Shown: positions 1 through 64,000 of the stretch, piece by piece
Layout: each line of letters begins with the position of its first letter
Numbering within the stretch: position 1 is the stretch's first letter
DNA from: Sporocytophaga myxococcoides DSM 11118
Lineage (GTDB): Bacteria > Bacteroidota > Bacteroidia > Cytophagales > Cytophagaceae
Assembly: GCF_000426725.1 (NCBI RefSeq)
Contig: NZ_AUFX01000012.1
Location: 124,001 to 188,000 of the forward strand
Direction of reading: 5' to 3'
Length of the DNA: 64,000 nucleotides
The notes under the pieces: generated by a model
Databases searched by the model: none
Told to the model about the DNA's origin: nothing
What the model saw: the letters and a program-made list of their open reading frames with translations, nothing else
Program-made: the position numbers and the translations under genes

Positions 1-1
1 A

Positions 2-979
2 TATGGTCTCTGGAGCGGGAGTTGGCCATGCCCTGATTGCGATGTTCTGGCCTATAAGCTAACTATTCAAAGATCGGGGTTATTCAGGGAGGAGTCTGTG
101 AAGGTTAATGGAAAAGGCAATTCGGAAATTTTGGAAGGCACCTGGCAAATGATCAATGATAGCGTTCTTAGCTTGAATAAGATGGATGGAAGCAAAGCAA
201 AGTTTCTATTTAAAAGAAATGAGCTTGGCCTGCTTAATGAGAAAGGATCTTCAGTTCGAAATCAATATATTTTATACAGATCTAATGCTGAAGTCAAACT
301 TGAAGAGAGTGAAAAAATGCGTAAGGGAGGGATTGATTTTATTACGGACCTGGATGAAAAGTGGAAGCTTACGATCGATTTTGAAAAAGAAGCTGTATTT
401 CAATTCCCTGAAGGGGAAGTTATAAGGGCTGCACTTAATGATAAAATTGACCCTGATCGCAACATTTGGAAATTCACTAGTTCTGCTCCCGGATCTTTTC
501 TATCAATTGAGCTCACGAAGGATATTTGTATAGATAGCATTTCAGGAGAATCAATTCCTTATAAAGTTTTAATATCTGCCGAGGGCTTAAGAAACAAAGG
601 TGTCTCAAGATTTACCGGGTGCGGGAGTTTTTTGGGAGATTGGCGCCTTCACGATATATGGGCTCTAAGATCATTTAATGGTAAAGAAATTGACGCAACA
701 AATTTTGATAAAGGTATTCCTTACCTTGAATTTAATATCAGAGAAGGAAAAATTTTTGGAAATGCTGGTTGCAATGCTATTAGTGGAAGTTTTATCCAGA
801 GCAAAAGCATTCTGGCGATCGGATCTATTGCTTCAACCAAAATGCTTTGTAATGCTTATTCCTTCGAACAGGATCTTCTGTCAGCTCTTTCCCGGAAAAA
901 TTTTAAATATAAATTCGACGGACTTAAGCTTACTTTATCCGACGAAAAGAATGTCCTGGATTTTTCAAAAGTTGATTAA
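2..979 (+). CDS. NlpE-META domain fusion protein (5' end outside the window)
   Basis: The reading frame is open from base 2 to the stop at 977-979, so the gene starts before the window. The first visible residues (YGLWSGSWPCPDCDVLAYKL) match the NlpE N-terminal domain, whose hallmark is a PCxDC motif followed by an amphipathic strand and a G-x-W segment, here LEGTW near base 137. NlpE in enterobacteria is an outer-membrane lipoprotein involved in surface sensing and copper stress. The C-terminal part, from about base 650, is a META (HslJ/DUF306) domain: it has LHDIWAL at its start and the typical GNAGCNAISGSF core near bases 758-793. The combination suggests an envelope stress or sensing lipoprotein; the signal peptide and lipobox would lie upstream and cannot be seen. 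Its 3' end overlaps the convergent monooxygenase gene by 4 bases. Confidence 0.8.
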   Translation, partial: YGLWSGSWPCPDCDVLAYKLTIQRSGLFREESVKVNGKGNSEILEGTWQMINDSVLSLNKMDGSKAKFLFKRNELGLLNEKGSSVRNQYILYRSNAEVKLEESEKMRKGGIDFITDLDEKWKLTIDFEKEAVFQFPEGEVIRAALNDKIDPDRNIWKFTSSAPGSFLSIELTKDICIDSISGESIPYKVLISAEGLRNKGVSRFTGCGSFLGDWRLHDIWALRSFNGKEIDATNFDKGIPYLEFNIREGKIFGNAGCNAISGSFIQSKSILAIGSIASTKMLCNAYSFEQDLLSALSRKNFKYKFDGLKLTLSDEKNVLDFSKVD

Positions 980-1914
980 AGGGCACACAGTTGTTTTTTG
1001 TGACTTAGGTAATCTTCCCAGATTTCTTTTAAAATCTGACTTGCCGGTTTAATGTCTTTGATTTGTGCAGAAACCTGACCTATTTCAAGTTCTCCATCAT
1101 TGAGGTCCCCTTCAAATATCCCTTTCTTAGCTCTGCCTTTTGCAAGTAAATTTTTTAATGATATCGGATCAGCTCCTTTTTCTTCAGCTTGTTTTACTTC
1201 CTCATAAAATTTATTTTTAAGCAATCTCACCGGGGTCACAGATTTAAGAGTCAACACTGTTTCACCCTCTGCAGAATTTGTAACTCTGTTTTTAAAATTG
1301 ATATGTGCAGAAGATTCTTCACTAATTGCGAACCGACTTCCTATTTGCACTCCATCTGCACCTAAAGCCATAGCCGCCAACATTCCTCTGCCTGTCGCTA
1401 TACCACCCGCTGCTATAACAGGAATTTTTACCGCTTCTTTAACCATTGGTACCAGACAAAAAGTAGTTGTTTCTTCCCGGCCATTGTGACCTCCTGCTTC
1501 AAAACCTTCGGCTACAACCGCATCTACTCCCGCATCTTCAGATTTTTTGGCAAATTTGACACTTGATACCACATGAACGACCTTAATACCATTCTCCTTC
1601 AAAATTTTGGTCCATGTAGAGGGGTTGCCAGCAGAAGTGAAAACAATTTTAATTTCTTCTTCAATAATGATTTTAATAATTTTATCTATATCCGGATAAA
1701 GGAGGGGGACATTCACTCCAAAAGGGTGGCTAGTAGCTTGTTTGCATTTGACCAAATGTTCTTTTAAAACCTCTGGATACATAGAGCCTGCTCCTATCAA
1801 GCCGAGGCCACCAGCATTACTAACTGCTGAAGCCAGCTTCCAGCCGCTGCACCAAACCATTCCCGCTTGTATAATCGGATATTCAATTTCGAATAATTGA
1901 TTGACTCTATTCAT
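976..1914 (-). CDS. Nitronate monooxygenase / FabK-like FMN enzyme
   Basis: This 312-residue protein has the TIM-barrel layout of the nitronate monooxygenase (2-nitropropane dioxygenase) family, FMN-dependent enzymes that oxidise alkyl nitronates. Seen in the sequence: an N-terminal YPIIQAGM strand (residues 12-19), EGFEAGGHNG (136-145) with the His placed like the family's catalytic His, the phosphate-binding AAGGIATGRG (168-177) and ADGVQIGSRF (186-195). The length fits the family. Close relatives include FabK enoyl-ACP reductases, which share the fold, so the substrate cannot be fixed from sequence alone. It is transcribed alone and is convergent with the NlpE-META gene. No Shine-Dalgarno sequence is visible before the ATG. 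Confidence 0.85.
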   Translation of the reverse strand: MNRVNQLFEIEYPIIQAGMVWCSGWKLASAVSNAGGLGLIGAGSMYPEVLKEHLVKCKQATSHPFGVNVPLLYPDIDKIIKIIIEEEIKIVFTSAGNPSTWTKILKENGIKVVHVVSSVKFAKKSEDAGVDAVVAEGFEAGGHNGREETTTFCLVPMVKEAVKIPVIAAGGIATGRGMLAAMALGADGVQIGSRFAISEESSAHINFKNRVTNSAEGETVLTLKSVTPVRLLKNKFYEEVKQAEEKGADPISLKNLLAKGRAKKGIFEGDLNDGELEIGQVSAQIKDIKPASQILKEIWEDYLSHKKQLCAL

Positions 1915-2603
1915 GGGTAATAAATTATTTGATTGGAAAAATACAATATATTTTCTTTACTAATATACTAATTGTCAGGTTTATGTATAGCATTGATTTT
2001 GACCATTTTCAAGAAATATAAAATACATGCGTGTATAGATAAAATTTTAAAAAGACTTTTGTTTGCAGGCATGAAAAAAAATGTTAAGGTTATCAACACT
2101 GGATATAGGTCGATGAATGCTTTAAAGTCATTGATTGTCAGTTGAATTCGAGTGAACATTTTCGCTCTGTGGATAAAAGAATAACTTTGTGGAAAAACTT
2201 GGCTCGAAAAATTGAAAAAATATAAGATTTATAATTATGTAATATGTTGCTGTTCAGTAGGTAAAGGGCCCCTGCAAATTTTCTAAAACTTGGTAAAAGT
2301 CATTTTTCCGCTTGTAAAATTTTTTGTTGCCATATTGAAATTGTACAATTTTTAAGTTGTTGGAATAATTCTTCTGAATTAAGGTAGAAGATTTTGATCT
2401 TAAGTATATTTTTTAATTCCTATTAAAGATCACCTTCTGAATCCTTCTCTTTCAGGAGAAGCTTTAAAATTCCCCCTAAAAATGAGAAATTAACTATTTC
2501 ATGCTCTGTGACTACAATTTTCTTAATTGTTTATTCTACTGGGAGTTCATATCCATTAACAATTTATTTTGGTTTGAGGTTGTACTCTAAAGTAGTTTTA
2601 GGT
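1915..2603. other. Long AT-rich non-coding gap
   Basis: Between the monooxygenase start and the small DUF6435-like gene there are about 690 bases with no convincing gene. A weak 63-codon minus-strand frame (1968-2159) has no recognisable features. A small hairpin (CTTCTC...GAGAAG, about 2441-2461) is present. I see no tRNA, riboswitch or clear promoter here. Confidence 0.5.
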
Positions 2604-2765
2604 ATGTGGAATCTCATTAAATATTTTCAACAACAAAAGCTGAGAAAATACTATACAAAACTCAGGCTTGACGCGCTTGAAGCCCGTAAGAATGGAGATA
2701 TAAAAAGATCGCTGGCATTAAATGCCATGGCTGACAAGCTTATGAGCGATGTAATTTACAGTTAG
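2604..2765 (+). CDS. Small DUF6435-like protein
   Basis: A 53-residue protein starting MWNLIKYFQQQKLRK. It resembles small DUF6435 proteins: an aromatic N-terminus, a Lys-rich KLRKYYTKLRLDALEA helix, the RNGDI-type turn (here KNGDIKR) and a second helix with AMADKL. Function is unknown. The frame could begin 32 codons upstream at 2508, but that extension does not resemble the family, so the internal ATG is preferred. Its stop overlaps the 3' end of the convergent GH3 gene by 4 bases. The family match is from memory of the motif pattern. Confidence 0.55.
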   Translation: MWNLIKYFQQQKLRKYYTKLRLDALEARKNGDIKRSLALNAMADKLMSDVIYS

Positions 2766-4273
2766 AGGTTTAAATTCTTTAAAATATCCTCTACAAATTC
2801 ACGAGAGTTGGAGAGTCTGGGCACTTTATTCTGACCGCCCAGCTTACCTCTCTGCTTCATCCACTTGTAAAAAGTCCCTTGTGGTACTGAATGAATAATC
2901 GGTTGCTGAAGGGCAATATCTTTATATCGTTTTGCTTCATAGTCAGAATTTACGACTTTAAGCTCTTCGTCTAATATTTGGGAAAATTGATGCAGGTCCT
3001 TTGGTGACTGAGAAAATTCTATAACCCATTCATGTCTTCCATTTTTATTCCCTTCGAAGAATACAGGGGCAGCAGTAAAGTTACTCACAATAGAGCTGGT
3101 TTTCATGCCTGCTTTGGAAACAGCCGTTTCTGCATTTTCGACCATTAGTTCTTCACCAAAGGCGTTTATAAAATGCTTGGTCCTTCCGGTTATTCTGATG
3201 CGATAAGGTGAAAGGGAAGTAAATTTTACTGTATCTCCAATTTTGTATCTCCACAAACCTGCATTGGTAGAAATTACCATAGCATAGCTCTTATCAAGCT
3301 CAACTTCGTGCAGGGAATAGCTTTTTGGGAATTCATCATCCTGGTGATCGATATCAATGAATTCATAATAAATGCCATAATCCAGCATCAGAAGCAGTTC
3401 GTCTGATCCTTTCTGGTCTTGAATTCCGAAGAATCCTTCCGAGGCAGTATAGGTTTCCATGTAATCCACAGAGGGAGCTGGAAAGAAGTTTTTGAATATT
3501 TCCCTATAAGGAGAGAATGCCACTGCACCATGATAGAAAACCTCAAAGTTCGGCCATACTTCAAGCATGTTCTTTTTGCCTGTAAGTTCGAGTATCCTGT
3601 TTAATAGAACGATGGTCCAGGTAGGAACACCGCTGATACAGGTTACATTTTCACTTAGTGTGGCTTTGGCCATTTTCTCAATTTTCTGTTCCCACTCATC
3701 CATCAAAGCAATAGTGAGATCAGGTGTTCTTGAGTACTGAGCCCACATAGGCAGATTGGCCATGATTACAGCAGAAACATCACCATAAAATGAATCTTTC
3801 CACTTCGGGTTTTTATAATAGGAGCCGCCTATTGCAAGGTTTTTCCCATTGAATAACTTGCTGTGGGGGTTATTATTAAAGAAAAGGCAGAGCAGGTCTT
3901 TCCCACCTTTATAGTGACAATGATACAACGCCTCTTTGGAAACTGGTATAAATTTACTTTTTGCATTAGTGGTCCCGGATGATTTCGAGAACCAGGAGAT
4001 TTTAGTGGGCCAAAGAATATTCTGCTGGCCCTGCATCATACGATCTATGTATGGAAACAAAGATTCATAGGGTGATACTGGTACAGAGTTTTTAAATGCT
4101 TCAGCAGACTTAATGGAATTATAGCCATACTTTTTTCCCCACTCCGTATTTTTTCCTTTTTGGACAAGGTCAAAAAATAATTGTTCCTGAATCTCATGAG
4201 GATTTTTCATAAAACGCTCAATATGGCCTATACGCCTCTTGAGAATATTCTTCATTATAAGATTCAGAATCAT
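2762..4273 (-). CDS. GH3 family acyl-acid amido synthetase-like protein
   Basis: This 503-residue protein belongs to the GH3 superfamily, adenylate-forming enzymes best known from plants, where they join jasmonate, auxin or benzoates to amino acids. The ATP-binding motif SKSSGTTNAKSKF is at residues 96-108, and the C-terminal part has ETYTASEGFFG and YRIRITGRTKHFINAFGEE, corresponding to the second and third adenylation motifs. Length is near that of plant GH3 proteins (about 550-600) but somewhat shorter. The bacterial substrate is unknown. It lies 3 bases after lptB in a recJ-lptB-GH3 run on the minus strand, so it is probably cotranscribed. An alternative start is the Met at residue 7. Confidence 0.85.
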   Translation of the reverse strand: MILNLIMKNILKRRIGHIERFMKNPHEIQEQLFFDLVQKGKNTEWGKKYGYNSIKSAEAFKNSVPVSPYESLFPYIDRMMQGQQNILWPTKISWFSKSSGTTNAKSKFIPVSKEALYHCHYKGGKDLLCLFFNNNPHSKLFNGKNLAIGGSYYKNPKWKDSFYGDVSAVIMANLPMWAQYSRTPDLTIALMDEWEQKIEKMAKATLSENVTCISGVPTWTIVLLNRILELTGKKNMLEVWPNFEVFYHGAVAFSPYREIFKNFFPAPSVDYMETYTASEGFFGIQDQKGSDELLLMLDYGIYYEFIDIDHQDDEFPKSYSLHEVELDKSYAMVISTNAGLWRYKIGDTVKFTSLSPYRIRITGRTKHFINAFGEELMVENAETAVSKAGMKTSSIVSNFTAAPVFFEGNKNGRHEWVIEFSQSPKDLHQFSQILDEELKVVNSDYEAKRYKDIALQQPIIHSVPQGTFYKWMKQRGKLGGQNKVPRLSNSREFVEDILKNLNL

Positions 4274-4276
4274 CCG

Positions 4277-5008
4277 TTAGATCTTTCTTTTCAATTCGAA
4301 ATGTTTTCCAAGATAAACTCTTCTAACCTGCTCATCCGCCGCAAGTTCTTCTGCAGTACCTGATTTTAGAATCTTTCCTTCAAATAAAAGGTAAGCCCTG
4401 TCCGTAATGGAAAGTGTTTCGTTTACATTGTGGTCAGTAATAAGAATACCGATATTTTTATTCTTTAGTTTAGCAACAATTGATTGTATCTCTTCAACCG
4501 CAATTGGGTCTACACCAGCAAACGGCTCATCCAATAACACAAACTTCGGATCTACGGCAAGAGCTCGGGCTATTTCTGTCCTTCTTCTTTCTCCTCCTGA
4601 AAGCACCATGCCTATATTTTTTCTCACATGGTTTAAGCTGAATTCATCAAGAAGTTCCTGAAGTTTTTGCTTTTGGTCTGCTTTGGAAAGTTTAGTCATT
4701 TCCAGAACTGCCATAATGTTTTCTTCCACTGTAAGTGTTCTGAAAACTGAAGCTTCCTGTGCTAAGTAACCTACTCCTCTTTTTGCCCTCTGGTACATAG
4801 GGAGTTTGGTTATTTCTTCATCCTCCAGAAAAATTTTTCCTTCATTGGGTTTTATGAGGCCCACTATCATATAGAATGAAGTAGTTTTTCCGGCTCCATT
4901 CGGTCCCAGCAGTCCTACGATTTCCCCTTGTTTAACTTCTACCGAAACGTTGTTAACTACGGTTCTGGCTTTATATCTCTTAATTAAATGTTCCGCTCTG
5001 AGTATCAT
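4277..5008 (-). CDS. lptB: LPS export ABC transporter ATP-binding protein LptB
   Basis: A 243-residue ABC ATPase that would power lipopolysaccharide extraction from the inner membrane with LptF and LptG. Walker [11 protein letters not shown] is at residues 35-44, the ABC signature LSGGE at 136-140, and Walker B FVLLDEP at 156-162, followed by the D-loop and the switch His in ITDHN. The wording [17 protein letters not shown] and the [11 protein letters not shown]-loop region are typical of LptB rather than branched-chain amino acid ATPases. It sits 37 bases downstream of recJ and 3 bases before the GH3 gene. The other lpt genes are not in this window. Confidence 0.93.
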
Positions 5009-5045
5009 CTCTGATTATATAACAAAATAAAAGGAAGACCCTCTT

Positions 5046-6749
5046 TTAATTATTGACAAATTTTATATCCTTTATGAATAATTGCAAAGTTTTTTTACCA
5101 TTAAATTCATTTTCATAAATATGGTAACAAATATTAAATGGCTCTCCTTTTGAAATTCTTTTAAATGGTTCTACCATATTAAATCCGATCGCCTCAATGG
5201 GATTAAAGCCATCCTGGGAAATTCTCAATTTCAGGTGCTGGTCTTTCAACAATCTTGCGGAACCATCATCTCTGACATTCTCAGAAAGAAATACGGGATC
5301 CATGTTTCCTGGCCCGAATGGAGCTAATTGCTTCAGAATGTTATAAAACTTCTGATTAATCTGTGACAATTCAATTTTAAGATCAATATCCAATTTGGGT
5401 ATTAAATCCTCTTGCCGAATATCGCAAGAAACAACCTGCTCGAATTTTTCCTGGAAAGCTTTGATATTTTCAAGCTTCATAGTAAGTCCGGCGGCATAAG
5501 TATGTCCTCCAAACTGTTCAAGCAGATCAGAGCACTTTGCTATTGCTTCATATACATCAAATCCGTCTACAGATCTTGCAGAGCCTGTAGCCATGCCATT
5601 GTTTTCAGTAAGAATAATAGTAGGTCTGTAATACTTCTCAATGCATCGGGAAGCCACAATCCCTATAACCCCTTTATGCCAGTCGTTTTTGAAAAGGACA
5701 GTTGATTTTGAATCCAAAGCCACTTTGTCCTGAATCATTCGAATAGCTTCGTCAGTGATGTTCAGGTCAAAATCCTTTCTTACTTTATTCTTTTCGTTTA
5801 TCTTTTCAGCCAGTAGATCTGCTTCATCCTGGTCTTTGGCAATAAGCAGGTGAACTGCATGTTTGGCATGTGCAATTCTTCCTGCAGCATTTATTCTGGG
5901 ACCAACCCCGAAGACAATATTATTGATCGTAAGTTCTTTTGATACGCCTGATATGTCAATGAGCGCTTTCATTCCGGGACGAGGCGACTCATTTAACACC
6001 TTCAAACCATGGTAGGTTAATATCCTGTTTTCACCGGTAATAGGCACTATATCTGAAGCTATACTTACAGCAACTAAGTCAAGAAAGCTAAAGAGTACTT
6101 CTTCTTCCAGACCAAGGTCAATACACAATGCCTGCATCAATTTAAAGCCAACGCCACAACCAGAAAGTTCTTTATATGGATAATCGCAGTCTGATCTTTT
6201 GGGGTCAAGGACAGCACAGGCGATAGGGATAATATCGCCGGGCTTGTGGTGATCACATACTATGAAATCTATTCCTTGCTCTGTAGCATAAGCTATTTCA
6301 TTTGATGACTTGATGCCGCAGTCAAGACTGATAATAAGAGAAAAGCCATTTTCCTGAGCCCAATCGATACCGGTTTTTGAAATGCCATAACCTTCTTTGT
6401 ATCTGTCGGGAATATAAAATTCGAGGTTTTCGTAATAGTTGCTTAGAAAGCCGTAAACCAGTGTGACAGAAGTAGTACCATCGACATCATAGTCTCCGTA
6501 TATAAGGATTTTTTCTTCATTGTCCATGGCCTCACACAGCCTGGAAACAGCTTTATCCATATCTTTCATAAGATATGGATCATGTAAATTTTCTAATGAA
6601 GGTCTGAAAAAATCTCTGGCTTCTTCAAATGTATTGATCCCTCTTTGAATCAGTAGAGAAGAGAGAGAAGCGTTGATATTAATCGCCTGTGATAAAGACT
6701 CAATGTTTTGAGCCGGAGGAACATGTTTAAATACCCAACGCTTTTCCAT
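5046..6749 (-). CDS. recJ: Single-stranded-DNA-specific exonuclease RecJ
   Basis: A 567-residue 5'-3' single-strand exonuclease used in recombination and mismatch repair, close to the 577 residues of the E. coli enzyme. The DHH phosphoesterase motifs are all visible: IYGDYDVDGTTS near residues 83-94, SLDCGI (141-146), the CDHHKP motif (165-170), and the DHHA1 region with GVGPRINAAGRI and later FGGHTYAAG. It is the first gene of the recJ-lptB-GH3 run; DUF2130 lies 90 bases upstream and may be separate. Confidence 0.95.
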   Translation of the reverse strand: MEKRWVFKHVPPAQNIESLSQAININASLSSLLIQRGINTFEEARDFFRPSLENLHDPYLMKDMDKAVSRLCEAMDNEEKILIYGDYDVDGTTSVTLVYGFLSNYYENLEFYIPDRYKEGYGISKTGIDWAQENGFSLIISLDCGIKSSNEIAYATEQGIDFIVCDHHKPGDIIPIACAVLDPKRSDCDYPYKELSGCGVGFKLMQALCIDLGLEEEVLFSFLDLVAVSIASDIVPITGENRILTYHGLKVLNESPRPGMKALIDISGVSKELTINNIVFGVGPRINAAGRIAHAKHAVHLLIAKDQDEADLLAEKINEKNKVRKDFDLNITDEAIRMIQDKVALDSKSTVLFKNDWHKGVIGIVASRCIEKYYRPTIILTENNGMATGSARSVDGFDVYEAIAKCSDLLEQFGGHTYAAGLTMKLENIKAFQEKFEQVVSCDIRQEDLIPKLDIDLKIELSQINQKFYNILKQLAPFGPGNMDPVFLSENVRDDGSARLLKDQHLKLRISQDGFNPIEAIGFNMVEPFKRISKGEPFNICYHIYENEFNGKKTLQLFIKDIKFVNN

Positions 6750-6839
6750 AAAGCATACAAAATATAAAAAAATAGCGACTTTTTTATAAAAAGGGGACGT
6801 TATCAGGCAAATATTCCGGGTTTATTACCTGAAAAGGCA

Positions 6840-8288
6840 TTATTCGCCTTCTTCCAGCAAGTCAGGAGTCTCAAGATATTTGATATCTCCAACGGCTTTG
6901 CCCGCTATTCCTTTAATTGACCCATACATATCTACTGTATTGTGAAGGACTTTTTCCAGTTGTTTTTCACGTTCTTTCCAGAGTTTTTGGGTGACAAGTT
7001 TTTCTTTTGCTAGAGCTTCCTGCATGGAAGAAAAGCCTTCAACAATTGCTTCCATCTGCTGCCGGAATTCGTTACCGGTCAGATAGTCATACAGCATTTG
7101 CATTTTATCCCCCTTGTTTTCCTGTGATAATTTTACTTCAGTCAATTTAATAAGGGTATCTCTGAGAATCATGGCAACACCTTTCACTTCATTGAAAGAG
7201 CAAACCCAAACACCATCGCGAAGACCAAACTTTTCCATGTCTTTAGGCATGGTTTCAGTTACAAGGACAGCAAGGTCAGCTTTTTGCCCCCGAAGATCTC
7301 CTTTCAGTTTTTCAATCCAACCTTCGCTGAAAGCCTTGGTACGCTTGCTTTCATAGATGATTTTTCCGCAATCTTTTCCGGAAGAGTTCCTTACAGTGTG
7401 AATCACATCGGCTCCTCTTACCCCTTTTCCTACTTCTTCTACCAGGTCAAATGGGAAAACTTCTCTGAGCATTCCTTCAAGTACAACTTCCTGGGCTTCA
7501 CCTTGCAACTGCATAGAGCCTTGTTCTGCTTTTCTTTTCATCTCATCAATCTGTTTCCTCAAAGAATCCAGCTGCATGTCCTTTTCTTTGATCTTCAGTT
7601 GATTGTTTTCGTCCATTCGTTTGCGAATGTCGTCCTCCATATCCTTGGCCTTATTGAGAAACCTTTTCTCCATTTCCAGCTCAAGTTCTTCCTTTTTATC
7701 ATTCAGCTCCTTTTCTTTTTTTAGAAGCTCAAGCTCTTTAGTTTTAAGCTCGCGGTTTTCTTTTTTCCGCTCATCAACTTCTTCCTGTAAATTTTTTAGT
7801 TGAAGCTCAAAGTCCTCTTTGACTTTGCTTTTGAGCTGATCTTCCATTTCTTTGGTTTTGTTCAGAAGTTTTTTTTCCAGCTCCAGTTCAAGTTCATCAC
7901 TTTTCTCCTTCAGTTCTTTTTCTTTTTTCAAAAGATCAAGCTCCTTCGTTTTCAGCTCGCGGTTTTCCTTTTTGCGTTCCTCAATTTCTTCCTGCATTGT
8001 TTTGAGCTGCATTTCAAAATCTTCTTTCACTTTGCCTTTGAGCTGTTCCTCAATTTTCTGCTTTTCCAGAATCAGTGTTTTTTTCATCTGAGATTCCTGA
8101 TCTTCCCGTTCTTTAATCAGTTTGGCCTGATAAGCACGGAGTTTGTTTTCTTTTTCAGCGAGTTCAGCTTCTTTCTGTTTCTGGATTTTCTCAAAATCCT
8201 GTTTTAATTTTTCCTCTATATGGCTGGCAAGCGCTTCTTCTACATTGAAATGATGAGCGCATTTGGGGCAGGTAATTTTATTTTCCAC
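6840..8288 (-). CDS. DUF2130 coiled-coil protein with a duplicated 69-residue segment
   Basis: A 482-residue protein with three parts. A CPKCAHHF knuckle opens it (residues 7-14, a zinc-ribbon half). Residues about 24-258 are an almost uninterrupted Lys/Glu-rich coiled coil. From about 266 it is the globular DUF2130 domain, with VLEGMLREVFPFDLVEEV, GADVIHTV and the CGKIIYESKR segment, which looks like a restriction-endonuclease-type core. Within the coil, residues 86-154 and 155-223 are near-copies of each other (KVKEDFEMQLK and KVKEDFELQLK at the start of each), showing a tandem in-frame duplication. The DUF2130 role is not established; a nuclease-like function is only suggested by the ESKR strand. 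The gene is followed at the DNA level by recJ. Confidence 0.85.
   Translation of the reverse strand: MENKITCPKCAHHFNVEEALASHIEEKLKQDFEKIQKQKEAELAEKENKLRAYQAKLIKEREDQESQMKKTLILEKQKIEEQLKGKVKEDFEMQLKTMQEEIEERKKENRELKTKELDLLKKEKELKEKSDELELELEKKLLNKTKEMEDQLKSKVKEDFELQLKNLQEEVDERKKENRELKTKELELLKKEKELNDKKEELELEMEKRFLNKAKDMEDDIRKRMDENNQLKIKEKDMQLDSLRKQIDEMKRKAEQGSMQLQGEAQEVVLEGMLREVFPFDLVEEVGKGVRGADVIHTVRNSSGKDCGKIIYESKRTKAFSEGWIEKLKGDLRGQKADLAVLVTETMPKDMEKFGLRDGVWVCSFNEVKGVAMILRDTLIKLTEVKLSQENKGDKMQMLYDYLTGNEFRQQMEAIVEGFSSMQEALAKEKLVTQKLWKEREKQLEKVLHNTVDMYGSIKGIAGKAVGDIKYLETPDLLEEGE
7620..8033. repeat. Tandem 207-bp duplication inside the DUF2130 gene
   Basis: Two adjacent in-frame units, 7827-8033 and 7620-7826, encode 69-residue coiled-coil segments that align without gaps. 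The stretch RKKENRELKTKEL is identical in both, and most other changes are conservative (M/L, D/E, K/N). Confidence 0.85.
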
Positions 8289-8333
8289 TAGAAAGTTCTT
8301 GAAGTATTGTTAAAGATAAGAAATATGTGGCTG

Positions 8334-8366
8334 AAGGCGAAAAGCAGAAAGCTTAAAGTTAAAAAG
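8334..8366. repeat. Purine-rich intergenic word repeat, copy A
   Basis: The run AAGCAGAAAGCTTAAAG (8342-8358) recurs with one base changed, on the opposite strand, at 29251-29267. Such AAAGC-rich words look like remnants of a dispersed intergenic repeat. Confidence 0.5.
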
Positions 8367-8495
8367 ATGAAATGACTCAATAATCATTAGTTTTGAAAGA
8401 GCAATTCAATAGGAGATTTTAAAAAATTTCGTGGAAAATTATGAAGGAATTAAAAAATAAAGAATCGGATAATTAAAAAAATATCCTATTGCATA

Positions 8496-8527
8496 AAAAA
8501 GGCTGACTCTTTCGAATCAGCCTTTTT
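8496..8527. terminator. Bidirectional intrinsic terminator
   Basis: AAAAAGGCTGA (8496-8506) pairs perfectly with TCAGCCTTTTT (8517-8527), an 11-bp stem with a 10-base loop and a T-run. On the minus strand it lies just after the SPOR-like gene, where it would end that transcript. Confidence 0.85.
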
Positions 8528-8556
8528 AAATATTTAATTACTTATTAAATGAGGTA

Positions 8557-9099
8557 TTATAATACACCTTCAAGCACATCTTTAATCGGTACTCTTTCGC
8601 CATTTTTATAAGCGACGATCCAGGCATCTTTTACACCCATGTCCCTGAGTGCTTTTTTAAATGTATTTGCCTCCCAATAGTCAGCAAAATTGCCCAATGT
8701 GTACTTCTTTATGCCATCACTATCTACTTCGCCACTGAAGTTTGGATTATTGTCAAAATATTTTGACAGGTCTTTGTTTCTGAAAGAGCCTACCTGCACT
8801 TTAAAAGTAACGCCAGGTACGGTTTTGGATTTAACACTGCCAGCTCCTCCTGATTGAAGACTTTTTTTAAGTTGCTCTATTTCTGCATTTTTGGCATCCA
8901 CCTCAGATTTTAAACTGGCTGATTGGGAAGCTTGAGCTGATAAAGCATCTTTTTCTTCAATAAGCTTCTTATACTCCATCGGAGTAAGAGATTTCAGTTT
9001 TTTAGCCCATTCTTTTTCAGTTTCCTTATCAGATTGGGCAAATCCGGCAGAAACTGCCAGAAACATTAACAATCCGAACACATGAGCGCTCTTTTTCAT
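8557..9099 (-). CDS. Exported protein with coiled coil and SPOR-like domain
   Basis: A 180-residue exported protein. Residues 1-21 form a signal peptide ending AGFA before Gln. Residues about 25-90 are a charged helical or coiled-coil region, and residues about 97-165 look like a SPOR domain: FKVQVGSFRNKDL opens it, followed by KKYTLGNFADYWEANTFKKALRDMGVKDAWIVAYKNG, the pattern of the SPOR fold that binds denuded peptidoglycan glycans. A periplasmic role at the cell wall is therefore likely, but no partner is shown. It is a single gene between fumC and DUF2130, with a terminator right after it. Confidence 0.75.
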   Translation of the reverse strand: MKKSAHVFGLLMFLAVSAGFAQSDKETEKEWAKKLKSLTPMEYKKLIEEKDALSAQASQSASLKSEVDAKNAEIEQLKKSLQSGGAGSVKSKTVPGVTFKVQVGSFRNKDLSKYFDNNPNFSGEVDSDGIKKYTLGNFADYWEANTFKKALRDMGVKDAWIVAYKNGERVPIKDVLEGVL

Positions 9100-9170
9100 G
9101 ATAGTAGCTATTTAAATAATGTTTTTAGAGTATCCTGTTTTTATAATTGCCGACAGGAAACCCTAAAATA

Positions 9171-10565
9171 TTATTTAAGGCTTCCTATCATGTCTTTTGC
9201 GTTAACCCAACTAGTAAATTGCTCGTCAGTCAATAGTTGTAGCTCTATAGCTGCCTCTCTTAAAGTTTTGTTTTCTTTATGAGCTTTTTTGGCAATTTTA
9301 GCTGCGTTTTCATAGCCGATATGTGTATTAAGAGCGGTTACCAGCATCAACGAATTTTCAAGATTTTTATTGATGAATGGTAAGTTTGGCTCAATACCGA
9401 CTGCGCAATTTTTATTGAAACTATCGGCAGCATCTCCGATTAGTTTTGCAGACATTAGCAAATTGAAGATTATTACGGGCTTGAAAACATTTAGTTCGAA
9501 ATGTCCTTGCATTCCACCGACAGAAATTGCAGCGTCATTTCCTATAACTTGTGCGCAAACCATTGTAAGTGCTTCAGACTGAGTAGGATTAACCTTTCCT
9601 GGCATAATTGATGAACCTGGCTCATTTTCAGGAATTATTAGTTCTCCAATCCCGCATCTTGGTCCGGAAGCAAGCAATCTGATATCATTTCCGATTTTCA
9701 TTAAGCTTACTGCAAGTTTTTTCAGCGCCCCTGAAGTTCCCACTGCTGCGTCGTGAGCTGCTAATGCTTCAAATTTGTTTGGAGCAGTTTTAAAAGGATG
9801 CCCTGCCAGTTGTGAAATTTTCTTTGCTACAAGTTCAGAATATCCTTTTGGCGTATTTAGCCCGGTTCCAACTGCTGTTCCTCCAAGTGCAAGCTCGGAA
9901 AGGTGATCCAGGGTAGATTGCAGGGTTTTAATACCATGATCCAACTGAGCTACATAACCTGAAAATTCATTTCCAAGTGTAAGGGGAGTAGCATCCATCA
10001 AGTGCGTACGACCGATTTTTACAACATCTGCAAAAGACTTTGCTTTGGCATCAAGCGTATCTCTAAGAGACTTTACCTTAGGAATTGTTTCTTCAACGAT
10101 CAGTTTGTATGCTGCAATTGACATTGCAGTCGGGAAGGTATCGTTAGATGACTGAGATTTATTTACATCATCGTTCGGATGAATTTTTTTCTTTTCGTCT
10201 TCAAGTTTACCACCAAGAAGAACGTGAGCTCTGTTTCCGATTACTTCGTTCACATTCATGTTAGACTGGGTTCCTGAACCTGTCTGCCATACCACTAAAG
10301 GAAACTGATCGTCAAGTTTACCATCCAGAATTTCTTCACATACTTTGCTGATTATCTCAGCTTTGTCAGCAGAAAGGACGCCAAGCTCAAGATTGGTTTG
10401 TGCGGCAGCTTTCTTCAAAATAGCAAATGCTCTGATCACTTCAGTAGGCATAAGGTGCCCGCCGATGGTGAAGTTTTCTTTTGATCTTTGTGTTTGTGCT
10501 CCCCAATATTTGTCTGCCGGAACTTGTACCGGCCCCATGGTGTCTTTTTCAATCCTGAAGCTCAT
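9171..10565 (-). CDS. fumC: Fumarate hydratase class II (fumarase C)
   Basis: A 464-residue tricarboxylic acid cycle enzyme that hydrates fumarate to malate. The fumarase/aspartase signature [11 protein letters not shown] is present in the C-terminal half, and upstream are [14 protein letters not shown] and [14 protein letters not shown], the substrate-binding signatures of class II fumarases. Length is as expected (about 460-467). It stands alone on the minus strand; a possible -7 element (TATTTTTG on the minus strand, 10612-10619) lies upstream, without a clear -33 box. Confidence 0.96.
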
Positions 10566-10713
10566 AGAATATTTTAGTTTTTTATTAGTTACTGTATAGT
10601 GAACAATATTACAAAAATATCAAAAGACCTCTAGCGCGATATAGCAATATTTAATGTCGGATTTGGAATTTTTCCAAATTTTTCCACAATATGGTCCTGT
10701 GATGAATAAGTGG

Positions 10714-10721
10714 TATCTTTG
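10714..10721 (+). promoter_or_regulatory. Probable -7 element of radA promoter
   Basis: TATCTTTG fits the Bacteroidota -7 consensus TAnnTTTG. It lies 12 bases before the ATG at 10734, which implies a very short leader and argues against the GTG at 10710 as start. No TTTG is found at the expected upstream distance. Confidence 0.5.
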
Positions 10722-10733
10722 AATAATAATATT

Positions 10734-12101
10734 ATGGCCAAAGTAAAATCCTCGTTTTTTTGTCAGAGCTGTGGTGCGCAGTCTGCTAAATGGGTGGGTA
10801 AATGTCCTTCCTGCGGAGAATGGAATACCTATGTGGAAGAGCTTATTCAGAAAGAGGAAAAGCAGTCCTGGAAGTCCTCTTCTTCTACAAAAGTTGCTAA
10901 TAAACCCAAGCCCATCAATGAAGTTGCTTACGATCAGGAAGAGCGCATCTATACCAATGATGGCGAACTAAACAGAGTATTGGGAGGAGGTATTGTCCCA
11001 GGCTCTTTGGTTTTGATCGGTGGTGAACCAGGTATAGGAAAATCCACCCTCATGCTTCAAATAGCGTTAAGTCTTGTTGAGCATAAGGTATTGTATGTTT
11101 CGGGTGAGGAAAGCGAGCAGCAGACTAAAATGCGTGCCGAGAGATTGGGCATAAAATCCAATAACTGTTATGTACTTACAGAAACATCTACTCAGAACAT
11201 CTTTAAACAGATTGAGATTCTGGAACCAGATGTTTTGGTAGTTGATTCAATTCAGACTCTACACTCTTCTTTTATTGATTCAAGTGCAGGAAGCATTTCT
11301 CAAGTTAGAGAATGTACTGCTGAGTTGCTGAAATTTGCCAAAGAATCCGGTACTCCTGTTTTCCTCATAGGTCATATTACGAAAGAAGGAACAATAGCCG
11401 GACCTAAGATTCTGGAACATATGGTTGATACTGTTCTTCAGTTTGAAGGTGATCGCCATATGGCTTACAGGATCATGCGTACAACCAAAAACCGTTTCGG
11501 ATCTACTTCTGAGTTGGGTATATATGAAATGTCTGGTGCCGGGCTAAAGGAGGTCTCTAATCCTTCACAGATCTTGTTATCTCAGAGAGATGAGGTTTTG
11601 AGCGGTATAACTATTGGAGCAACCTTAGAAGGTAATCGTCCTTTGCTTATAGAGGTACAATCTCTTGTAAGCCCAGCAACCTACGGAACGCCGCAACGGA
11701 GCTCTACCGGGTTTGATGCGAAAAGACTAAACATGTTACTGGCTGTGCTGGAGAAAAGAGGAGGGTTGAGACTCGGCGCTCAGGATGTGTTTCTGAACAT
11801 TGCAGGTGGGCTTAAGATTGAAGACCCTGCAATAGATTTATCAGTTTGTGCATCTATCATTTCATCCTTCAAAGATCTTGCAATTCCACAGACAGTTTGC
11901 TTTGCCGGTGAAGTCGGTCTGGGTGGTGAAATAAGAGCAGTTAACAGAATAGAACAAAGAATTTCAGAAGCGGAGAAGCTTGGGTTTAAAGATATTTTTA
12001 TTTCAAAATATAATAAGAAAGGTCTGGATACTGCTAAATTCAAAGTTAATATTCATGCTGCTGCCAGACTCGATGAGGTGTTTGATTCTTTAATGAATTA
12101 G
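10734..12101 (+). CDS. radA: DNA repair protein RadA
   Basis: A 455-residue RecA-like protein that promotes branch migration of recombination intermediates. It has the N-terminal C4 zinc finger (Cys 10, 13, 24, 27), Walker A GEPGIGKST (97-105), the RadA-specific KNRFG motif (252-256) and a C-terminal Lon-protease-like domain. The ATG at 10734 is chosen because the zinc finger begins right after it and the -7 promoter element lies at 10714-10721; a GTG eight codons upstream is in frame but falls before the promoter element. Confidence 0.95.
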   Translation: MAKVKSSFFCQSCGAQSAKWVGKCPSCGEWNTYVEELIQKEEKQSWKSSSSTKVANKPKPINEVAYDQEERIYTNDGELNRVLGGGIVPGSLVLIGGEPGIGKSTLMLQIALSLVEHKVLYVSGEESEQQTKMRAERLGIKSNNCYVLTETSTQNIFKQIEILEPDVLVVDSIQTLHSSFIDSSAGSISQVRECTAELLKFAKESGTPVFLIGHITKEGTIAGPKILEHMVDTVLQFEGDRHMAYRIMRTTKNRFGSTSELGIYEMSGAGLKEVSNPSQILLSQRDEVLSGITIGATLEGNRPLLIEVQSLVSPATYGTPQRSSTGFDAKRLNMLLAVLEKRGGLRLGAQDVFLNIAGGLKIEDPAIDLSVCASIISSFKDLAIPQTVCFAGEVGLGGEIRAVNRIEQRISEAEKLGFKDIFISKYNKKGLDTAKFKVNIHAAARLDEVFDSLMN

Positions 12102-12132
12102 CAAGTTTGATGAAGTTAAACTTTTCTTTTTT

Positions 12133-13197
12133 TCAAAGAATTGTAGACAGAGAAGTTTGAGGATAGGTTGTATTGAAGTCCTTTTGCAATTGATTAAAAT
12201 ACTCATGCATTAGTTTTATATAAGTTTGCATTTGTAATTCTATCTGTACTTTGTTTTCGCTATCTTTTTCTCTTATCCATTGTACTGCCATAACTTTAGC
12301 CCTGACTCCGGCCTTATAATACTTGTAGAATAAAAATAGCAAATATTCCTCAGGGCTTCTTATTGCCGGATTGAATATATTATAATATTCAAGAATCAAT
12401 TTTCCAAAATCCTTCCTTCCATAACTGTCGAGGTCCATGGAAAGAAAGGCAAGCTCTTCCATTACATCTATTTGCCTCAACGAATCGCTAAATTCAATAC
12501 AATCGAACAGTATAGGTTTATTAAGGAGAAAGATGTTTCCTGTATGAAGATCGCCATGACAGTCTCTGACATATCCTTGCTGCATTCTGAATTCGAGAAA
12601 TTTTTTAAAGTGCTGAATAAACTGCAGGCAATAGCTGGTACTTGTATCAATAAAGTCCTTATTGGCCGGATCAATTTTATTAAATATTGCTGAATAGTTG
12701 AGGAGGTCTTTGGTTTTATCTTTAATCAGGTCACTTTGATTATTTATGATTAAAGGGTTTGATGAAAAATGAAATTCCGCAATAGCTTCAGCGATATTGC
12801 GAATATCATTTTCTGCTACCTCTTCTTTTAAAAGAAGATTGTTTAATTCCTTTCCTTCAGGAAGTCTCCTCATTTCAACTGCATAATCAATGATTTCTCC
12901 ATTTTCTGCTCCTATCTGAAGACGCGCATTGACTATTCTTATTGGATGAACAGATATGTATATATCTGATGAGAATCTTTGATTTAGTAGTAGCTCCTTT
13001 TCACAAAAATATTTTCGGCTTTCTAAAGATGTAAAATTAAGAAATGAAGTTTCAACCGGCCTCTTGATTTTAAAGGCTCTATTTTCTGAGAATAGGACCC
13101 AGGAAATAGAGGTTTCGGTAACAGAAATTGGGCTTGAATGATCAGGTAAAATTATTTTATCCAATTGTTCTTTTTCCATGAAAATTTCAATGTGCAT
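12133..13197 (-). CDS. Phosphotransferase-fold kinase-like protein (COG2187 type)
   Basis: A 354-residue protein with an aminoglycoside-phosphotransferase-like catalytic core. The HGDLHTGN catalytic loop is at residues 214-221 and the metal-binding FDCIEF at 231-236, with a SFLNFTSLESRKYFCEKE segment near the N-terminus that fits the COG2187 group. In many bacteria this domain is fused to a P-loop kinase domain; here that kinase is the separate gene just upstream. The two frames overlap by 11 bases if this start is used, or are 8 bases apart if translation begins at Met7 (base 13179). The substrate is unknown. Confidence 0.75.
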   Translation of the reverse strand: MHIEIFMEKEQLDKIILPDHSSPISVTETSISWVLFSENRAFKIKRPVETSFLNFTSLESRKYFCEKELLLNQRFSSDIYISVHPIRIVNARLQIGAENGEIIDYAVEMRRLPEGKELNNLLLKEEVAENDIRNIAEAIAEFHFSSNPLIINNQSDLIKDKTKDLLNYSAIFNKIDPANKDFIDTSTSYCLQFIQHFKKFLEFRMQQGYVRDCHGDLHTGNIFLLNKPILFDCIEFSDSLRQIDVMEELAFLSMDLDSYGRKDFGKLILEYYNIFNPAIRSPEEYLLFLFYKYYKAGVRAKVMAVQWIREKDSENKVQIELQMQTYIKLMHEYFNQLQKDFNTTYPQTSLSTIL

Positions 13198-13681
13198 TTA
13201 AGTATGCAACTGCTTTGGTAAGCATTAGGTTAATATCATCATGTGAAGAGTCAAGCTTCAGGAATTCTGTCTGAGGTAATTCAAACTGCTCTTTCATTTT
13301 CTGATATACTGAATAATCAGCATCGCTGAACGGTCTTTTCTGAGAGACCCGAAGTTTTATATCCTCTTCATTGGCACTTATAATAATAGTCTTACAAGTG
13401 ATTTTATGAGGTATACATTCCTTGCAAAATGATTTTCTTAAATCATCTTTAATAAAAGTAGCATCCAGAATAACATCCTTTTTTCCAAATAGGATCTTAT
13501 TCATCCGTAATCTCATTTCTGAATAAACAGCTTCCTTTTCCTCTTCTGAGTAATCAGGATTCTGAAACAGTTCCTTTCTTATAATATCACTTGAGAGATA
13601 TCTTGCATCAATAAGCTTAGCTAATTTTTCCGCAAAGAAAGATTTACCGGAACCTGGAAGGCCTGCAATGATTATGACCAT
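13187..13681 (-). CDS. P-loop kinase-like ATPase (COG0645 type)
   Basis: A 164-residue protein with Walker A GLPGSGKS at residues 7-14 and the YLSSDIIRKE segment typical of the small AAA_33/zeta-like kinases. The DVILDATFIK strand is the Walker B region. It precedes and slightly overlaps the phosphotransferase-fold gene, so the two probably act on the same substrate; the fused version of the pair in other bacteria supports this. The phosphorylated molecule is not known. Confidence 0.75.
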   Translation of the reverse strand: MVIIIAGLPGSGKSFFAEKLAKLIDARYLSSDIIRKELFQNPDYSEEEKEAVYSEMRLRMNKILFGKKDVILDATFIKDDLRKSFCKECIPHKITCKTIIISANEEDIKLRVSQKRPFSDADYSVYQKMKEQFELPQTEFLKLDSSHDDINLMLTKAVAYLNAH

Positions 13682-13737
13682 GAAAATGAAACAGAGAACC
13701 TTTTAAAAGGTTGAGATAAAGCAGTGAGAGAGGATAG

Positions 13738-14142
13738 CTACCTTTTTATAAATCGACCTGTTGTATTAACTATTTTGCCTTTAATACTTAAAAAGTAAAG
13801 ACCAGGATGGATATTGGAAACGGGAATTTCAAACTGACTTGTACCGTTGTTAAAAGTTATATAAACTTCTTTGATTAAGACTCCTAAAGAGTTGTAGATG
13901 AGCACCTGTGCTTCGTCGGAAACACTTGATTTCAATGATAATTGTAATGTACCTTCTACAGGATTCGGTGTTATGCTGAGCTTAAGTTGTTCCTGATCAA
14001 TAAATTGGAAATGAAAGTTTTGAGGAGAAAAAGATGTATCATAAGTATCATTTCCGTCAATATATTCTTCCTGCAGGCAGAAGCCGTTCCTGTGTATCAG
14101 GAGGAAGAAGAAAAAAAATGTGACGTATTTTAGGAACCTCAT
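13738..14142 (-). CDS. Very small type IX secretion substrate (type A sorting domain)
   Basis: A 134-residue exported protein. Residues 1-22 are a signal peptide with a Phe-rich core. Residues about 54-134 form a complete type A C-terminal sorting domain: LSITPNPVEGTLQLSL with the PNP motif (59-61), LIYNSLGVLIKE, then HPGLYFLSIKGK and a basic FIKR end. This signal sends proteins through the type IX secretion system to the surface, where it is normally cut off. Only about 30 residues lie between the two signals, so the released part would be a short acidic peptide. Neighbours are arginine deiminase and the split kinase genes. Confidence 0.8.
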   Translation of the reverse strand: MRFLKYVTFFFFFLLIHRNGFCLQEEYIDGNDTYDTSFSPQNFHFQFIDQEQLKLSITPNPVEGTLQLSLKSSVSDEAQVLIYNSLGVLIKEVYITFNNGTSQFEIPVSNIHPGLYFLSIKGKIVNTTGRFIKR

Positions 14143-14252
14143 TCGGCAAATTTAAGCTTTAGAAACGATTATTGAATCGTTTGTTCGCAAATTTTGTAAA
14201 TAGGTCTTAATTATTAAAATTATCAGCCAATAAATAATCAATATGAAAATTG

Positions 14253-15554
14253 TCACCCCCTGCAAAGTGGCATTGTCATGCAATGCGGACCACCTCTCGC
14301 TCTTGACAATTCAGCTGATGGTAGATTGATGATTGTATTTTGAATATCTTCCTGGCAAATCTTTCCACTTCTAAGTTCCTGAAGCAATTCCGATGCCTTG
14401 ACAACTTGATACCCGGCTTCCTGCAGTGCTTTGTTTGTTTTCAGATTCCTGTCATAAGTGAATGCAACACCCTCCCGGACAGCAAACAAGTTACAGCCAT
14501 CGGTCCACTGTTCCCTTTCTTCAAAGGGAGACTTACCCTCTCCGCAAAGAATGAACTGCCAGTCTGGATAAATGTCTTTTAATATCGTGCTTAGACTTTT
14601 TGCCACAATTGGTTTTTGGCTATTGGCAGAGTAATGTTGTATTTTCATTTTACCTTCCTGCATAATCAAAGGAGCAAAAACCACACTTTGATTTCTTTTT
14701 GCCATTGTAAAAACAGTATCCAAATGCATGCAAAACCTCAGTGGGGGAAGATTTACAACTGTTATCTCACTGACAATTTTGTGTTCGAAGATTTTCCTGA
14801 TTATTCTCTCAACAGCCATTTCAGAGGTCCTTTCGCTAGTACCTATTAGTAAATGGTTTTCATTTACCATCATTACATCACCTCCTTCTACAGAGAATAC
14901 TCCAAGGTGACCATTGTTATTGTCAACCAGCTCCTCCACGTTGTCTGAGATCCCGAAGAGTTTGTTGCTTTTGTTTACTGCCGAAAACAGTGGATGGTAA
15001 TGAAATACAAAGTACGAAAGTATGGATTCTCTAGAACGTGCTCTTTTGGAAGCTTGTGCTATCAGTAGATGGTTGTTGATGACTGTTCCCAGATCTCTTG
15101 TAAAAATGAGATTAGGAAGAGGCAAGAAAATTGAGATTTCTTTTTTGTTATGGTATACTCCTGATATCAGTGTATTGGCTAATACTTCCGGTTCTGCATT
15201 GATCAGAAACTGTTTTACCCTTTCATCGCAGTGCTCAAGTCTGCAAACTACTGCTACCAGTTCTTTCTTAATATCGTCTTGCTTCAGGATGTCTCTTAAA
15301 AGGTTTGAAAAATCATGTACGTTTTTTTCACCTATAAAATGGCCAAGCAAATTTGTGAAGACCTGATGTTCCTCAACCATTTTAGGAAGGTACACAATGT
15401 CCTCATATAAAAGGTCAACAGCCTTTGATGGTGTTACTTTTTCAATTCCTTCATCCGGCTTGTGGATCAGAACCGATTTTAGTGCTCCGATGTCGGAAGC
15501 GACACGGATGACAGAATTATCTATATCCTTAACTTGGCCCTGGTCAAATCGCAT
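14253..15554 (-). CDS. arcA: Arginine deiminase
   Basis: A 433-residue guanidine-modifying enzyme that converts arginine to citrulline and ammonia. Family motifs seen: FTRDLG (151-156), EGGDV (223-227), MHLDTVFT (276-283) with the catalytic His, and the C-terminal GGPHCMTMPLCR, whose Cys425 would be the nucleophile. It is the second gene of a pair, 30 bases after a DDAH-like gene. No carbamoyltransferase or carbamate kinase is next to it, so the classic three-gene arginine fermentation operon is not present here. Confidence 0.9.
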   Translation of the reverse strand: MRFDQGQVKDIDNSVIRVASDIGALKSVLIHKPDEGIEKVTPSKAVDLLYEDIVYLPKMVEEHQVFTNLLGHFIGEKNVHDFSNLLRDILKQDDIKKELVAVVCRLEHCDERVKQFLINAEPEVLANTLISGVYHNKKEISIFLPLPNLIFTRDLGTVINNHLLIAQASKRARSRESILSYFVFHYHPLFSAVNKSNKLFGISDNVEELVDNNNGHLGVFSVEGGDVMMVNENHLLIGTSERTSEMAVERIIRKIFEHKIVSEITVVNLPPLRFCMHLDTVFTMAKRNQSVVFAPLIMQEGKMKIQHYSANSQKPIVAKSLSTILKDIYPDWQFILCGEGKSPFEEREQWTDGCNLFAVREGVAFTYDRNLKTNKALQEAGYQVVKASELLQELRSGKICQEDIQNTIINLPSAELSRARGGPHCMTMPLCRG

Positions 15555-15583
15555 AAAACATGGTTTTAGATGAGAAGATGAGG

Positions 15584-16510
15584 TTAATAAACCATCATCT
15601 TCATACAGAATACGCTTCCACCGGATTTAATAAATTCCGAAGTGTCCACTTCAATTACTTCAAATCCTTTTTTTACTAAATGGTGAAAAGTGATAATGCC
15701 TCCTTTTTGCATAAGCGCAACTTTCTTGCCTGTTATCTGATCATTGATAATATGAGCATTCAGGGAAAAATTTTGTGCAGCTTCATGCACAGGGATGGCA
15801 ATTACTTCTCGGAACATTTTTTTAATTGTCTTCAAACCTTCTGTTGTAAATGCCTCGGCGCATATTAATACAGTTTCTTCATCAAGAGGTAAAAAACAGG
15901 TATCTAGATGATAGAAGTTTTCATTAATAAGTTCAAGAGCGACTATTGGCACATTCAATAACTGAGCAATTTCGTCATAAGCGTTTTTTTCCGAACGGAA
16001 ACCATAACCACCGTAAAGGAGCATTTTGCCATAATGAGGTATCAGGTCACCCATTCCTTCAAAAAGAGTTGTTTTTACCAGTTTATTTATTTTGTATCCC
16101 TCATCCCGAAAGAATTCTTCAAAATAAGGCACTTCTTTCTGTCTGGAGCAGTGTCTCATTTTGCTGAGAATCACTTCTTTTTTCCCTGATTCATCTCTCC
16201 ATGGAAATGTCTGGTTGGCAGCAAATACCATGTCTTCACAACCAGGAACGCCTGAAATTACATTTACAGAATCAAGTATACCAAGCTCTGCAAGTCGCAC
16301 ATATTCATTGCGGACGCTCTCCCACTGACTTGTTGCTAGTTCCTTGTCCATGTTTCCTAGGCCTTTTTCCATGTGTGGATTTTTGACATCTATGATATCA
16401 AAATATTCCGGACTAGCCATTAGAACTTTTCTTGGCTCAACCCTCGGGGGGATTTCATCAAGAGAAAAGTGTAAATTGTGATCGTAAACTTTTTTTTGAG
16501 TGTAAATCAT
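15584..16510 (-). CDS. DDAH-like guanidino-group hydrolase (amidinotransferase family)
   Basis: A 308-residue member of the amidinotransferase/dimethylarginine dimethylaminohydrolase fold. It has RKVLMASPEYFDI near the N-terminus, CEDMVFAANQ (91-100), EGMGDLIPH (151-159), FYHLDTCFL (199-207, with the catalytic His) and a C-terminal GGSVFCMKM with probable nucleophile Cys302. Substrates of this group include methylarginines and other guanidines; the exact one cannot be read off. It is the first gene of a pair with arginine deiminase. It has an unusually good Shine-Dalgarno sequence for this genome. Confidence 0.75.
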   Translation of the reverse strand: MIYTQKKVYDHNLHFSLDEIPPRVEPRKVLMASPEYFDIIDVKNPHMEKGLGNMDKELATSQWESVRNEYVRLAELGILDSVNVISGVPGCEDMVFAANQTFPWRDESGKKEVILSKMRHCSRQKEVPYFEEFFRDEGYKINKLVKTTLFEGMGDLIPHYGKMLLYGGYGFRSEKNAYDEIAQLLNVPIVALELINENFYHLDTCFLPLDEETVLICAEAFTTEGLKTIKKMFREVIAIPVHEAAQNFSLNAHIINDQITGKKVALMQKGGIITFHHLVKKGFEVIEVDTSEFIKSGGSVFCMKMMVY

Positions 16511-16517
16511 AACTATG

Positions 16518-16527
16518 CTCCTCCTTT
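16518..16527 (-). promoter_or_regulatory. Strong Shine-Dalgarno sequence before the DDAH-like gene
   Basis: On the minus strand AAAGGAGGAG lies 7 bases before the ATG at 16510. Such a full anti-16S match is rare in this window, where most starts have no recognisable Shine-Dalgarno sequence. Confidence 0.75.
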
Positions 16528-16629
16528 GATTTAAAACGTATTTTAAAAGTGTTGAGTTTTAGATCTGTTCGAATTAAATGATGAACAGTTTCCCTAAACA
16601 AAAGTTTTACCTTTACACTAACAACGAAA

Positions 16630-16908
16630 ATGATCAGATCTATTGTGAATCAGGGTTATCGCATAGTACTATTTTTTATTTTGTTTTCCTGCAATGGAAC
16701 CACAAAAGATACATCTGAAAAAGAGGGCCAAAAAGAACCTTTTCAGCTTGGAACTGAAGCCTGTATTGATTCCACAAAAATAAATCCGGAAACAGTTTGC
16801 ATAGAAATATACGATCCCGTTTGTGGATGCAACGGCAAAAATTATCCTAATACCTGTTATGCAGAAAAGGCAGGTGTTACAAAATTTATTAAGGGAGAAT
16901 GCAGATAA
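16630..16908 (+). CDS. Kazal-domain lipoprotein (putative protease inhibitor)
   Basis: A 92-residue lipoprotein. The signal peptide ends at LFSC, with the lipidated Cys at residue 21. Residues about 45-91 are a Kazal-type inhibitor domain with its Cys pattern (CIDS...CIEIYDPVCGCNGKNYPNTC...GEC) and the PVCG and YxNxC signatures. Kazal domains block serine proteases; in bacteria they are thought to guard the envelope or act in predator or host contact, which is inference here. It is divergent from the DDAH-like gene and monocistronic. Confidence 0.85.
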   Translation: MIRSIVNQGYRIVLFFILFSCNGTTKDTSEKEGQKEPFQLGTEACIDSTKINPETVCIEIYDPVCGCNGKNYPNTCYAEKAGVTKFIKGECR

Positions 16909-16942
16909 AAAAATTTGACCCGAAATTTATCAGGCCAAACGT

Positions 16943-17551
16943 CTATTTTTTTTTCGGCTCATTTTGAATGGCTAAAACAATATCTCTTTTCTTAATATAG
17001 ACACTCCAAATTCCTTGAAATTCATTAATTAAGGTGCTTTTTGTTTGGCTTGATGTGGCAATACATTCTTTGGATGCCAATATTGGAGCCATATAAACAA
17101 AGAGCGTATCATTTACCGCCTGAAGGTTGGGCTTCATTTCCAGTTTATTTTCTCTATTGTATTTATAAGCATCTAAAAGTTGAGTTTCTATTTCGGATAA
17201 AAGGATTTTACTTTTAAAATTGGTGTCTATTTTGTTGATTTTGAGGACATCAATCGCTTTTGCCAGAGAATCGAGGTTATTAATTGATGCATAGCTACAA
17301 ACTCGAACAGCTTCTTCGGTTTTTTTAGCCACTATAAGCGCTTCAAATTCCTTTTTTGAAGATTCATTGATCTTCCGGATTGCATTTTCACCGGTTTTAT
17401 TTGCCATGTCAAAGATCTCCGATTCTGTAATCCTCACAATTTTTCTTTTTTGAAGCTCTTCCGAAATTCCTTTGGTATCAACGGAATTCTCGTTGCAGGC
17501 GGAGAGTATTACTATAAATAAAGCCCAAATGGCAAATAAATTGAATTTCAT
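16943..17551 (-). CDS. Lipoprotein, distantly Tll0287-like
   Basis: A 202-residue lipoprotein when started at MKFNLFAIWALF (an upstream in-frame ATG at 17590 adds 13 residues before the signal peptide). The lipobox is ILSAC. The rest is helical. The order EEAVRVCSYASI, then a Lys-rich centre, then YMAPILASKECIA recalls the Tll0287-like (DUF3365) domain, in which the last Cys belongs to a heme-binding CxxCH. Here that site reads CIATS, so heme attachment is unlikely. The match is weak and could be chance. The gene is convergent with the Kazal lipoprotein and divergent from prfA. Confidence 0.65.
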   Translation of the reverse strand: MKFNLFAIWALFIVILSACNENSVDTKGISEELQKRKIVRITESEIFDMANKTGENAIRKINESSKKEFEALIVAKKTEEAVRVCSYASINNLDSLAKAIDVLKINKIDTNFKSKILLSEIETQLLDAYKYNRENKLEMKPNLQAVNDTLFVYMAPILASKECIATSSQTKSTLINEFQGIWSVYIKKRDIVLAIQNEPKKK

Positions 17552-17610
17552 GGGACAAAACCCTTTCTTTTTGTGTTTGAATACAGTCACTTTCTATTCT
17601 TAGATTTTAT

Positions 17611-17618
17611 TATCTTTG
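17611..17618 (+). promoter_or_regulatory. Probable -7 element of prfA promoter
   Basis: TATCTTTG matches TAnnTTTG and lies 23 bases before the prfA ATG, followed by an A-rich leader. The -33 element is not clear. Confidence 0.5.
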
Positions 17619-17641
17619 CAAACGCAAATTTCTAAAAAAAC

Positions 17642-18712
17642 ATGATTGATAAGCTCGAGGCCATTAAAAAAAGATTTGAGGAGGTTTCTGAATTAATTAT
17701 TCAGCCTGAGGCAATGGCAGATATGAAAAAATATTCCGCACTGGGAAAAGAATATAAGGAACTGGAGAAGATAGTGCAGGTCTATAAAAAGTATAAAGGA
17801 ATTCTGGATAATATCGATAGCGCCAAAAAAGTACTTGAAACAGAGAAAGATCCTGATTTCAGAGAAATGGCAAAGACAGAGCTGGATGAATTGGTTCCGG
17901 AAAAGGATAAGATGGAAGAGCTTGTCAAAGAAATGCTTATCCCGAAAGATCCTAATGACAGCAAAAACGTTATTCTTGAAATCCGCGCAGGTACTGGTGG
18001 TGACGAAGCTGCAATTTTTGCAGGAGATTTACACAGAATGTATCAGCGTCTGGCTGAGATTATGGGCTGGAAACTTGAACTTCTGGATTATACCGAAGGA
18101 ACTTCAGGTGGTTACAAAGAGATCATCTGTACTGTTGCAGGTGAAGATGTCTATGGTAAACTGAAATTTGAATCTGGAGTGCACAGAGTACAAAGAGTAC
18201 CGGCTACCGAAACTCAGGGTCGTGTACATACTTCTGCGGCTACTGTTGTGGCTCTTCCGGAAGTTGAGGATGTGGAAGTTGATATCAACATGAATGATAT
18301 CAGAAAAGATACTTTCTGCTCTTCTGGTCCTGGTGGTCAGTCTGTAAACACTACCTATTCAGCTATTCGTCTTACACATATTCCTACTGGTGTGGTGGTA
18401 CAGTGTCAGGATGAAAAATCTCAGATTAAGAACTTCGATAAAGCTCTGAAAGTATTGCGTTCAAGATTGTACGAAATTGAGCTTCAGAAGCAAAATGACG
18501 AAATCGGAGCTCAGAGAAAATCTCTTGTTGGTAGCGGTGACAGATCAGATAAAATCAGAACTTATAACTATCCTCAAGGTCGTGTTACTGACCACAGAAT
18601 AGGTTATACTGTTTATAACCTGCCGGTTGTAATGGATGGTCATATTGAAGATTTCATAGAGCAACTTCGTATCGCTGAGAATGCAGAGAGATTGAAAGAA
18701 GGAGCTAAATAA
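17642..18712 (+). CDS. prfA: Peptide chain release factor 1
   Basis: A 356-residue class I release factor recognising UAA and UAG. The codon-recognition PAT tripeptide (residues 187-189, in RVPATETQG) identifies RF1 rather than RF2, and the GGQ motif for peptide release is at 231-233. Length fits the family (about 355-360). It has its own promoter-like element upstream and a terminator downstream. Confidence 0.97.
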   Translation: MIDKLEAIKKRFEEVSELIIQPEAMADMKKYSALGKEYKELEKIVQVYKKYKGILDNIDSAKKVLETEKDPDFREMAKTELDELVPEKDKMEELVKEMLIPKDPNDSKNVILEIRAGTGGDEAAIFAGDLHRMYQRLAEIMGWKLELLDYTEGTSGGYKEIICTVAGEDVYGKLKFESGVHRVQRVPATETQGRVHTSAATVVALPEVEDVEVDINMNDIRKDTFCSSGPGGQSVNTTYSAIRLTHIPTGVVVQCQDEKSQIKNFDKALKVLRSRLYEIELQKQNDEIGAQRKSLVGSGDRSDKIRTYNYPQGRVTDHRIGYTVYNLPVVMDGHIEDFIEQLRIAENAERLKEGAK

Positions 18713-18735
18713 TTTTTAGAATAAAAATCAAATTT

Positions 18736-18784
18736 TAACGTTGGATTTTGGATATGACTTTTCAAAATTCAACGTTATTTTTTT
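18736..18784 (+). terminator. Intrinsic terminator after prfA
   Basis: AACGTTGGATTTTG (18737-18750) pairs with CAAAATTCAACGTT (18763-18776) with one G-T pair, followed by a T-run. Confidence 0.8.
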
Positions 18785-18802
18785 AGGATTTATCCGATCA
18801 GA

Positions 18803-20113
18803 ATGAAGAATATTGCTATTTGTTTTCTAAGCATTTTATGTTTTCTCGTGTGCTGTAAAAAAGCAGATGAAAAGCTGACTTCAGATCCTTCTGTAAAACT
18901 ATCTTTTTCAAGAGACACTATTTTTTTTGATACTCTTTTTACTTCCGTTCCGAATATTACAAAAAGACTTTTGGTTTATAACCACAATAAAAATGCTGTT
19001 AAGGTGAGTCATATTTCGCTGGAAGGACTTGCTAATTCACCATATTCATTAATCATAAATGGTAAAAAATCATTTTCTGATTCCGATGTTGAAATCAGGG
19101 GGAAAGACAGCATTTATATTCTCATATCTGTATTGTTGAAGTCGACTGATACTGCGAATGCATATGTTGTCTCTGATAAAATTCTTTTTAATACCAATGG
19201 TAACGTTCAGTCTGTAGCACTGGAAAGTTTTGCCCAGAATGCAAACTTCTTTATTAATGCTCAAACAGGGTGTGATACCACCTGGAAGGCCGGAAAACCT
19301 TTTGTAATCTATAATCATGTCACCATTCCTGAAGGTTGCAAGCTTACAATTGAAAAAGGGACAAAAGTGCTCTTTCACAATGATGCTTCAATGAAAGTAG
19401 ATGGAACATTGATTGTCAATGGAGAGAAGGGAAAAGAGGTGTTTTTTGGTTCGGATAAAAGAGGGAAAATTTATGAAGATCAGCCTGGTCAATGGGCAGG
19501 AATACAGTTTACTGCCAAAAGTAGAAACAATAGAATCAATTTTTCCATAATAGAAAATGCCGATACCGGCATCAGTCAGGAAACAGTGCCGGATAATGAC
19601 ACCATTCCTGAGTTGATATTGTCCAATTCTGTAGTGAGAAATATGAAAAATGAGGGCTTTTCTTTGGAGGCAGATACTTATTTATGGAATGACTTGGCTT
19701 ATAATATTCTGGGGAATGGTATTCTTTCCAAAGGAAATGAAACAGTATATGTCAGACATTTCACTTTGGCAGGTTATTCATTTTCATTTTTCAGGGATTA
19801 TCCATTATTGGATTTTTCACAATCAAATGGAAAAACAAGAATTGAAAACAGTATCATTTGGGGTGATAGAAGTTATGAAGTAGCTCCCGGAGGTGATTTT
19901 ATTGTCACCAATTCCATCATTAGAAATTCTCAGCCAGTTCCCGGCAATGATCTTATTTCAAAAGACCCTCAATTCAAAAGTCCGTTTCGGGAGGATTTTC
20001 ATCCCGATAGCCTTTCTCCAGCAATTGATACAGGCACTAATTTAGGTATATTAAAAGACCTTGATGATAAGAGCAGAGATGAAAAAGCGGATTTAGGAGC
20101 CTATGAAAGGTGA
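18803..20113 (+). CDS. Lipoprotein with parallel beta-helix
   Basis: A 436-residue lipoprotein (signal peptide ending FLVCC, with two candidate lipid-bearing Cys). Residues about 30-150 look like a beta-sandwich (FDTLFTSVPNITKRLLVYN), and from about 175 there is a right-handed beta-helix: ITIPEGCKLTIEKGTKVLF-like rungs, VDGTLIVNGEKGKEVFFGS and repeated N/I-rich turns. It ends with SPAIDTG and LGAYER, the pattern of choice-of-anchor beta-helix proteins. It is probably a surface or periplasmic carbohydrate-contacting protein; the family is common in Bacteroidota but the role is unknown. Confidence 0.75.
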   Translation: MKNIAICFLSILCFLVCCKKADEKLTSDPSVKLSFSRDTIFFDTLFTSVPNITKRLLVYNHNKNAVKVSHISLEGLANSPYSLIINGKKSFSDSDVEIRGKDSIYILISVLLKSTDTANAYVVSDKILFNTNGNVQSVALESFAQNANFFINAQTGCDTTWKAGKPFVIYNHVTIPEGCKLTIEKGTKVLFHNDASMKVDGTLIVNGEKGKEVFFGSDKRGKIYEDQPGQWAGIQFTAKSRNNRINFSIIENADTGISQETVPDNDTIPELILSNSVVRNMKNEGFSLEADTYLWNDLAYNILGNGILSKGNETVYVRHFTLAGYSFSFFRDYPLLDFSQSNGKTRIENSIIWGDRSYEVAPGGDFIVTNSIIRNSQPVPGNDLISKDPQFKSPFREDFHPDSLSPAIDTGTNLGILKDLDDKSRDEKADLGAYER

Positions 20114-20216
20114 TTTTCTTCAAAAAATAAACAGCTGTAATTCCTTCAATACAATTATTTAACGATCATAAAATCAGTAAAATTTAGCTTAAAAGGCATC
20201 TTGGAATCGGAAATTC

Positions 20217-20247
20217 TTTGTTCCTAACGCACTTTAAGTTAATTTTG
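20217..20247 (+). promoter_or_regulatory. Promoter of glyA (Bacteroidota type)
   Basis: TTTG (20217-20220) and TAATTTTG (20240-20247) are 19 bases apart, the full consensus of the main Bacteroidota sigma factor. Transcription would start near 20254, giving a leader of about 25 bases before the glyA ATG at 20279. Confidence 0.8.
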
Positions 20248-20278
20248 ATAATTATATCAAATAATCAAAAACTCTTTC

Positions 20279-21571
20279 ATGGAAACTACAATAATATCTG
20301 CCTTAAGGGATAATCAAATCTTTGATCTAATTGCCCGCGAAAAAAGAAGACAGGAGAGTGGTGTTGAACTTATTGCTTCTGAGAATTTTACCTCTCGCCA
20401 GGTAATGGAGGCTATGGGTAGCGTATTAACAAACAAATATGCAGAAGGGCTGCCAGGCAAAAGATATTATGGCGGATGCGAGATTGTAGACCTTTCAGAG
20501 CAATTGGCTATTGACAGACTAAAGAAATTATTTAAAGTTGAATGGGCAAACGTGCAGCCGCACTCTGGTGCACAGGCAAATATGGCTGTGTTCCTTGCTT
20601 GCCTTACTCCTGGAGACACGATACTAGGATTTGACCTTTCTCACGGTGGTCACCTTTCTCATGGTTCGCCTGTAAACTTCTCAGGTAAGTATTTCAAACC
20701 TGTATTCTACGGAGTTGAAAAAGAAACCGGAATAATTAATCTTGATAAAGTTGAAGAAATAGCATTAAGAGAAAAACCGAAATTGATCGTTTGCGGTGCT
20801 TCTGCTTATTCAAGAGACTGGGATTACAAACGTTTCAGAGAAATTGCAGATAAAGTAGGTGCTGTATTGCTTGCAGATATTGCTCACCCAGCCGGACTTA
20901 TAGCTAAAGGATTATTGAACGATCCAGTTCCTCATTGTCATTTTGTTACTTCTACTACTCACAAAACTCTTAGAGGTCCAAGAGGTGGTATCATCATGAT
21001 GGGTAAAGATTTTGAAAACCCAATGGGTCTTAAAACTCCTAAAGGTGAAATCAGAATGATGTCTAACGTTATGGACATGGCTGTTTTCCCAGGAGTACAA
21101 GGTGGTCCGCTTGAGCACGTAATTGCTGCAAAAGCAGTTTCTTTCTTCGAAGCACTTTCTGATGATTATTTAGAGTATGCTAAGCAAGTGAAGAAGAATG
21201 CCCAGGTAATGGCTGATGCATTTAAGAAGAGAGGATATGAGATCATTTCAGGTGGTACAGACAATCACCTAATGCTTATCGATCTTAGATCTAAAGGTTT
21301 GACAGGTAAGTTTGCAGAGAATACACTTATACAGGCAGATATTACAATAAATAAAAACATGGTTCCGTTTGATGACAAATCTCCGTTTGTTACTTCCGGA
21401 ATGAGAGTTGGTACAGCCGCTGTTACCACCAGAGGTATGAAAGAAGCCGATATGGAAAAAATCGTTGAGCTTATCGACACAGTATTGATGAGCAATGAAG
21501 ATCAAAAGGTTATCCAGAAGGTGAAAAAAGACATCAACCACTGGATGGAAGACTTTCCTCTTTACGTATAA
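20279..21571 (+). CDS. glyA: Serine hydroxymethyltransferase
   Basis: A 430-residue PLP enzyme interconverting serine and glycine with tetrahydrofolate, the main source of one-carbon units. The PLP-binding Lys is Lys229 in TSTTHKT (224-230), followed by [17 protein letters not shown] and SHGGHLSHG are also as in the family. It is led by a strong promoter and followed after 10 bases by tatC, so the two are probably cotranscribed. Confidence 0.97.
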
Positions 21572-21581
21572 AAACTAATTT

Positions 21582-22400
21582 GTGGCAAAAGCTCAGAATA
21601 AAGAGATGTCATTTCTCGATCACCTTGAGGAATTGAGGTGGCATCTCATTAGATCGTTAATATCAATTGTTGTATTCTCTTTGGTTGCTTTCCTAGCAAA
21701 GGATTTCATCTTTCAGACGGTCATTCTGGGACCAGCCAAAACAGATTTCTGGACTTACAGAATGCTTTGCAAACTTGGTCCGGATTTGTGTATTGAAAAG
21801 ATGAACTTTTCTCTCCAAAACAGGACATTAGGAGGTCAGTTTACAATGCACATCAATGCAGCATTTGTAATTGGGCTTATTCTTGCTTTCCCTTATACAT
21901 TCTGGGAAATCTGGAGCTTTATAAAGCCGGGATTGTATCTGAAAGAGCAAAGCGCAGCAAGTGGTCTCCTGTTCTATGTAACTGTATTATTTGTTTCAGG
22001 GGTGCTTTTTGGTTATTACATTGTTTCTCCGATGTCTATTAACTTTCTTGCAAATTATTCCCTTGACCCAAGCATAGAAAACAATTTTGACCTAGCATCA
22101 TATATTTCTACCCTTACTATGATGGTCCTCGGTAGCGGGTTGATGTTTCAATTGCCTGTGGCTGTATTTATCCTATCCAAATTGGGTGTAATGACTCCTG
22201 ATTTTATGAGAACTTACAGAAGGCATGCAATAGTTGTGATCTTAACAGTTGCAGCGATCATTACTCCTCCTGATGTTCTTAGTCAGATAATAATTTCTCT
22301 GCCACTTTTTGTATTGTATGAAATAAGTATCTTTATCTCTGCTAGTGTAAACAAGAAGAGAAGGAAGAAAGAAGAAATGCAAGAGTTAACATACTCATAA
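21582..22400 (+). CDS. tatC: Sec-independent translocase subunit TatC
   Basis: A 272-residue inner-membrane protein, the receptor of the twin-arginine export system for folded proteins. The N-terminal FLDHLEELRWHLIRS signature (which binds twin-arginine signals) and about six membrane segments are visible, with the FxKPGLYxxE segment (IKPGLYLKEQ) in the first large loop. A GTG start is used; an ATG eight codons in (21606) is the alternative. No tatA/B gene is nearby. A terminator follows. Confidence 0.95.
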   Translation: MAKAQNKEMSFLDHLEELRWHLIRSLISIVVFSLVAFLAKDFIFQTVILGPAKTDFWTYRMLCKLGPDLCIEKMNFSLQNRTLGGQFTMHINAAFVIGLILAFPYTFWEIWSFIKPGLYLKEQSAASGLLFYVTVLFVSGVLFGYYIVSPMSINFLANYSLDPSIENNFDLASYISTLTMMVLGSGLMFQLPVAVFILSKLGVMTPDFMRTYRRHAIVVILTVAAIITPPDVLSQIIISLPLFVLYEISIFISASVNKKRRKKEEMQELTYS

Positions 22401-22409
22401 GAAATATTA

Positions 22410-22438
22410 AGTCCTGCTTTGTTAAAAAGCAGGACTTT
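22410..22438 (+). terminator. Intrinsic terminator after tatC
   Basis: AAGTCCTGCTT (22410-22420) pairs perfectly with AAGCAGGACTT (22428-22438) and is followed by TCATTTTTA. It separates glyA-tatC from rpiB. Confidence 0.85.
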
Positions 22439-22479
22439 CATTTTTATCAATATTTAGATAATTAAATATAAATACCCAA

Positions 22480-22920
22480 ATGATTAAAAAAATAGCGCTA
22501 GGTGGTGATCATGCCGGATACGCTTATAAAAAGGAAATAATAGCGGACCTTCAAAGCAAAGGTTACGAGGTAAAAGACTTTGGACCATTCAGTGAAGCTT
22601 CTGTTGACTATCCGGATTTTGTACATCCATTATCTCAGGCAGTGGAAAGCAAAGAGTTTGATTTTGGAATTCTGATTTGCGGAAGTGGAAATGGAGTTGC
22701 AATTACAGCAAATAAATATAAAGATATAAGAGCTTCGCTTTGCTGGACGAATGATCTTGCTGCGCTTGCGAGACAACATAATGACGCAAACGTACTATGC
22801 CTTCCTGCAAGGTTTATTGAGCTGGGAGATGCAAAGAAATTTGTTCAGACTTTCATCGAAACACCTTTTGAAGGAGGAAGACATCAGAACAGAGTTGATA
22901 AAATTAATAAATGCTATTAA
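22480..22920 (+). CDS. rpiB: Ribose 5-phosphate isomerase B
   Basis: A 146-residue enzyme of the pentose phosphate pathway converting ribose 5-phosphate and ribulose 5-phosphate. It has the GGDHAGYAYK phosphate-binding start (8-17) and ICGSGNGVAI (66-75) with the active-site Cys67. Length fits RpiB/LacAB. Its last 17 bases overlap the end of the convergent membrane-protein gene. Confidence 0.95.
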   Translation: MIKKIALGGDHAGYAYKKEIIADLQSKGYEVKDFGPFSEASVDYPDFVHPLSQAVESKEFDFGILICGSGNGVAITANKYKDIRASLCWTNDLAALARQHNDANVLCLPARFIELGDAKKFVQTFIETPFEGGRHQNRVDKINKCY

Positions 22921-24331
22921 TGGGCTGTACTTTTTCGTATAGCCCTTCATCTACTTTTTTGTAAGCTGCCCCTAATGATGGAATTTTGGCAAATATCTTT
23001 TCTGCAAGATTACTTTTGTCAACAATAAAATCCGGTGAATCCCTTAAAAAGTCTCTGTATATCCCTGAAATATTTTCAAAGTTATTAAGATTGTCAAACC
23101 TTTTTTCAGCCAATTGCCAATCAAGGTATGGTGTAGCAAGTGTATTGTTAATATACATCTCCGGAAATTTTCCCAAAACCAATACTTTCTTCCCTTTTAT
23201 TCCGTCAAATGGACTTTGTAGCGGAGAAGCTACCATAGAGTTGATATTCCATGTTTTGTTGCTCATCGAAGCTTTTGATGAAAATATAAAACTTATCCCT
23301 AAGATGAAGATGATGGTTCCTGCAAAAAAGGACTCCGAAAACACTTTGTGTCTTATAAGGGAAAACATGTGAGAAGCAAAAAAAGCCAGCGCTGGCACAA
23401 ATATAAAGGTGGAGGAGGGAGTCAGATTGTTTGATAAAGCCAGTGAAAATACCCCAAAAATTATCCAAAGCAACATGGATTTGATGAGATTGTACTGAAA
23501 ATTAACATAACGTGAAGAGTTAGCTATAATGAAGAATGAGAAAAGCATCATTATTGCCGGGGTCAATAAAATTAAAATATAGAGCTGAAGGCTACCGTAA
23601 ATAGTCTTTTTATAATTGACAAAAGAAAGTACATAGTAGGTGACAAATTCAGAAGATCCGTTTTTAAGGAAATAGTAAGTCCAGGCAATCAAAAACGGAA
23701 ATGCGAATCCTACAATTAACAGAAGAAACTTTCTAAGATTCAAAACGCCAAAGAATAAGTACGAAAGAAATGCAAAGAAAAAGAAAAGCCCTAGTTGAAT
23801 GCTAAATAATGCTGCAATTCCTATAAAAACTCCAGAATAGAGCATATGCTCTTCTTTCAGATCATTACGAAGCTGTTGGAATATAAGAAATAGGGCTATC
23901 AGCAGAAAGGTAGTTCCCAGCAAAACGGGAAACAAAGTATTAAAATCGAAGAATAAAGTAGCAAAGAGGAAATAGAACAGAGCCGGTAAGACGCTTCTGT
24001 CTCTCAGGGCTCCAACTGCATTTAAGATTAAATTGAAGATAACGGCCTGGAAAATCACAAAAAGAGTAGATGTAATCCAAAGAGCGGTTTGGGATTTTCC
24101 AAAGATCAGATTCAGGAAATAATAAATTGAAGATGCTAATGGCCCTGCAGGATACCAGATGTCTCGGTACATTGAAGTCGAGGAATTCAACTTTTCTCCT
24201 ATTGTGAGCCAACTGATTTCACTGAGAAGCAGAGGACTGCCATTTAGTAAGAATGACATTCTGATTATCAGAAATATAATAACTACAATCCCTAAGCGAA
24301 AGGGATCAAAAGTTTTGAAAAATCTAACCAA
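22904..24331 (-). CDS. Multipass membrane protein, GT-C or DUF6427-like
   Basis: A 475-residue inner-membrane protein with about ten to eleven hydrophobic segments and an extracytoplasmic C-terminal tail of about 120 residues. The first loop reads YRDIWYPAGPLASSIYY, similar in layout to the acidic first loop of GT-C glycosyltransferases (which use lipid-linked sugars), and the overall shape also recalls Bacteroidota DUF6427 proteins. Neither assignment is firm. It stands alone between convergent rpiB and divergent rbfA. Confidence 0.65.
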   Translation of the reverse strand: MVRFFKTFDPFRLGIVVIIFLIIRMSFLLNGSPLLLSEISWLTIGEKLNSSTSMYRDIWYPAGPLASSIYYFLNLIFGKSQTALWITSTLFVIFQAVIFNLILNAVGALRDRSVLPALFYFLFATLFFDFNTLFPVLLGTTFLLIALFLIFQQLRNDLKEEHMLYSGVFIGIAALFSIQLGLFFFFAFLSYLFFGVLNLRKFLLLIVGFAFPFLIAWTYYFLKNGSSEFVTYYVLSFVNYKKTIYGSLQLYILILLTPAIMMLFSFFIIANSSRYVNFQYNLIKSMLLWIIFGVFSLALSNNLTPSSTFIFVPALAFFASHMFSLIRHKVFSESFFAGTIIFILGISFIFSSKASMSNKTWNINSMVASPLQSPFDGIKGKKVLVLGKFPEMYINNTLATPYLDWQLAEKRFDNLNNFENISGIYRDFLRDSPDFIVDKSNLAEKIFAKIPSLGAAYKKVDEGLYEKVQPINSIY

Positions 24332-24470
24332 GGCAAAAGATTATTTGTTAATTTTCGATTAAAACTTGTTAATTAAAACTAAGTTTGAAGTAAATATAAC
24401 TACTTGTTCATTTAATGGATATAATTTTAATAATTTCCATTAAATAAATCATCCTTCATCGATACGGAAA

Positions 24471-24857
24471 ATGGACAGCAAAAGACAACAAAAAGTTTCC
24501 AGGCTAATACAAAAAGAAATGGGCGAACTTTTTCAGAGAGACACCAAAGGGATATTTGGGGGAGCATTTATTACAGTTACACATGTAAAAATCAGCCCGG
24601 ATCTTGGGGTTGCTTCAATTTATTTAAGCTTTCTGAAAAGTAATAATCAGAGTGCCATCCTTCAGAATATCAGAGAAAATACAAAGCAGGTAAGGAAAAT
24701 GCTGGGGGAAAAGGTCGGAAAACAGCTTCGAATAGTTCCTCAACTCGTTTTTCATATCGACGATACAGTTGAGTATGCCGCTAATATAGATAAGATCCTT
24801 TCCGGACTTGAAATACCTCCGGCGAAAAAAGAGGATGGAGAAAACGAAGAAGAATAA
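24471..24857 (+). CDS. rbfA: Ribosome-binding factor A
   Basis: A 128-residue 30S maturation factor with a single KH-like domain. It begins with RQQKVSRLIQKEMGELF and has VTHVKISPDLGVASIYLS and LRIVPQLVFHIDDTVEYAANID, the family core, with a charged tail. It is followed 18 bases later by the lolC/E-like gene. Confidence 0.95.
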   Translation: MDSKRQQKVSRLIQKEMGELFQRDTKGIFGGAFITVTHVKISPDLGVASIYLSFLKSNNQSAILQNIRENTKQVRKMLGEKVGKQLRIVPQLVFHIDDTVEYAANIDKILSGLEIPPAKKEDGENEEE

Positions 24858-24875
24858 TTTTAAATCCCTACAATT

Positions 24876-26102
24876 TTGAGTGTACCCTTTTTCATTGCAA
24901 GGCGCTATTTTTTATTTGGCAGGAAAATTAATTTTATCAATATAGTTTCTCTGCTCTCCATCCTTGTGGTTGCTTTTGTAACCATGTCTTTGGTGGTAGC
25001 ATTAAGCGTATTCAATGGATTGGAAAATCTTATCCGATCACTTTACAATACTTTTGATCCGCAATTGAAGATTTCTGCTGTACAGGGAAAATCTTTTACA
25101 GTTGACCATGATTTTCTGGATAAGCTCAAATCCAGGGAAGGTATCGCCATTATTACGGAAGTAATAGAAGACAATGTGCTTGTCAAATACAAGGAAGATC
25201 AGATGGTGGTGAAAATGAAAGGGGTTTCCGACAGCTTTCTGAAGCAAAAGAGATTGGATTCCATGATTGTGGCAGGAGAGCTGAAGTTCCATGACAATGG
25301 AAAAGACTATGCGATCATTGGACGTGGAATTCAATATAACCTGGCTATATCTCTAAATAGCGAGATCAACCCTTTACAGGTATGGTATCCAAAAAATATT
25401 AAAGCTGTTGCATCTTTAAGTCCTGATAAAGTCTTTAGCAGAGAAAATATAAGGGCGGGAGCAGTCTTCGCAATTGAAAAGCAGTATGACGATAATTATA
25501 TTTTCGTACCGCTGGATTTTGCTGAAAGGCTTCTGAACTATGGAAACAAAAGGACTTCTTTGGAGATAAAGATAAAAGATGGCTTTAAGATAAATAAAGT
25601 AAGAGATCAATTGAGAGAATTGCTTGGAGAGGACTTTCTGGTACAGAACAGTGATGAGCAGCATGCAAGCTTGCTTCGGGCTGTTAAAATTGAAAAACTG
25701 TTTATGTTTTTTACTATTTCATTTATCCTGGCTGTTGCATCTATGAATATATTTTTCTGTCTTACAATGCTTGCCATTAATAAGAAACGCGATGTTGCTA
25801 TACTTTATTCATTAGGAGCAACGCCAAATATGGTAAGGGCAATTTTTCTTACTGAAGGCGCTATGATTGCATTTACCGGAGCTATTTTAGGACTTGTCTT
25901 AGGTATTGGTCTTTGCATTGCACAACAACAATTTGGAATGGTTTCTATGGGTATGGAAACATCGCTTGTGGATGCATATCCAGTTAAAATGGAAGTCACC
26001 GATTTTATAAGTACTGGTATCACAATTATTGTGATTACCTTTTTAGCCTCTGTAAGACCCGCAACCAGAGCCATTCAGGTAAGCATCAGGGAAAATATTT
26101 AA
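24876..26102 (+). CDS. Lipoprotein-releasing ABC transporter permease (LolC/E-like)
   Basis: A 408-residue FtsX-type permease. It has an N-terminal membrane segment after FFIARRYFLFGRK, a large periplasmic MacB-like domain (about 60-260) and three further membrane segments near the C-terminus, with the cytoplasmic KKRDVAILYSLGATPNMV coupling segment that touches the ATPase (LolD). This layout is the LolC/LolE family that pulls lipoproteins out of the inner membrane. The start is TTG at 24876. It probably shares a transcript with rbfA. Whether it acts as a homodimer cannot be told here. Confidence 0.85.
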   Translation: MSVPFFIARRYFLFGRKINFINIVSLLSILVVAFVTMSLVVALSVFNGLENLIRSLYNTFDPQLKISAVQGKSFTVDHDFLDKLKSREGIAIITEVIEDNVLVKYKEDQMVVKMKGVSDSFLKQKRLDSMIVAGELKFHDNGKDYAIIGRGIQYNLAISLNSEINPLQVWYPKNIKAVASLSPDKVFSRENIRAGAVFAIEKQYDDNYIFVPLDFAERLLNYGNKRTSLEIKIKDGFKINKVRDQLRELLGEDFLVQNSDEQHASLLRAVKIEKLFMFFTISFILAVASMNIFFCLTMLAINKKRDVAILYSLGATPNMVRAIFLTEGAMIAFTGAILGLVLGIGLCIAQQQFGMVSMGMETSLVDAYPVKMEVTDFISTGITIIVITFLASVRPATRAIQVSIRENI

Positions 26103-26196
26103 GAATCAGGACGATTCAGTTTTGTGTATAATTATCTTCTCTTTTTCATTTCTAATAAAACTGAATTTAGTATATTGTATACTTGTTTAATCCGAA

Positions 26197-29136
26197 ATGA
26201 AAGTCTCAACTGCCGAACCGTTCCAAATAATCTATTCATTGTTTGAGCATGAATACCTGGGGTATCTTTTTGAATCGTATGTGGTTCAATTGGATGCCAA
26301 TGGAAGGCTTACGTTCAAGCATCAGAATATTTCTTCAAAAAATGCAGAAGAGTTTTCAGCAGGTTTAAATGAGATAGATTTTAAACTGATACATCTTACC
26401 GATAGCATTCAACAGGATGCAATCCTTAAGAAGTTTTACAATAAAAAAGTTACTCCCGCTGAATTTTTCCTTAAAGTATATAATAAAGACAAGGGGGATG
26501 CCCTGCTTCAGGAAGCTATAGGGGATTATATTGAACACAGAAAGGCTGAAATCCTTGATTTGCTTCATGATAAAATGGTCTTTGAAATGGGTAACGATGG
26601 AGAATCGACCTGGAAGCGCATTCATCTGGCTCCTGAGAAAGCTTCAGTATTATTTCATTTCATGAGGAATGAAGATAATACACACTATTTCCCGACAATT
26701 AAATACGAAGGAGAAAAAGTAGAATTCCAATATAAGAACGCCATCATCATTTGTAACTCACCCGCATGGCTATTGGTTGGTGATAAAGTCTACAGCTTTA
26801 AAAAAGACGTAGATGGCAATAAGTTAAAACCTTTCCTTAACAAGAAATTCATAGTGGTGCCAAGGAAAATGGAAGATACCTACTATGAGAAGTTTGTAAC
26901 ACCGCTTATTGCAACTTTTGATGTTCATGCTAAGGGTTTTCAAATCTTTGCAGAAGATTATGAACCGAAACCTGTTATTACATTTACCGAACTCGCTACT
27001 GCAGGCAAGAGCCTGAACCTATTTAGCGCGGGCTCTGGTGATGTAGACGTGCAGGAAGCAGATGATTGTAAGATTGTATTTAACCTTGCTTTTCAGTATG
27101 GCAACTTTACATTCAATTCAGATGTCAATGGAAGCAATTATGTGAAAATGGAAAAGACCAAAGACTCTTATGTTTTTCATAAGGTGAAAAGGTCTATGGA
27201 TTGGGAAAAATCAATTCTCGTAGAACTCAGAGATCTTGGCCTTGAGCTGAAAAACGGCAAGCTTATGCTTGAAAGGTTTGAAGCTTTTGCGTGGATGAAT
27301 CGCTATAGAGATGAACTGGTAGCTAAAAACTTTGTTGTTCGACAGAATGTAAAAGATAACAAGAGGTATTTTGTTGGTGAAACCTCTATCAACTTAGAAG
27401 TTAAAGAAAACCAGGACTGGTTTGATATACATGTTACAGTAAAATTCGGTGATTTTGAAATTCCTTTCTTAAAACTTCGTAGTTACATTCTTAGAAAGAA
27501 GAAGGAGTTTGCTCTTCCTAACGGAGAAATAGCTGTCATTCCTGAAGAATGGTTTACGCAGTATGCAGAGCTGTTCGCCTTCATGGAAGATCCGAGTGAT
27601 GAGAATGATCTTAAGCTGAAGAAGCACCATCTTGCACTTGTACAGGAACTGCATAGTGGGAACCTGGCGAAGGTTACAATCAGTCAGAAGCTTGAAAAGC
27701 TTAAGGAGTTTGAAGAGATAGAAGACCATCCGATTCCTGAAGGGTTCCTTGGTGAACTAAGACCTTATCAGAAGGCAGGTTACAACTGGATGCAATTCCT
27801 TTATAAGTATAAGTTCGGTGGCTGTCTTGCTGATGACATGGGTCTTGGAAAGACAGTGCAAACGCTAGCTTTTCTTCAATCATTAAAGGAAAATGGTGCG
27901 ACAAGCGCAACGCTGCTTATAATGCCGACATCCTTGTTATATAACTGGGAAATGGAAGCACGTAAGTTTACTCCTTCCTTGAGAATATTGAACTATACAG
28001 GAACAGGAAGAGATAAGAATGTTGAGCAGTTTGAATCTTATGATCTTGTTCTTTCTTCATACGGAACAGTTAGGATAGATATAGAGCATCTGAAGAATTA
28101 CTATTTCAACTATATTATTCTCGACGAATCGCAGGCCATCAAAAACCCTGACAGCAATATTGCCAAAGCCGTTCGTGACCTCAAGTCTACTCACAGACTG
28201 ATTCTTACCGGTACTCCTATTGAAAACAGTACTATGGATCTCTGGTCTCAGATTACCTTTGCCAATCCTGGTTTATTGGGAAGTCAGTCTTTCTTCAGAA
28301 ATGAATTCCTGAATCCGATTGAGAAGAAAAGAGATGATGTAAAGATCAAAAGACTATACTCTATTATCAAGCCATTTATCCTTAGAAGACAAAAGTCTCA
28401 GGTAGCAAAAGACCTTCCAGAAAAAATCGAGAATGTTAAGTTCTGCCGCATGACCGCTTCTCAGGAGGCGGAATATGAAAAGGTAAAATCAAGCTACAGG
28501 AACATGATCCTGGAGTCTATTGAAGAGAAGGGTGTTGGAAATTCTCAATTCCTCCTGCTTCAAGGTCTTACCAAATTAAGGCAGCTTGCCAACCATCCTT
28601 TAATGGTTGATGAGAACTACGAAGGAGATTCAGGCAAGATGGAGGATGTCCTTTACATGCTTGAAAATGCCATTAGCAAGAATCACAAAATACTTATATT
28701 TAGTCAGTTCGTAAAGCACCTTAGCATACTTAGAAAGTATCTTGATGAAAAGAAAGTCACGTATGCTTATCTTGATGGTTCTACCAAAGATAGAAAGGCG
28801 CAGGTTGACTACTTCCAGGATAATGAAGAGGTGCGGGTATTTTTGATAAGTCTGAAAGCTGGTGGTGTTGGTCTTAACCTTACTGCTGCTGATTATGTCT
28901 TCATCCTCGATCCATGGTGGAATCCGGCAATTGAGGCGCAGGCAGTAGACAGAGCTTACAGAATAGGTCAAAAGAATAAAGTATTTACCTATAAGTTTAT
29001 TTCTCAGAATACTGTAGAAGAAAAAATATTGAACCTTCAGAAGAATAAGTTAAAGCTTGCAGAAGAGCTTATCACAACAGAAGAAAGCTTTGTGAAGAAC
29101 CTGTCCAGAGAAGATATACAATCGATTTTTGATTAG
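26197..29136 (+). CDS. SNF2-family DEAD-like helicase
   Basis: A 979-residue SWI2/SNF2-type ATPase. The N-terminal 500 residues are a poorly conserved, helical and beta-rich region without an obvious SWIM zinc finger. The two RecA-like lobes follow: DDMGLGKT (about 546-553), LDESQAIKN (about 640) as the Walker B box, ILTGTPIEN, then FSQF...LDGSTKDR and the C-terminal QAVDRAYRIGQ motif VI. Such proteins move along DNA and remodel nucleoprotein or help recycle RNA polymerase (as RapA). Which partner is used is not shown. It is a single gene, 94 bases after lolC/E. Confidence 0.9.
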   Translation: MKVSTAEPFQIIYSLFEHEYLGYLFESYVVQLDANGRLTFKHQNISSKNAEEFSAGLNEIDFKLIHLTDSIQQDAILKKFYNKKVTPAEFFLKVYNKDKGDALLQEAIGDYIEHRKAEILDLLHDKMVFEMGNDGESTWKRIHLAPEKASVLFHFMRNEDNTHYFPTIKYEGEKVEFQYKNAIIICNSPAWLLVGDKVYSFKKDVDGNKLKPFLNKKFIVVPRKMEDTYYEKFVTPLIATFDVHAKGFQIFAEDYEPKPVITFTELATAGKSLNLFSAGSGDVDVQEADDCKIVFNLAFQYGNFTFNSDVNGSNYVKMEKTKDSYVFHKVKRSMDWEKSILVELRDLGLELKNGKLMLERFEAFAWMNRYRDELVAKNFVVRQNVKDNKRYFVGETSINLEVKENQDWFDIHVTVKFGDFEIPFLKLRSYILRKKKEFALPNGEIAVIPEEWFTQYAELFAFMEDPSDENDLKLKKHHLALVQELHSGNLAKVTISQKLEKLKEFEEIEDHPIPEGFLGELRPYQKAGYNWMQFLYKYKFGGCLADDMGLGKTVQTLAFLQSLKENGATSATLLIMPTSLLYNWEMEARKFTPSLRILNYTGTGRDKNVEQFESYDLVLSSYGTVRIDIEHLKNYYFNYIILDESQAIKNPDSNIAKAVRDLKSTHRLILTGTPIENSTMDLWSQITFANPGLLGSQSFFRNEFLNPIEKKRDDVKIKRLYSIIKPFILRRQKSQVAKDLPEKIENVKFCRMTASQEAEYEKVKSSYRNMILESIEEKGVGNSQFLLLQGLTKLRQLANHPLMVDENYEGDSGKMEDVLYMLENAISKNHKILIFSQFVKHLSILRKYLDEKKVTYAYLDGSTKDRKAQVDYFQDNEEVRVFLISLKAGGVGLNLTAADYVFILDPWWNPAIEAQAVDRAYRIGQKNKVFTYKFISQNTVEEKILNLQKNKLKLAEELITTEESFVKNLSREDIQSIFD

Positions 29137-29139
29137 TAG

Positions 29140-29268
29140 AAGTTAAAGTTTAAAGCACAAAGCGAAAAGCACAAAGTTTGATTCCACCTGGAGATGTCAT
29201 GCTGGCATTTCCCTGTCGATAAGGTAGGCTTTAAAACTTTCCGCCTTCCGCTTTAAGCTTTCCGCTTA
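29140..29268. repeat. Inverted AAAGC-rich repeat after the helicase gene
   Basis: The left arm (29140-29179) and right arm (29234-29268) are imperfect inverted copies of AAAGC/GGAAAGC words around a central 54-base loop. The right arm contains AAGCGGAAAGCTTAAAG (minus strand, 29251-29267), one base different from the copy at 8342-8358. The right arm also supplies the last codons and stop of the methyltransferase gene. Confidence 0.6.
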
Positions 29269-30002
29269 CAAAGATATATCAGCTCATTTTCTCCCAGCCC
29301 ATATTTTGCAGCTGCTAAATTCCCCACTTCTTTGGCCAGGTCAATTATCGCTACTTCAAAACCACCATTTTTAAGCCTTTCAGGGAAGTCTTTTCCGTGT
29401 TTCCTGAAGATCTCCTGGTTCTCGGCATTCTGCATTCCAGAAGCCTCAAAAGTGGCTGAAAGATCCTCATAGATTTTTGTCATAATGATAACAGATCCAT
29501 CAGGCTTTACTACTCTTCTTAACTCAGATAACGCTTTAAATTCATCAGGAACATGCCCCAATACGTGGCTGCAGATTATGACGTCAAAATGATTGTCCGG
29601 AAAGCCAATTGATTGTATGTCCACTTGTTGCATGGCAAGCTCAGGATTGATATCTCCTGAGATATAGGTGAGGTTTTTCCTTTTGCGGAATATTTGTTCC
29701 AGTTTGTATTCCGGAGCAAAATGAAGTACACTTAGTTTATCATAAATAAAATTTGTTCTATCTCTCAAATAAAGATATAAAACCCTGTTGCGTTCAAGGG
29801 TGTTGCAGGATGGGCACACAGCATTTTGTCTTTTTACATTTCCGTGCGGAAGAAACTTTGTAAAATTTTTATTGCAGCAAACGCATGTTACTTTCGATCC
29901 TGAATAAAAGAAACCTCTTATAAAGAATTTTGTATGATGAAGTTTTATCCTGGTTTTTTCGGAAAGGATAGTTTTGTAAATTTTCTTAATTATTTGCAGC
30001 AT
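29253..30002 (-). CDS. Class I methyltransferase with N-terminal zinc ribbon
   Basis: A 249-residue SAM-dependent methyltransferase preceded by a C4 zinc ribbon (CVCC near residue 40 and CPSC near residue 64). The methyltransferase part has LHFAPEYKLE, the SGDINPELAMQQVDIQSIGFPDNHFDVIICSHVLGHVPD strand-loop and MTKIYEDLS, typical of the class I fold. The acceptor is unknown; zinc-ribbon versions often act on glycans or nucleic acid, but that is inference. Its C-terminus is encoded by a repeat-derived stretch. Confidence 0.75.
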   Translation of the reverse strand: MLQIIKKIYKTILSEKTRIKLHHTKFFIRGFFYSGSKVTCVCCNKNFTKFLPHGNVKRQNAVCPSCNTLERNRVLYLYLRDRTNFIYDKLSVLHFAPEYKLEQIFRKRKNLTYISGDINPELAMQQVDIQSIGFPDNHFDVIICSHVLGHVPDEFKALSELRRVVKPDGSVIIMTKIYEDLSATFEASGMQNAENQEIFRKHGKDFPERLKNGGFEVAIIDLAKEVGNLAAAKYGLGENELIYLCKRKA

Positions 30003-30098
30003 TGGGCAAGGGCAAAAATTGAATCGTTAAGTTAAAGGATATTTATCAAAAACGAAGCATAGTGAATTGTCATGCCCAAATTTTAGCAATAGAAATTG

Positions 30099-30431
30099 TC
30101 AATTTAGATTTCTAAGAATATCAGTTATAATTGGTGCTGCCACTTCAGATACAAAATGCTCGGTAAAGTAGCAAGAACTATTTCGAGAGGAATTTCTATA
30201 TAAATACTTTGAAGGGTAGATCTTGTATGGCTTACCTTGAAGGTTTTTTTTCAAAGGGGTAGCATCGTATTGCTGATGTTTATAAGCAGAACCTTCATAG
30301 CTGATTTTCCTTGAGTATAAAAAATCATATTGGTTTTTTATAAAATAATTATCGTAAATGCCTGAGCTTTGAGATTGTGCATAGCCAGCAAAAAATAAGC
30401 TTATAAAAATAACAGTTACAATTTTCTTCAT
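30099..30431 (-). CDS. Small exported protein of unknown function
   Basis: A 110-residue protein with a signal peptide (residues 1-19, cut after AQS-like sequence). The mature part is rich in Tyr, Lys and Ser (YDNYFIKNQYDFLYSRKISYEG). I do not recognise a family. It lies between the zinc-ribbon methyltransferase and a lipoprotein gene on the other strand. Confidence 0.55.
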   Translation of the reverse strand: MKKIVTVIFISLFFAGYAQSQSSGIYDNYFIKNQYDFLYSRKISYEGSAYKHQQYDATPLKKNLQGKPYKIYPSKYLYRNSSRNSSCYFTEHFVSEVAAPIITDILRNLN

Positions 30432-30582
30432 TTTAGTAATAGTGAAATGCTTTTCTATAAAATATAAGTCCTTTACTAAAAGGTTGTAAGCCTTAATTCT
30501 TTATTTTACTATTTCCATTGTATATTTATTTACCTTAAATCTTTTTATCAGAATTTTTATAAAATATTAAAATTTAAATAAC

Positions 30583-31065
30583 ATGGATCCAACAAAACTT
30601 TCATTTTTTAAAAATTTACTTTTGTCTGGAATTATTTTTCTAACAATTGTTTCGTGCAAAAAAGATCCTGAAGTTACAGCCGACCACTATGATTTTGTCT
30701 TTGGAGTTTATAACTTTTCCTGGTCTACTTATGTCGATTTATATGCTGTGCGTAATGGAAAAGTCTATCCTGTTAATAAAAATGATTATAAGGGATCTGA
30801 TGAATTTACATTCAGTGATAAACCATTATCCCAGGATAGATACATTATCTCGCATAAGCTAAGAAACAAATTTCCTGAATATCTAAGAAATTCAACGCAG
30901 AACGTTTTTGGGTGCCCGGGTTGTGGGGATCAAAGCACCATTTATGTAGAGCTCACTGAAAATGGCAAGAAAAGATCGTGGCAATTGGACGAGGGAAATA
31001 ATGGTCAGAAGGATGTTGATGAATTTGCTGGAGAAATTAAGAAGACACTCGAATTATTAAAGTAA
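30583..31065 (+). CDS. Lipoprotein of unknown function with a CPGCGDQ motif
   Basis: A 160-residue lipoprotein with lipobox TIVSC (Cys25). The mature part holds beta-rich sequence and a CPGCGDQSTIYVEL motif at about residues 110-125, which could bind a metal, though only two Cys are present. It ends with an acidic helix (DVDEFAGEIKKTLELLK). No family is recognised. It is convergent with the DUF1802 gene across a terminator. Confidence 0.6.
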   Translation: MDPTKLSFFKNLLLSGIIFLTIVSCKKDPEVTADHYDFVFGVYNFSWSTYVDLYAVRNGKVYPVNKNDYKGSDEFTFSDKPLSQDRYIISHKLRNKFPEYLRNSTQNVFGCPGCGDQSTIYVELTENGKKRSWQLDEGNNGQKDVDEFAGEIKKTLELLK

Positions 31066-31086
31066 GATTTTATAATGAGTTAAATA

Positions 31087-31120
31087 AAGATGATTCGTTA
31101 TTTCCCTAACGAATCATCTT
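31087..31120. terminator. Bidirectional terminator overlapping a stop codon
   Basis: AAGATGATTCGTTA (31087-31100) pairs perfectly with TAACGAATCATCTT (31107-31120) around a 6-base loop, with T-rich sequence on each side. The stop codon of the minus-strand DUF1802 gene (31106-31108) lies inside the hairpin, so the last codons of that gene form one stem arm. Confidence 0.85.
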
Positions 31121-31618
31121 ATTTATTACTGGTTTTCCTTCCAACCTGAAATCTCCCTCCAGGTCTACCCAAGACTTGCAGCCTCCATATTCCGGCAGTA
31201 ATTCAATAGTTTGCGGTTCGTTCAATTTGTATATTTGAACAATCAATAGATGCGCTCTTTTTTCCCATCTTTCAAATCGTTCTTTGATGATTCCCTCGCT
31301 CCATGCATGAAAGGGATATAACTTGACAAGCGTGTCCCACTCTGTGATAATCCTGCTGTCAGCAATCTCCGCAAAATACTCAACTCTTACTTTATCTTGT
31401 TCTTTATGAAACTTATCCGGATCAAAACCTTCGAACCAGTCACTTTTTACCAAGTCTTTTGCCTGATGGAAAAGGGTAGGAAACAATAAGAATTTTTTTG
31501 TCTTAATTTCAAAGTCAGAACCTTCTTCATGTATACCTCCTTTTCGGATGATGATGTTCTGCTTCCCTGTTCCCAAGGCTTCAACAATATATGACCATTC
31601 TTTAAATGCAGGAGTCAT
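31106..31618 (-). CDS. DUF1802 family protein
   Basis: A 170-residue soluble protein. Family features: KEWSYIVEALGTGKQNIIIRKGGIHE at the N-terminus, FLLFPTLFHQ in the middle and a charged second half. Its function is unknown; DUF1802 proteins occur mainly in cyanobacteria and a few other groups. The upstream intergenic region carries a dispersed repeat. Confidence 0.8.
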   Translation of the reverse strand: MTPAFKEWSYIVEALGTGKQNIIIRKGGIHEEGSDFEIKTKKFLLFPTLFHQAKDLVKSDWFEGFDPDKFHKEQDKVRVEYFAEIADSRIITEWDTLVKLYPFHAWSEGIIKERFERWEKRAHLLIVQIYKLNEPQTIELLPEYGGCKSWVDLEGDFRLEGKPVINKMIR

Positions 31619-31655
31619 GATTTAAACTTTATAGGTGATTATAAAAACTTAAGCA

Positions 31656-31780
31656 TTATTTTAAATTAAGTGTTACCCATTGAAAAATCCTGTTAATCAC
31701 TTTAGTCAATAACTTGATTGCAACTATTATTTGTTAATTAACATGGACATTCTTTTAATACTTAATCCTGGTTATTTTTT
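31656..31780 (+). repeat. Dispersed intergenic repeat, copy 1
   Basis: About 120 bases align with 44716-44845. A 22-base block (31680-31701) is identical, containing GAAAAATCCTGTTAATCACT, and flanking parts share TTAAAATTAAG and AATACTT words. Both copies lie in the same direction about 115-120 bases before a plus-strand gene. Confidence 0.7.
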
Positions 31781-31852
31781 GGTAAACGTTCAGTAATGCA
31801 GGAATAAAAATAATAGAGTAAATGCAGATTTAAACATTTTTATTCCCTATTT

Positions 31853-31860
31853 TATTTTTG
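31853..31860 (+). promoter_or_regulatory. Possible -7 element of the flavoprotein gene
   Basis: TATTTTTG fits TAnnTTTG and lies 41 bases before the TTG start at 31902. A matching TTTG at the usual distance is not seen. Confidence 0.4.
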
Positions 31861-31901
31861 GAATTGTAAGTTTGATACATTAACCACTGCTTATCAAAAC
31901 A

Positions 31902-33017
31902 TTGAAAGATATTCTAATCATAGGAGGAGGGCTCGGTGGGCTCATTACTTCAATTTGCCTTGCAGATAAGGGATATAATGTTTTAGTGATAGAAAAGAAA
32001 GAATACCCCTTTCATAAGGTCTGTGGAGAATACATCTCTAATGAAGTAAAACCATTTTTACAGTCCATAGGATTGAATCTGGCAGATCTTTGTCCTTCTG
32101 AAATCAGCAGGCTTAAAGTTACTTCTCCGCTTGGTGCGGAAGTAAACATGCAACTTGATCTAGGCGGATTCGGGCTCAGTCGTTATACACTTGATCGCGC
32201 TTTATATGAACTTGCAAAATCAAAAGGAGTAAGTTTTCTTTTAAAAGGCCAGGTTGAAGATGTGAACTTTGAAGGCGATAGCTTCAATATAAAACTACAG
32301 GATGGCTCAGAGCATTATGCCCGCATCGTTGTTGGGAGTTTTGGAAAAAGATCAAACCTGGACAGGCAACTCAATCGCAAATTTTTCTTTAAAAGGTCTC
32401 CTTACATTGGAGTGAAATACCATATCAGAACTGAGTTCCCTGATGATCTGATCGCTTTGCACAACTTTAAAGATGGTTACTGTGGTATATCAAAAATTGA
32501 AGACAATAAATATTGCCTATGTTATTTGAGTTCAAGAAATAATCTGAAAGATCATGGGAACATTGATGAGATGGAGAAAGAGGTACTTTTCAGGAACAGG
32601 CATTTAAAGTACATTTTTGAGAATTCTGATTTTCTATATAAAAAGCCGGAAGTAATAAATGAAATAAGCTTCGAAAAGAAAGAAGCTGTATCCAATCATC
32701 TCTTGTTTTGCGGAGATGCAGCCGGCATGATCTCTCCTCTTTGTGGCAATGGAATGGCGATGGCTATTCATTCTGCAAAGATCCTTTCTGAGCTTATCTC
32801 GATACATTTTGTAAAGTCATCTTTAGACAGACAACTTTTGGAAGCTCAATATTCATCGAAGTGGAATGAATTGTTTTCAACCAGATTGTTTGTGGGGAGG
32901 CAAATACAAAAGTTATTCGGACAAGACCTGATGACAGAACTTTCTATAAGGTTCCTGAATAGTGCCAAACCCGTTTCCAGGCAACTTATAAAAATGACAC
33001 ATGGTAAGCCCTTCTAG
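31902..33017 (+). CDS. FAD-dependent oxidoreductase of the type III PKS cluster
   Basis: A 371-residue flavoprotein of the geranylgeranyl-reductase/FixC type. The FAD-binding GGGLGG is at residues 8-13, KVCGEYIS follows near residue 39 (as in this group), and FCGDAAGMISPLCGNGMAMAI near residue 268 is the second FAD motif. Such enzymes hydroxylate or reduce aromatic and isoprenoid substrates. The start is TTG. Its stop overlaps that of the prenyltransferase gene by 4 bases, and it is the first gene of the cluster. A hydroxylase step, as in SrsC of the Streptomyces phenolic-lipid pathway, is a reasonable guess. Confidence 0.8.
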   Translation: MKDILIIGGGLGGLITSICLADKGYNVLVIEKKEYPFHKVCGEYISNEVKPFLQSIGLNLADLCPSEISRLKVTSPLGAEVNMQLDLGGFGLSRYTLDRALYELAKSKGVSFLLKGQVEDVNFEGDSFNIKLQDGSEHYARIVVGSFGKRSNLDRQLNRKFFFKRSPYIGVKYHIRTEFPDDLIALHNFKDGYCGISKIEDNKYCLCYLSSRNNLKDHGNIDEMEKEVLFRNRHLKYIFENSDFLYKKPEVINEISFEKKEAVSNHLLFCGDAAGMISPLCGNGMAMAIHSAKILSELISIHFVKSSLDRQLLEAQYSSKWNELFSTRLFVGRQIQKLFGQDLMTELSIRFLNSAKPVSRQLIKMTHGKPF

Positions 33018-33910
33018 ATATAGTTAAGAACAGTCAGAAAAATAAAGAAAGCTATAAATCCTAGTGAGGATAGCATATTCAGTGTCATGGTTGATTTAAA
33101 GTTTGCTGCTTTTTCATCCTTTAAGACTTTTACAAACCAGGTTAAAAAGTAAACCAATGTAGGCAGCATAAATAAAGGGAAAGCGTAAAGCGCTATCAGA
33201 AGATTTTTTGAAAGAAAATAATACACAAACCCACCTGAGCCAATTGTAAAGACCAATCCTGTCCAGATGAAAGTGCCTCTGATTCCAAGCATTCTGCTGA
33301 ATGTCTGATCTCCTCTTCTTCCATCTTCATTATGTTGATATACTTGCGTCATAGGGTATGATCCTAAAAGGATCATAGTACAAAGTGAAGCAGGAAGAAT
33401 GAGATCATAAAAATTGGCATCAGAATATGATAATCCATTAATTGACAAATAAGACATCAGATAAGTCCAGATACCTTGAAAGAAAGAAACGACAAGAAGT
33501 CCACCTATGGGATATTTCTTTAATCTTGTTGAAGGGTGGCTGTACGCTTTGCTTGCCATTGCGACAATAAAGACCATTAAGGCAAATTGCCATCCTATAA
33601 TAAATGAAAGACCAATAGCTATAAACTCAAATAGTAAGGATGTATAATACAACTCTTTAGAAACCGGAGGTGGATTTTCAATGCCTCCAATACTCTCTTC
33701 ATCTTTGTCAAAATAGCTGTTATAGCCATTACTCGAGGGATAAAAAAAGAGGTGAATTATAATGAATGAAAGAATCAAATAAGGTATATTGGGATTTGGT
33801 GACTGGCTTAAAGCAAAGATGAAGAAAGGCATCAAAAAAATTGAGAAGGGAATTCTCAAGTGTATTAATGTTGATTTTTGAATCATCATTGTTTTAAGAG
33901 TTTTTAACAA
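33014..33910 (-). CDS. UbiA-type membrane prenyltransferase
   Basis: A 298-residue integral membrane protein with about eight to nine hydrophobic segments. The two Asp-rich motifs of the UbiA superfamily are present: NSYFDKDEES (first, near residue 63) and NEDGRRGDQT (second, near residue 196). UbiA enzymes attach isoprenyl chains to aromatic rings. Here it lies between the flavoprotein and the type III polyketide synthase, divergent from the latter by only 26 bases. The aromatic acceptor could be the polyketide product; the donor chain length cannot be predicted. Confidence 0.8.
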   Translation of the reverse strand: MLKTLKTMMIQKSTLIHLRIPFSIFLMPFFIFALSQSPNPNIPYLILSFIIIHLFFYPSSNGYNSYFDKDEESIGGIENPPPVSKELYYTSLLFEFIAIGLSFIIGWQFALMVFIVAMASKAYSHPSTRLKKYPIGGLLVVSFFQGIWTYLMSYLSINGLSYSDANFYDLILPASLCTMILLGSYPMTQVYQHNEDGRRGDQTFSRMLGIRGTFIWTGLVFTIGSGGFVYYFLSKNLLIALYAFPLFMLPTLVYFLTWFVKVLKDEKAANFKSTMTLNMLSSLGFIAFFIFLTVLNYI

Positions 33911-33936
33911 GATAGATAAAATTTTGTTTCTAAGGA

Positions 33937-35097
33937 ATGAAAAGTTTCATTACAGCGATAGGTACTGCAAATCCTGCATACGGCTTCCCTCAGTTAAAAA
34001 TTGCGGAGTTCATGTCGGATGCTGTTTCCATGAATGAAGAAGAAAGACAAAGGTTGTTTACCTTATATCGTGCATCTGGAATAAAACATAGATATTCTGT
34101 CTTGCCTGATTTTGGTACTGCATTTGAGCATTCTGATTTTTTCAGACCTGGAGATAAAACCGCAATGCCCTCTGTGTCTGAAAGGTTGGCTCTTTATAGG
34201 CAAGAGGCGCTGCCTTTGAGTATCGTTGCAATTGAGAATTGTCTTGATCAATTAGGATCTTTTCCCAAAGATAAGATAACTCATCTTATTACTGTTTCAT
34301 GTACTGGCATGTATGCTCCAGGCCTCGATCTGGATATTGTTCAATCACTTGGATTATCTCATTCCGTGAATAGGACATGTGTTAATTTTATGGGATGTTA
34401 TGCTGCATTTTCCGGATTGAAAGTTGCGGATGCTATCTGTAAAGCAGACAAAAATGCTGTTGTATTAATGGTTTGTGTTGAGCTTTGCACCATTCATTAT
34501 CAGAAGAGTATGAATTGGGATCACATTCTGTCTAATGCAATATTCGGTGATGGAGCAGCAGCAGTGATTGTTCAGGCTGAAAGGCCAAAAGGGTTAGCAT
34601 TGAGCCCTGAGTTATTTTATTGTGAATTGCTTCCTGAAGGCCGCAAAGACATGGCCTGGTCTATAGCTGACTTTGGTTTCGAAATGACTTTATCCTCTTA
34701 TGTTCCTTCAATGATAAAAAGTGGAATAAAAGAATTAACCAAAAACCTTTTATCCAAGCTAAGTTACAATGTTGATGAAATAGATTATTTCGCCATTCAT
34801 CCCGGAGGAAAGAAGATACTTGAAGTAATAAAGGATGAGCTGGAAATAAACAAGCAGAAGTGTCAGCAGAGTTTTGACGTGCTTGCTGAATATGGGAATA
34901 TGTCTTCTCCATCTGTTCTGTTTGTTTTAAAAAGGATTATGCAGGATTTGCAAGATGATTTTTCCTCGAAAAGAATTTTATCATTTGCTTTTGGTCCAGG
35001 GCTTACAATGGAATCTATGATTTTGGAAGTTGTTCCATCAGAATTTACCAAAGCCCTTGAAGATGATAAGGAGTTTATCAATATAGAAGCAGTATGA
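33937..35097 (+). CDS. Type III polyketide synthase (chalcone synthase family)
   Basis: A 386-residue homodimeric ketosynthase acting on CoA thioesters. The catalytic triad is Cys154 (in FMGCYAAFSG), His288 (in FAIHPGG) and Asn321 (in EYGNMSSPS); GFEMTLSSYVP near residues 247-257 is the conserved C-terminal loop. Such enzymes make alkylresorcinols, alkylpyrones or tetrahydroxynaphthalene from fatty-acyl-CoA or malonyl-CoA. The product is not evident, but the neighbours (flavoprotein, UbiA, methyltransferase) point to a modified phenolic lipid or quinone. The next gene begins within its stop (ATGA overlap), implying coupled translation. Confidence 0.9.
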   Translation: MKSFITAIGTANPAYGFPQLKIAEFMSDAVSMNEEERQRLFTLYRASGIKHRYSVLPDFGTAFEHSDFFRPGDKTAMPSVSERLALYRQEALPLSIVAIENCLDQLGSFPKDKITHLITVSCTGMYAPGLDLDIVQSLGLSHSVNRTCVNFMGCYAAFSGLKVADAICKADKNAVVLMVCVELCTIHYQKSMNWDHILSNAIFGDGAAAVIVQAERPKGLALSPELFYCELLPEGRKDMAWSIADFGFEMTLSSYVPSMIKSGIKELTKNLLSKLSYNVDEIDYFAIHPGGKKILEVIKDELEINKQKCQQSFDVLAEYGNMSSPSVLFVLKRIMQDLQDDFSSKRILSFAFGPGLTMESMILEVVPSEFTKALEDDKEFINIEAV

Positions 35098-35813
35098 GTC
35101 GTTTTTTGCAAAGATCAGCAGACCCTGAAATTATGGACGACCTGGAGTTCGAAGGGGAGGTTCTTGGTCAAACGTTAGATGAAATTGAATTTATAAATAA
35201 ATGGTTAGGGGGTAATGCAGTAACGTTGGATGCTGTTAAAAGGGTTATTAAGGAAGGTAAGTTGCAAGCATCGGATAGTCCTATTACTATTTCTGATCTC
35301 GGATGCGGTGGAGGAGAAATGCTTTCACTCATTTATAAATGGGCACAGTCAAAAAGTATAAAAGTAAACCTTATTGGAATTGATGCTAACGACTATGTGG
35401 TGAATCATGCAGCAAAAAAAGTTCCTTTACATAACAGTATATCATTTAAAAAATTTAATGTGCTGGATAATGATTTCAGAAATGAATTATTTGATATAAG
35501 CACTTGTACACTATTTTGTCATCATTTTGAAGATGATGTTTTTGTAGATTTTTTAAAGCAATTGAGGAAACAAACGCGTGTTGCTATCATAATTAATGAC
35601 ATTCACAGGCATTGGTTTGCTTATTATTCCATAAAATACCTTACGGGGTTGTTCTCCAAGTCATATATGGTGAAATATGATGCTCAGCTTTCGGTGCTTA
35701 GAGCATTCAAGAAGAAAGAACTGGAACTTTTAATTGCCAAGGCAGGATTCACCAAATTCGATATCCGTTGGAAATGGGCGTTCCGTTTTCAGGTTATTTT
35801 GTGGTGTGATTAA
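35094..35813 (+). CDS. Class I methyltransferase of the type III PKS cluster
   Basis: A 239-residue SAM-dependent methyltransferase with DLGCGGGEML at about residues 68-77 and a conserved C-terminal region (IINDIHRHWFAYYSIKYLTG, AQLSVLRAFKKKELELL, RWKWAFRFQ). It overlaps the polyketide synthase stop by 4 bases, so it is translated from the same message. It probably methylates the polyketide product on oxygen or carbon. The substrate is inferred from position only. Confidence 0.8.
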   Translation: MSRFLQRSADPEIMDDLEFEGEVLGQTLDEIEFINKWLGGNAVTLDAVKRVIKEGKLQASDSPITISDLGCGGGEMLSLIYKWAQSKSIKVNLIGIDANDYVVNHAAKKVPLHNSISFKKFNVLDNDFRNELFDISTCTLFCHHFEDDVFVDFLKQLRKQTRVAIIINDIHRHWFAYYSIKYLTGLFSKSYMVKYDAQLSVLRAFKKKELELLIAKAGFTKFDIRWKWAFRFQVILWCD

Positions 35814-35838
35814 TCGGACTTAAGATTAAGTACAAAAC

Positions 35839-36459
35839 TTAGTTAAACCTTCTTTTGAAGCTGCAAAACAAGAAATTTTGCTTTGTATTAAATGGAGTAG
35901 TATGATCCTCAGTGATGCATTTCATTTTGTCAAATCCAGCTTCAAGCTCTGATATCAATGCTTGTTCATCATACTGTTTTATTTCAAGTCCACTGCACTT
36001 TGTTGGTCCATCGGTTGAAAAAGTTCCTATAGCCATATAGCCGGATACACTTTGCTTCGCAATTTCCAGGTACTGGACAATTTTATCTTTTGTAGTAAGG
36101 AAATGGAATGTAGCTCTATCATGCCAGACGTCGTAGCTTGAAGAAGGCTTAAACTCTGTAATATCGCTTACAATCCAGTTTACTTTGTCGGCTTTGTTAC
36201 CCAGACGTTTTTTTGCTTTGTCCAGTGCATTTTTTGAAATATCAAGTACGCTTATGTTTTCATAACCTTCGTCAAGCAGGAAATCCACAAGTTTACTATC
36301 TCCCCCTCCAATATCAATAATTTTTGCATTCTTAGATAGTCCAAATGAATGAATGAAATCCAATGAAGTTTTGGGAACTTCTTGTGTCCAACTTACCTGA
36401 TCAGGGTTTTTAGTTTCATAAACTGTTTCCCAATGGTTTTTATTAACCTTGTTGTTCAT
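35839..36459 (-). CDS. Class I SAM-dependent methyltransferase
   Basis: A 206-residue soluble methyltransferase beginning NKNHWETVYETKNPDQVSW, a start shared by the thiopurine/tellurite-type small methyltransferases. Motif I is IIDIGGGDS near residue 47 and the DVWHDRATFHFL segment follows. Substrate unknown. It converges with the type III PKS cluster but is on the other strand, so a link to it is not established. Confidence 0.8.
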   Translation of the reverse strand: MNNKVNKNHWETVYETKNPDQVSWTQEVPKTSLDFIHSFGLSKNAKIIDIGGGDSKLVDFLLDEGYENISVLDISKNALDKAKKRLGNKADKVNWIVSDITEFKPSSSYDVWHDRATFHFLTTKDKIVQYLEIAKQSVSGYMAIGTFSTDGPTKCSGLEIKQYDEQALISELEAGFDKMKCITEDHTTPFNTKQNFLFCSFKRRFN

Positions 36460-36620
36460 GGTGATGGCTTTTTGAATAGGAGGTTATCTACGTTTTTATT
36501 CTCTTGTTTTGCAGTTATTTTACAACAGTTGGAATATTGATTCAATTCTTTTCAAACTGAAATTGCACCTATTTATTTTGATCTTGGTTGATTTATAAAG
36601 GAACCAAAGGGAAAGATCTT

Positions 36621-36797
36621 ATGAGCAAGGTACATTTTATAGTTGGATTAATTGGTATCGTTGTACTCATCGTTGCGGGTGCTGCAACTGGTATAGTAAA
36701 AATAGGTGAAGCCGCGATTATAGGTGTTCTCGTATTCGCAGCTTCTCCTTTTATTTTCAAATTTGTACAAGCAACCAGAAAGCATGACGAGCGTTGA
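36621..36797 (+). CDS. Small membrane protein
   Basis: A 58-residue protein from the ATG at 36621 (MSKVHFIVGLIGIVVL), preceded by AAAGGGAAAG as a plausible ribosome site; an in-frame ATT/ATG-like extension upstream is less likely. Two hydrophobic stretches (HFIVGLIGIVVLIVAGAATG and AAIIGVLVFAASPFIF) suggest a two-pass inner-membrane protein. No family is recognised. Confidence 0.55.
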   Translation: MSKVHFIVGLIGIVVLIVAGAATGIVKIGEAAIIGVLVFAASPFIFKFVQATRKHDER

Positions 36798-36817
36798 CCG
36801 TCTGTAAAGTTATTCTT

Positions 36818-38140
36818 TTATTGAAGATCATTCAATAATTGGCCGCTTAACCTTTGCAGCTCAATTTCGGCAGTTTTTGCTGTAAATTGGGCTGAAAGAA
36901 GGTTGTTTTCTGCATCGGTAAGTTTTTGCTGGGTAATTCGTAAATCTATGTCATTTATATTACCGAGTTTATATCTTCCTACCGCAATATTCAGATCTTT
37001 GCGCGCGACTTCAACGTTTCCAACCTGAATGTTTACCAGTTGAATGCTTGTGAGGTAATTGTTATAATATTTATACAAGTCATTCTTCAGAGACAGTTTG
37101 GTGTCTTCGTATTGGGAAGTACTTGATTGGTATAGAACCTTTGCATTCTGGACATTTAAATTAGTGATTCCACCAGTGAAGATGTTCATGCTTGCAGTCA
37201 CTCCGTATGTTAAACCATTTGATCTATTTAACCTTGCAGGACTCACAGGGTTTTGAGTTTTTGAATAGTTATATCCTCCAAACACACCGATTATTGGTAA
37301 ATATTGACTTCTATAAGTCCCGATGTCATATCTTGCAATATTGGCATTCGCTCTCGAGGTCAATAACATTGCATTCTGGCTCTCAAGCTTCTGGGAAAGA
37401 TCATTATAATCAAGTTTTGAATTAATTGGAATTTCTGGTCTTACTTCGAATGCAGTGGTGATTTCGCGTGCAAGAAGCCTGTTTAGATCTGCTTTGGCAT
37501 TTCTGATAAGAGCTGCTTGTTGCAGGAGTCTTGTACTGTCAGCATTTGCATCAACCATTGCCTGATAAATAGCTTGTTCAGACCCAGTACCAATACTCTT
37601 CATACTTTGGGCCAGCTTTAATCTTTGAAGCGAAAGACTTATCGCCTCCTGAATTACATACATCATCTTTTGCTGCTGGACAATTGAGTAATATGTATTG
37701 ATGATATTTGCAACTGTCACTTCAATATCTGTTCGAGCCTTTGTTTGTCCGGCTTTTTCAAGTTCCTGAAGTTTATTTTTTGTAATAAACATATTGAACC
37801 CATCGAAAATGGTCCAGTTGACAAGCGCATTGGCAGCGATGCTTTTGGGTCTAAGGCCGTTTGCATCCCTTGGAGGCGTTGGTGGTTGATATTCTACGTG
37901 AGTATTCACAAGATTGCCGGTATTGTTAAAGTTTAAGTCAACCGTAGGTAAAAATCCGGCATTCCCCAGGGTATTACTGTTTTCGGCAATCTTCTGATTA
38001 TTCCGTGCTATTATAATGGAATAGTTATTTTCAAGCCCTGTTTGAATAGCTTTTTCAAGTGTAAGCGTATCCTGAGAGAAAGCATTTAAAAAGCTGGCTG
38101 TCCATATAACAGCCAGCATAAAAAATTTAATTTTATTCAT
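36818..38140 (-). CDS. TolC-type outer-membrane efflux protein
   Basis: A 440-residue outer-membrane channel with a signal peptide (residues 1-22, before DTLTLEKAI). It has the two TolC-like repeats, seen in the periodic helical stretches (IDIVALTNNYSIIIARNN-like and KARKDLNIAVGRYKLG) and the GNINDIDLRITQQKLTDAENN end. It forms the outer part of the RND pump encoded by the three genes before it; its start overlaps the pump gene by 8 bases. Confidence 0.9.
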   Translation of the reverse strand: MNKIKFFMLAVIWTASFLNAFSQDTLTLEKAIQTGLENNYSIIIARNNQKIAENSNTLGNAGFLPTVDLNFNNTGNLVNTHVEYQPPTPPRDANGLRPKSIAANALVNWTIFDGFNMFITKNKLQELEKAGQTKARTDIEVTVANIINTYYSIVQQQKMMYVIQEAISLSLQRLKLAQSMKSIGTGSEQAIYQAMVDANADSTRLLQQAALIRNAKADLNRLLAREITTAFEVRPEIPINSKLDYNDLSQKLESQNAMLLTSRANANIARYDIGTYRSQYLPIIGVFGGYNYSKTQNPVSPARLNRSNGLTYGVTASMNIFTGGITNLNVQNAKVLYQSSTSQYEDTKLSLKNDLYKYYNNYLTSIQLVNIQVGNVEVARKDLNIAVGRYKLGNINDIDLRITQQKLTDAENNLLSAQFTAKTAEIELQRLSGQLLNDLQ

Positions 38141-41100
38141 ATGAATATTCTATTTTTTTAGGCTCTTCTTTAACTTCTTTCTTTTTATTCTTCTTCTTTC
38201 TGGATAAGAATGTATACATCGCCGGAATTACATATAAGGTAAGGATTAAAGAGAACAATAATCCTCCGATAATTACAAGTCCCATCGGTATACGGCTTTT
38301 AGCACCAGCTCCGATAGCAAATGCAATTGGAACAGCTCCAAGAATAGTTGCAAGGCTGGTCATCAGAATTGGTCTTAAACGTGCTGCTGCCGCTTCACGT
38401 GCTGCATCCATTACAGATAATCCTTCTTCTATTTTGTGGTTCGCAAATTCCACGATCAAAATTCCGTTTTTCGTAACCAGACCAATTAATATAATGATAC
38501 CAATCTGGCTGAAGATATTTAATGTCTGGCCAAACGCATACAAAGTTATAAAAGCTCCGGCAAGTGCTAGTGGTACGGTTAACATAATTACCAGCGGATC
38601 TATAAAGCTTTCAAATTGAGCAGACAATATCAGATAGATAAGTACAAGCGCTAATGTAAATGCAAATAGAATATTGGATGAACTCTCAGCAAAATCTCTC
38701 GATGGTCCGCTCAGACTGGTGCTGAAAGAGTCGTCAAGCAATTTTTTGGAAATCTGATCCATAGCTTCAATTCCATCACCAATTGTTTTACCAGGAGCAA
38801 GTCCGGCAGATACTGTTGCAGATTTATATCTGTTGAAGTGATAAAGTTGTGGCGGACTGTTTGTTTCCTCTATTTTCACCAGGTTGTCCATCTGGACCGG
38901 GACTCCATCTTTGTTTTTTACATAAAGCGAGCTCAGGTTCAATGGTTGATCGCGATTAGCCCTATCGAGCTGACCTATAACCTGATATTGTTTTCCATTC
39001 ATATTAAAATAGCCAAACCTCTGTCCACTAAATGATAACTGAAGCGTTTGGGCAATGTCACTCACAGAAACGCCCAGAGCTTTGGCTCTTTCTCTGTCAG
39101 GTTTTACAATAAGCTCTGGCTTGTTGAATTTTAGATTCACATCAAAGCCCATGAACGTGGGATTTTTTCCTACTTCTTCCATAAACTTAGGAAGTACTGC
39201 TGACAGTTTTTTAAAGTCAGATGACTGTATAACATACTGGACTGGAAGTCCTGATTTTGCAGCACCACCACCTCCACTGATTGTCTGTTCCTGCACAACG
39301 AAGAGTTTTGCAGAAGGGAAGGACTTCAGATTTTTAGATAAGTAATCTGCAATTTCCTGCTGTGACCTGTCCCTGTCATGAGGGTCTGTCAAGGCTATTC
39401 TGAAAATGCCTGTGTTCATACCACCGGATCCTGAAAATCCCGGTGCAGTGATGGTCATTGCAATTTTATTCTCAGGTACTGAATCTTTGATGAACTTAGA
39501 TACATTGTCCATGTAATTAAGCATATAGTCAAATGAAGTACCTTCAGGGGCTGTTGCAGAAACTCTTAGTACACTTCTGTCATCAAGGGGTGCAAGTTCG
39601 GACTGAAGATTTCCTTTGATATACCAGATGGTACCAAGTGAGCCAAGAAGTATGGCAATTGCAACCCATCTTATATTCAGGAATTTTCCTAATGAGCGAC
39701 TGTACGCATTGGTCATTCCTACAAAGAATGGCTCGGACCATTCATAAAAGCGTGTTCTCTTCGTGTGATCTTTTCTCGCCAGTTTTACATTCAGCATTGG
39801 CGTAAGTGTAAGAGATACAAATGCTGATATTAGTACCGCACCCGCAACCACAATACCGAATTCCCGGAATAAGCGTCCTACAAAGCCTTCAAGAAATATA
39901 ATCGGAAGAAACACCACTGCAAGGGTAATGGAGGTGGATATTACCGCAAAGAAGATCTCTTTCGAACCTTCATGAGCGGCATTTAAGGGATCCATGCCCT
40001 CTTCAATTTTTTTGTAAATATTTTCCGTGACTACTATACCGTCATCGACTACCAGACCTGTCGCAAGCACTATTGCAAGGAGTGTAAGAATGTTAATTGA
40101 AAACCCTGCAACATACATGATAAAGAATGCACCAATAAGTGAAACCGGAATATCTATCAATGGTCGGAATGCGATCAGCCAGTCGCGGAAGAACAGATAG
40201 ATGATGATAACCACAAGCACGAATGCGATGATCAGAGTTTCCTGAACTTCGAGGATAGATGTCTTAATAAATCTAGTGTTATCGAGCGCAATGTCCAACT
40301 TATAATCTTCAGGGAGATCTTTTTTTATCTGATCAAATCTCTTGTGAAACTCATTGGCAATTTCAATATAGTTTGCTCCAGGTTGAGGCACTACACCAAG
40401 ACCAATCATTGGGATGCCAGATTCCTTCAGCATGGTGTTTTCATTCTCCGCACCTAAAGTAGCTCTTCCGATATCAGACAGCTTTATAATTCTGGTGCCA
40501 TCGTTTTTAATAATGAGATTGTTGAATTCATCTTCTGTTGTAAGCCTTCCCATAGTTCTTACGGAAAGCTCGGTAGCATAACCTTCAATCTTACCACTTG
40601 GCAGTTCTACATTTTCTTTATTTAAAGCACCCCACACATCGGCCGCAGTCAATTGATAAGAAGCAAGTTTGAATGGGTCCATCCAGATACGCATAGCATA
40701 TTTCTTCTGTCCCCAGATCTGCACAGTACTAACACCAGGTATTGTCTGTAGTCTTTCAAGCACTACGTTTTCTGCATAGTCACTCACTTCTAGCTGGCTT
40801 CTGGTATTGCTTTGTAAGGTAAGAGCAATGATTGCATCAGAGTTGGCATCGGCTTTGGTAACAACAGGAGGGCCATCGATATCTAACGGAAGAAAACGAA
40901 CAGCCTGTGAAACTTTATCTCGAACGTCATTCGCTGCGGTTTCAAGGTCTGCATCCAGGTTAAATTCAACAGTGATACTGCTTGTCCCTGTACTGCTGGA
41001 AGAAGAGATGGATCTGATACCGGCGATTCCGTTGATACTTTTTTCCAGAGGTTCCGTGATCTGTGATTCTATAATATCAGCATTGGCACCGGTATAGGAT

Positions 41101-41246
41101 GTCTTTACTGTAATGACAGGAGGGTCAATGGACGGAAACTCCCGCACTCCGAGATATTTATAGCCGATCAGTCCGAATAGCACAATTACTATGGACATCA
41201 CAGTTGCCAGAACCGGGCGGTTTATACTTACTGAAGAAATATTCAT
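38133..41246 (-). CDS. RND efflux pump, inner-membrane transporter
   Basis: A 1,037-residue AcrB-type proton-driven exporter with twelve membrane segments and two large periplasmic loops. The fourth-segment ATGLVVDDGIVVTENI motif carries the proton-relay Asp pair, and the family's N-terminal NISSVSINRPVLATVMSI is typical. Length is normal for the HAE-1 group. It is the third gene of the marR-adaptor-pump-TolC operon. The exported substrate is not predictable. Confidence 0.95.
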   Translation of the reverse strand: MNISSVSINRPVLATVMSIVIVLFGLIGYKYLGVREFPSIDPPVITVKTSYTGANADIIESQITEPLEKSINGIAGIRSISSSSSTGTSSITVEFNLDADLETAANDVRDKVSQAVRFLPLDIDGPPVVTKADANSDAIIALTLQSNTRSQLEVSDYAENVVLERLQTIPGVSTVQIWGQKKYAMRIWMDPFKLASYQLTAADVWGALNKENVELPSGKIEGYATELSVRTMGRLTTEDEFNNLIIKNDGTRIIKLSDIGRATLGAENENTMLKESGIPMIGLGVVPQPGANYIEIANEFHKRFDQIKKDLPEDYKLDIALDNTRFIKTSILEVQETLIIAFVLVVIIIYLFFRDWLIAFRPLIDIPVSLIGAFFIMYVAGFSINILTLLAIVLATGLVVDDGIVVTENIYKKIEEGMDPLNAAHEGSKEIFFAVISTSITLAVVFLPIIFLEGFVGRLFREFGIVVAGAVLISAFVSLTLTPMLNVKLARKDHTKRTRFYEWSEPFFVGMTNAYSRSLGKFLNIRWVAIAILLGSLGTIWYIKGNLQSELAPLDDRSVLRVSATAPEGTSFDYMLNYMDNVSKFIKDSVPENKIAMTITAPGFSGSGGMNTGIFRIALTDPHDRDRSQQEIADYLSKNLKSFPSAKLFVVQEQTISGGGGAAKSGLPVQYVIQSSDFKKLSAVLPKFMEEVGKNPTFMGFDVNLKFNKPELIVKPDRERAKALGVSVSDIAQTLQLSFSGQRFGYFNMNGKQYQVIGQLDRANRDQPLNLSSLYVKNKDGVPVQMDNLVKIEETNSPPQLYHFNRYKSATVSAGLAPGKTIGDGIEAMDQISKKLLDDSFSTSLSGPSRDFAESSSNILFAFTLALVLIYLILSAQFESFIDPLVIMLTVPLALAGAFITLYAFGQTLNIFSQIGIIILIGLVTKNGILIVEFANHKIEEGLSVMDAAREAAAARLRPILMTSLATILGAVPIAFAIGAGAKSRIPMGLVIIGGLLFSLILTLYVIPAMYTFLSRKKKNKKKEVKEEPKKIEYSYE

Positions 41247-41252
41247 AGCAGT

Positions 41253-42302
41253 TTACTTTGATAAGGTTATGTTGACCTTCAGGCTGTCTTTTAATTGCAT
41301 AATACCTGAAGTAATTAAAGTGTCTCCGGCATTCAGGCCATCGGTAATTTGAATGGCAGAGTCGTTACGCACACCAGTTTTCACATTTTTGGAAATTGCA
41401 TAACCTTGTTTATAAACAAATACTTTTGAGCCGTTTTGCATTGGTACAATAGACTGCGTAGGCGCCATAATAGCCTGAGCATCTTTTTGCAATAAGAGAT
41501 CAATTTTAATAAATGATCCTGGTCTCAGACTGAAGTCTTCATTGGAAGATCTGGCACGTACTTTTAAAGTTCTTGTAGCCACATCAACCATAGGTTCTGA
41601 AGCATATACTGTACCTTGATAAATTTTGTCAGATCCGGTTACAGTAAACTTTATATCTGAGCCTTTTTTTACAAAGGCTCCGTATTTTTCAGGGATGTCA
41701 AATTCAAGTTTTATCGGATCGATTTGCTGAAGAGAAGCTATGACTGTGGTAGGAGAGACGATTTCTCCTTCACTTACATATCGAAGTCCGATGATGCCGC
41801 TGAATGGTGCTTTAACTTCCGTTTTGCGTAATTGAGCAGATAGTAAGTCAAGATCTGCATTCAAAGTACTTGCCTGGTTGCTGGCAATGTCATATTCTTC
41901 CTGACTGATACCGCCAATTTCTAGAAGCTTTCTCTTGCGGTCCTCTTCTCTGTTAGCTAGCTCTTGTTGAAGCTTGATCTTTTTATATTGAGCTCTAAGT
42001 TCTTCATCAAAGATTTTTACAAGAAGTGTTCCTTTTGAAACTTTTGCATCCTCTTTAAAATGGATGCCTGTTACTCTTCCGGAAACTTCGCTTCTGAGAT
42101 CTACTTTTTCATTTGAAAGTATAGTTCCTATAATTTCTATTTTATTATCCACCTCTTCAGGCTTTAGAATTAAGCCAGTGATAGATAAAGGTGGTGTATC
42201 TTTTGGTCCACGGATCTCTTTGACCTTCTTGCCAGAGGATGTGCATGACCAGACGATGGCCAAAATAAAAATAGCGGGAAATATGGTGGTTCTGATACTC
42301 AT
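41253..42302 (-). CDS. RND efflux pump, periplasmic adaptor (lipoprotein)
   Basis: A 349-residue membrane fusion protein. The signal peptide ends at VWSC, so it is a lipoprotein (Cys20). The lipoyl/barrel-sandwich region (EKVDLRSEVSGRVTGIHFKEDAKVSKGTLLVKI), an alpha-hairpin, and the beta-barrel follow in family order. It links the pump to the outer-membrane channel and is 6 bases before the pump gene. Confidence 0.93.
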   Translation of the reverse strand: MSIRTTIFPAIFILAIVWSCTSSGKKVKEIRGPKDTPPLSITGLILKPEEVDNKIEIIGTILSNEKVDLRSEVSGRVTGIHFKEDAKVSKGTLLVKIFDEELRAQYKKIKLQQELANREEDRKRKLLEIGGISQEEYDIASNQASTLNADLDLLSAQLRKTEVKAPFSGIIGLRYVSEGEIVSPTTVIASLQQIDPIKLEFDIPEKYGAFVKKGSDIKFTVTGSDKIYQGTVYASEPMVDVATRTLKVRARSSNEDFSLRPGSFIKIDLLLQKDAQAIMAPTQSIVPMQNGSKVFVYKQGYAISKNVKTGVRNDSAIQITDGLNAGDTLITSGIMQLKDSLKVNITLSK

Positions 42303-42312
42303 CGCTTTGGTT

Positions 42313-42795
42313 TTACTTAACTTTTTTAATTTTGAGTTTGATGTCTATTTTGCTTGAATGCAGGGCTTTTAGATTATTTCTTATCAGGTCGAGAGTATTG
42401 TAGAAAGTATTTATTTCCATTTCGCTCATTCCATTAAAAGCTCCTTGCTCCAATTCTTTATATGTTTTCCGTATTTGAGGAATCAATTTTTTGCCTTTGG
42501 CGGTCACTTGTAAAAGATGCTCCCTTCTGTCTTTCTGGTTTATGACTCTCTCCACGAGTTCAAGCTTGGACAAATGATCAAGATTGCGCAAGGTGGTAAC
42601 TTTGTCGCAATGAAGTAGTTCGGAAAGTTGCTGCTGGGTTATCTTCCCTGAGTTTTCATCCAGAACCAACAACATATAATAATATCTATCCAAACCGGAG
42701 CTTTCCAGGTTTTCTACAAGAAATGCTAGGTAATTTTTAGCCAGATCTGTGCAGCGTTTTCCCAGCGGAGGTTCTTTTGATGAAATAATTCTCAT
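42313..42795 (-). CDS. MarR-family transcription regulator of the efflux operon
   Basis: A 160-residue winged-helix regulator. The recognition helix region is TQQQLSELLHCDKVTTLRNLDHL and the wing is VERVINQKDRREHLLQVTAKG, both classic MarR. As the first gene of the operon it probably controls its own operon, by analogy with other MarR-led pump operons. Its effector is unknown. Confidence 0.9.
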   Translation of the reverse strand: MRIISSKEPPLGKRCTDLAKNYLAFLVENLESSGLDRYYYMLLVLDENSGKITQQQLSELLHCDKVTTLRNLDHLSKLELVERVINQKDRREHLLQVTAKGKKLIPQIRKTYKELEQGAFNGMSEMEINTFYNTLDLIRNNLKALHSSKIDIKLKIKKVK

Positions 42796-43358
42796 TTAAA
42801 GCAACAACAATAGTAAATTAAGTTAATTGTTAGCAATATTAACTAATTGGAATTATAACGTAAATAAACAGACTAAAATTTAATTGTTTATCATTGTTCG
42901 TCTTTGAATTCCAGGATTTGGAATTCGAAAAATTAGGAACAGCAAATGGGGTATAATAGTTTGGAAAATATTTATTTGAATGCGAAAACTTAAAGAGATG
43001 AGTTTATATGTTTTGTGTTTTTATTTTTGCCTATTTTTTTAGGCATAGAAACGACCTTATAGGTTAAAAAGCAGACGATGGCGATTATAAAGAATAGTAG
43101 CATAACAAAAAAAATTAAGGTCTTTAGGTATTTATACGTGTTTTTAGAGGGTAAGTAACCTGATTTTTCACGAATTTTATTTCTGTGATATTAAACGATT
43201 TATGTAATGAAGAGGCTCCGGATTCCTTATCAGGTCTGTGTTAATATTTTTCCCTTATCCCCTTGTATGTCTACTATAATTAGATTTCTGATTATTAGTA
43301 GCTTATAGTGTTTAATTTGAATGCAAATACTAAAATTTGTTACAATTGGTCAATTTGT
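42796..43358. other. AT-rich intergenic region between marR and metX promoter
   Basis: About 560 bases. It contains the marR operon's upstream region and one possible short minus-strand frame (42990-43103, listed separately). I see no other structured element before the metX promoter at 43359. Confidence 0.5.
42990..43103 (-). CDS. Possible 37-residue membrane peptide
   Basis: The minus-strand frame has an ATG at 43103 and TAA at 42990-42992. The peptide has a hydrophobic N-terminal half (LLFFIIAIVCFLTY) followed by a Lys-rich tail (KKIGKNKNTK), the shape of small one-pass membrane proteins. No ribosome site is clear. It could be a chance frame. Confidence 0.3.
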   Translation of the reverse strand: MLLFFIIAIVCFLTYKVVSMPKKIGKNKNTKHINSSL

Positions 43359-43389
43359 TTTGTTTTTAACATTTCTCCGATTAATTTTG
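43359..43389 (+). promoter_or_regulatory. Promoter of metX (Bacteroidota type)
   Basis: TTTG (43359-43362) and TAATTTTG (43382-43389) are 19 bases apart. The -7 element and spacing are the same as at glyA. Transcription from about 43396 would begin just before the riboswitch. Confidence 0.8.
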
Positions 43390-43425
43390 AACCCTCCAAA
43401 GTCAATTACTCTGAACATGTAATTG

Positions 43426-43530
43426 ATTTATAAAGAAGAGGGGAGAGAAAAGGCTCTTTGAACCTCTAGCAACCTATCCTTTTTGAGATAAGGTGCTAAT
43501 TCCTTTCCTAAGATATTAGGGCATATAAAT
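43426..43530 (+). promoter_or_regulatory. SAM-I (S-box) riboswitch
   Basis: P1 is formed by ATTTATA (43426-43432) and TATAAAT (43524-43530). Inside are the conserved GAGGGG and GGCTCTTTGAACCTC stem, GCAACC, a P3 hairpin (CCTATC and GATAAGG), and GGTGCTAATTCC with AAGATAT after it. These match the S-box aptamer, which binds S-adenosylmethionine and lowers expression when methionine is plentiful. It precedes metX, a methionine-pathway gene, as expected. Confidence 0.9.
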
Positions 43531-43535
43531 TAATT

Positions 43536-43634
43536 ATGATGAAGAAATTAATTGAATATTACTACACCTTTCGTTATACCTCTTTCCTTAAGAGTAAAGG
43601 CCAGTCTTTTAATTTCCTCTTTATCTGTTGTTAG
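43536..43634 (+). CDS. Short leader ORF between riboswitch and metX
   Basis: The frame begins with two Met codons 6 bases after the riboswitch and ends with TAG at 43632-43634, giving 32 codons with many aromatic residues and two terminal Cys codons (FICC). It sits between the aptamer and metX. No clear ribosome site is visible, and it may be a chance frame or a regulatory leader. Confidence 0.35.
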   Translation: MMKKLIEYYYTFRYTSFLKSKGQSFNFLFICC

Positions 43635-43674
43635 TTTTGTGCTGAATTTGTTGGTTTAATCTGGAGTTTAAAAA

Positions 43675-44712
43675 GTGGAAAACAAGACCTTTACATATAA
43701 GAATAATTTTGTTTTAGAGTCAGGACAGGTTCTTGAAAACCTTACGATTCAATATTCTACATTTGGAAAACTAAATAGTAGAAAAGACAATGTAATCTGG
43801 GTTTGCCACGCTCTTACTGCTAATTCAGAAGTACATACATGGTGGTATGGATTGGTGGGAGAGGATAAATTTTTTAATCCAGAGAAACACTTTATAGTAT
43901 GTGCCAATATTCTTGGTTCTTGCTATGGAACCAGTGGTCCGCTGGATGTTAACCCTCGGACCGGAAAGCAGTATTTTCTGGAATTCCCGCAGGTTACAAT
44001 AAGAGATATGGTAAATGCTCATATTCTTCTTAAAGAAGAATTAGGTATTTCTAAAATACATTCTTGTATAGGTGGTTCTCTTGGCGGTCAACAGGCAATG
44101 GAATGGTCTATCATAGCTCCTGATACAATTGAAAACCTGATCTTGCTGGCTACAAATGCTTTTCATTCTCCATGGGGAATTGCTTTTAATGAGTCCCAAA
44201 GAATGGCAATACAGGCTGATAAATCCTGGCAGGAGTGCAGAGAAGATGCAGGGCAGGAAGGTTTGAAAGCTGCTAGGGCTATAGCGCTTCTCTCATACAG
44301 AAATTATAATACTTACGTTTCCACACAGAAAGAAACAGACGACAATAAGCTGGATAATTATAAAGCATCCTCTTATCAGAATTATCAAGGGGTTAAGCTT
44401 GTAAACAGATTCAATTGTCATTCATACCTTTATCTTTCAAAAGCAATGGATTCCCACCACGTTGGACGTGGGCGAGGTGGAGCTGAGGTTGCTTTAAAAG
44501 CTATAAAATCAAATACATTGGTGATCGGTATCAAAACGGATATACTTTTCCCTGTTTGCGAGCAGATTTTCTTAGCACAAAATATTGTCGGAGCAGAATA
44601 TCAGGAAATTGATTCTTTGTATGGCCACGATGGCTTTTTGATTGAAACTGAAAAAATTGCAAATATCCTTCAGGATTTTTATAAAAGAAAAACTGCTGCC
44701 GGATTGTTCTGA
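43675..44712 (+). CDS. metX: Homoserine O-acetyltransferase
   Basis: A 345-residue alpha/beta-hydrolase that acetylates homoserine for methionine synthesis. The nucleophile Ser135 is in GGSLGGQQAMEW (133-144), followed by the acid Asp in DILFPV and the His in YGHDGFL; CHALTANSE (44-52) and GSCYGTSGP are further family signatures. The start is GTG at 43675. Expression is expected to be controlled by the SAM-I riboswitch in its leader. Confidence 0.95.
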   Translation: MENKTFTYKNNFVLESGQVLENLTIQYSTFGKLNSRKDNVIWVCHALTANSEVHTWWYGLVGEDKFFNPEKHFIVCANILGSCYGTSGPLDVNPRTGKQYFLEFPQVTIRDMVNAHILLKEELGISKIHSCIGGSLGGQQAMEWSIIAPDTIENLILLATNAFHSPWGIAFNESQRMAIQADKSWQECREDAGQEGLKAARAIALLSYRNYNTYVSTQKETDDNKLDNYKASSYQNYQGVKLVNRFNCHSYLYLSKAMDSHHVGRGRGGAEVALKAIKSNTLVIGIKTDILFPVCEQIFLAQNIVGAEYQEIDSLYGHDGFLIETEKIANILQDFYKRKTAAGLF

Positions 44713-44715
44713 TAA

Positions 44716-44845
44716 ATTATTAAAATTAAGCATTAGCTGTTGAAAAATCCTGTTAATCACTATAATCAATCATGTGATTATAACTTCTAATGGCCGATTA
44801 GCATTGATATTTTTTTAAATACTTGTTTCCGATTTATTTTTCTTC
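44716..44845 (+). repeat. Dispersed intergenic repeat, copy 2
   Basis: Matches 31656-31780 in the same direction, with 22 identical bases at 44740-44761 and a matching flank on each side. It lies right after metX and 115 bases before the AsmA gene. Confidence 0.7.
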
Positions 44846-44959
44846 CTTTAGTCTCTTCCGCAATATCTTTATCCGATAAATCGTATAGAAAAAAAGCCTA
44901 TCTTTAGGGCTCTTAGTGTTTATACAGAAATCTGACAGAAATCAATTAATTCAATTCAA

Positions 44960-47900
44960 ATGAAAAAAGGTATTCTTATTTTTCTGGGGATAATAGCATT
45001 TTTATTTATCCTCCTGTTAACCATTCCATTCCTTTTTAAAGATCAAATCAAAGCTAAAGTAGATGAGCAAATAGCAAAAAGCGTCAATGCTACTGTTGTT
45101 TTTGATTCAGATAAATTAGGATTGTCTCTTATCAGAAACTTTCCTAACGTAACTATTTCAATCGATGATTTTGGTATCATCGGAAAACAGGAAGAGTTTA
45201 AAGGCGACACGCTTTTCTTCGCTAAGAACTTTAAAGTTGTCGCAGATATCATGAGTGTTATTTCAGGAGATCAGATAAAAGTTAAAAGCATTTATCTGAA
45301 TAAGCCAATTGTTGCAACATATGTAACAAAAGATGGAAAAATGAGCTGGGACATTGCTATAGCTACTCCTGAAGATACTGTAAAGAAAGCTCCTGAAGAA
45401 CCTTCAAAATTCAGTATTGCTCTTGACAAATGGGAAATCGAAGATGGTCTTATTATTTATGAGGACAAATCATTGCCCATGTATGCTGAATTGAGAGGCT
45501 TTAACCATACTGGAAAAGGAGATATTACTCAGGATATATATGATGTTGAGACATACACTAAGTCTAAAGAGACAGTTGTTATTTTTGATAATGTTGCTTA
45601 TCTGAACAAACATCAGGTGGAGGCAAATCTTAACCTGAATATTAACATGCCTAAATCCGAGTATAAGTTTCTTGAGAACAATATCAAGATCAATAATTTT
45701 GATTTCGGATTTGACGGACTTATAGCTATGCCAGGTGATGATATAATTTATGATCTAACCTATGCAGCAAAGGAAACAGATTTCAAAGACCTGATCTCTC
45801 TTGTTCCTGCGGTTTACACAAAAGACTATAATGACCTGAAAGCGGATGGTAAAGTTGCATTTAACGGAATTGTAAAAGGTAAGCAAACAGCAACAACGCT
45901 TCCTGGCTTTACCTTCAATCTTAAAATTGATAATGCAAGCATGAAGTATCCATCACTTCCTTCTGCTATCAGCAATATTGTTACAGATCTGAGTGTTGTT
46001 AATACTGATGGTATTATTGATAATACTGTTATCAACCTGAAAAAATTCCACATGGATATGGATAAAAATCCTGTAGATGCTCGTGCTCTTGTTGAAGGAT
46101 TGAATCCATATAAAATTGATGCTAATATACTTGCTAAGGTAAAACTTGATGATGTAACTAAATTCTATCCTATAGAAGGAACTACTTTGAAAGGTCTTTT
46201 CGGTGCAGATGTAAAGGTGAAGGGTATGTATAGTGATTCACTGAAACTGATGCCTGTTGTAGATGCGAAAATGTTCTTACAGAATGGTTATGTTAAAACT
46301 AAAGATTTCCCTGCTGCATTAGAGCAAATGAGCTTTAACGCTGCTGTGCAAAGCTCTGGTGATATGCCGACATCTAAAGCATCATTGGAGAACTTTAAAA
46401 TGGTAATGGACGGAGAGCCGTTTGAAATGAAGGCTAATGTTGTGAATTTTGATGACCCTGCCTATGACGTGAATCTGAAAGGAATTATTGATCTTACAAA
46501 AATGACGAAGATTTATCCTCTTGAAGATATGACCGTAGCAGGTAGAATCATTGCAGATATTGCAACTAAAGGGGTGTTGTCTGATGTGGAAGCAGGAAGA
46601 TATGATAAAACTTCTACAGCAGGTACAATGAAGGTCTCTAATCTGAAATATTCAAGTAAAGACTTCCCTCAGGGAATGGCTCTTTCTTCAGCAAGTTTTA
46701 CACTTTCTCCTGATAAAATGACTATCGATAACATGGATGGTTATCTTGGGAAAAGTGATATCAGCATAAAGGGATTTTTCTCTAATTACATGGGTTATAT
46801 GTTCGGAAAGCAGGATACGGTCCTTCGCGGAAACATGAGCTTTAATTCTAAGAAATTTGATGTGAATGAATGGATGACGGATGAAGAGGCTACTACTCCT
46901 CAAGCTCAGGCCGAACCGGTCGATAGTGGTCTTGTCGAAATACCGAAGAACATTGACTTTTTCCTAGCATCTCAAATCGGAGAAGTTCTTTATGATAATA
47001 TGAGTCTTAAAGATCTTAAAGGTAACATTATCATGAAAGATGGGATAGCGAGGCTTGAAAATCTTGTGTTCAATTCTCTCGGTGGAAATTTCCTGCTTGC
47101 AAAGGGAGAGTATAACACTAAGGATATAGAAAAGCCGTCATTCGATTTTGATATGAAGATTACAGAAATTCAGATTAAAGAGGCTTTTAAAACCTTCAAT
47201 ACAGTTCAGACATTTGCTCCAATGGCAAAAAATATGGAAGGTGTAGTTTCTTTATCCCTGAAGACAAACGGTCTAATGGATAAATATATGAATCCGCTTT
47301 ATCCTACAATGTCTGGAGCTGGAACCCTAGCAATACCTAATGCTACGATTAAAGATAATCCTATTCTTGCTACAATGAGCAAGCTTACTATGGTAAAAGA
47401 GCTTAATCCGCTTGGAGTTAAAAATGTGATTGCTAATTTCAAGATTGAAGGAGGTAAGTTAAAAGTTGAACCATTTGACGTAAATTCAGGCAATTTCAAG
47501 ATGAATATTGGCGGTGCTTCGGGCTTTGACGGAGGTCTTGATTACATTGTAAAAATGGATGTTCCGGCTGGTGCTTTAGGTTCTGCTGTAAATTCTGCTT
47601 TAGGAAAGATTACAGGACAGTCTTCATCAGGCTCAGAAAACATAAAACTTGATCTGAAAATTGGCGGTACCAACAGCGATCCCAAAGTTGGTATAGCTGG
47701 CAGCAGCGTTCAGGAGCAAGGGAAAGAGCAGGCAAAAACTGCTGTTGAAAACAAAGTAAAAGAAGAGATCAAGAACAATGCTCAGATTCAGGAAGCTCAG
47801 AAAAAAGCAGATGAGGCGAAGAAAGCTGCAGAAGAGAAAGTAAAAGCAGAGCAAGAGAGAATTAAGAAAGAAGCGGAAGAAAAGCAGAAAGCAGAGCAGG

Positions 47901-47965
47901 AAAGACTGAAGAAAGAAGCTGAAAAAGGCGTTAAGGATCAGCTTAAAAAACTTCCTAAATTTTAA
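44960..47965 (+). CDS. Large AsmA-family envelope protein
   Basis: A 1,001-residue protein anchored by an N-terminal membrane segment (residues 1-25). The AsmA pattern follows (ISIDDFGIIG, SIYLNKPIVATYVTKDGKMSWDI), then a long repeating beta-rich region and, near residues 740-900, AsmA_2-like repeats (NLVFNSLGGNFLLAKGEY, SGAGTLAIPNATIKD). The last 80 residues are a Lys/Glu/Ala coiled coil, which AsmA proteins usually lack. Such proteins are thought to carry phospholipids across the periplasm to the outer membrane. A terminator follows. Confidence 0.85.
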   Translation: MKKGILIFLGIIAFLFILLLTIPFLFKDQIKAKVDEQIAKSVNATVVFDSDKLGLSLIRNFPNVTISIDDFGIIGKQEEFKGDTLFFAKNFKVVADIMSVISGDQIKVKSIYLNKPIVATYVTKDGKMSWDIAIATPEDTVKKAPEEPSKFSIALDKWEIEDGLIIYEDKSLPMYAELRGFNHTGKGDITQDIYDVETYTKSKETVVIFDNVAYLNKHQVEANLNLNINMPKSEYKFLENNIKINNFDFGFDGLIAMPGDDIIYDLTYAAKETDFKDLISLVPAVYTKDYNDLKADGKVAFNGIVKGKQTATTLPGFTFNLKIDNASMKYPSLPSAISNIVTDLSVVNTDGIIDNTVINLKKFHMDMDKNPVDARALVEGLNPYKIDANILAKVKLDDVTKFYPIEGTTLKGLFGADVKVKGMYSDSLKLMPVVDAKMFLQNGYVKTKDFPAALEQMSFNAAVQSSGDMPTSKASLENFKMVMDGEPFEMKANVVNFDDPAYDVNLKGIIDLTKMTKIYPLEDMTVAGRIIADIATKGVLSDVEAGRYDKTSTAGTMKVSNLKYSSKDFPQGMALSSASFTLSPDKMTIDNMDGYLGKSDISIKGFFSNYMGYMFGKQDTVLRGNMSFNSKKFDVNEWMTDEEATTPQAQAEPVDSGLVEIPKNIDFFLASQIGEVLYDNMSLKDLKGNIIMKDGIARLENLVFNSLGGNFLLAKGEYNTKDIEKPSFDFDMKITEIQIKEAFKTFNTVQTFAPMAKNMEGVVSLSLKTNGLMDKYMNPLYPTMSGAGTLAIPNATIKDNPILATMSKLTMVKELNPLGVKNVIANFKIEGGKLKVEPFDVNSGNFKMNIGGASGFDGGLDYIVKMDVPAGALGSAVNSALGKITGQSSSGSENIKLDLKIGGTNSDPKVGIAGSSVQEQGKEQAKTAVENKVKEEIKNNAQIQEAQKKADEAKKAAEEKVKAEQERIKKEAEEKQKAEQERLKKEAEKGVKDQLKKLPKF

Positions 47966-47980
47966 TCAGAATTATAATCA

Positions 47981-48027
47981 AACTAAAAGAGGGTGTTTCC
48001 AAAGGAAGCAACCTCTTTCTTTTAGTT
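47981..48027 (+). terminator. Intrinsic terminator after the AsmA gene
   Basis: AACTAAAAGAGG (47981-47992) pairs with CCTCTTTCTTTTAGTT (48012-48027), with an inner TTTCC/GGAAG stem, ending in a T-run. Confidence 0.75.
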
Positions 48028-48029
48028 AT

Positions 48030-48085
48030 AAGTTGTAAGTTTTAAGAAAAGAGGCTTACAACTTACTACTTATAACTTACAACTT
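48030..48085. repeat. Inverted and direct ACTTACAACTT repeat
   Basis: AAGTTGTAAGT (48030-48040) is the reverse complement of ACTTACAACTT (48075-48085), and a further CTTACAACTTA copy lies at 48055-48065. This resembles the other intergenic word repeats of the window. Confidence 0.6.
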
Positions 48086-48691
48086 TTATATTTCCACCAG
48101 AGCAACTTCAGACACATAATAGCTCTTTCCGCTCTTGCATTCTTTGCATATGTACCTTGTCCGATTAAGTTTTCCTTTTATAAAGAATTTTCTTCCAAGT
48201 CGGAATCTTTGCCCTTCCGTAAGTTCCGATAAATAGACAAGATTGTCATCCTTATCAAATTCTCTTAAAGCCATCATCAGATTGGTATCTGAGCAAGTGG
48301 AAGCTTTAGGGTCTGCGATATAATCTTTTAATGCCTTCGACAAGGAGGTAGGGAAATCATGCCTTTCGAATATAGGTATTAGTAATTCAGAAAAGATTGC
48401 CTTCCATTGATCTCCGTGAGGCTTTATCCTGTTCCCATAACGGATCTGTGCTTTGAGGTGTGCCACTTCATGCAGATAGGTGACAAGAAATGAATAGGGG
48501 TTCAGGTCATGATTAAGCGTTATGGTGTGTTCCTTTGTCCTGGGATCATATCTGTAATCTCCGAGTTTCGACTCTCTTCTCCGGGCCAGCCTGAAGTAAA
48601 AGTGATTCTCATACCATAGCTTGTAACAATATGAAACTGTTCCTTTCGGAAGATGCTTTTCAAAAACTGTAATAAGAAGATTATCCTGCAT
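48086..48691 (-). CDS. SprT-like zinc metalloprotease domain protein
   Basis: A 201-residue protein (starting at the ATG at 48691; an in-frame ATG at 48799 would add 36 residues). The SprT active site HEVAH is at residues 74-78, followed by the conserved HGDQWKAIF and a C-terminal zinc-ribbon half (YICKECKSGKSYY). SprT-like proteases act on DNA-protein crosslinks in other organisms; the bacterial substrate is unknown. The short start is preferred because the upstream segment is basic and unlike the family. Confidence 0.75.
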   Translation of the reverse strand: MQDNLLITVFEKHLPKGTVSYCYKLWYENHFYFRLARRRESKLGDYRYDPRTKEHTITLNHDLNPYSFLVTYLHEVAHLKAQIRYGNRIKPHGDQWKAIFSELLIPIFERHDFPTSLSKALKDYIADPKASTCSDTNLMMALREFDKDDNLVYLSELTEGQRFRLGRKFFIKGKLNRTRYICKECKSGKSYYVSEVALVEI

Positions 48692-48941
48692 TTTAGGTCT
48701 AAATAGGATTTTAAAATAAGAATTTGCAGGAACACTGGCTGGGGAATGTAAGGATTTTTTATTCCTGGTAATAATGGGACTTTTCCGCTTATTTTTCATA
48801 CCCTTTTTTTGAAATTACATGCCAGAACAGGAAAAGTTTTACAAAAAATGGTCTAAATTTTCAACTTATCGTGTTTTCATGATATAAGAAAGCTTTAAAA
48901 TTGTTATATTAGCTCCTTAAGAATTTTTAAATTAAATAAGT

Positions 48942-50033
48942 ATGGTTGAAAATATAAAAACATCCGCTCTAAAAGGTGTTGTAGTAGGAGATCAGGTTCA
49001 GGAGATTTTCGAAGCAGCAAAAAAACATCAGTTTGCACTTCCTGCTGTAAACGTAGTAGGAACTAATTCTGTAAACGCTGTTTTGGAAACAGCAAAAGAA
49101 GTTAATTCACCTGTAATTATCCAGTTATCAAACGGTGGCGGACAGTTCTATGCTGGCAAATCTCTTCCAAATGACAAACAGCAGGCTTCTATAGCTGGTT
49201 CTATTTCTGCTGCTCATCACGTACACCAATTATCTTTAGTTTACGGTGTTCCTGTTATCCTTCATACTGACCATGCGGCTAAAAATCTTCTTCCTTGGAT
49301 AGATGGTATGCTTGCAGCTGGTGAAGAATTTTTCAAAGCATACAAAAAACCTTTGTTCTCCTCTCACATGATCGATTTGTCAGAAGAGCCTCTTGAAGAG
49401 AACATCGAAATCTGCAAAGAATACTTAAAAAGAATGTCTAAACTGGGTATGACTCTTGAAATCGAGCTTGGTGTAACAGGTGGAGAAGAAGATGGAGTTG
49501 ATAATTCTGATGTAGATAATTCTAAACTATATACTCAACCAGAAGAAGTTTCTTATGCTTACGAAGAACTTATCAAGATCAGTGATAAATTTACAATTGC
49601 TGCTGCTTTTGGTAATGTTCACGGTGTTTATAAGCCAGGTAGCGTAAAGCTTGAGCCAAAAATTCTTAACAAGTCTCAGGAGTATGTGAAGAAGAAATTT
49701 AATCTTAGCGCTGAAAAACCAATCAACTTTGTATTCCACGGTGGATCAGGATCTAGCCAGGAGCAAATAAGAGAAGCTATCTCTTATGGAGCTATCAAAA
49801 TGAATATCGATACTGATATTCAGTGGGCTTATTGGGATGGAGTAAAGAACTACTACAAGAAGAATGAAGGATATCTTCAAGGTCAGATCGGTAACCCTAA
49901 AGGAGAAGATCAGCCTAACAAGAAATTCTACGATCCAAGAGTTTGGTTAAGAGAAGGTGAGAAAACCCTTGTAGCTAGATTGAAGCAGTCATTTGAAGAT
50001 TTGAATGCAATCAATGTTAACGCTAAATTGTAA
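48942..50033 (+). CDS. fbaA: Class II fructose-bisphosphate aldolase
   Basis: A 363-residue zinc-dependent glycolytic and gluconeogenic aldolase. The metal site is in VILHTDHAAKN and the GVTGGEEDGV loop and FVFHGGSGSS (phosphate binding) are typical of the class II long form. Length fits the E. coli type (about 359). It ends in a strong terminator. A second aldolase of class I lies 1.1 kb further on. Confidence 0.95.
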   Translation: MVENIKTSALKGVVVGDQVQEIFEAAKKHQFALPAVNVVGTNSVNAVLETAKEVNSPVIIQLSNGGGQFYAGKSLPNDKQQASIAGSISAAHHVHQLSLVYGVPVILHTDHAAKNLLPWIDGMLAAGEEFFKAYKKPLFSSHMIDLSEEPLEENIEICKEYLKRMSKLGMTLEIELGVTGGEEDGVDNSDVDNSKLYTQPEEVSYAYEELIKISDKFTIAAAFGNVHGVYKPGSVKLEPKILNKSQEYVKKKFNLSAEKPINFVFHGGSGSSQEQIREAISYGAIKMNIDTDIQWAYWDGVKNYYKKNEGYLQGQIGNPKGEDQPNKKFYDPRVWLREGEKTLVARLKQSFEDLNAINVNAKL

Positions 50034-50102
50034 TTGATATCATACCCTCAAAATCCTCCTTCTTTGGGAGAAGGGTTTTAGATGAGAAATATCTATATAA
50101 AT

Positions 50103-50134
50103 AAAAAAGCCCCCGACATGTCGGGGGCTTTTTT
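50103..50134. terminator. Bidirectional terminator, perfect 32-base palindrome
   Basis: AAAAAAGCCCCCGACA and its complement TGTCGGGGGCTTTTTT meet without a loop at 50103-50134. The stem is very GC-rich with T-runs on both strands, serving fbaA (plus) and accD (minus). Confidence 0.9.
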
Positions 50135-50157
50135 ATTTATAAATGTTTATTTAAAAC

Positions 50158-51033
50158 TTAAAGATTTTCCTGAGGAACTTCGGTAACCTTACCTTTAAGA
50201 ATAATCAGAAGATCGGTAAGTTTAGATTTAAGTTCTTTTCTATCAACAAGGAAATCAAGGAAGCCATGCTCCAATAAGAATTCTGCAGATTGGAAGCCTT
50301 CCGGAAGGTCCTTACCTATTGTTTCTCTGATTACCCTTGGTCCGGCAAAACCAATCAAAGCCCCTGGCTCAGATATGTTGAAATCGCCCAACATTGCATA
50401 AGAAGCAGTAACTCCTCCAGTGGTAGGGTCTGTCATTAATGAAATGTAAGGAATTCTTTCTCTGTCAAGAAGTGCAAGTTTGGCAGAAGTTTTAGCCATT
50501 TGCATCAATGAAAATCCGGCCTCCATCATTCTGGCGCCTCCGGATTTACTGATCATTAAAAAAGGAATTTTGTGCTTTCTTGAATAGTCGATTGCTCTTG
50601 AGATTTTTTCACCCACTACTGATCCCATTGAACCACCGATGAATTTAAAATCCATGCAGGAGATAACGATTTCAATTCCGTTCATCTTTCCTACAGCCGA
50701 CCTCACTGCATCCTTAAGTCCTGACTTTTTTTGTGAAGCTTTAATTCTGTCTGGATAAGCCTGACTATCTGTAAACTCTAGTGGATCTGAAGAGCTAAGG
50801 GTAGGATCTAATTCAGTAAACTGATTATCATCAAAAATCAGTTCGAAGTATTCTTTTGATCCTATTCTGGCGTGGTAATTACATTCAATGCAAGTATAGG
50901 AATTAAGTACATGAGCACTGGTCTGCATGACTTTTTTGCATTCGGGACACTGATACCAAAGTCCGTCAGGAACTTCCTTTTTCAGTTCTGTAGGTGTTTG
51001 AATTCCCTTTTCTGTTCTCTTAAACCAAGTCAT
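50158..51033 (-). CDS. accD: Acetyl-CoA carboxylase carboxyltransferase subunit beta
   Basis: A 291-residue subunit of the first enzyme of fatty acid synthesis. The zinc ribbon Cys29, Cys32, Cys48 and Cys51 is intact, and [16 protein letters not shown] and [13 protein letters not shown] carry the acyl-CoA-binding loops. It works with AccA, which is not in this window. The class I aldolase gene lies upstream on the same strand, 45 bases away. Confidence 0.95.
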
Positions 51034-51078
51034 CCCTTATTCGTTTTGATTGTTTATTTTCACTATTTATTATAATTC

Positions 51079-52137
51079 TTAAGCTAAGTCTATTTCTTTG
51101 GTCAGATAAACATCCTGGACCGCATTTAAAAGTTCTACACCTTGAGAAAATGGTCTTTGAAAAGCCTTTCTTCCTAAAATTAGTCCGACGCCTCCAGCTC
51201 TTTTATTAATGATTGCTGTTTTTACAGCTTCTTTAAGATCATTTTCTCCTTTTGATTCTCCTCCTGAATTGATTAATCCAATTTTTCCCGAATAACAATT
51301 TGCTACCATGTATCTGGTGAGATCGATAGGATGGTTTGTTGAAAGTTCGGAATACATCTTTTCGTCGTATTTTCCGAAATTCAGGGCCTTAAAACCTCCA
51401 TTGGTTTCGGGTAATTTTTGTTTGATAAGATCAGCCTGTATAGTCACGCCTATGTGGGTTGCCTGGCTGCTCATATCTGTTGCATTGTGATAGTCAACAC
51501 CATCTTTTTTGAAAGCATTGTTCCTTGTATAGCACCATAGTATTGTAGCCATCCCAAGTTCGTGTGCCTGTTCAAAAGCTTCGGAAACTTCAATGAGTTG
51601 TCTGTTACTTTCTTCAGCACCAAAATAGATGGTTGCGCCGACTGCAACAGCTCCAAGGTTCCATGCTTCTTTTACTTTTCCGAACATAACCTGATTGTAT
51701 TTATTCGGATAAGTTAGAAGTTCATTATGGTTGATTTTTACTATAAAAGGAATCTTGTGTGCGTATTTTCTGGCATTGATGGCTAATGTACCGAAGGTGC
51801 TTGCTATGGCATTAGAGCCGCCTTCAATTGCCAGTTTAATAATATTCTCAGGGTCAAAATAAATTGGATTTGGAGCAAAGGAAGCTCCTGCAGTGTGTTC
51901 TATATCCTGGTCTACTGGCAAAATAGATATATACCCAGTTCCAGACAGTCTACCGTGTTCAAGAATTGAAGCAAGGCTTCTCAGAACCGGTGTCGGGCGA
52001 TTAGACAGTGCAAACGATTCATCTACATAATTAGGCGTAGGATTTCTTATCGATTGCTTTGTTATTGTCTCACATTGATGCTTCAAGAGGTAATCGGCAT
52101 CATTTCCAAGCAGACTTAATATCTTATTGTAGGACAT
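51079..52137 (-). CDS. fbaB: Class I fructose-bisphosphate aldolase (FbaB type)
   Basis: A 352-residue Schiff-base aldolase of the archaeal/DhnA type. [12 protein letters not shown] and the [14 protein letters not shown] and [14 protein letters not shown] segments fit this group; no zinc-binding HTDH motif is present, separating it from the class II enzyme. The ATG at 52137 is used, because the in-frame extension to 52242 has no family similarity. It may allow regulated or reversible use of the aldolase step. Confidence 0.9.
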
Positions 52138-52300
52138 TTTTCTTCTATTGTAATGAAACTTTATCCAATACAGAAAAGCAAAGATATCTTTTTTTTCAAA
52201 TCCTCCAAATTTGGATATTTCAAACACCTGTCTGAAAATCAAATAATTAACAGACAGATGTTTTGGTGATTTCAGAGTAATATTTTGAAAAAGGATAGCT

Positions 52301-52558
52301 TTACTTTACTTCCTCATAGTCTACATATTCCCCTTCAGAAGGTGATTTTCCGGACTTCTTCTGATTTTTAGGAATATAGTCAATGTCTATCGTCCCTTCT
52401 TTTTTTCTTGGACGTATTGGCTCTTGATTATTTGTGTTAAAACCATGCTGTTCAGCCATTTTTTTTGCCATGCGCTCAATAGCATACCTTAACAAAGGTT
52501 TCGTAAGCCACCTTATCGCCAGATAAATAAGAAATATAATTAATAAGACTTTAAACAT
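52301..52558 (-). CDS. DUF4834 family small membrane protein
   Basis: An 85-residue protein with one N-terminal membrane segment ([22 protein letters not shown]), then a basic, disordered tail and YVDYEEVK at the end, as in DUF4834. Function is unknown. It starts 11 bases after the carB stop on the same strand. Confidence 0.8.
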
Positions 52559-52569
52559 ATATCTATAAA

Positions 52570-55383
52570 CTACCTGCTGAGGTATAAGTTCCTTTCAGAA
52601 TAAAGTTTTAAGAAATAGTCGTCCTGCAAATCGTCAATGAAGTAGATTGCTTCACCTGTAGATTTCATTTCCGGACCAAGTTCCTTATTTACATTTGGGA
52701 ATTTGTTGAATGAAAATACAGGTATTTTTATCGCATACCCCTTCTTTTTAGGGTTAAAATTGAAATCTTTAACCTTATTTACACCAAGCATTACCTTCGC
52801 GGCATAATTTACATAAGGCTCATCATAAGCTTTGCAAATAAATGGTACAGTTCTCGAAGCTCTTGGATTTGCCTCAATCACATATACTACTTCATTTTTT
52901 ACAGCAAACTGAATATTTATCAAACCTACAGTATTTAAGGCTATTGCAATTCTTCTTGTATAGTCCTCAATTTGCTTGATTACGTTTTCACTAAGGTTAA
53001 ACGGAGGTAAAACGGAGTGAGAGTCTCCAGAGTGAATTCCTGCAGGTTCAATATGCTCCATTACTCCGATGATGTAAACATCTTCACCGTCGCATATAGC
53101 ATCTGCTTCGGCTTCCAGAGCATTTTCGAGGAAATGGTCAAGGAGTACTCTGTTTTCAGGAATATCTCTCAGGATGTCCACTACATGCTGCTCCAATTCC
53201 TTCTCATTTATGACGATCTTCATGCTTTGACCTCCCAATACATATGATGGTCTCACAAGTAGCGGAAATCCTAGCTCTTTGCTTAATTCAATAGCATCAT
53301 CAGCAGTCTGAATAACACCAAATTTTGGATATGGAATATTGTTTTCTTTCAGAAGAGTAGAGAAACTTCCTCTGTCTTCAGCAAGGTCAAGCGATTGATA
53401 GTTTGTTCCAAGGATTTTTATTCCATAACGCTCAAGTTTTTCCGCAAGCTTCAGTGCAGTTTGTCCTCCAAGCTGAACTATAACACCTTCAGGTTTTTCA
53501 TGCTGAATGATATCATACAAATGTTCCCAGAAAACAGGTTCAAAATATAGTTTGTCAGCAATGTCAAAGTCCGTAGAAACAGTTTCAGGATTACAGTTGA
53601 TCATGATGGTTTCAAAGCCAGCTTCTTTTGCTGCAAGGATTCCATGAACGCATGAATAATCAAATTCAATTCCCTGGCCAATTCTGTTTGGACCAGATCC
53701 TAGAACAATGATTTTTTTCTTATCAGAGCGGACAGATTCGTTTTCTCCTTCAAAAGTTGAGTAATAGTATGGAGTTTTTGCCTCAAACTCTGCAGCGCAG
53801 GTATCTACTACTTTAAATACTCTTTGAATATTGTAATCCGTTCTTTTCTTGTGAACTTCGCTTTCCAGACATTTCAAAAGATGCGCTATTTGTCTGTCTG
53901 CATAGCCTTTTTTCTTTGCAGTAAATAACAGGTCTTTAGAAATATTATCTATTGTGTTTTTTTGAATTTCTTTTTCAAGCATTACAAGCTCCTCAATCTG
54001 ATTCAGGAACCATGGATCTATCTTGGTAAGCTTATGAATGGTTTTAAACGGAATTCCCATAGCGAAAGCATCGCGTACATGGAATATTCTATTCCAGCTA
54101 GGATGCTCAAGGCTTTCAAGAATTTGATCTTGTTTAGTAAGCTCTTTGCCATCTGCTCCAAGTCCATTTCTCTTTATTTCAAGTGACTGACAAGCCTTCT
54201 GAAGTGCTTCCTGGAAGTTTCTTCCAATACCCATAGCTTCTCCAACAGACTTCATCTGTAAACCAAGGTGTCTGTCTGCTCCTTTGAATTTGTCGAAGTT
54301 CCAGCGAGGTATTTTAACGATTACATAGTCAAGTGCAGGTTCGAAATAAGCACTTGTAGTTTTTGTAATAGCGTTGTTTAATTCATCCAGGTTATATCCT
54401 ACTGCAAGTTTAGCGGCTATTTTAGCAATTGGATAACCAGTAGCTTTTGATGCAAGAGCGGATGAACGTGATACCCTTGGGTTGATTTCAATAGCAATCA
54501 CGGATTCGTCTTCTGGATTAACAGAGAACTGTACATTACATCCACCGGCAAACTGACCGATACCATTCATCATTTTGATAGCAAGGTCTCTCAAATGCTG
54601 GTAGGTAGTATCTGCCAGAGTCATTGCTGGAGCTACAGTGATTGAGTCTCCGGTGTGAATTCCCATTGGGTCAAAGTTTTCAATAGAGCAAATGATAATT
54701 ACATTGCCTATGTTATCTCTTAAAAGCTCAAGCTCATATTCTTTCCAGCCCATTATGCTTTGCTCAACAAGAACTTCGTGAATGGGGGAGGCGTGTAATC
54801 CTCTGGTAAGTGCTTCATCAAAATCTTCAGGTCTGTTCACAAAGCCACCACCAGTACCGCCAAGAGTAAAAGAAGGTCTGATTACAAGAGGAAATCCTAT
54901 TTCCTGAGCGATTTCTTTTCCTTCGAGGAAAGACGTTGCGGTTTCTCCTTTGCAGACTCCGACTCCCAGTTCAAGCATTTTAAGCCTGAATTTCTCTCTA
55001 TCCTCAGTGGTCTCAATTGCTTTAATATCAACCCCAATAATTTTTACATTATACTTTTTCCAGATACCTGCTTTGTCACAGTCAATTGCCAGATTAAGCG
55101 CAGTTTGTCCACCCATTGTTGGAAGAACAGCATCAATTTTATGCTTTTCTAAAATTTCAATAATAGATTTTTTCTCAAGTGGCTTTAGATAGACATGGTC
55201 TGCAGTGACCTTATCAGTCATGATTGTAGCCGGGTTGGAATTAATGAGTACGACTTCTATTCCTTCTTCTCTAAGGGACCTGGAGGCCTGGGAACCGGAA
55301 TAGTCAAACTCACAAGCTTGTCCGATAATGATTGGACCGCTACCTATGATCAAGACGGTCTTGATACTATTGTCTCTTGGCAT
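52570..55383 (-). CDS. carB: Carbamoyl-phosphate synthase large subunit without allosteric domain
   Basis: A 937-residue enzyme that makes carbamoyl phosphate for arginine and pyrimidines. Both ATP-grasp halves are complete: IIGSGPIIIGQACEFDYSGS opens the first, and VLGSGPNRIGQGIEFDYS opens the second at about residue 565. The protein ends at LYSERNLYLSR, just after the second ATP-grasp lobe; the MGS-like allosteric domain (about 135 residues in E. coli CarB, for UMP and ornithine) is absent. This is probably a lineage trait rather than a truncation, because the last residues are well conserved and the stop is followed cleanly by the next gene. Confidence 0.95.
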   Translation of the reverse strand: MPRDNSIKTVLIIGSGPIIIGQACEFDYSGSQASRSLREEGIEVVLINSNPATIMTDKVTADHVYLKPLEKKSIIEILEKHKIDAVLPTMGGQTALNLAIDCDKAGIWKKYNVKIIGVDIKAIETTEDREKFRLKMLELGVGVCKGETATSFLEGKEIAQEIGFPLVIRPSFTLGGTGGGFVNRPEDFDEALTRGLHASPIHEVLVEQSIMGWKEYELELLRDNIGNVIIICSIENFDPMGIHTGDSITVAPAMTLADTTYQHLRDLAIKMMNGIGQFAGGCNVQFSVNPEDESVIAIEINPRVSRSSALASKATGYPIAKIAAKLAVGYNLDELNNAITKTTSAYFEPALDYVIVKIPRWNFDKFKGADRHLGLQMKSVGEAMGIGRNFQEALQKACQSLEIKRNGLGADGKELTKQDQILESLEHPSWNRIFHVRDAFAMGIPFKTIHKLTKIDPWFLNQIEELVMLEKEIQKNTIDNISKDLLFTAKKKGYADRQIAHLLKCLESEVHKKRTDYNIQRVFKVVDTCAAEFEAKTPYYYSTFEGENESVRSDKKKIIVLGSGPNRIGQGIEFDYSCVHGILAAKEAGFETIMINCNPETVSTDFDIADKLYFEPVFWEHLYDIIQHEKPEGVIVQLGGQTALKLAEKLERYGIKILGTNYQSLDLAEDRGSFSTLLKENNIPYPKFGVIQTADDAIELSKELGFPLLVRPSYVLGGQSMKIVINEKELEQHVVDILRDIPENRVLLDHFLENALEAEADAICDGEDVYIIGVMEHIEPAGIHSGDSHSVLPPFNLSENVIKQIEDYTRRIAIALNTVGLINIQFAVKNEVVYVIEANPRASRTVPFICKAYDEPYVNYAAKVMLGVNKVKDFNFNPKKKGYAIKIPVFSFNKFPNVNKELGPEMKSTGEAIYFIDDLQDDYFLKLYSERNLYLSR

Positions 55384-55612
55384 TTATGATGGGCGTTTTA
55401 TAAACAAATATTTAAATCTGATACAGAATAGGGAACTCATCGTTCCAAAGGATTTGGAAAATTCCTGGCCGGAATTTCAAAAATCCTACAAATGTATGGC
55501 AAAAAGTGATTAAAGTGAAAGGATGTAAGAGAAATGTGGATATTTAACAGTTTCTTGGAAAAATTAAATTTTGGTTTGGTATTATGTTATGTGTTTTATG
55601 AGTAAAAATTAG

Positions 55613-55620
55613 TATTTTTG
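55613..55620 (+). promoter_or_regulatory. Possible -7 element for the unknown membrane protein gene
   Basis: TATTTTTG fits TAnnTTTG 23 bases before the ATG at 55644, with a TGTG (3 of 4 match) at the -33 distance. Confidence 0.4.
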
Positions 55621-55643
55621 ACTTTTAGTAATATTCTGAGTAA

Positions 55644-56024
55644 ATGTATTCATCCCTATTTTCTACCAGAAATTTTGCCTCTTTAGGTCTAATTTTATTT
55701 ACAGCATTTTTAGCATTTTATTGTATTACCTCTCCAGGAATTCAGCTTAGTGATGACTCAAGAATTGCTGTGAATGCGCTTAATTTTATTTATAAACATG
55801 TGAATCAGTATTTATCGGATAAGGGTAATGAAAATATATTGTTAAAACCTTTAGTAATAAATTTTGCATTTATTTTATTAATCCCATTTCCTTTAAGGAA
55901 TATAAGGGTAATGTTCTCTAAAGATTTCAATATTACAAATGAAATTACAACTCTTTCTAAGTATGTTGGGTATATTTTGTGTCAGCCATTTACGTTGTTA
56001 AATATTAGAAATATAATAAGTTGA
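55644..56024 (+). CDS. Membrane protein of unknown function
   Basis: A 126-residue protein with two hydrophobic stretches (residues about 12-31 and 69-82) and an extended Leu/Ile-rich tail. No family is recognised. It has its own possible promoter element and is very AT-rich even for this window. It lies upstream of an acyltransferase gene but is not clearly in an operon with it. Confidence 0.55.
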   Translation: MYSSLFSTRNFASLGLILFTAFLAFYCITSPGIQLSDDSRIAVNALNFIYKHVNQYLSDKGNENILLKPLVINFAFILLIPFPLRNIRVMFSKDFNITNEITTLSKYVGYILCQPFTLLNIRNIIS

Positions 56025-56127
56025 AAATATGAAATTAAAGATCAGGTTTTCTTAATATGACCGCAATATCAGTTATAAATAGACTATAAATACTAATCAG
56101 AAATTGAATCTTCAAAACAGTTAATCA

Positions 56128-57279
56128 GTGAAAGATAATTTTACTCTCGACCATAACTCATCAAGACTTGCTTATCTTGACAGCTTAAGGGGGCTTGCCG
56201 CTTATAGTGTATTAGTATACCATGTGATAGGGGCACATTGGGGATACTTTAATGAAGCTCATTTATTTTCTATGATTTTTAATGGGTCTGATGCAGTTTC
56301 ATTTTTCTTTGTGCTTAGTGGATTAGTACTTTCTTACAAATACTTCAATTCTCCTAATGCAAAAAATCTGGACTACAAAGAATTTGTTATCTCCAGAGTA
56401 TTTCGAATTTATCCCGCTTTCCTGGTCATGATTTTGGTTTACTATTTTTATAAATACAAAGCCGAATTTAGTTTTGATCTTATCTGGGACACAATATTTC
56501 ACAATAAGTACTTTCTATATGAAGAGGCTTCATTGTTGAGAATGAAAACGGACCTCTTTCTACCGGATTGGACTTTAGGGGTTGAAATTGCAATGTCCGT
56601 TTTGGTGCCGGTATTAATATTAGTTCTAAAGAATGATCGTAAGATGTTTCTTATGCTTATCCCGGTATTTTTTATACTGAATAAGTATTTCAGCATTTTC
56701 ATTTTTCATTTTGCTCTAGGTGTATTAATAGCTTACTACTTTCCAAAAATTCAGTCCTATGACTTTAAAAAATCAAAATGGTATACTTTCCGCTATATTT
56801 TATATGTAGGAATTTTTCTTATGTATGGAATTAGACATTTATCCAGAATTCATCCTTTTGGCCCAACCTATGATTATATCTCCGGAAGTTTAATTGGCCT
56901 CGATTTCTTCCACATTACAGGACTTGCTTCTGCTTTGATAATTGTGTTAATAATCAACAACATTAGATTACAGAACGCACTTTGTGTTGCACCTTTAAGA
57001 TTTCTTGGAAAAATCTCATATGGTGTATATCTGATCCACTGGTTTGTAATAGGTAATCTTTTGATGGAAAATTTTGACATGTTCCTAAAGTTTTTTGGAA
57101 GTGAATTAAGAACTTTAGTTGGGTTTATTATAATGGCCTCAGTTGTAACTATTGTCCTGGCTACTGTCTTGTATAAATTGGTTGAAGAGCCTGCAATTAA
57201 TGCTGGCAGAAGATTTATACAAAATTTAAGGGAGAAAGGAACATCGACAGAAACAGAGTTGCTAGCGGAAACAAAATAA
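56128..57279 (+). CDS. Membrane acyltransferase (acyltransferase 3 / OafA type)
   Basis: A 383-residue, ten-segment membrane protein. The family start LDSLRGLAAYSVLVYHV is at residues 17-33 and SRVFRIYPAFLVM follows near residue 89. These proteins transfer acetyl or other acyl groups to surface sugars or peptidoglycan. The start is GTG; a terminator follows. The acceptor cannot be named. Confidence 0.9.
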   Translation: MKDNFTLDHNSSRLAYLDSLRGLAAYSVLVYHVIGAHWGYFNEAHLFSMIFNGSDAVSFFFVLSGLVLSYKYFNSPNAKNLDYKEFVISRVFRIYPAFLVMILVYYFYKYKAEFSFDLIWDTIFHNKYFLYEEASLLRMKTDLFLPDWTLGVEIAMSVLVPVLILVLKNDRKMFLMLIPVFFILNKYFSIFIFHFALGVLIAYYFPKIQSYDFKKSKWYTFRYILYVGIFLMYGIRHLSRIHPFGPTYDYISGSLIGLDFFHITGLASALIIVLIINNIRLQNALCVAPLRFLGKISYGVYLIHWFVIGNLLMENFDMFLKFFGSELRTLVGFIIMASVVTIVLATVLYKLVEEPAINAGRRFIQNLREKGTSTETELLAETK

Positions 57280-57298
57280 ATAGGCGTTAAATATTTTG

Positions 57299-57347
57299 CA
57301 GGAATAAATGTTACAACTGAATTGGATGCATTTATTCCTGTTTTTTT
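57299..57347 (+). terminator. Intrinsic terminator after the acyltransferase gene
   Basis: CAGGAATAAATG (57299-57310) pairs perfectly with CATTTATTCCTG (57329-57340), followed by TTTTTTT. Confidence 0.85.
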
Positions 57348-57429
57348 AATATCACTTATTTTTTTCTTAAATTTTTCTCAAAGTTCTTGTTCAAGTAAAA
57401 AAAGATTAAAAATTAGTTATCAAATATTT

Positions 57430-57437
57430 TAAATTTG
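57430..57437 (+). promoter_or_regulatory. Possible -7 element of tpiA promoter
   Basis: TAAATTTG fits TAnnTTTG, 32 bases before the tpiA ATG; no clear -33 element. Confidence 0.35.
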
Positions 57438-57469
57438 TCTTTTGTGTCAATTTTAATATCAAAAGGATA

Positions 57470-58228
57470 ATGAGAAAAAAAATAGTTGCCGGAAACTGGA
57501 AAATGAATAAAACTTTAGAAGAGGGCTTGAAGCTAGCTTCTGAAGTTGTTAATATGGTTAAAGATGAAGTGAAATCTGATGCTGGCATTGTGTTATGCCC
57601 TCCTTTTATAGAGCTTCATGCAGTAAGCAAAATAGTTGAAGGAAGCAAGGTTAGTCTTGGTGCACAGAATTGCCATTCTAAAGCTTCCGGAGCATTTACT
57701 GGTGAAGTTTCAGTAGAAATGTTGAAATCTGTGGGCACTGGATATGTGATCTTAGGACACAGCGAAAGAAGAGAATATTTTAATGAATCTAATCAGTTCT
57801 TGACTGAAAAAGTAAATATATCTCTTCAGAATGGCCTTACTCCAATATTTTGCTGTGGTGAAACGTTAAGCCAAAGAGAAAAAGGTGTCCACCTGGATTT
57901 CGTTAAAAGCCAGCTAACAGAAAGTCTTTTCCATCTTCCGGAATCTGAATTTCTAAAAGTGGTTATTGCATACGAACCGATTTGGGCAATAGGCACAGGC
58001 GTTACAGCTACTACAGCTCAGGCTCAGGAAATGCATGCAATTATCAGAGATCATATCAAATCAAAATATGGAGCTAAAGTAGCAGATGCCACTACAATTC
58101 TATATGGTGGAAGCTGTAAACCTGACAATGCCAAAGAATTGTTCGCATGTCCGGATGTTGACGGTGGATTGATAGGCGGAGCAAGTTTGAAAGCAAGAGA
58201 TTTCGTTGATATTGTTAAATCATTCTAA
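57470..58228 (+). CDS. tpiA: Triosephosphate isomerase
   Basis: A 252-residue TIM-barrel enzyme of glycolysis. The catalytic Lys11 is in AGNWKMN, the His in GHSERRE and the Glu in AYEPIWAIGTG; GLIGGASL ends the phosphate loop. Length is normal. A long hairpin terminator separates it from prmA. Confidence 0.97.
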   Translation: MRKKIVAGNWKMNKTLEEGLKLASEVVNMVKDEVKSDAGIVLCPPFIELHAVSKIVEGSKVSLGAQNCHSKASGAFTGEVSVEMLKSVGTGYVILGHSERREYFNESNQFLTEKVNISLQNGLTPIFCCGETLSQREKGVHLDFVKSQLTESLFHLPESEFLKVVIAYEPIWAIGTGVTATTAQAQEMHAIIRDHIKSKYGAKVADATTILYGGSCKPDNAKELFACPDVDGGLIGGASLKARDFVDIVKSF

Positions 58229-58238
58229 AACAATTAAT

Positions 58239-58301
58239 AAAAGGCTGGGTTGGTAGTATTCTCGGATTAAGAAGTCCGAATATTAGTAGTCCAGCCTTTT
58301 T
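58239..58301 (+). terminator. Long hairpin terminator after tpiA
   Basis: AAAAGGCTGG (58239-58248) pairs with CCAGCCTTTT (58291-58300), with a weaker inner stem of TAGTATTCTCGGA and TCCGAATATTA, and a T-run after it. Confidence 0.75.
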
Positions 58302-58338
58302 AAATAATTTAAATATTTAGTATTTTAAATAGTTTATT

Positions 58339-59166
58339 TTGGACTTTCTTCAAATAATAATTCCAGCGTCAGAGGAAATAAAGGAGATGCTGATTGCTGA
58401 ACTCGATTTTTTGGGTTTTGATTCCTTTCAGGAAACCGAAGAAGGAGTCGAAGCATATGTACAAGATGATCTTTTTCAAGAAGAACAATTGAAAGAGGTT
58501 TTATGCAGATATCAGGATTCTCCAGCTTATACAGTATCTAAACTTGAAAAAAAGAACTGGAATGAAGAATGGGAGAAAAACTTTGATCCGGTCAGAATTG
58601 AAGATCAGGTGCTCATCAGGGCATCATTTCATCACCCTGATAAGAATTTTCCGTATGAAATCCTGATCAATCCCAAAATGGCATTTGGTACAGGTCATCA
58701 TGAAACTACCTCTTTAATGATCAAAGCTCAATTAGGACTTGATCATCAGGGAAAAACGATACTGGATGCAGGTGCAGGAACTGGAGTATTGGGTATATTT
58801 GCCGGAATGCTTGGCGCAAAAGAAATTACAGCAACAGATATTGATGAGTGGGCATTTTCCAATATGATTGAAAATGCAGAAATCAATAATATACCTAATA
58901 TGAAATGTTTGCAGGGAACTATGGCAGAACTGAATCTTGCCAAAAATAAATATGAAATTATCCTGGCCAATATTAACAAGAACGTTTTGCTGGATGAAAT
59001 CAAACTGTATGCATTGGCTTTAAATAAATCCGGATATCTGCTATTAAGCGGATTTTATACAGAAGATATTGAAGATATTAAATCAGAAGCATTAAACAGG
59101 GGCTTAAAATTCGAAAAGAGTTTTCAGAAAAATAACTGGGCATGCTTAATGTTTCAAAATTCCTGA
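58339..59166 (+). CDS. prmA: Ribosomal protein L11 methyltransferase
   Basis: A 275-residue methyltransferase that methylates ribosomal protein L11. The C-terminal class I fold has the AFGTGHHETTSLMI and LDAGAGTGVLGIFAG motifs and LANINKNVLL, typical of PrmA. The start is TTG at 58339. The giant exported protein gene begins 11 bases after its stop, suggesting a common transcript. Confidence 0.93.
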   Translation: MDFLQIIIPASEEIKEMLIAELDFLGFDSFQETEEGVEAYVQDDLFQEEQLKEVLCRYQDSPAYTVSKLEKKNWNEEWEKNFDPVRIEDQVLIRASFHHPDKNFPYEILINPKMAFGTGHHETTSLMIKAQLGLDHQGKTILDAGAGTGVLGIFAGMLGAKEITATDIDEWAFSNMIENAEINNIPNMKCLQGTMAELNLAKNKYEIILANINKNVLLDEIKLYALALNKSGYLLLSGFYTEDIEDIKSEALNRGLKFEKSFQKNNWACLMFQNS

Positions 59167-59177
59167 GAGAAATTACC

Positions 59178-62100
59178 ATGATGAGGCTTAAATTTTACCT
59201 TATTTTTTTAATTGTTGCGCTTCCTCTTTTTTGCAGGGCGCAGTATAAACTTGCATCTGATCCTGCACAATTTGTAGTGGACGTGAGTACAATGCTCAAT
59301 ACTACCAACAATCAGAGTGCTGTACTTGTAGCCTCAAATTTTAACTCTTCATGGTCAGGATTTTCGGAAGATCAGAAGAAAAAAATTATAGAAACCTGCC
59401 AGAAAATGTTGAAATCCAAAAAATTAAGGACAAATCCTAATTTTTCGGATTTCTTTGCGACTTTGGTCGCATCCAAAAATGCAAATCTCTCTGCTTCCAA
59501 TCTTGATACACTTTTAGCAATCACTCAGTATGCCGTAGAAAAATATGATGGACAGAAATTAAATACATATTTTTCTACAATAAGATTGGTTGTGGAAAAG
59601 GGAATGGTTTATTCTTCCGGATATAACAGACTTTATTTTAAAGGAGGGTCCTATAACTTTAGAATGGTAAAAGCGAAGGAGGAAGCTTCTGTAATAGATC
59701 AATTTGACCAGCAACTTGCAAAAGAAGATCAGCAGGACCAGTCCCAAACCCAAACAGCCGACGAGGGCTGGGGCAATGCCAAGGACATGGATAAGAAGAA
59801 AAATGAGTTTTTTAGTGATTGGGATAATCCGCAAGCAGAAGAAAATAGTTGGGGAACGATGGAGGAAAACCAGCCCAAGCAGGAAGAACAAAATATCTAT
59901 AATATTGGCTATGTTCCCGCACCACAACCGCCGATAGATGGAGCTGTCATCGAATTTAAAGATGTTGAATTTACATTTGTGACAGCCTCCGATAGCACGT
60001 CGCTTAAAGGTACAAGCGGAAGCCTTATGCTGAAAAATAATCTATTTGTTGGTAAAGGTGGAAAATTTGACTGGACTATGGCTGGTTTTGGACCAGATGA
60101 AATAACTGCTGAATTAAAAGATTACAACTTTCCTGTTAAATCTACCAAGTTAGTTTGTGAGAGCGCCGTTCTGACTTATCCTGCCAAAACAGATGCTAAG
60201 GTTGAAGGTATTTTTGAGTTCAACAGTAAAAAGCACAAGAACTTTGAAGATTGTCAATATCCAAGATTCAAATCATATGAAAGTAATATTGACATCAAAG
60301 GACTGGGTGAAAATATAAAGTATCATGGCGGTTTGTCTCTTGCCGGGAGAAGAATGTATAGCTCCTCTGTTGACGAAGGAACAGCATCTATAGAAATTCT
60401 TCATGAGGGGAAAACTAAGATCAAATCCGTCTCTCCTAGATTTACAATGACAGATTCTACGATCACCTCAGATGTTTCTGGTATTGTCTTGTATCAGACT
60501 GAAACAGACTCAATCTTTCACCCGGGTGGTAGTTTAAAATATAATAAAAACAGCGCAACTGTTCGTATCACAAAGCCAAATGGTTATAGGCATTCTCCTT
60601 TTCTTGACAGTTACCACAAAATAGAAATTGTAGCTGATGCACTTTCCTGGAACCTTGCAGGATCTCAAATTGATTTTAATATCACTAACGGAAGAGATCA
60701 GATCCCTGCACTATTTGAATCGGAGGAATATTTTAGTGGAGACAAATATTCAGGAATGCAGGGGATGTACAAATTTCATCCTCTTCAAATGATCGTGGCT
60801 CATGCAGACAAAACAAAGTCTGACGTGATGTTTGCGGAGGACGTTGCAAAGGCTTATAAAATTGAACCGCTTACTGTAAGAGGAGCAATGGTTCAGTTAA
60901 TGAAAACCGGATTTATTGACTATAGTGTGAAATCTGGTGAAATCAAATTGAGAAGAAAAGCCAGGCACTATGTACTTTCGCGCAGAGACAAAAAGGATTA
61001 TGATAACATTACCTTCGTTTCCATCAGCCCGGGTGGTGCGAATGCTACTTTGGACCTTAGTACTAATGAACTCCTAGTAAGAGGGGTGGATAAAATTTAT
61101 ATCAGTGACTCACTTAATGTAAACTTTGTTCCTGACAAAAGGGAGCTCAAAATTTTGAAAAACCGTGACTTCTCTTTCCACGGAAAAATAAATACACAGA
61201 ATTTTCAGTTCATTGGAAATGATTTCAACTTTGTTTATGACAGCTTCCTGGTACACTTAAAAACAATTGACCAGATAAGACTTGCTGTGGAATCTAAAGA
61301 AAAGACAGAAAAGGGAAAGGCAAGAGTCCTTGGCAATGAATTGAGGTATTCATCCGGAACACTTTATATCAATAAGCCAGATAATAAATCAGGAAGAAAG
61401 AGAATTCCGGCTTACCCTATTTTTGATGCAACATCTGGCGCAACCGTGTTTTTTGATAAACCAACAATAGCCAACGGTGCTTACGATACCACTATTAAGT
61501 TTAAAATCCCACCATTTAAAATCGACAGCTTAAGTAGTGATGACCCCCAGGCCATTGGTTTTGATGGAAGTTTTGAAACCGGTGGAATTTTCCCTGAGTT
61601 TAAAGAAAAACTCATTGTAATGCCTGATTATTCCCTGGGTTTTGTTCACGAAGTTCCCAAAAATGGTTATCAGCTGTATACCGGAACAGGAACATACTAC
61701 AACAAAATATCTCTTGATAATAAAGGTATTCGTGGAGAGGGAGATATTAACTATTTAAATGCGGTTCTAAAATCAAAGGACTTTGCATTTTTCAAAGACT
61801 CGGTGCTCACAGAGGGAACATCAGTCGTCAATAAAGAAGGTACCTGCGCTCAGGCTTCATCTCAGGATGTTCATTACCCTGACATGATGGTCAATGATTA
61901 CAGACTTAAATGGTTGCCAAAGGCAGACAGTATGTTCATATCTAATGCAAAAGAGCCTATCAAATTTTATAAAAGCACAGGAGATATGCATGGTACTGCC
62001 ATTCTTACTAAGAATGGGATGTTTGGAAAAGGAGTGCTTATCACCAGAGGTTCGGAATCTGAATCACCTAAATTCCATTTTGAGCAAACTAGATTTGCAG

Positions 62101-64000
62101 CTAGAGAGACACTTTTCAAAGTTAAATCTGATAACCCTGATAAAGCTGCATTGAAATGTGAACAGGTAAAACTGAATTTCGATCTTGATCAAAGCATTGC
62201 TCAATTTAGTCCTGAGCAACAGGGTTTTGCTAGTAATGAATTTCCATATGCTCAGTATAAGACTTCTCTTGATGAAGGTACTTGGGATCTGAAAAAGAAA
62301 AAGATCTTCATGAAAATGCCGGAAGGAGGAAACATTAATAAATCATATTTCTACTCTACAAGGCCAGATCAGGATAGCTTGGTGTTTAATGCCACCGATG
62401 CAGTTTATGACATGGAAAAACTAACACTTAACGTTTACGGAATTCCTTATATTAAAGTAGCAGACGGGCTTGTGTATCCAGATAGCAGTAAGGTAATAGT
62501 GGAGGAGAATGCGGTTATGCGTACATTAAAAAACGCAAGGATAGTACTTGATTCCGTTACCAAATATCACAATTTGTATGATGGTATTATTGACATTGAG
62601 GGTAGAAAGAAATTCGCAGGAGAGGCAACTTACCAATATGTTAACCTGGGTGCAGACACCCTTTCATTCAAATTCCAGGATTTCAGACTCGTGGAATCCG
62701 AGAAGAAGAAAGAAGGAGCACATACGGTGGCAATGGGTGCTATCAGGGAAGAAGACAGCTTGGAAGTGGCACCAAAAATACTTTATAAAGGTAAAGTCAC
62801 CCTTTTTGCAGAAAAGAAATTCCTTGCCTTTGATGGTTTCCTGAAGCTGGATCTTAAAGGAGCACTGAGCTATTCTCAATGGCTGAAGTATAATAATGAC
62901 GGGTCTAATGCAGACGTTGTAATTAATGTGGACAATGCTGTTGCTGGAAATGGAACACCATTAACAACAGGTATGTACTTTGACACCAGATCCAACGAGA
63001 TGTATACTACATTTATCTCACAAAAGAGAAATCAGCTGGATCATGATATCTTCAGCACCAAGGGAGTACTTGAGTATATTGCACAAAAAGGATTGTTCCG
63101 TGTAGGACTTCCGGATAGACTTTCTGGCAAAACAAAACAGGGTAGCATTTTCTCATATGATGATGCTAATTCCACTTCAGAATTTTCAGGAAGATTTAAT
63201 CTTCTTAAAGAAAATAAGAATATTACCCTGGATGCAGCAGGTTTTGGAAAATCAGATCTTACAAATTTTAAAAATGAATTCAATACAATATTGTCATTCA
63301 ATTTTAAGGTTAATTCTTCTGTGCTAACAGCTGTTGGTAAAAATATGAAGACAATGTCCGCTGCTTTCCCATTAGATACTTCTGAGACATCGGAAAAAAT
63401 ATTTGCAAGAGACACTGTTTTGGTTTACAAGCTTGCAGAACTAATAGGAAATTCCGGAGCAGAAAAGTATAAAAGTCAAAAATCTCTTGGGTACGCACCA
63501 CTGGCAATGATTGACAGCGATTTTGGGAAAAATGTGGTGTTCTCTGATGTAAATCTGAAATGGTCTACAGAGTATAAAGCGTTTTATAGTGTAGGTACCA
63601 TATATGTGTCAAATATTTTAAAAGATGATATAAATAAGGCAATGCCTGGGCATATCGAGATTAAGAAGACGCCTAAAGGAGATGTGATAAATATCTATCT
63701 CGAAGCAGGTCCTCATTCCTGGTATTACATTACTTATGATGACAACAGGTTTGCAGTGACATCTTCCAATGATGAAGTAAATTCAATATTAGCCGGAAAA
63801 TCAAAAGGTGAAATGGCTGATCGTTCAAAATTCTTCTATGTCAAAGCTGAACCAGTTGAAAAAACCAGGTTTGTGACAATGTTTAAGGAAAGATATCTTG
63901 GAATTCAGGAAGACTTGAACGAATCTATTCCAGAAAGTCAGGAATACGAGCAGGAGGAGGCTCCTCAAGAGGAAGTACAGGAAGAAGCTCCGGCAGAGGA
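59178..64000 (+). CDS. Giant exported protein of unknown family (3' end outside the window)
   Basis: The frame from the ATG at 59178 stays open to the last base, giving at least 1,607 residues. It starts with a signal peptide (two Met, a hydrophobic core, cut after FCRA before Gln). Residues about 24-140 look helical. An acidic, Gln- and Trp-containing linker covers about 175-235 (SQTQTADEGWGNAKD). From there a long beta-rich region carries recurring DSxxLxFxxxD-like and GxGTYYNK-type segments and a small winged-helix-like stretch (IEPLTVRGAMVQLMKTGFID) near residue 565. The C-terminal part in the window ends in Glu/Pro/Gln repeats (EEAPQEEVQEE). No known domain was recognised. It is likely a periplasmic or surface scaffold. 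Confidence 0.85.
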   Translation, partial: MMRLKFYLIFLIVALPLFCRAQYKLASDPAQFVVDVSTMLNTTNNQSAVLVASNFNSSWSGFSEDQKKKIIETCQKMLKSKKLRTNPNFSDFFATLVASKNANLSASNLDTLLAITQYAVEKYDGQKLNTYFSTIRLVVEKGMVYSSGYNRLYFKGGSYNFRMVKAKEEASVIDQFDQQLAKEDQQDQSQTQTADEGWGNAKDMDKKKNEFFSDWDNPQAEENSWGTMEENQPKQEEQNIYNIGYVPAPQPPIDGAVIEFKDVEFTFVTASDSTSLKGTSGSLMLKNNLFVGKGGKFDWTMAGFGPDEITAELKDYNFPVKSTKLVCESAVLTYPAKTDAKVEGIFEFNSKKHKNFEDCQYPRFKSYESNIDIKGLGENIKYHGGLSLAGRRMYSSSVDEGTASIEILHEGKTKIKSVSPRFTMTDSTITSDVSGIVLYQTETDSIFHPGGSLKYNKNSATVRITKPNGYRHSPFLDSYHKIEIVADALSWNLAGSQIDFNITNGRDQIPALFESEEYFSGDKYSGMQGMYKFHPLQMIVAHADKTKSDVMFAEDVAKAYKIEPLTVRGAMVQLMKTGFIDYSVKSGEIKLRRKARHYVLSRRDKKDYDNITFVSISPGGANATLDLSTNELLVRGVDKIYISDSLNVNFVPDKRELKILKNRDFSFHGKINTQNFQFIGNDFNFVYDSFLVHLKTIDQIRLAVESKEKTEKGKARVLGNELRYSSGTLYINKPDNKSGRKRIPAYPIFDATSGATVFFDKPTIANGAYDTTIKFKIPPFKIDSLSSDDPQAIGFDGSFETGGIFPEFKEKLIVMPDYSLGFVHEVPKNGYQLYTGTGTYYNKISLDNKGIRGEGDINYLNAVLKSKDFAFFKDSVLTEGTSVVNKEGTCAQASSQDVHYPDMMVNDYRLKWLPKADSMFISNAKEPIKFYKSTGDMHGTAILTKNGMFGKGVLITRGSESESPKFHFEQTRFAARETLFKVKSDNPDKAALKCEQVKLNFDLDQSIAQFSPEQQGFASNEFPYAQYKTSLDEGTWDLKKKKIFMKMPEGGNINKSYFYSTRPDQDSLVFNATDAVYDMEKLTLNVYGIPYIKVADGLVYPDSSKVIVEENAVMRTLKNARIVLDSVTKYHNLYDGIIDIEGRKKFAGEATYQYVNLGADTLSFKFQDFRLVESEKKKEGAHTVAMGAIREEDSLEVAPKILYKGKVTLFAEKKFLAFDGFLKLDLKGALSYSQWLKYNNDGSNADVVINVDNAVAGNGTPLTTGMYFDTRSNEMYTTFISQKRNQLDHDIFSTKGVLEYIAQKGLFRVGLPDRLSGKTKQGSIFSYDDANSTSEFSGRFNLLKENKNITLDAAGFGKSDLTNFKNEFNTILSFNFKVNSSVLTAVGKNMKTMSAAFPLDTSETSEKIFARDTVLVYKLAELIGNSGAEKYKSQKSLGYAPLAMIDSDFGKNVVFSDVNLKWSTEYKAFYSVGTIYVSNILKDDINKAMPGHIEIKKTPKGDVINIYLEAGPHSWYYITYDDNRFAVTSSNDEVNSILAGKSKGEMADRSKFFYVKAEPVEKTRFVTMFKERYLGIQEDLNESIPESQEYEQEEAPQEEVQEEAPAE

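Follow-up and report, generated by a model that had tools for sequence, protein, structure and literature searches.

Four co-inherited genes in Sporocytophaga and other Cytophagales point to a probable prenylated phenolic lipid pathway

Four adjacent genes in a 64,000-nucleotide stretch of the Sporocytophaga myxococcoides DSM 11118 genome (hereafter the window) encode an FAD-dependent oxidoreductase, a UbiA-family membrane prenyltransferase, a type III polyketide synthase (PKS), and a class I SAM-dependent methyltransferase. The set is co-inherited across most of the sampled relatives in the Cytophagales and is not a local oddity. We propose that the four genes probably constitute a single pathway to a prenylated phenolic lipid of the alkylresorcinol type, methylated and oxidised on its ring. 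The PKS would use a fatty-acyl starter and malonyl-CoA to build an aromatic ring as in alkylresorcinols or alkylresorcylic acids. The methyltransferase would add a methyl group either to the ring itself or to a hydroxyl, and the FAD enzyme would oxidise the ring, probably to a hydroquinone. With a prenyl diphosphate as donor, the membrane-bound UbiA protein would attach an isoprenoid at a carbon or oxygen of the ring. The outcome would be a highly lipophilic membrane lipid resembling a hydroquinone or quinone. The substrates, step order, regiochemistry, prenyl chain length, and cellular role we infer from the enzyme families. An earlier note on this DNA had suggested a methylated, hydroxylated, and perhaps prenylated phenolic lipid; that class of chemistry is the one best supported by co-inheritance and linkage, but the Srs pathway it invoked is not the closest comparison, and the agq and los systems discussed below had been missed.

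The gene for the FAD-dependent oxidoreductase (positions 31902 to 33017, forward strand) begins at a TTG and encodes 371 residues. Its stop codon overlaps, tail to tail, that of the UbiA gene (33014 to 33886, reverse strand) by four bases (33014-33017). The PKS gene (33937 to 35097, forward strand, 386 residues) is followed by the methyltransferase gene (35094 to 35813, forward strand, 239 residues), whose start overlaps the PKS stop, again by four bases (35094-35097). As the UbiA gene lies on the strand opposite to the other three, the four genes are not one operon. The arrangement is as previously noted, including both overlaps, except that the divergent gap between the UbiA and PKS starts had been given as 26 bases. 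That figure holds if the UbiA open reading frame is extended to a TTG at 33910, which gives 298 residues. The start is very likely 21 to 24 bases later, at the ATG at 33886 (or 33889), since two UbiA copies from the same genus carry an in-frame TAA two codons 5' of an ATG whose aligned position corresponds to residue 9 of the window protein, and residues 1-7 of that protein face a gap in most rows of a 68-row alignment (the comparison was run on untrimmed sequences). The protein is therefore likely to be 290 residues long from the ATG at 33886, with a gap of about 50 bases (33887 to 33936) to the PKS gene.

The PKS contains the N- and C-terminal chalcone/stilbene synthase domains (PF00195, E 7.5e-31; PF02797, E 1e-25), and its catalytic triad, reported as intact in the earlier note, is indeed present as Cys154, His288, and Asn321, identifying it as a type III PKS. 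The top NCBIfam model is DpgA, with a score of 152.9 bits that lies under the cut-off of 425. Its closest solved relatives by sequence are 4b0n, 7cb3, and 1ted, the last of which is pks18, an alkylpyrone-type enzyme; 1ted matches with an E value of 1.3e-47, ahead of the weaker match to plant chalcone synthase 1bi5 (3.2e-35). Sequence alone does not settle whether the product is a resorcinol or a pyrone, and the presence of pks18 among the top three would suit a pathway in which the PKS makes long-chain alkylpyrones that UbiA, the methyltransferase, and the FAD enzyme then tailor, with no aromatic phenolic lipid formed. We consider this distinctly unlikely: a combination of ring oxidation, methylation, and prenylation suits a phenol better, and in the excerpts available of PMC10896814 the operons described as encoding a methyltransferase, an FAD enzyme, and a PKS have alkylresorcinol-making PKSs.

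The UbiA protein scores 53.8 bits against PF01040 (cut-off 34.2), and its predicted structure (pLDDT 95.2) most closely matches UbiA homologues solved with DMAPP or GPP and Mg2+ (4tq4 and 4tq3) in a Foldseek search, with 4tq4 giving an E value of 1.2e-5 and a TM-score of 0.68-0.70. Profile and predicted fold together place it in the UbiA superfamily. Canonical members carry the motifs (N)DxxDxxxD and DxxxD, as does a UbiA paralogue in the same genome (NDYYDIKID and DVKGD). The earlier claim that both Asp motifs are present proves overstated, as comparison with this paralogue reveals a variant that is conserved within the subfamily. In the first motif, N64-S65-x-x-D68-x-D70, N64 and D68 are kept, serine replaces aspartate at position 65, residue 72 is variable, and D70 is invariant in all 38 subfamily rows. 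In the second, Q192-x-x-x-D196, D196 is kept and the first aspartate has become Gln192 in all 37 rows with a letter there. With three canonical aspartate positions replaced, the prenyl donor or the chemistry may differ from that of canonical UbiA enzymes.

The assignments of the remaining two proteins as an FAD-binding oxidoreductase and a methyltransferase are confirmed by Pfam. The methyltransferase matches Methyltransf_25 (E 2.1e-9), and its top NCBIfam model is PRK06202 (124.4 bits, below the cut-off of 243). The FAD enzyme matches FAD_binding_3 (PF01494, E 6.3e-10); this domain and its fold place it in the superfamily of aromatic hydroxylases, halogenases, and geranylgeranyl reductases. 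Its top NCBIfam model is the geranylgeranyl reductase superfamily TIGR02032, at 102.5 bits short of the cut-off of 158.8, so that it falls outside that family as defined. An alternative version of the pathway would make it a prenyl-chain reductase of the geranylgeranyl reductase type, the product being a methylated alkylresorcinol whose isoprenoid tail is partly saturated. The TIGR02032 match and the dihydrogeranyl group in the name of the agq product (in the excerpts of PMC10896814 and PMC7692728) are consistent with such a role, which nevertheless appears unlikely. Foldseek matches to the predicted model (pLDDT 89.4) include PltA, 3-hydroxybenzoate 6-hydroxylase, UbiI, and PqsL; the best of those listed are mostly aromatic hydroxylases and halogenases, with the reductase-like 3oz2 at rank 26. 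Further, two Cytophagales genomes, G046 and G074, retain the FAD enzyme (44-45% identity) with the methyltransferase and PKS but lack this UbiA, which makes the ring a more likely site of action than the prenyl tail.

Plasmid-borne relatives point the same way. UbiA had no match in 72,556 plasmid records; the PKS matched 201. Among the matches listed, neighbours of the PKS are an FAD enzyme and a methyltransferase in Psychrobacter, a methyltransferase and an FAD enzyme in Deinococcus, and other genes in Sphingobium, and the Streptomyces cellulosae PKS has a different context; these four plasmids, inspected from 30 listed of the 201, have no annotated UbiA. The Psychrobacter and Deinococcus plasmids pair FAD enzymes with a PKS and a methyltransferase in the manner of G046 and G074, as distant relatives (24% identity for Psychrobacter, a profile match only for Deinococcus).

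The distribution of the genes was analysed in 98 Cytophagales genomes, including that of the window, with a strong PKS match defined as E <= 1e-50 and domains cut out before the profile search because one open frame carries both UbiA and PKS. Presence or absence of a strong PKS and of the UbiA subfamily agreed in 97 genomes (73 with both, 24 with neither), the single exception, G089, having UbiA only. Shuffling presence within families gave a mean agreement of 87.1, and none of 20,000 shuffles reached 97; five families (f1, f9, f11, f18, and f22) each include genomes with both genes and genomes with neither, and none that is discordant. The figure of 97 depends on the E <= 1e-50 limit, since it becomes 95 of 98 if the distant PKSs of G046 and G074 are counted; a looser limit of E <= 0.001 lists 84 genomes. 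The FAD enzyme accompanies the PKS in 68 of the 73 genomes and the methyltransferase in 65. At the thresholds used they are missing from five and eight, respectively, so the oxidation and methylation steps may be optional.

Co-inheritance extends to genomes in which the genes are dispersed. PKS and UbiA lie within 6 kb of each other in 37 of the 73 genomes and further apart in 36. The earlier note had proposed a gene-order comparison and had held that genes unlinked in all relatives would count against it; instead, in 23 of 75 genomes with a PKS, among them the window's, UbiA, FAD enzyme, and methyltransferase are each no more than 6 kb from it, with none of them that close in 22, and PKS and UbiA agree as above. 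It might be argued that UbiA belongs to another pathway and neighbours the PKS through synteny alone, given the 36 genomes with distant copies, its opposite strand in the window, and its occurrence without a PKS in G089. This seems very improbable, as the agreement holds even where the genes are far apart and, at one locus, a single 652-residue open frame spans UbiA and PKS. In a phylum-wide sample of 247 genomes (ten from the Cytophagales, including the window's own), all 39 with a UbiA match at E <= 1e-15 also have a PKS at E <= 1e-15. Outside the Cytophagales, nine genomes of this sample have UbiA at E <= 1e-50, and in eight the two genes are at most 0.6 kb apart.

The earlier note had taken as its model the Srs pathway, in which SrsA is the type III PKS, SrsB the methyltransferase, and SrsC the flavoprotein hydroxylase, with UbiA as an addition. 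To our knowledge, srsABC includes no prenyltransferase and in this differs from the Sporocytophaga set; the presence of UbiA in all 73 strong-PKS genomes likewise sets them apart from an SrsABC-only type. UbiA was rightly seen as lying outside that model, but agq and los already combine a prenylating enzyme with a type III PKS, as far as excerpts of the sources go. AgqD is UbiA-like, and Awakawa et al. in 2011 reportedly described the agqABCD genes of Actinoplanes missouriensis as responsible for alkyl-O-dihydrogeranyl-methoxyhydroquinones. In the excerpted text, the agq alkylresorcinols are 'subsequently prenylated and hydroxylated' (PMC10896814), and orthologues of agqA-agqD are noted in Phytohabitans (PMC7692728). 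As judged from these excerpts and general knowledge, agq resembles the present set in encoding together a type III PKS and methylating, oxidising, and prenylating enzymes. It differs in being an actinomycete cluster, whereas the Cytophagales genes are often scattered yet co-inherited. The los locus of Micromonospora endolithica, for loseolamycins, likewise has adjoining UbiA, methyltransferase, and type III PKS genes, with an acyl-CoA dehydrogenase where Sporocytophaga has the FAD oxidoreductase (excerpts of PMC7587189). A methyltransferase, an FAD-dependent oxidoreductase, and a type III PKS are also shared with hidABC and planctomycete three-gene operons (hierridins and alkylresorcinols), for which the excerpts mention no UbiA (PMC10896814); a prenyltransferase is reported for one hierridin-like cyanobacterial cluster only (excerpts of PMC8086630). 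In Streptomyces griseus, SrsA alkylresorcinols are oxidised to alkylquinones (excerpts of PMC10896814). Given the agq and los precedents, it is not new in itself for a type III PKS to have a prenyltransferase as its neighbour; what looks new is a version that spans the order, is inherited together though often scattered, and has a divergent UbiA subfamily.

Clustering of open frames from 155 loci for further pathway genes yielded, as the next-commonest families, what look by eye like syntenic housekeeping or unrelated genes. One cluster of about 330 residues, located between UbiA and the FAD enzyme at 11 of the 155 loci and absent elsewhere, appears by eye to be of sugar-isomerase type and is not counted as part of the set. 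The genus prompted us to consider a role in microcyst lipids, with the cysts of Azotobacter as the analogy; no such role is claimed here, as the order-wide spread speaks against a cyst-specific function, and a literature search for it gave no on-topic match. Members of the Cytophagales make flexirubins with DarA/DarB-type genes (excerpts of PMC3072089 and PMC9606717), to which nothing connects the present PKS.

A broader reading, which we offer tentatively and regard as rather doubtful, is that most Cytophagales make a near-core membrane lipid, a prenylated, methoxylated alkyl-hydroquinone or -quinone, through a pathway of four genes that are inherited together though scattered and that include a UbiA subfamily of their own, and that this lipid serves a redox or membrane-protecting role beside menaquinone. 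If so, a large order of environmental bacteria would carry a common lipid for which we found no description in the literature searched, and cluster-based mining would miss the genes in about half of the genomes, since in that share the distance between UbiA and PKS exceeds 6 kb. The divergent UbiA motifs, constant within the subfamily, offer a testable case of altered prenyl-donor binding, and the compact Sporocytophaga cluster provides a starting point for testing both the lipid and the donor binding.

The draft genome (6.34 Mb; window at C8:124001-188000) contains a set of four adjacent genes encoding an FAD oxidoreductase (31902-33017, plus strand), a UbiA-family protein (33014-33886, minus strand, with the open reading frame extending to 33910), a type III PKS (33937-35097, plus strand) and a methyltransferase (35094-35813, plus strand). 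On one side the set is flanked by a DUF1802 gene and on the other by a further gene for a methyltransferase, and the window sequence bears out the two 4-base overlaps described in an earlier note. The 26-base divergent gap between the UbiA and PKS genes given there is probably too short. In two loci from the same genus, L038 and L040, an in-frame TAA lies two codons 5' of the ATG aligning with residue 9 of the window UbiA, which makes the TTG start at 33910 doubtful by sequence comparison; a later start would bring the gap nearer to 50 bases. In L040 (G003:C2:283457-284613) the PKS frame is itself split into two pieces while the other three genes are open, which may be an assembly error or real decay. 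The UbiA of Sporocytophaga sp. BIN9 is 94% identical to that of the window. Judged by eye, minus-strand genes at 36818-41246, about 1 kb downstream of these four, resemble those for an RND efflux pump and for an outer-membrane protein of the TolC type.

The PKS contains both chalcone-synthase domains, with the Cys154-His288-Asn321 triad exactly where the earlier note had placed it. Its closest solved structures by sequence are 4b0n, 7cb3 and 1ted, and its top NCBIfam model is DpgA, which it matches with 152.9 bits where the cut-off is 425, so the product is not fixed by sequence alone. A second, distant type III PKS (31% identical), its chalcone-synthase domains confirmed by Pfam, is encoded elsewhere in the genome (L110, G000:C20:535514-536449), and similar copies occur in two genomes of the same genus (G002 and G003). 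The FAD enzyme is a member of the broad superfamily that takes in hydroxylases, halogenases and geranylgeranyl reductases. Its top NCBIfam match, TIGR02032, is below cut-off (102.5 against 158.8 bits), and its AlphaFold model (pLDDT 89.4) matches structures that include the halogenase PltA, 3-hydroxybenzoate 6-hydroxylase, UbiI and PqsL. The methyltransferase is of class I, the nearest NCBIfam model, PRK06202, again being below cut-off.

The UbiA protein scores above the Pfam cut-off, and its model (pLDDT 95.2) matches structures of archaeal UbiA homologues in complex with Mg2+ and either DMAPP or GPP. A single-protein sequence search found no PDB chain at E <= 1, and a profile search of the PDB found chlorophyll a synthase only (E 5e-4). 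The earlier claim that both Asp motifs are present stands in part. Aligned with L003, a paralogue with canonical motifs from the same genome, the subfamily appears to retain N64, D68 and D196 and to depart from the motifs in having Ser65 (37/38), a variable residue 72 and, at the start of the second motif where Asp is usual, Gln192; it also has an extra Asp70. N64, D68, D70, Q192 and D196 are invariant in alignments of 22 and 68 rows.

Most likely, the four genes encode an alkylated-phenol pathway with methylation, ring oxidation and prenylation. The PKS would use a fatty-acyl starter and malonyl units to form an alkylated aromatic phenol, which the methyltransferase would methylate. The FAD enzyme would oxidise the ring, and UbiA would catalyse prenylation in the membrane. 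We infer each of these chemical steps; gene content, the PKS triad, the predicted folds and co-inheritance are what the analysis shows. Two genomes that lack this UbiA, G046 and G074, encode an FAD enzyme 44-45% identical to that of the window beside a methyltransferase and a PKS. Since the three genes are kept together there without UbiA, the FAD enzyme is suggested to act on the ring.

Co-inheritance was assessed by searching each protein against one set of 98 genomes, the window's among them, that share its genus, family or order, with limits of E <= 1e-50 for PKS, 0.001 for UbiA, 1e-30 for the FAD enzyme and 1e-10 for the methyltransferase. To judge from the loci that carry names, this order is Cytophagales. 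The PKS limit was chosen because some of the 84 matches obtained at E <= 0.001 are weak and partial; it leaves out G046 and G074, whose PKS is more distant (about 1e-37). PKS was found in 73 genomes, UbiA in 74, the FAD enzyme in 70 and the methyltransferase in 68. PKS and UbiA were both present in 73, both absent from 24 and discordant in one, UbiA alone occurring in G089 of family f15. Agreement is thus 97/98, or 95/98 if G046 and G074 are counted as PKS-positive. To allow for relatedness among the genomes, presence of UbiA was shuffled inside each family; agreement then averaged 87.1, and the observed 97 was reached in none of 20,000 shuffles. Five families (f1, f9, f11, f18 and f22) each contain both-gene and neither-gene genomes with zero discordant. 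Neither gene occurs in f8 or f21, families in which the genomes listed measure 1.0-1.6 Mb. Of the 73 PKS-positive genomes, 68 have the FAD enzyme and 65 the methyltransferase; all four genes occur in 63 of the 98 and none in 21. Of the 98, only G089 has this UbiA while lacking a strong match to any of PKS, the FAD enzyme and the methyltransferase.

Physical linkage, taken as a start-to-start distance within 6 kb of the PKS for the best match per genome, varies: all three partners lie near the PKS in 23/75 genomes and none in 22/75. UbiA is near in 37 of the 73 genomes with both genes, the methyltransferase in 42/67 and the FAD enzyme in 34/70 (the latter two counts including G046 and G074). 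Some links may be missed on short contigs. One recurrent layout is that of the window, FAD(+) UbiA(-) PKS(+) MT(+); in another, UbiA-PKS-MT-FAD all face the same direction. In a single case, L096:6006-7964 (minus strand), an open frame of 652 aa runs without a break through both UbiA and PKS, possibly a natural fusion. Scanning named genomes with the UbiA alignment gave at least 593 pattern-matching stretches, at least 576 of them encoding relatives. Among the best 80 loci of these, some cut by contig ends, PKS was present in 59, the methyltransferase in 52 and the FAD enzyme in 47. Two metagenome-assembled genomes (L121 and L136) titled Candidatus Anammoxibacter, a planctomycete name, contain all four genes in the window's layout, which may reflect transfer or mis-binning. 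In three metagenome bins (L119, L120 and L131), a gene resembling by eye an MBOAT-type acyltransferase of about 505-511 aa follows UbiA; two of these, titled Thalassovita and Thalassobius, are perhaps mis-binned.

The association extends beyond the order. In a phylum sample of 247 genomes, 10 of them from the same order including the window's own, UbiA was found at E <= 1e-15 in 39, all 39 of which have PKS; PKS at the same limit was found in 115, 76 of them without this UbiA. Strong UbiA matches (E <= 1e-50) number 19. Nine come from genomes outside the order, eight of which have PKS within 0.6 kb of UbiA. The remaining 20 matches, all in family f42, are weak, with E-values of about 1e-21 to 1e-31.

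Overall, the observation in the earlier note holds with two corrections and its chemistry appears right in kind, although this type of pathway has precedent. In excerpts of the respective papers, AgqA makes alkylresorcinols that are later prenylated and hydroxylated (PMC10896814), Phytohabitans has orthologues of agqA-agqD (PMC7692728), the los locus encodes UbiA, a methyltransferase, an acyl-CoA dehydrogenase and a PKS (PMC7587189), hid and planctomycete operons have MT-FAD-PKS (PMC10896814), and one hierridin-like cyanobacterial cluster has a prenyltransferase (PMC8086630). Likewise in excerpt, antiSMASH type III PKS clusters of Marivirga and Reichenbachiella are reported without a named product (PMC11225308, PMC10752948). 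Searches of openly licensed PMC papers on type III PKS with UbiA in Bacteroidetes/Bacteroidota, on Cytophagales and on related subjects turned up no title or abstract that describes the set. What appears new is a co-inherited, order-wide and often dispersed version of the pathway with a divergent UbiA subfamily.
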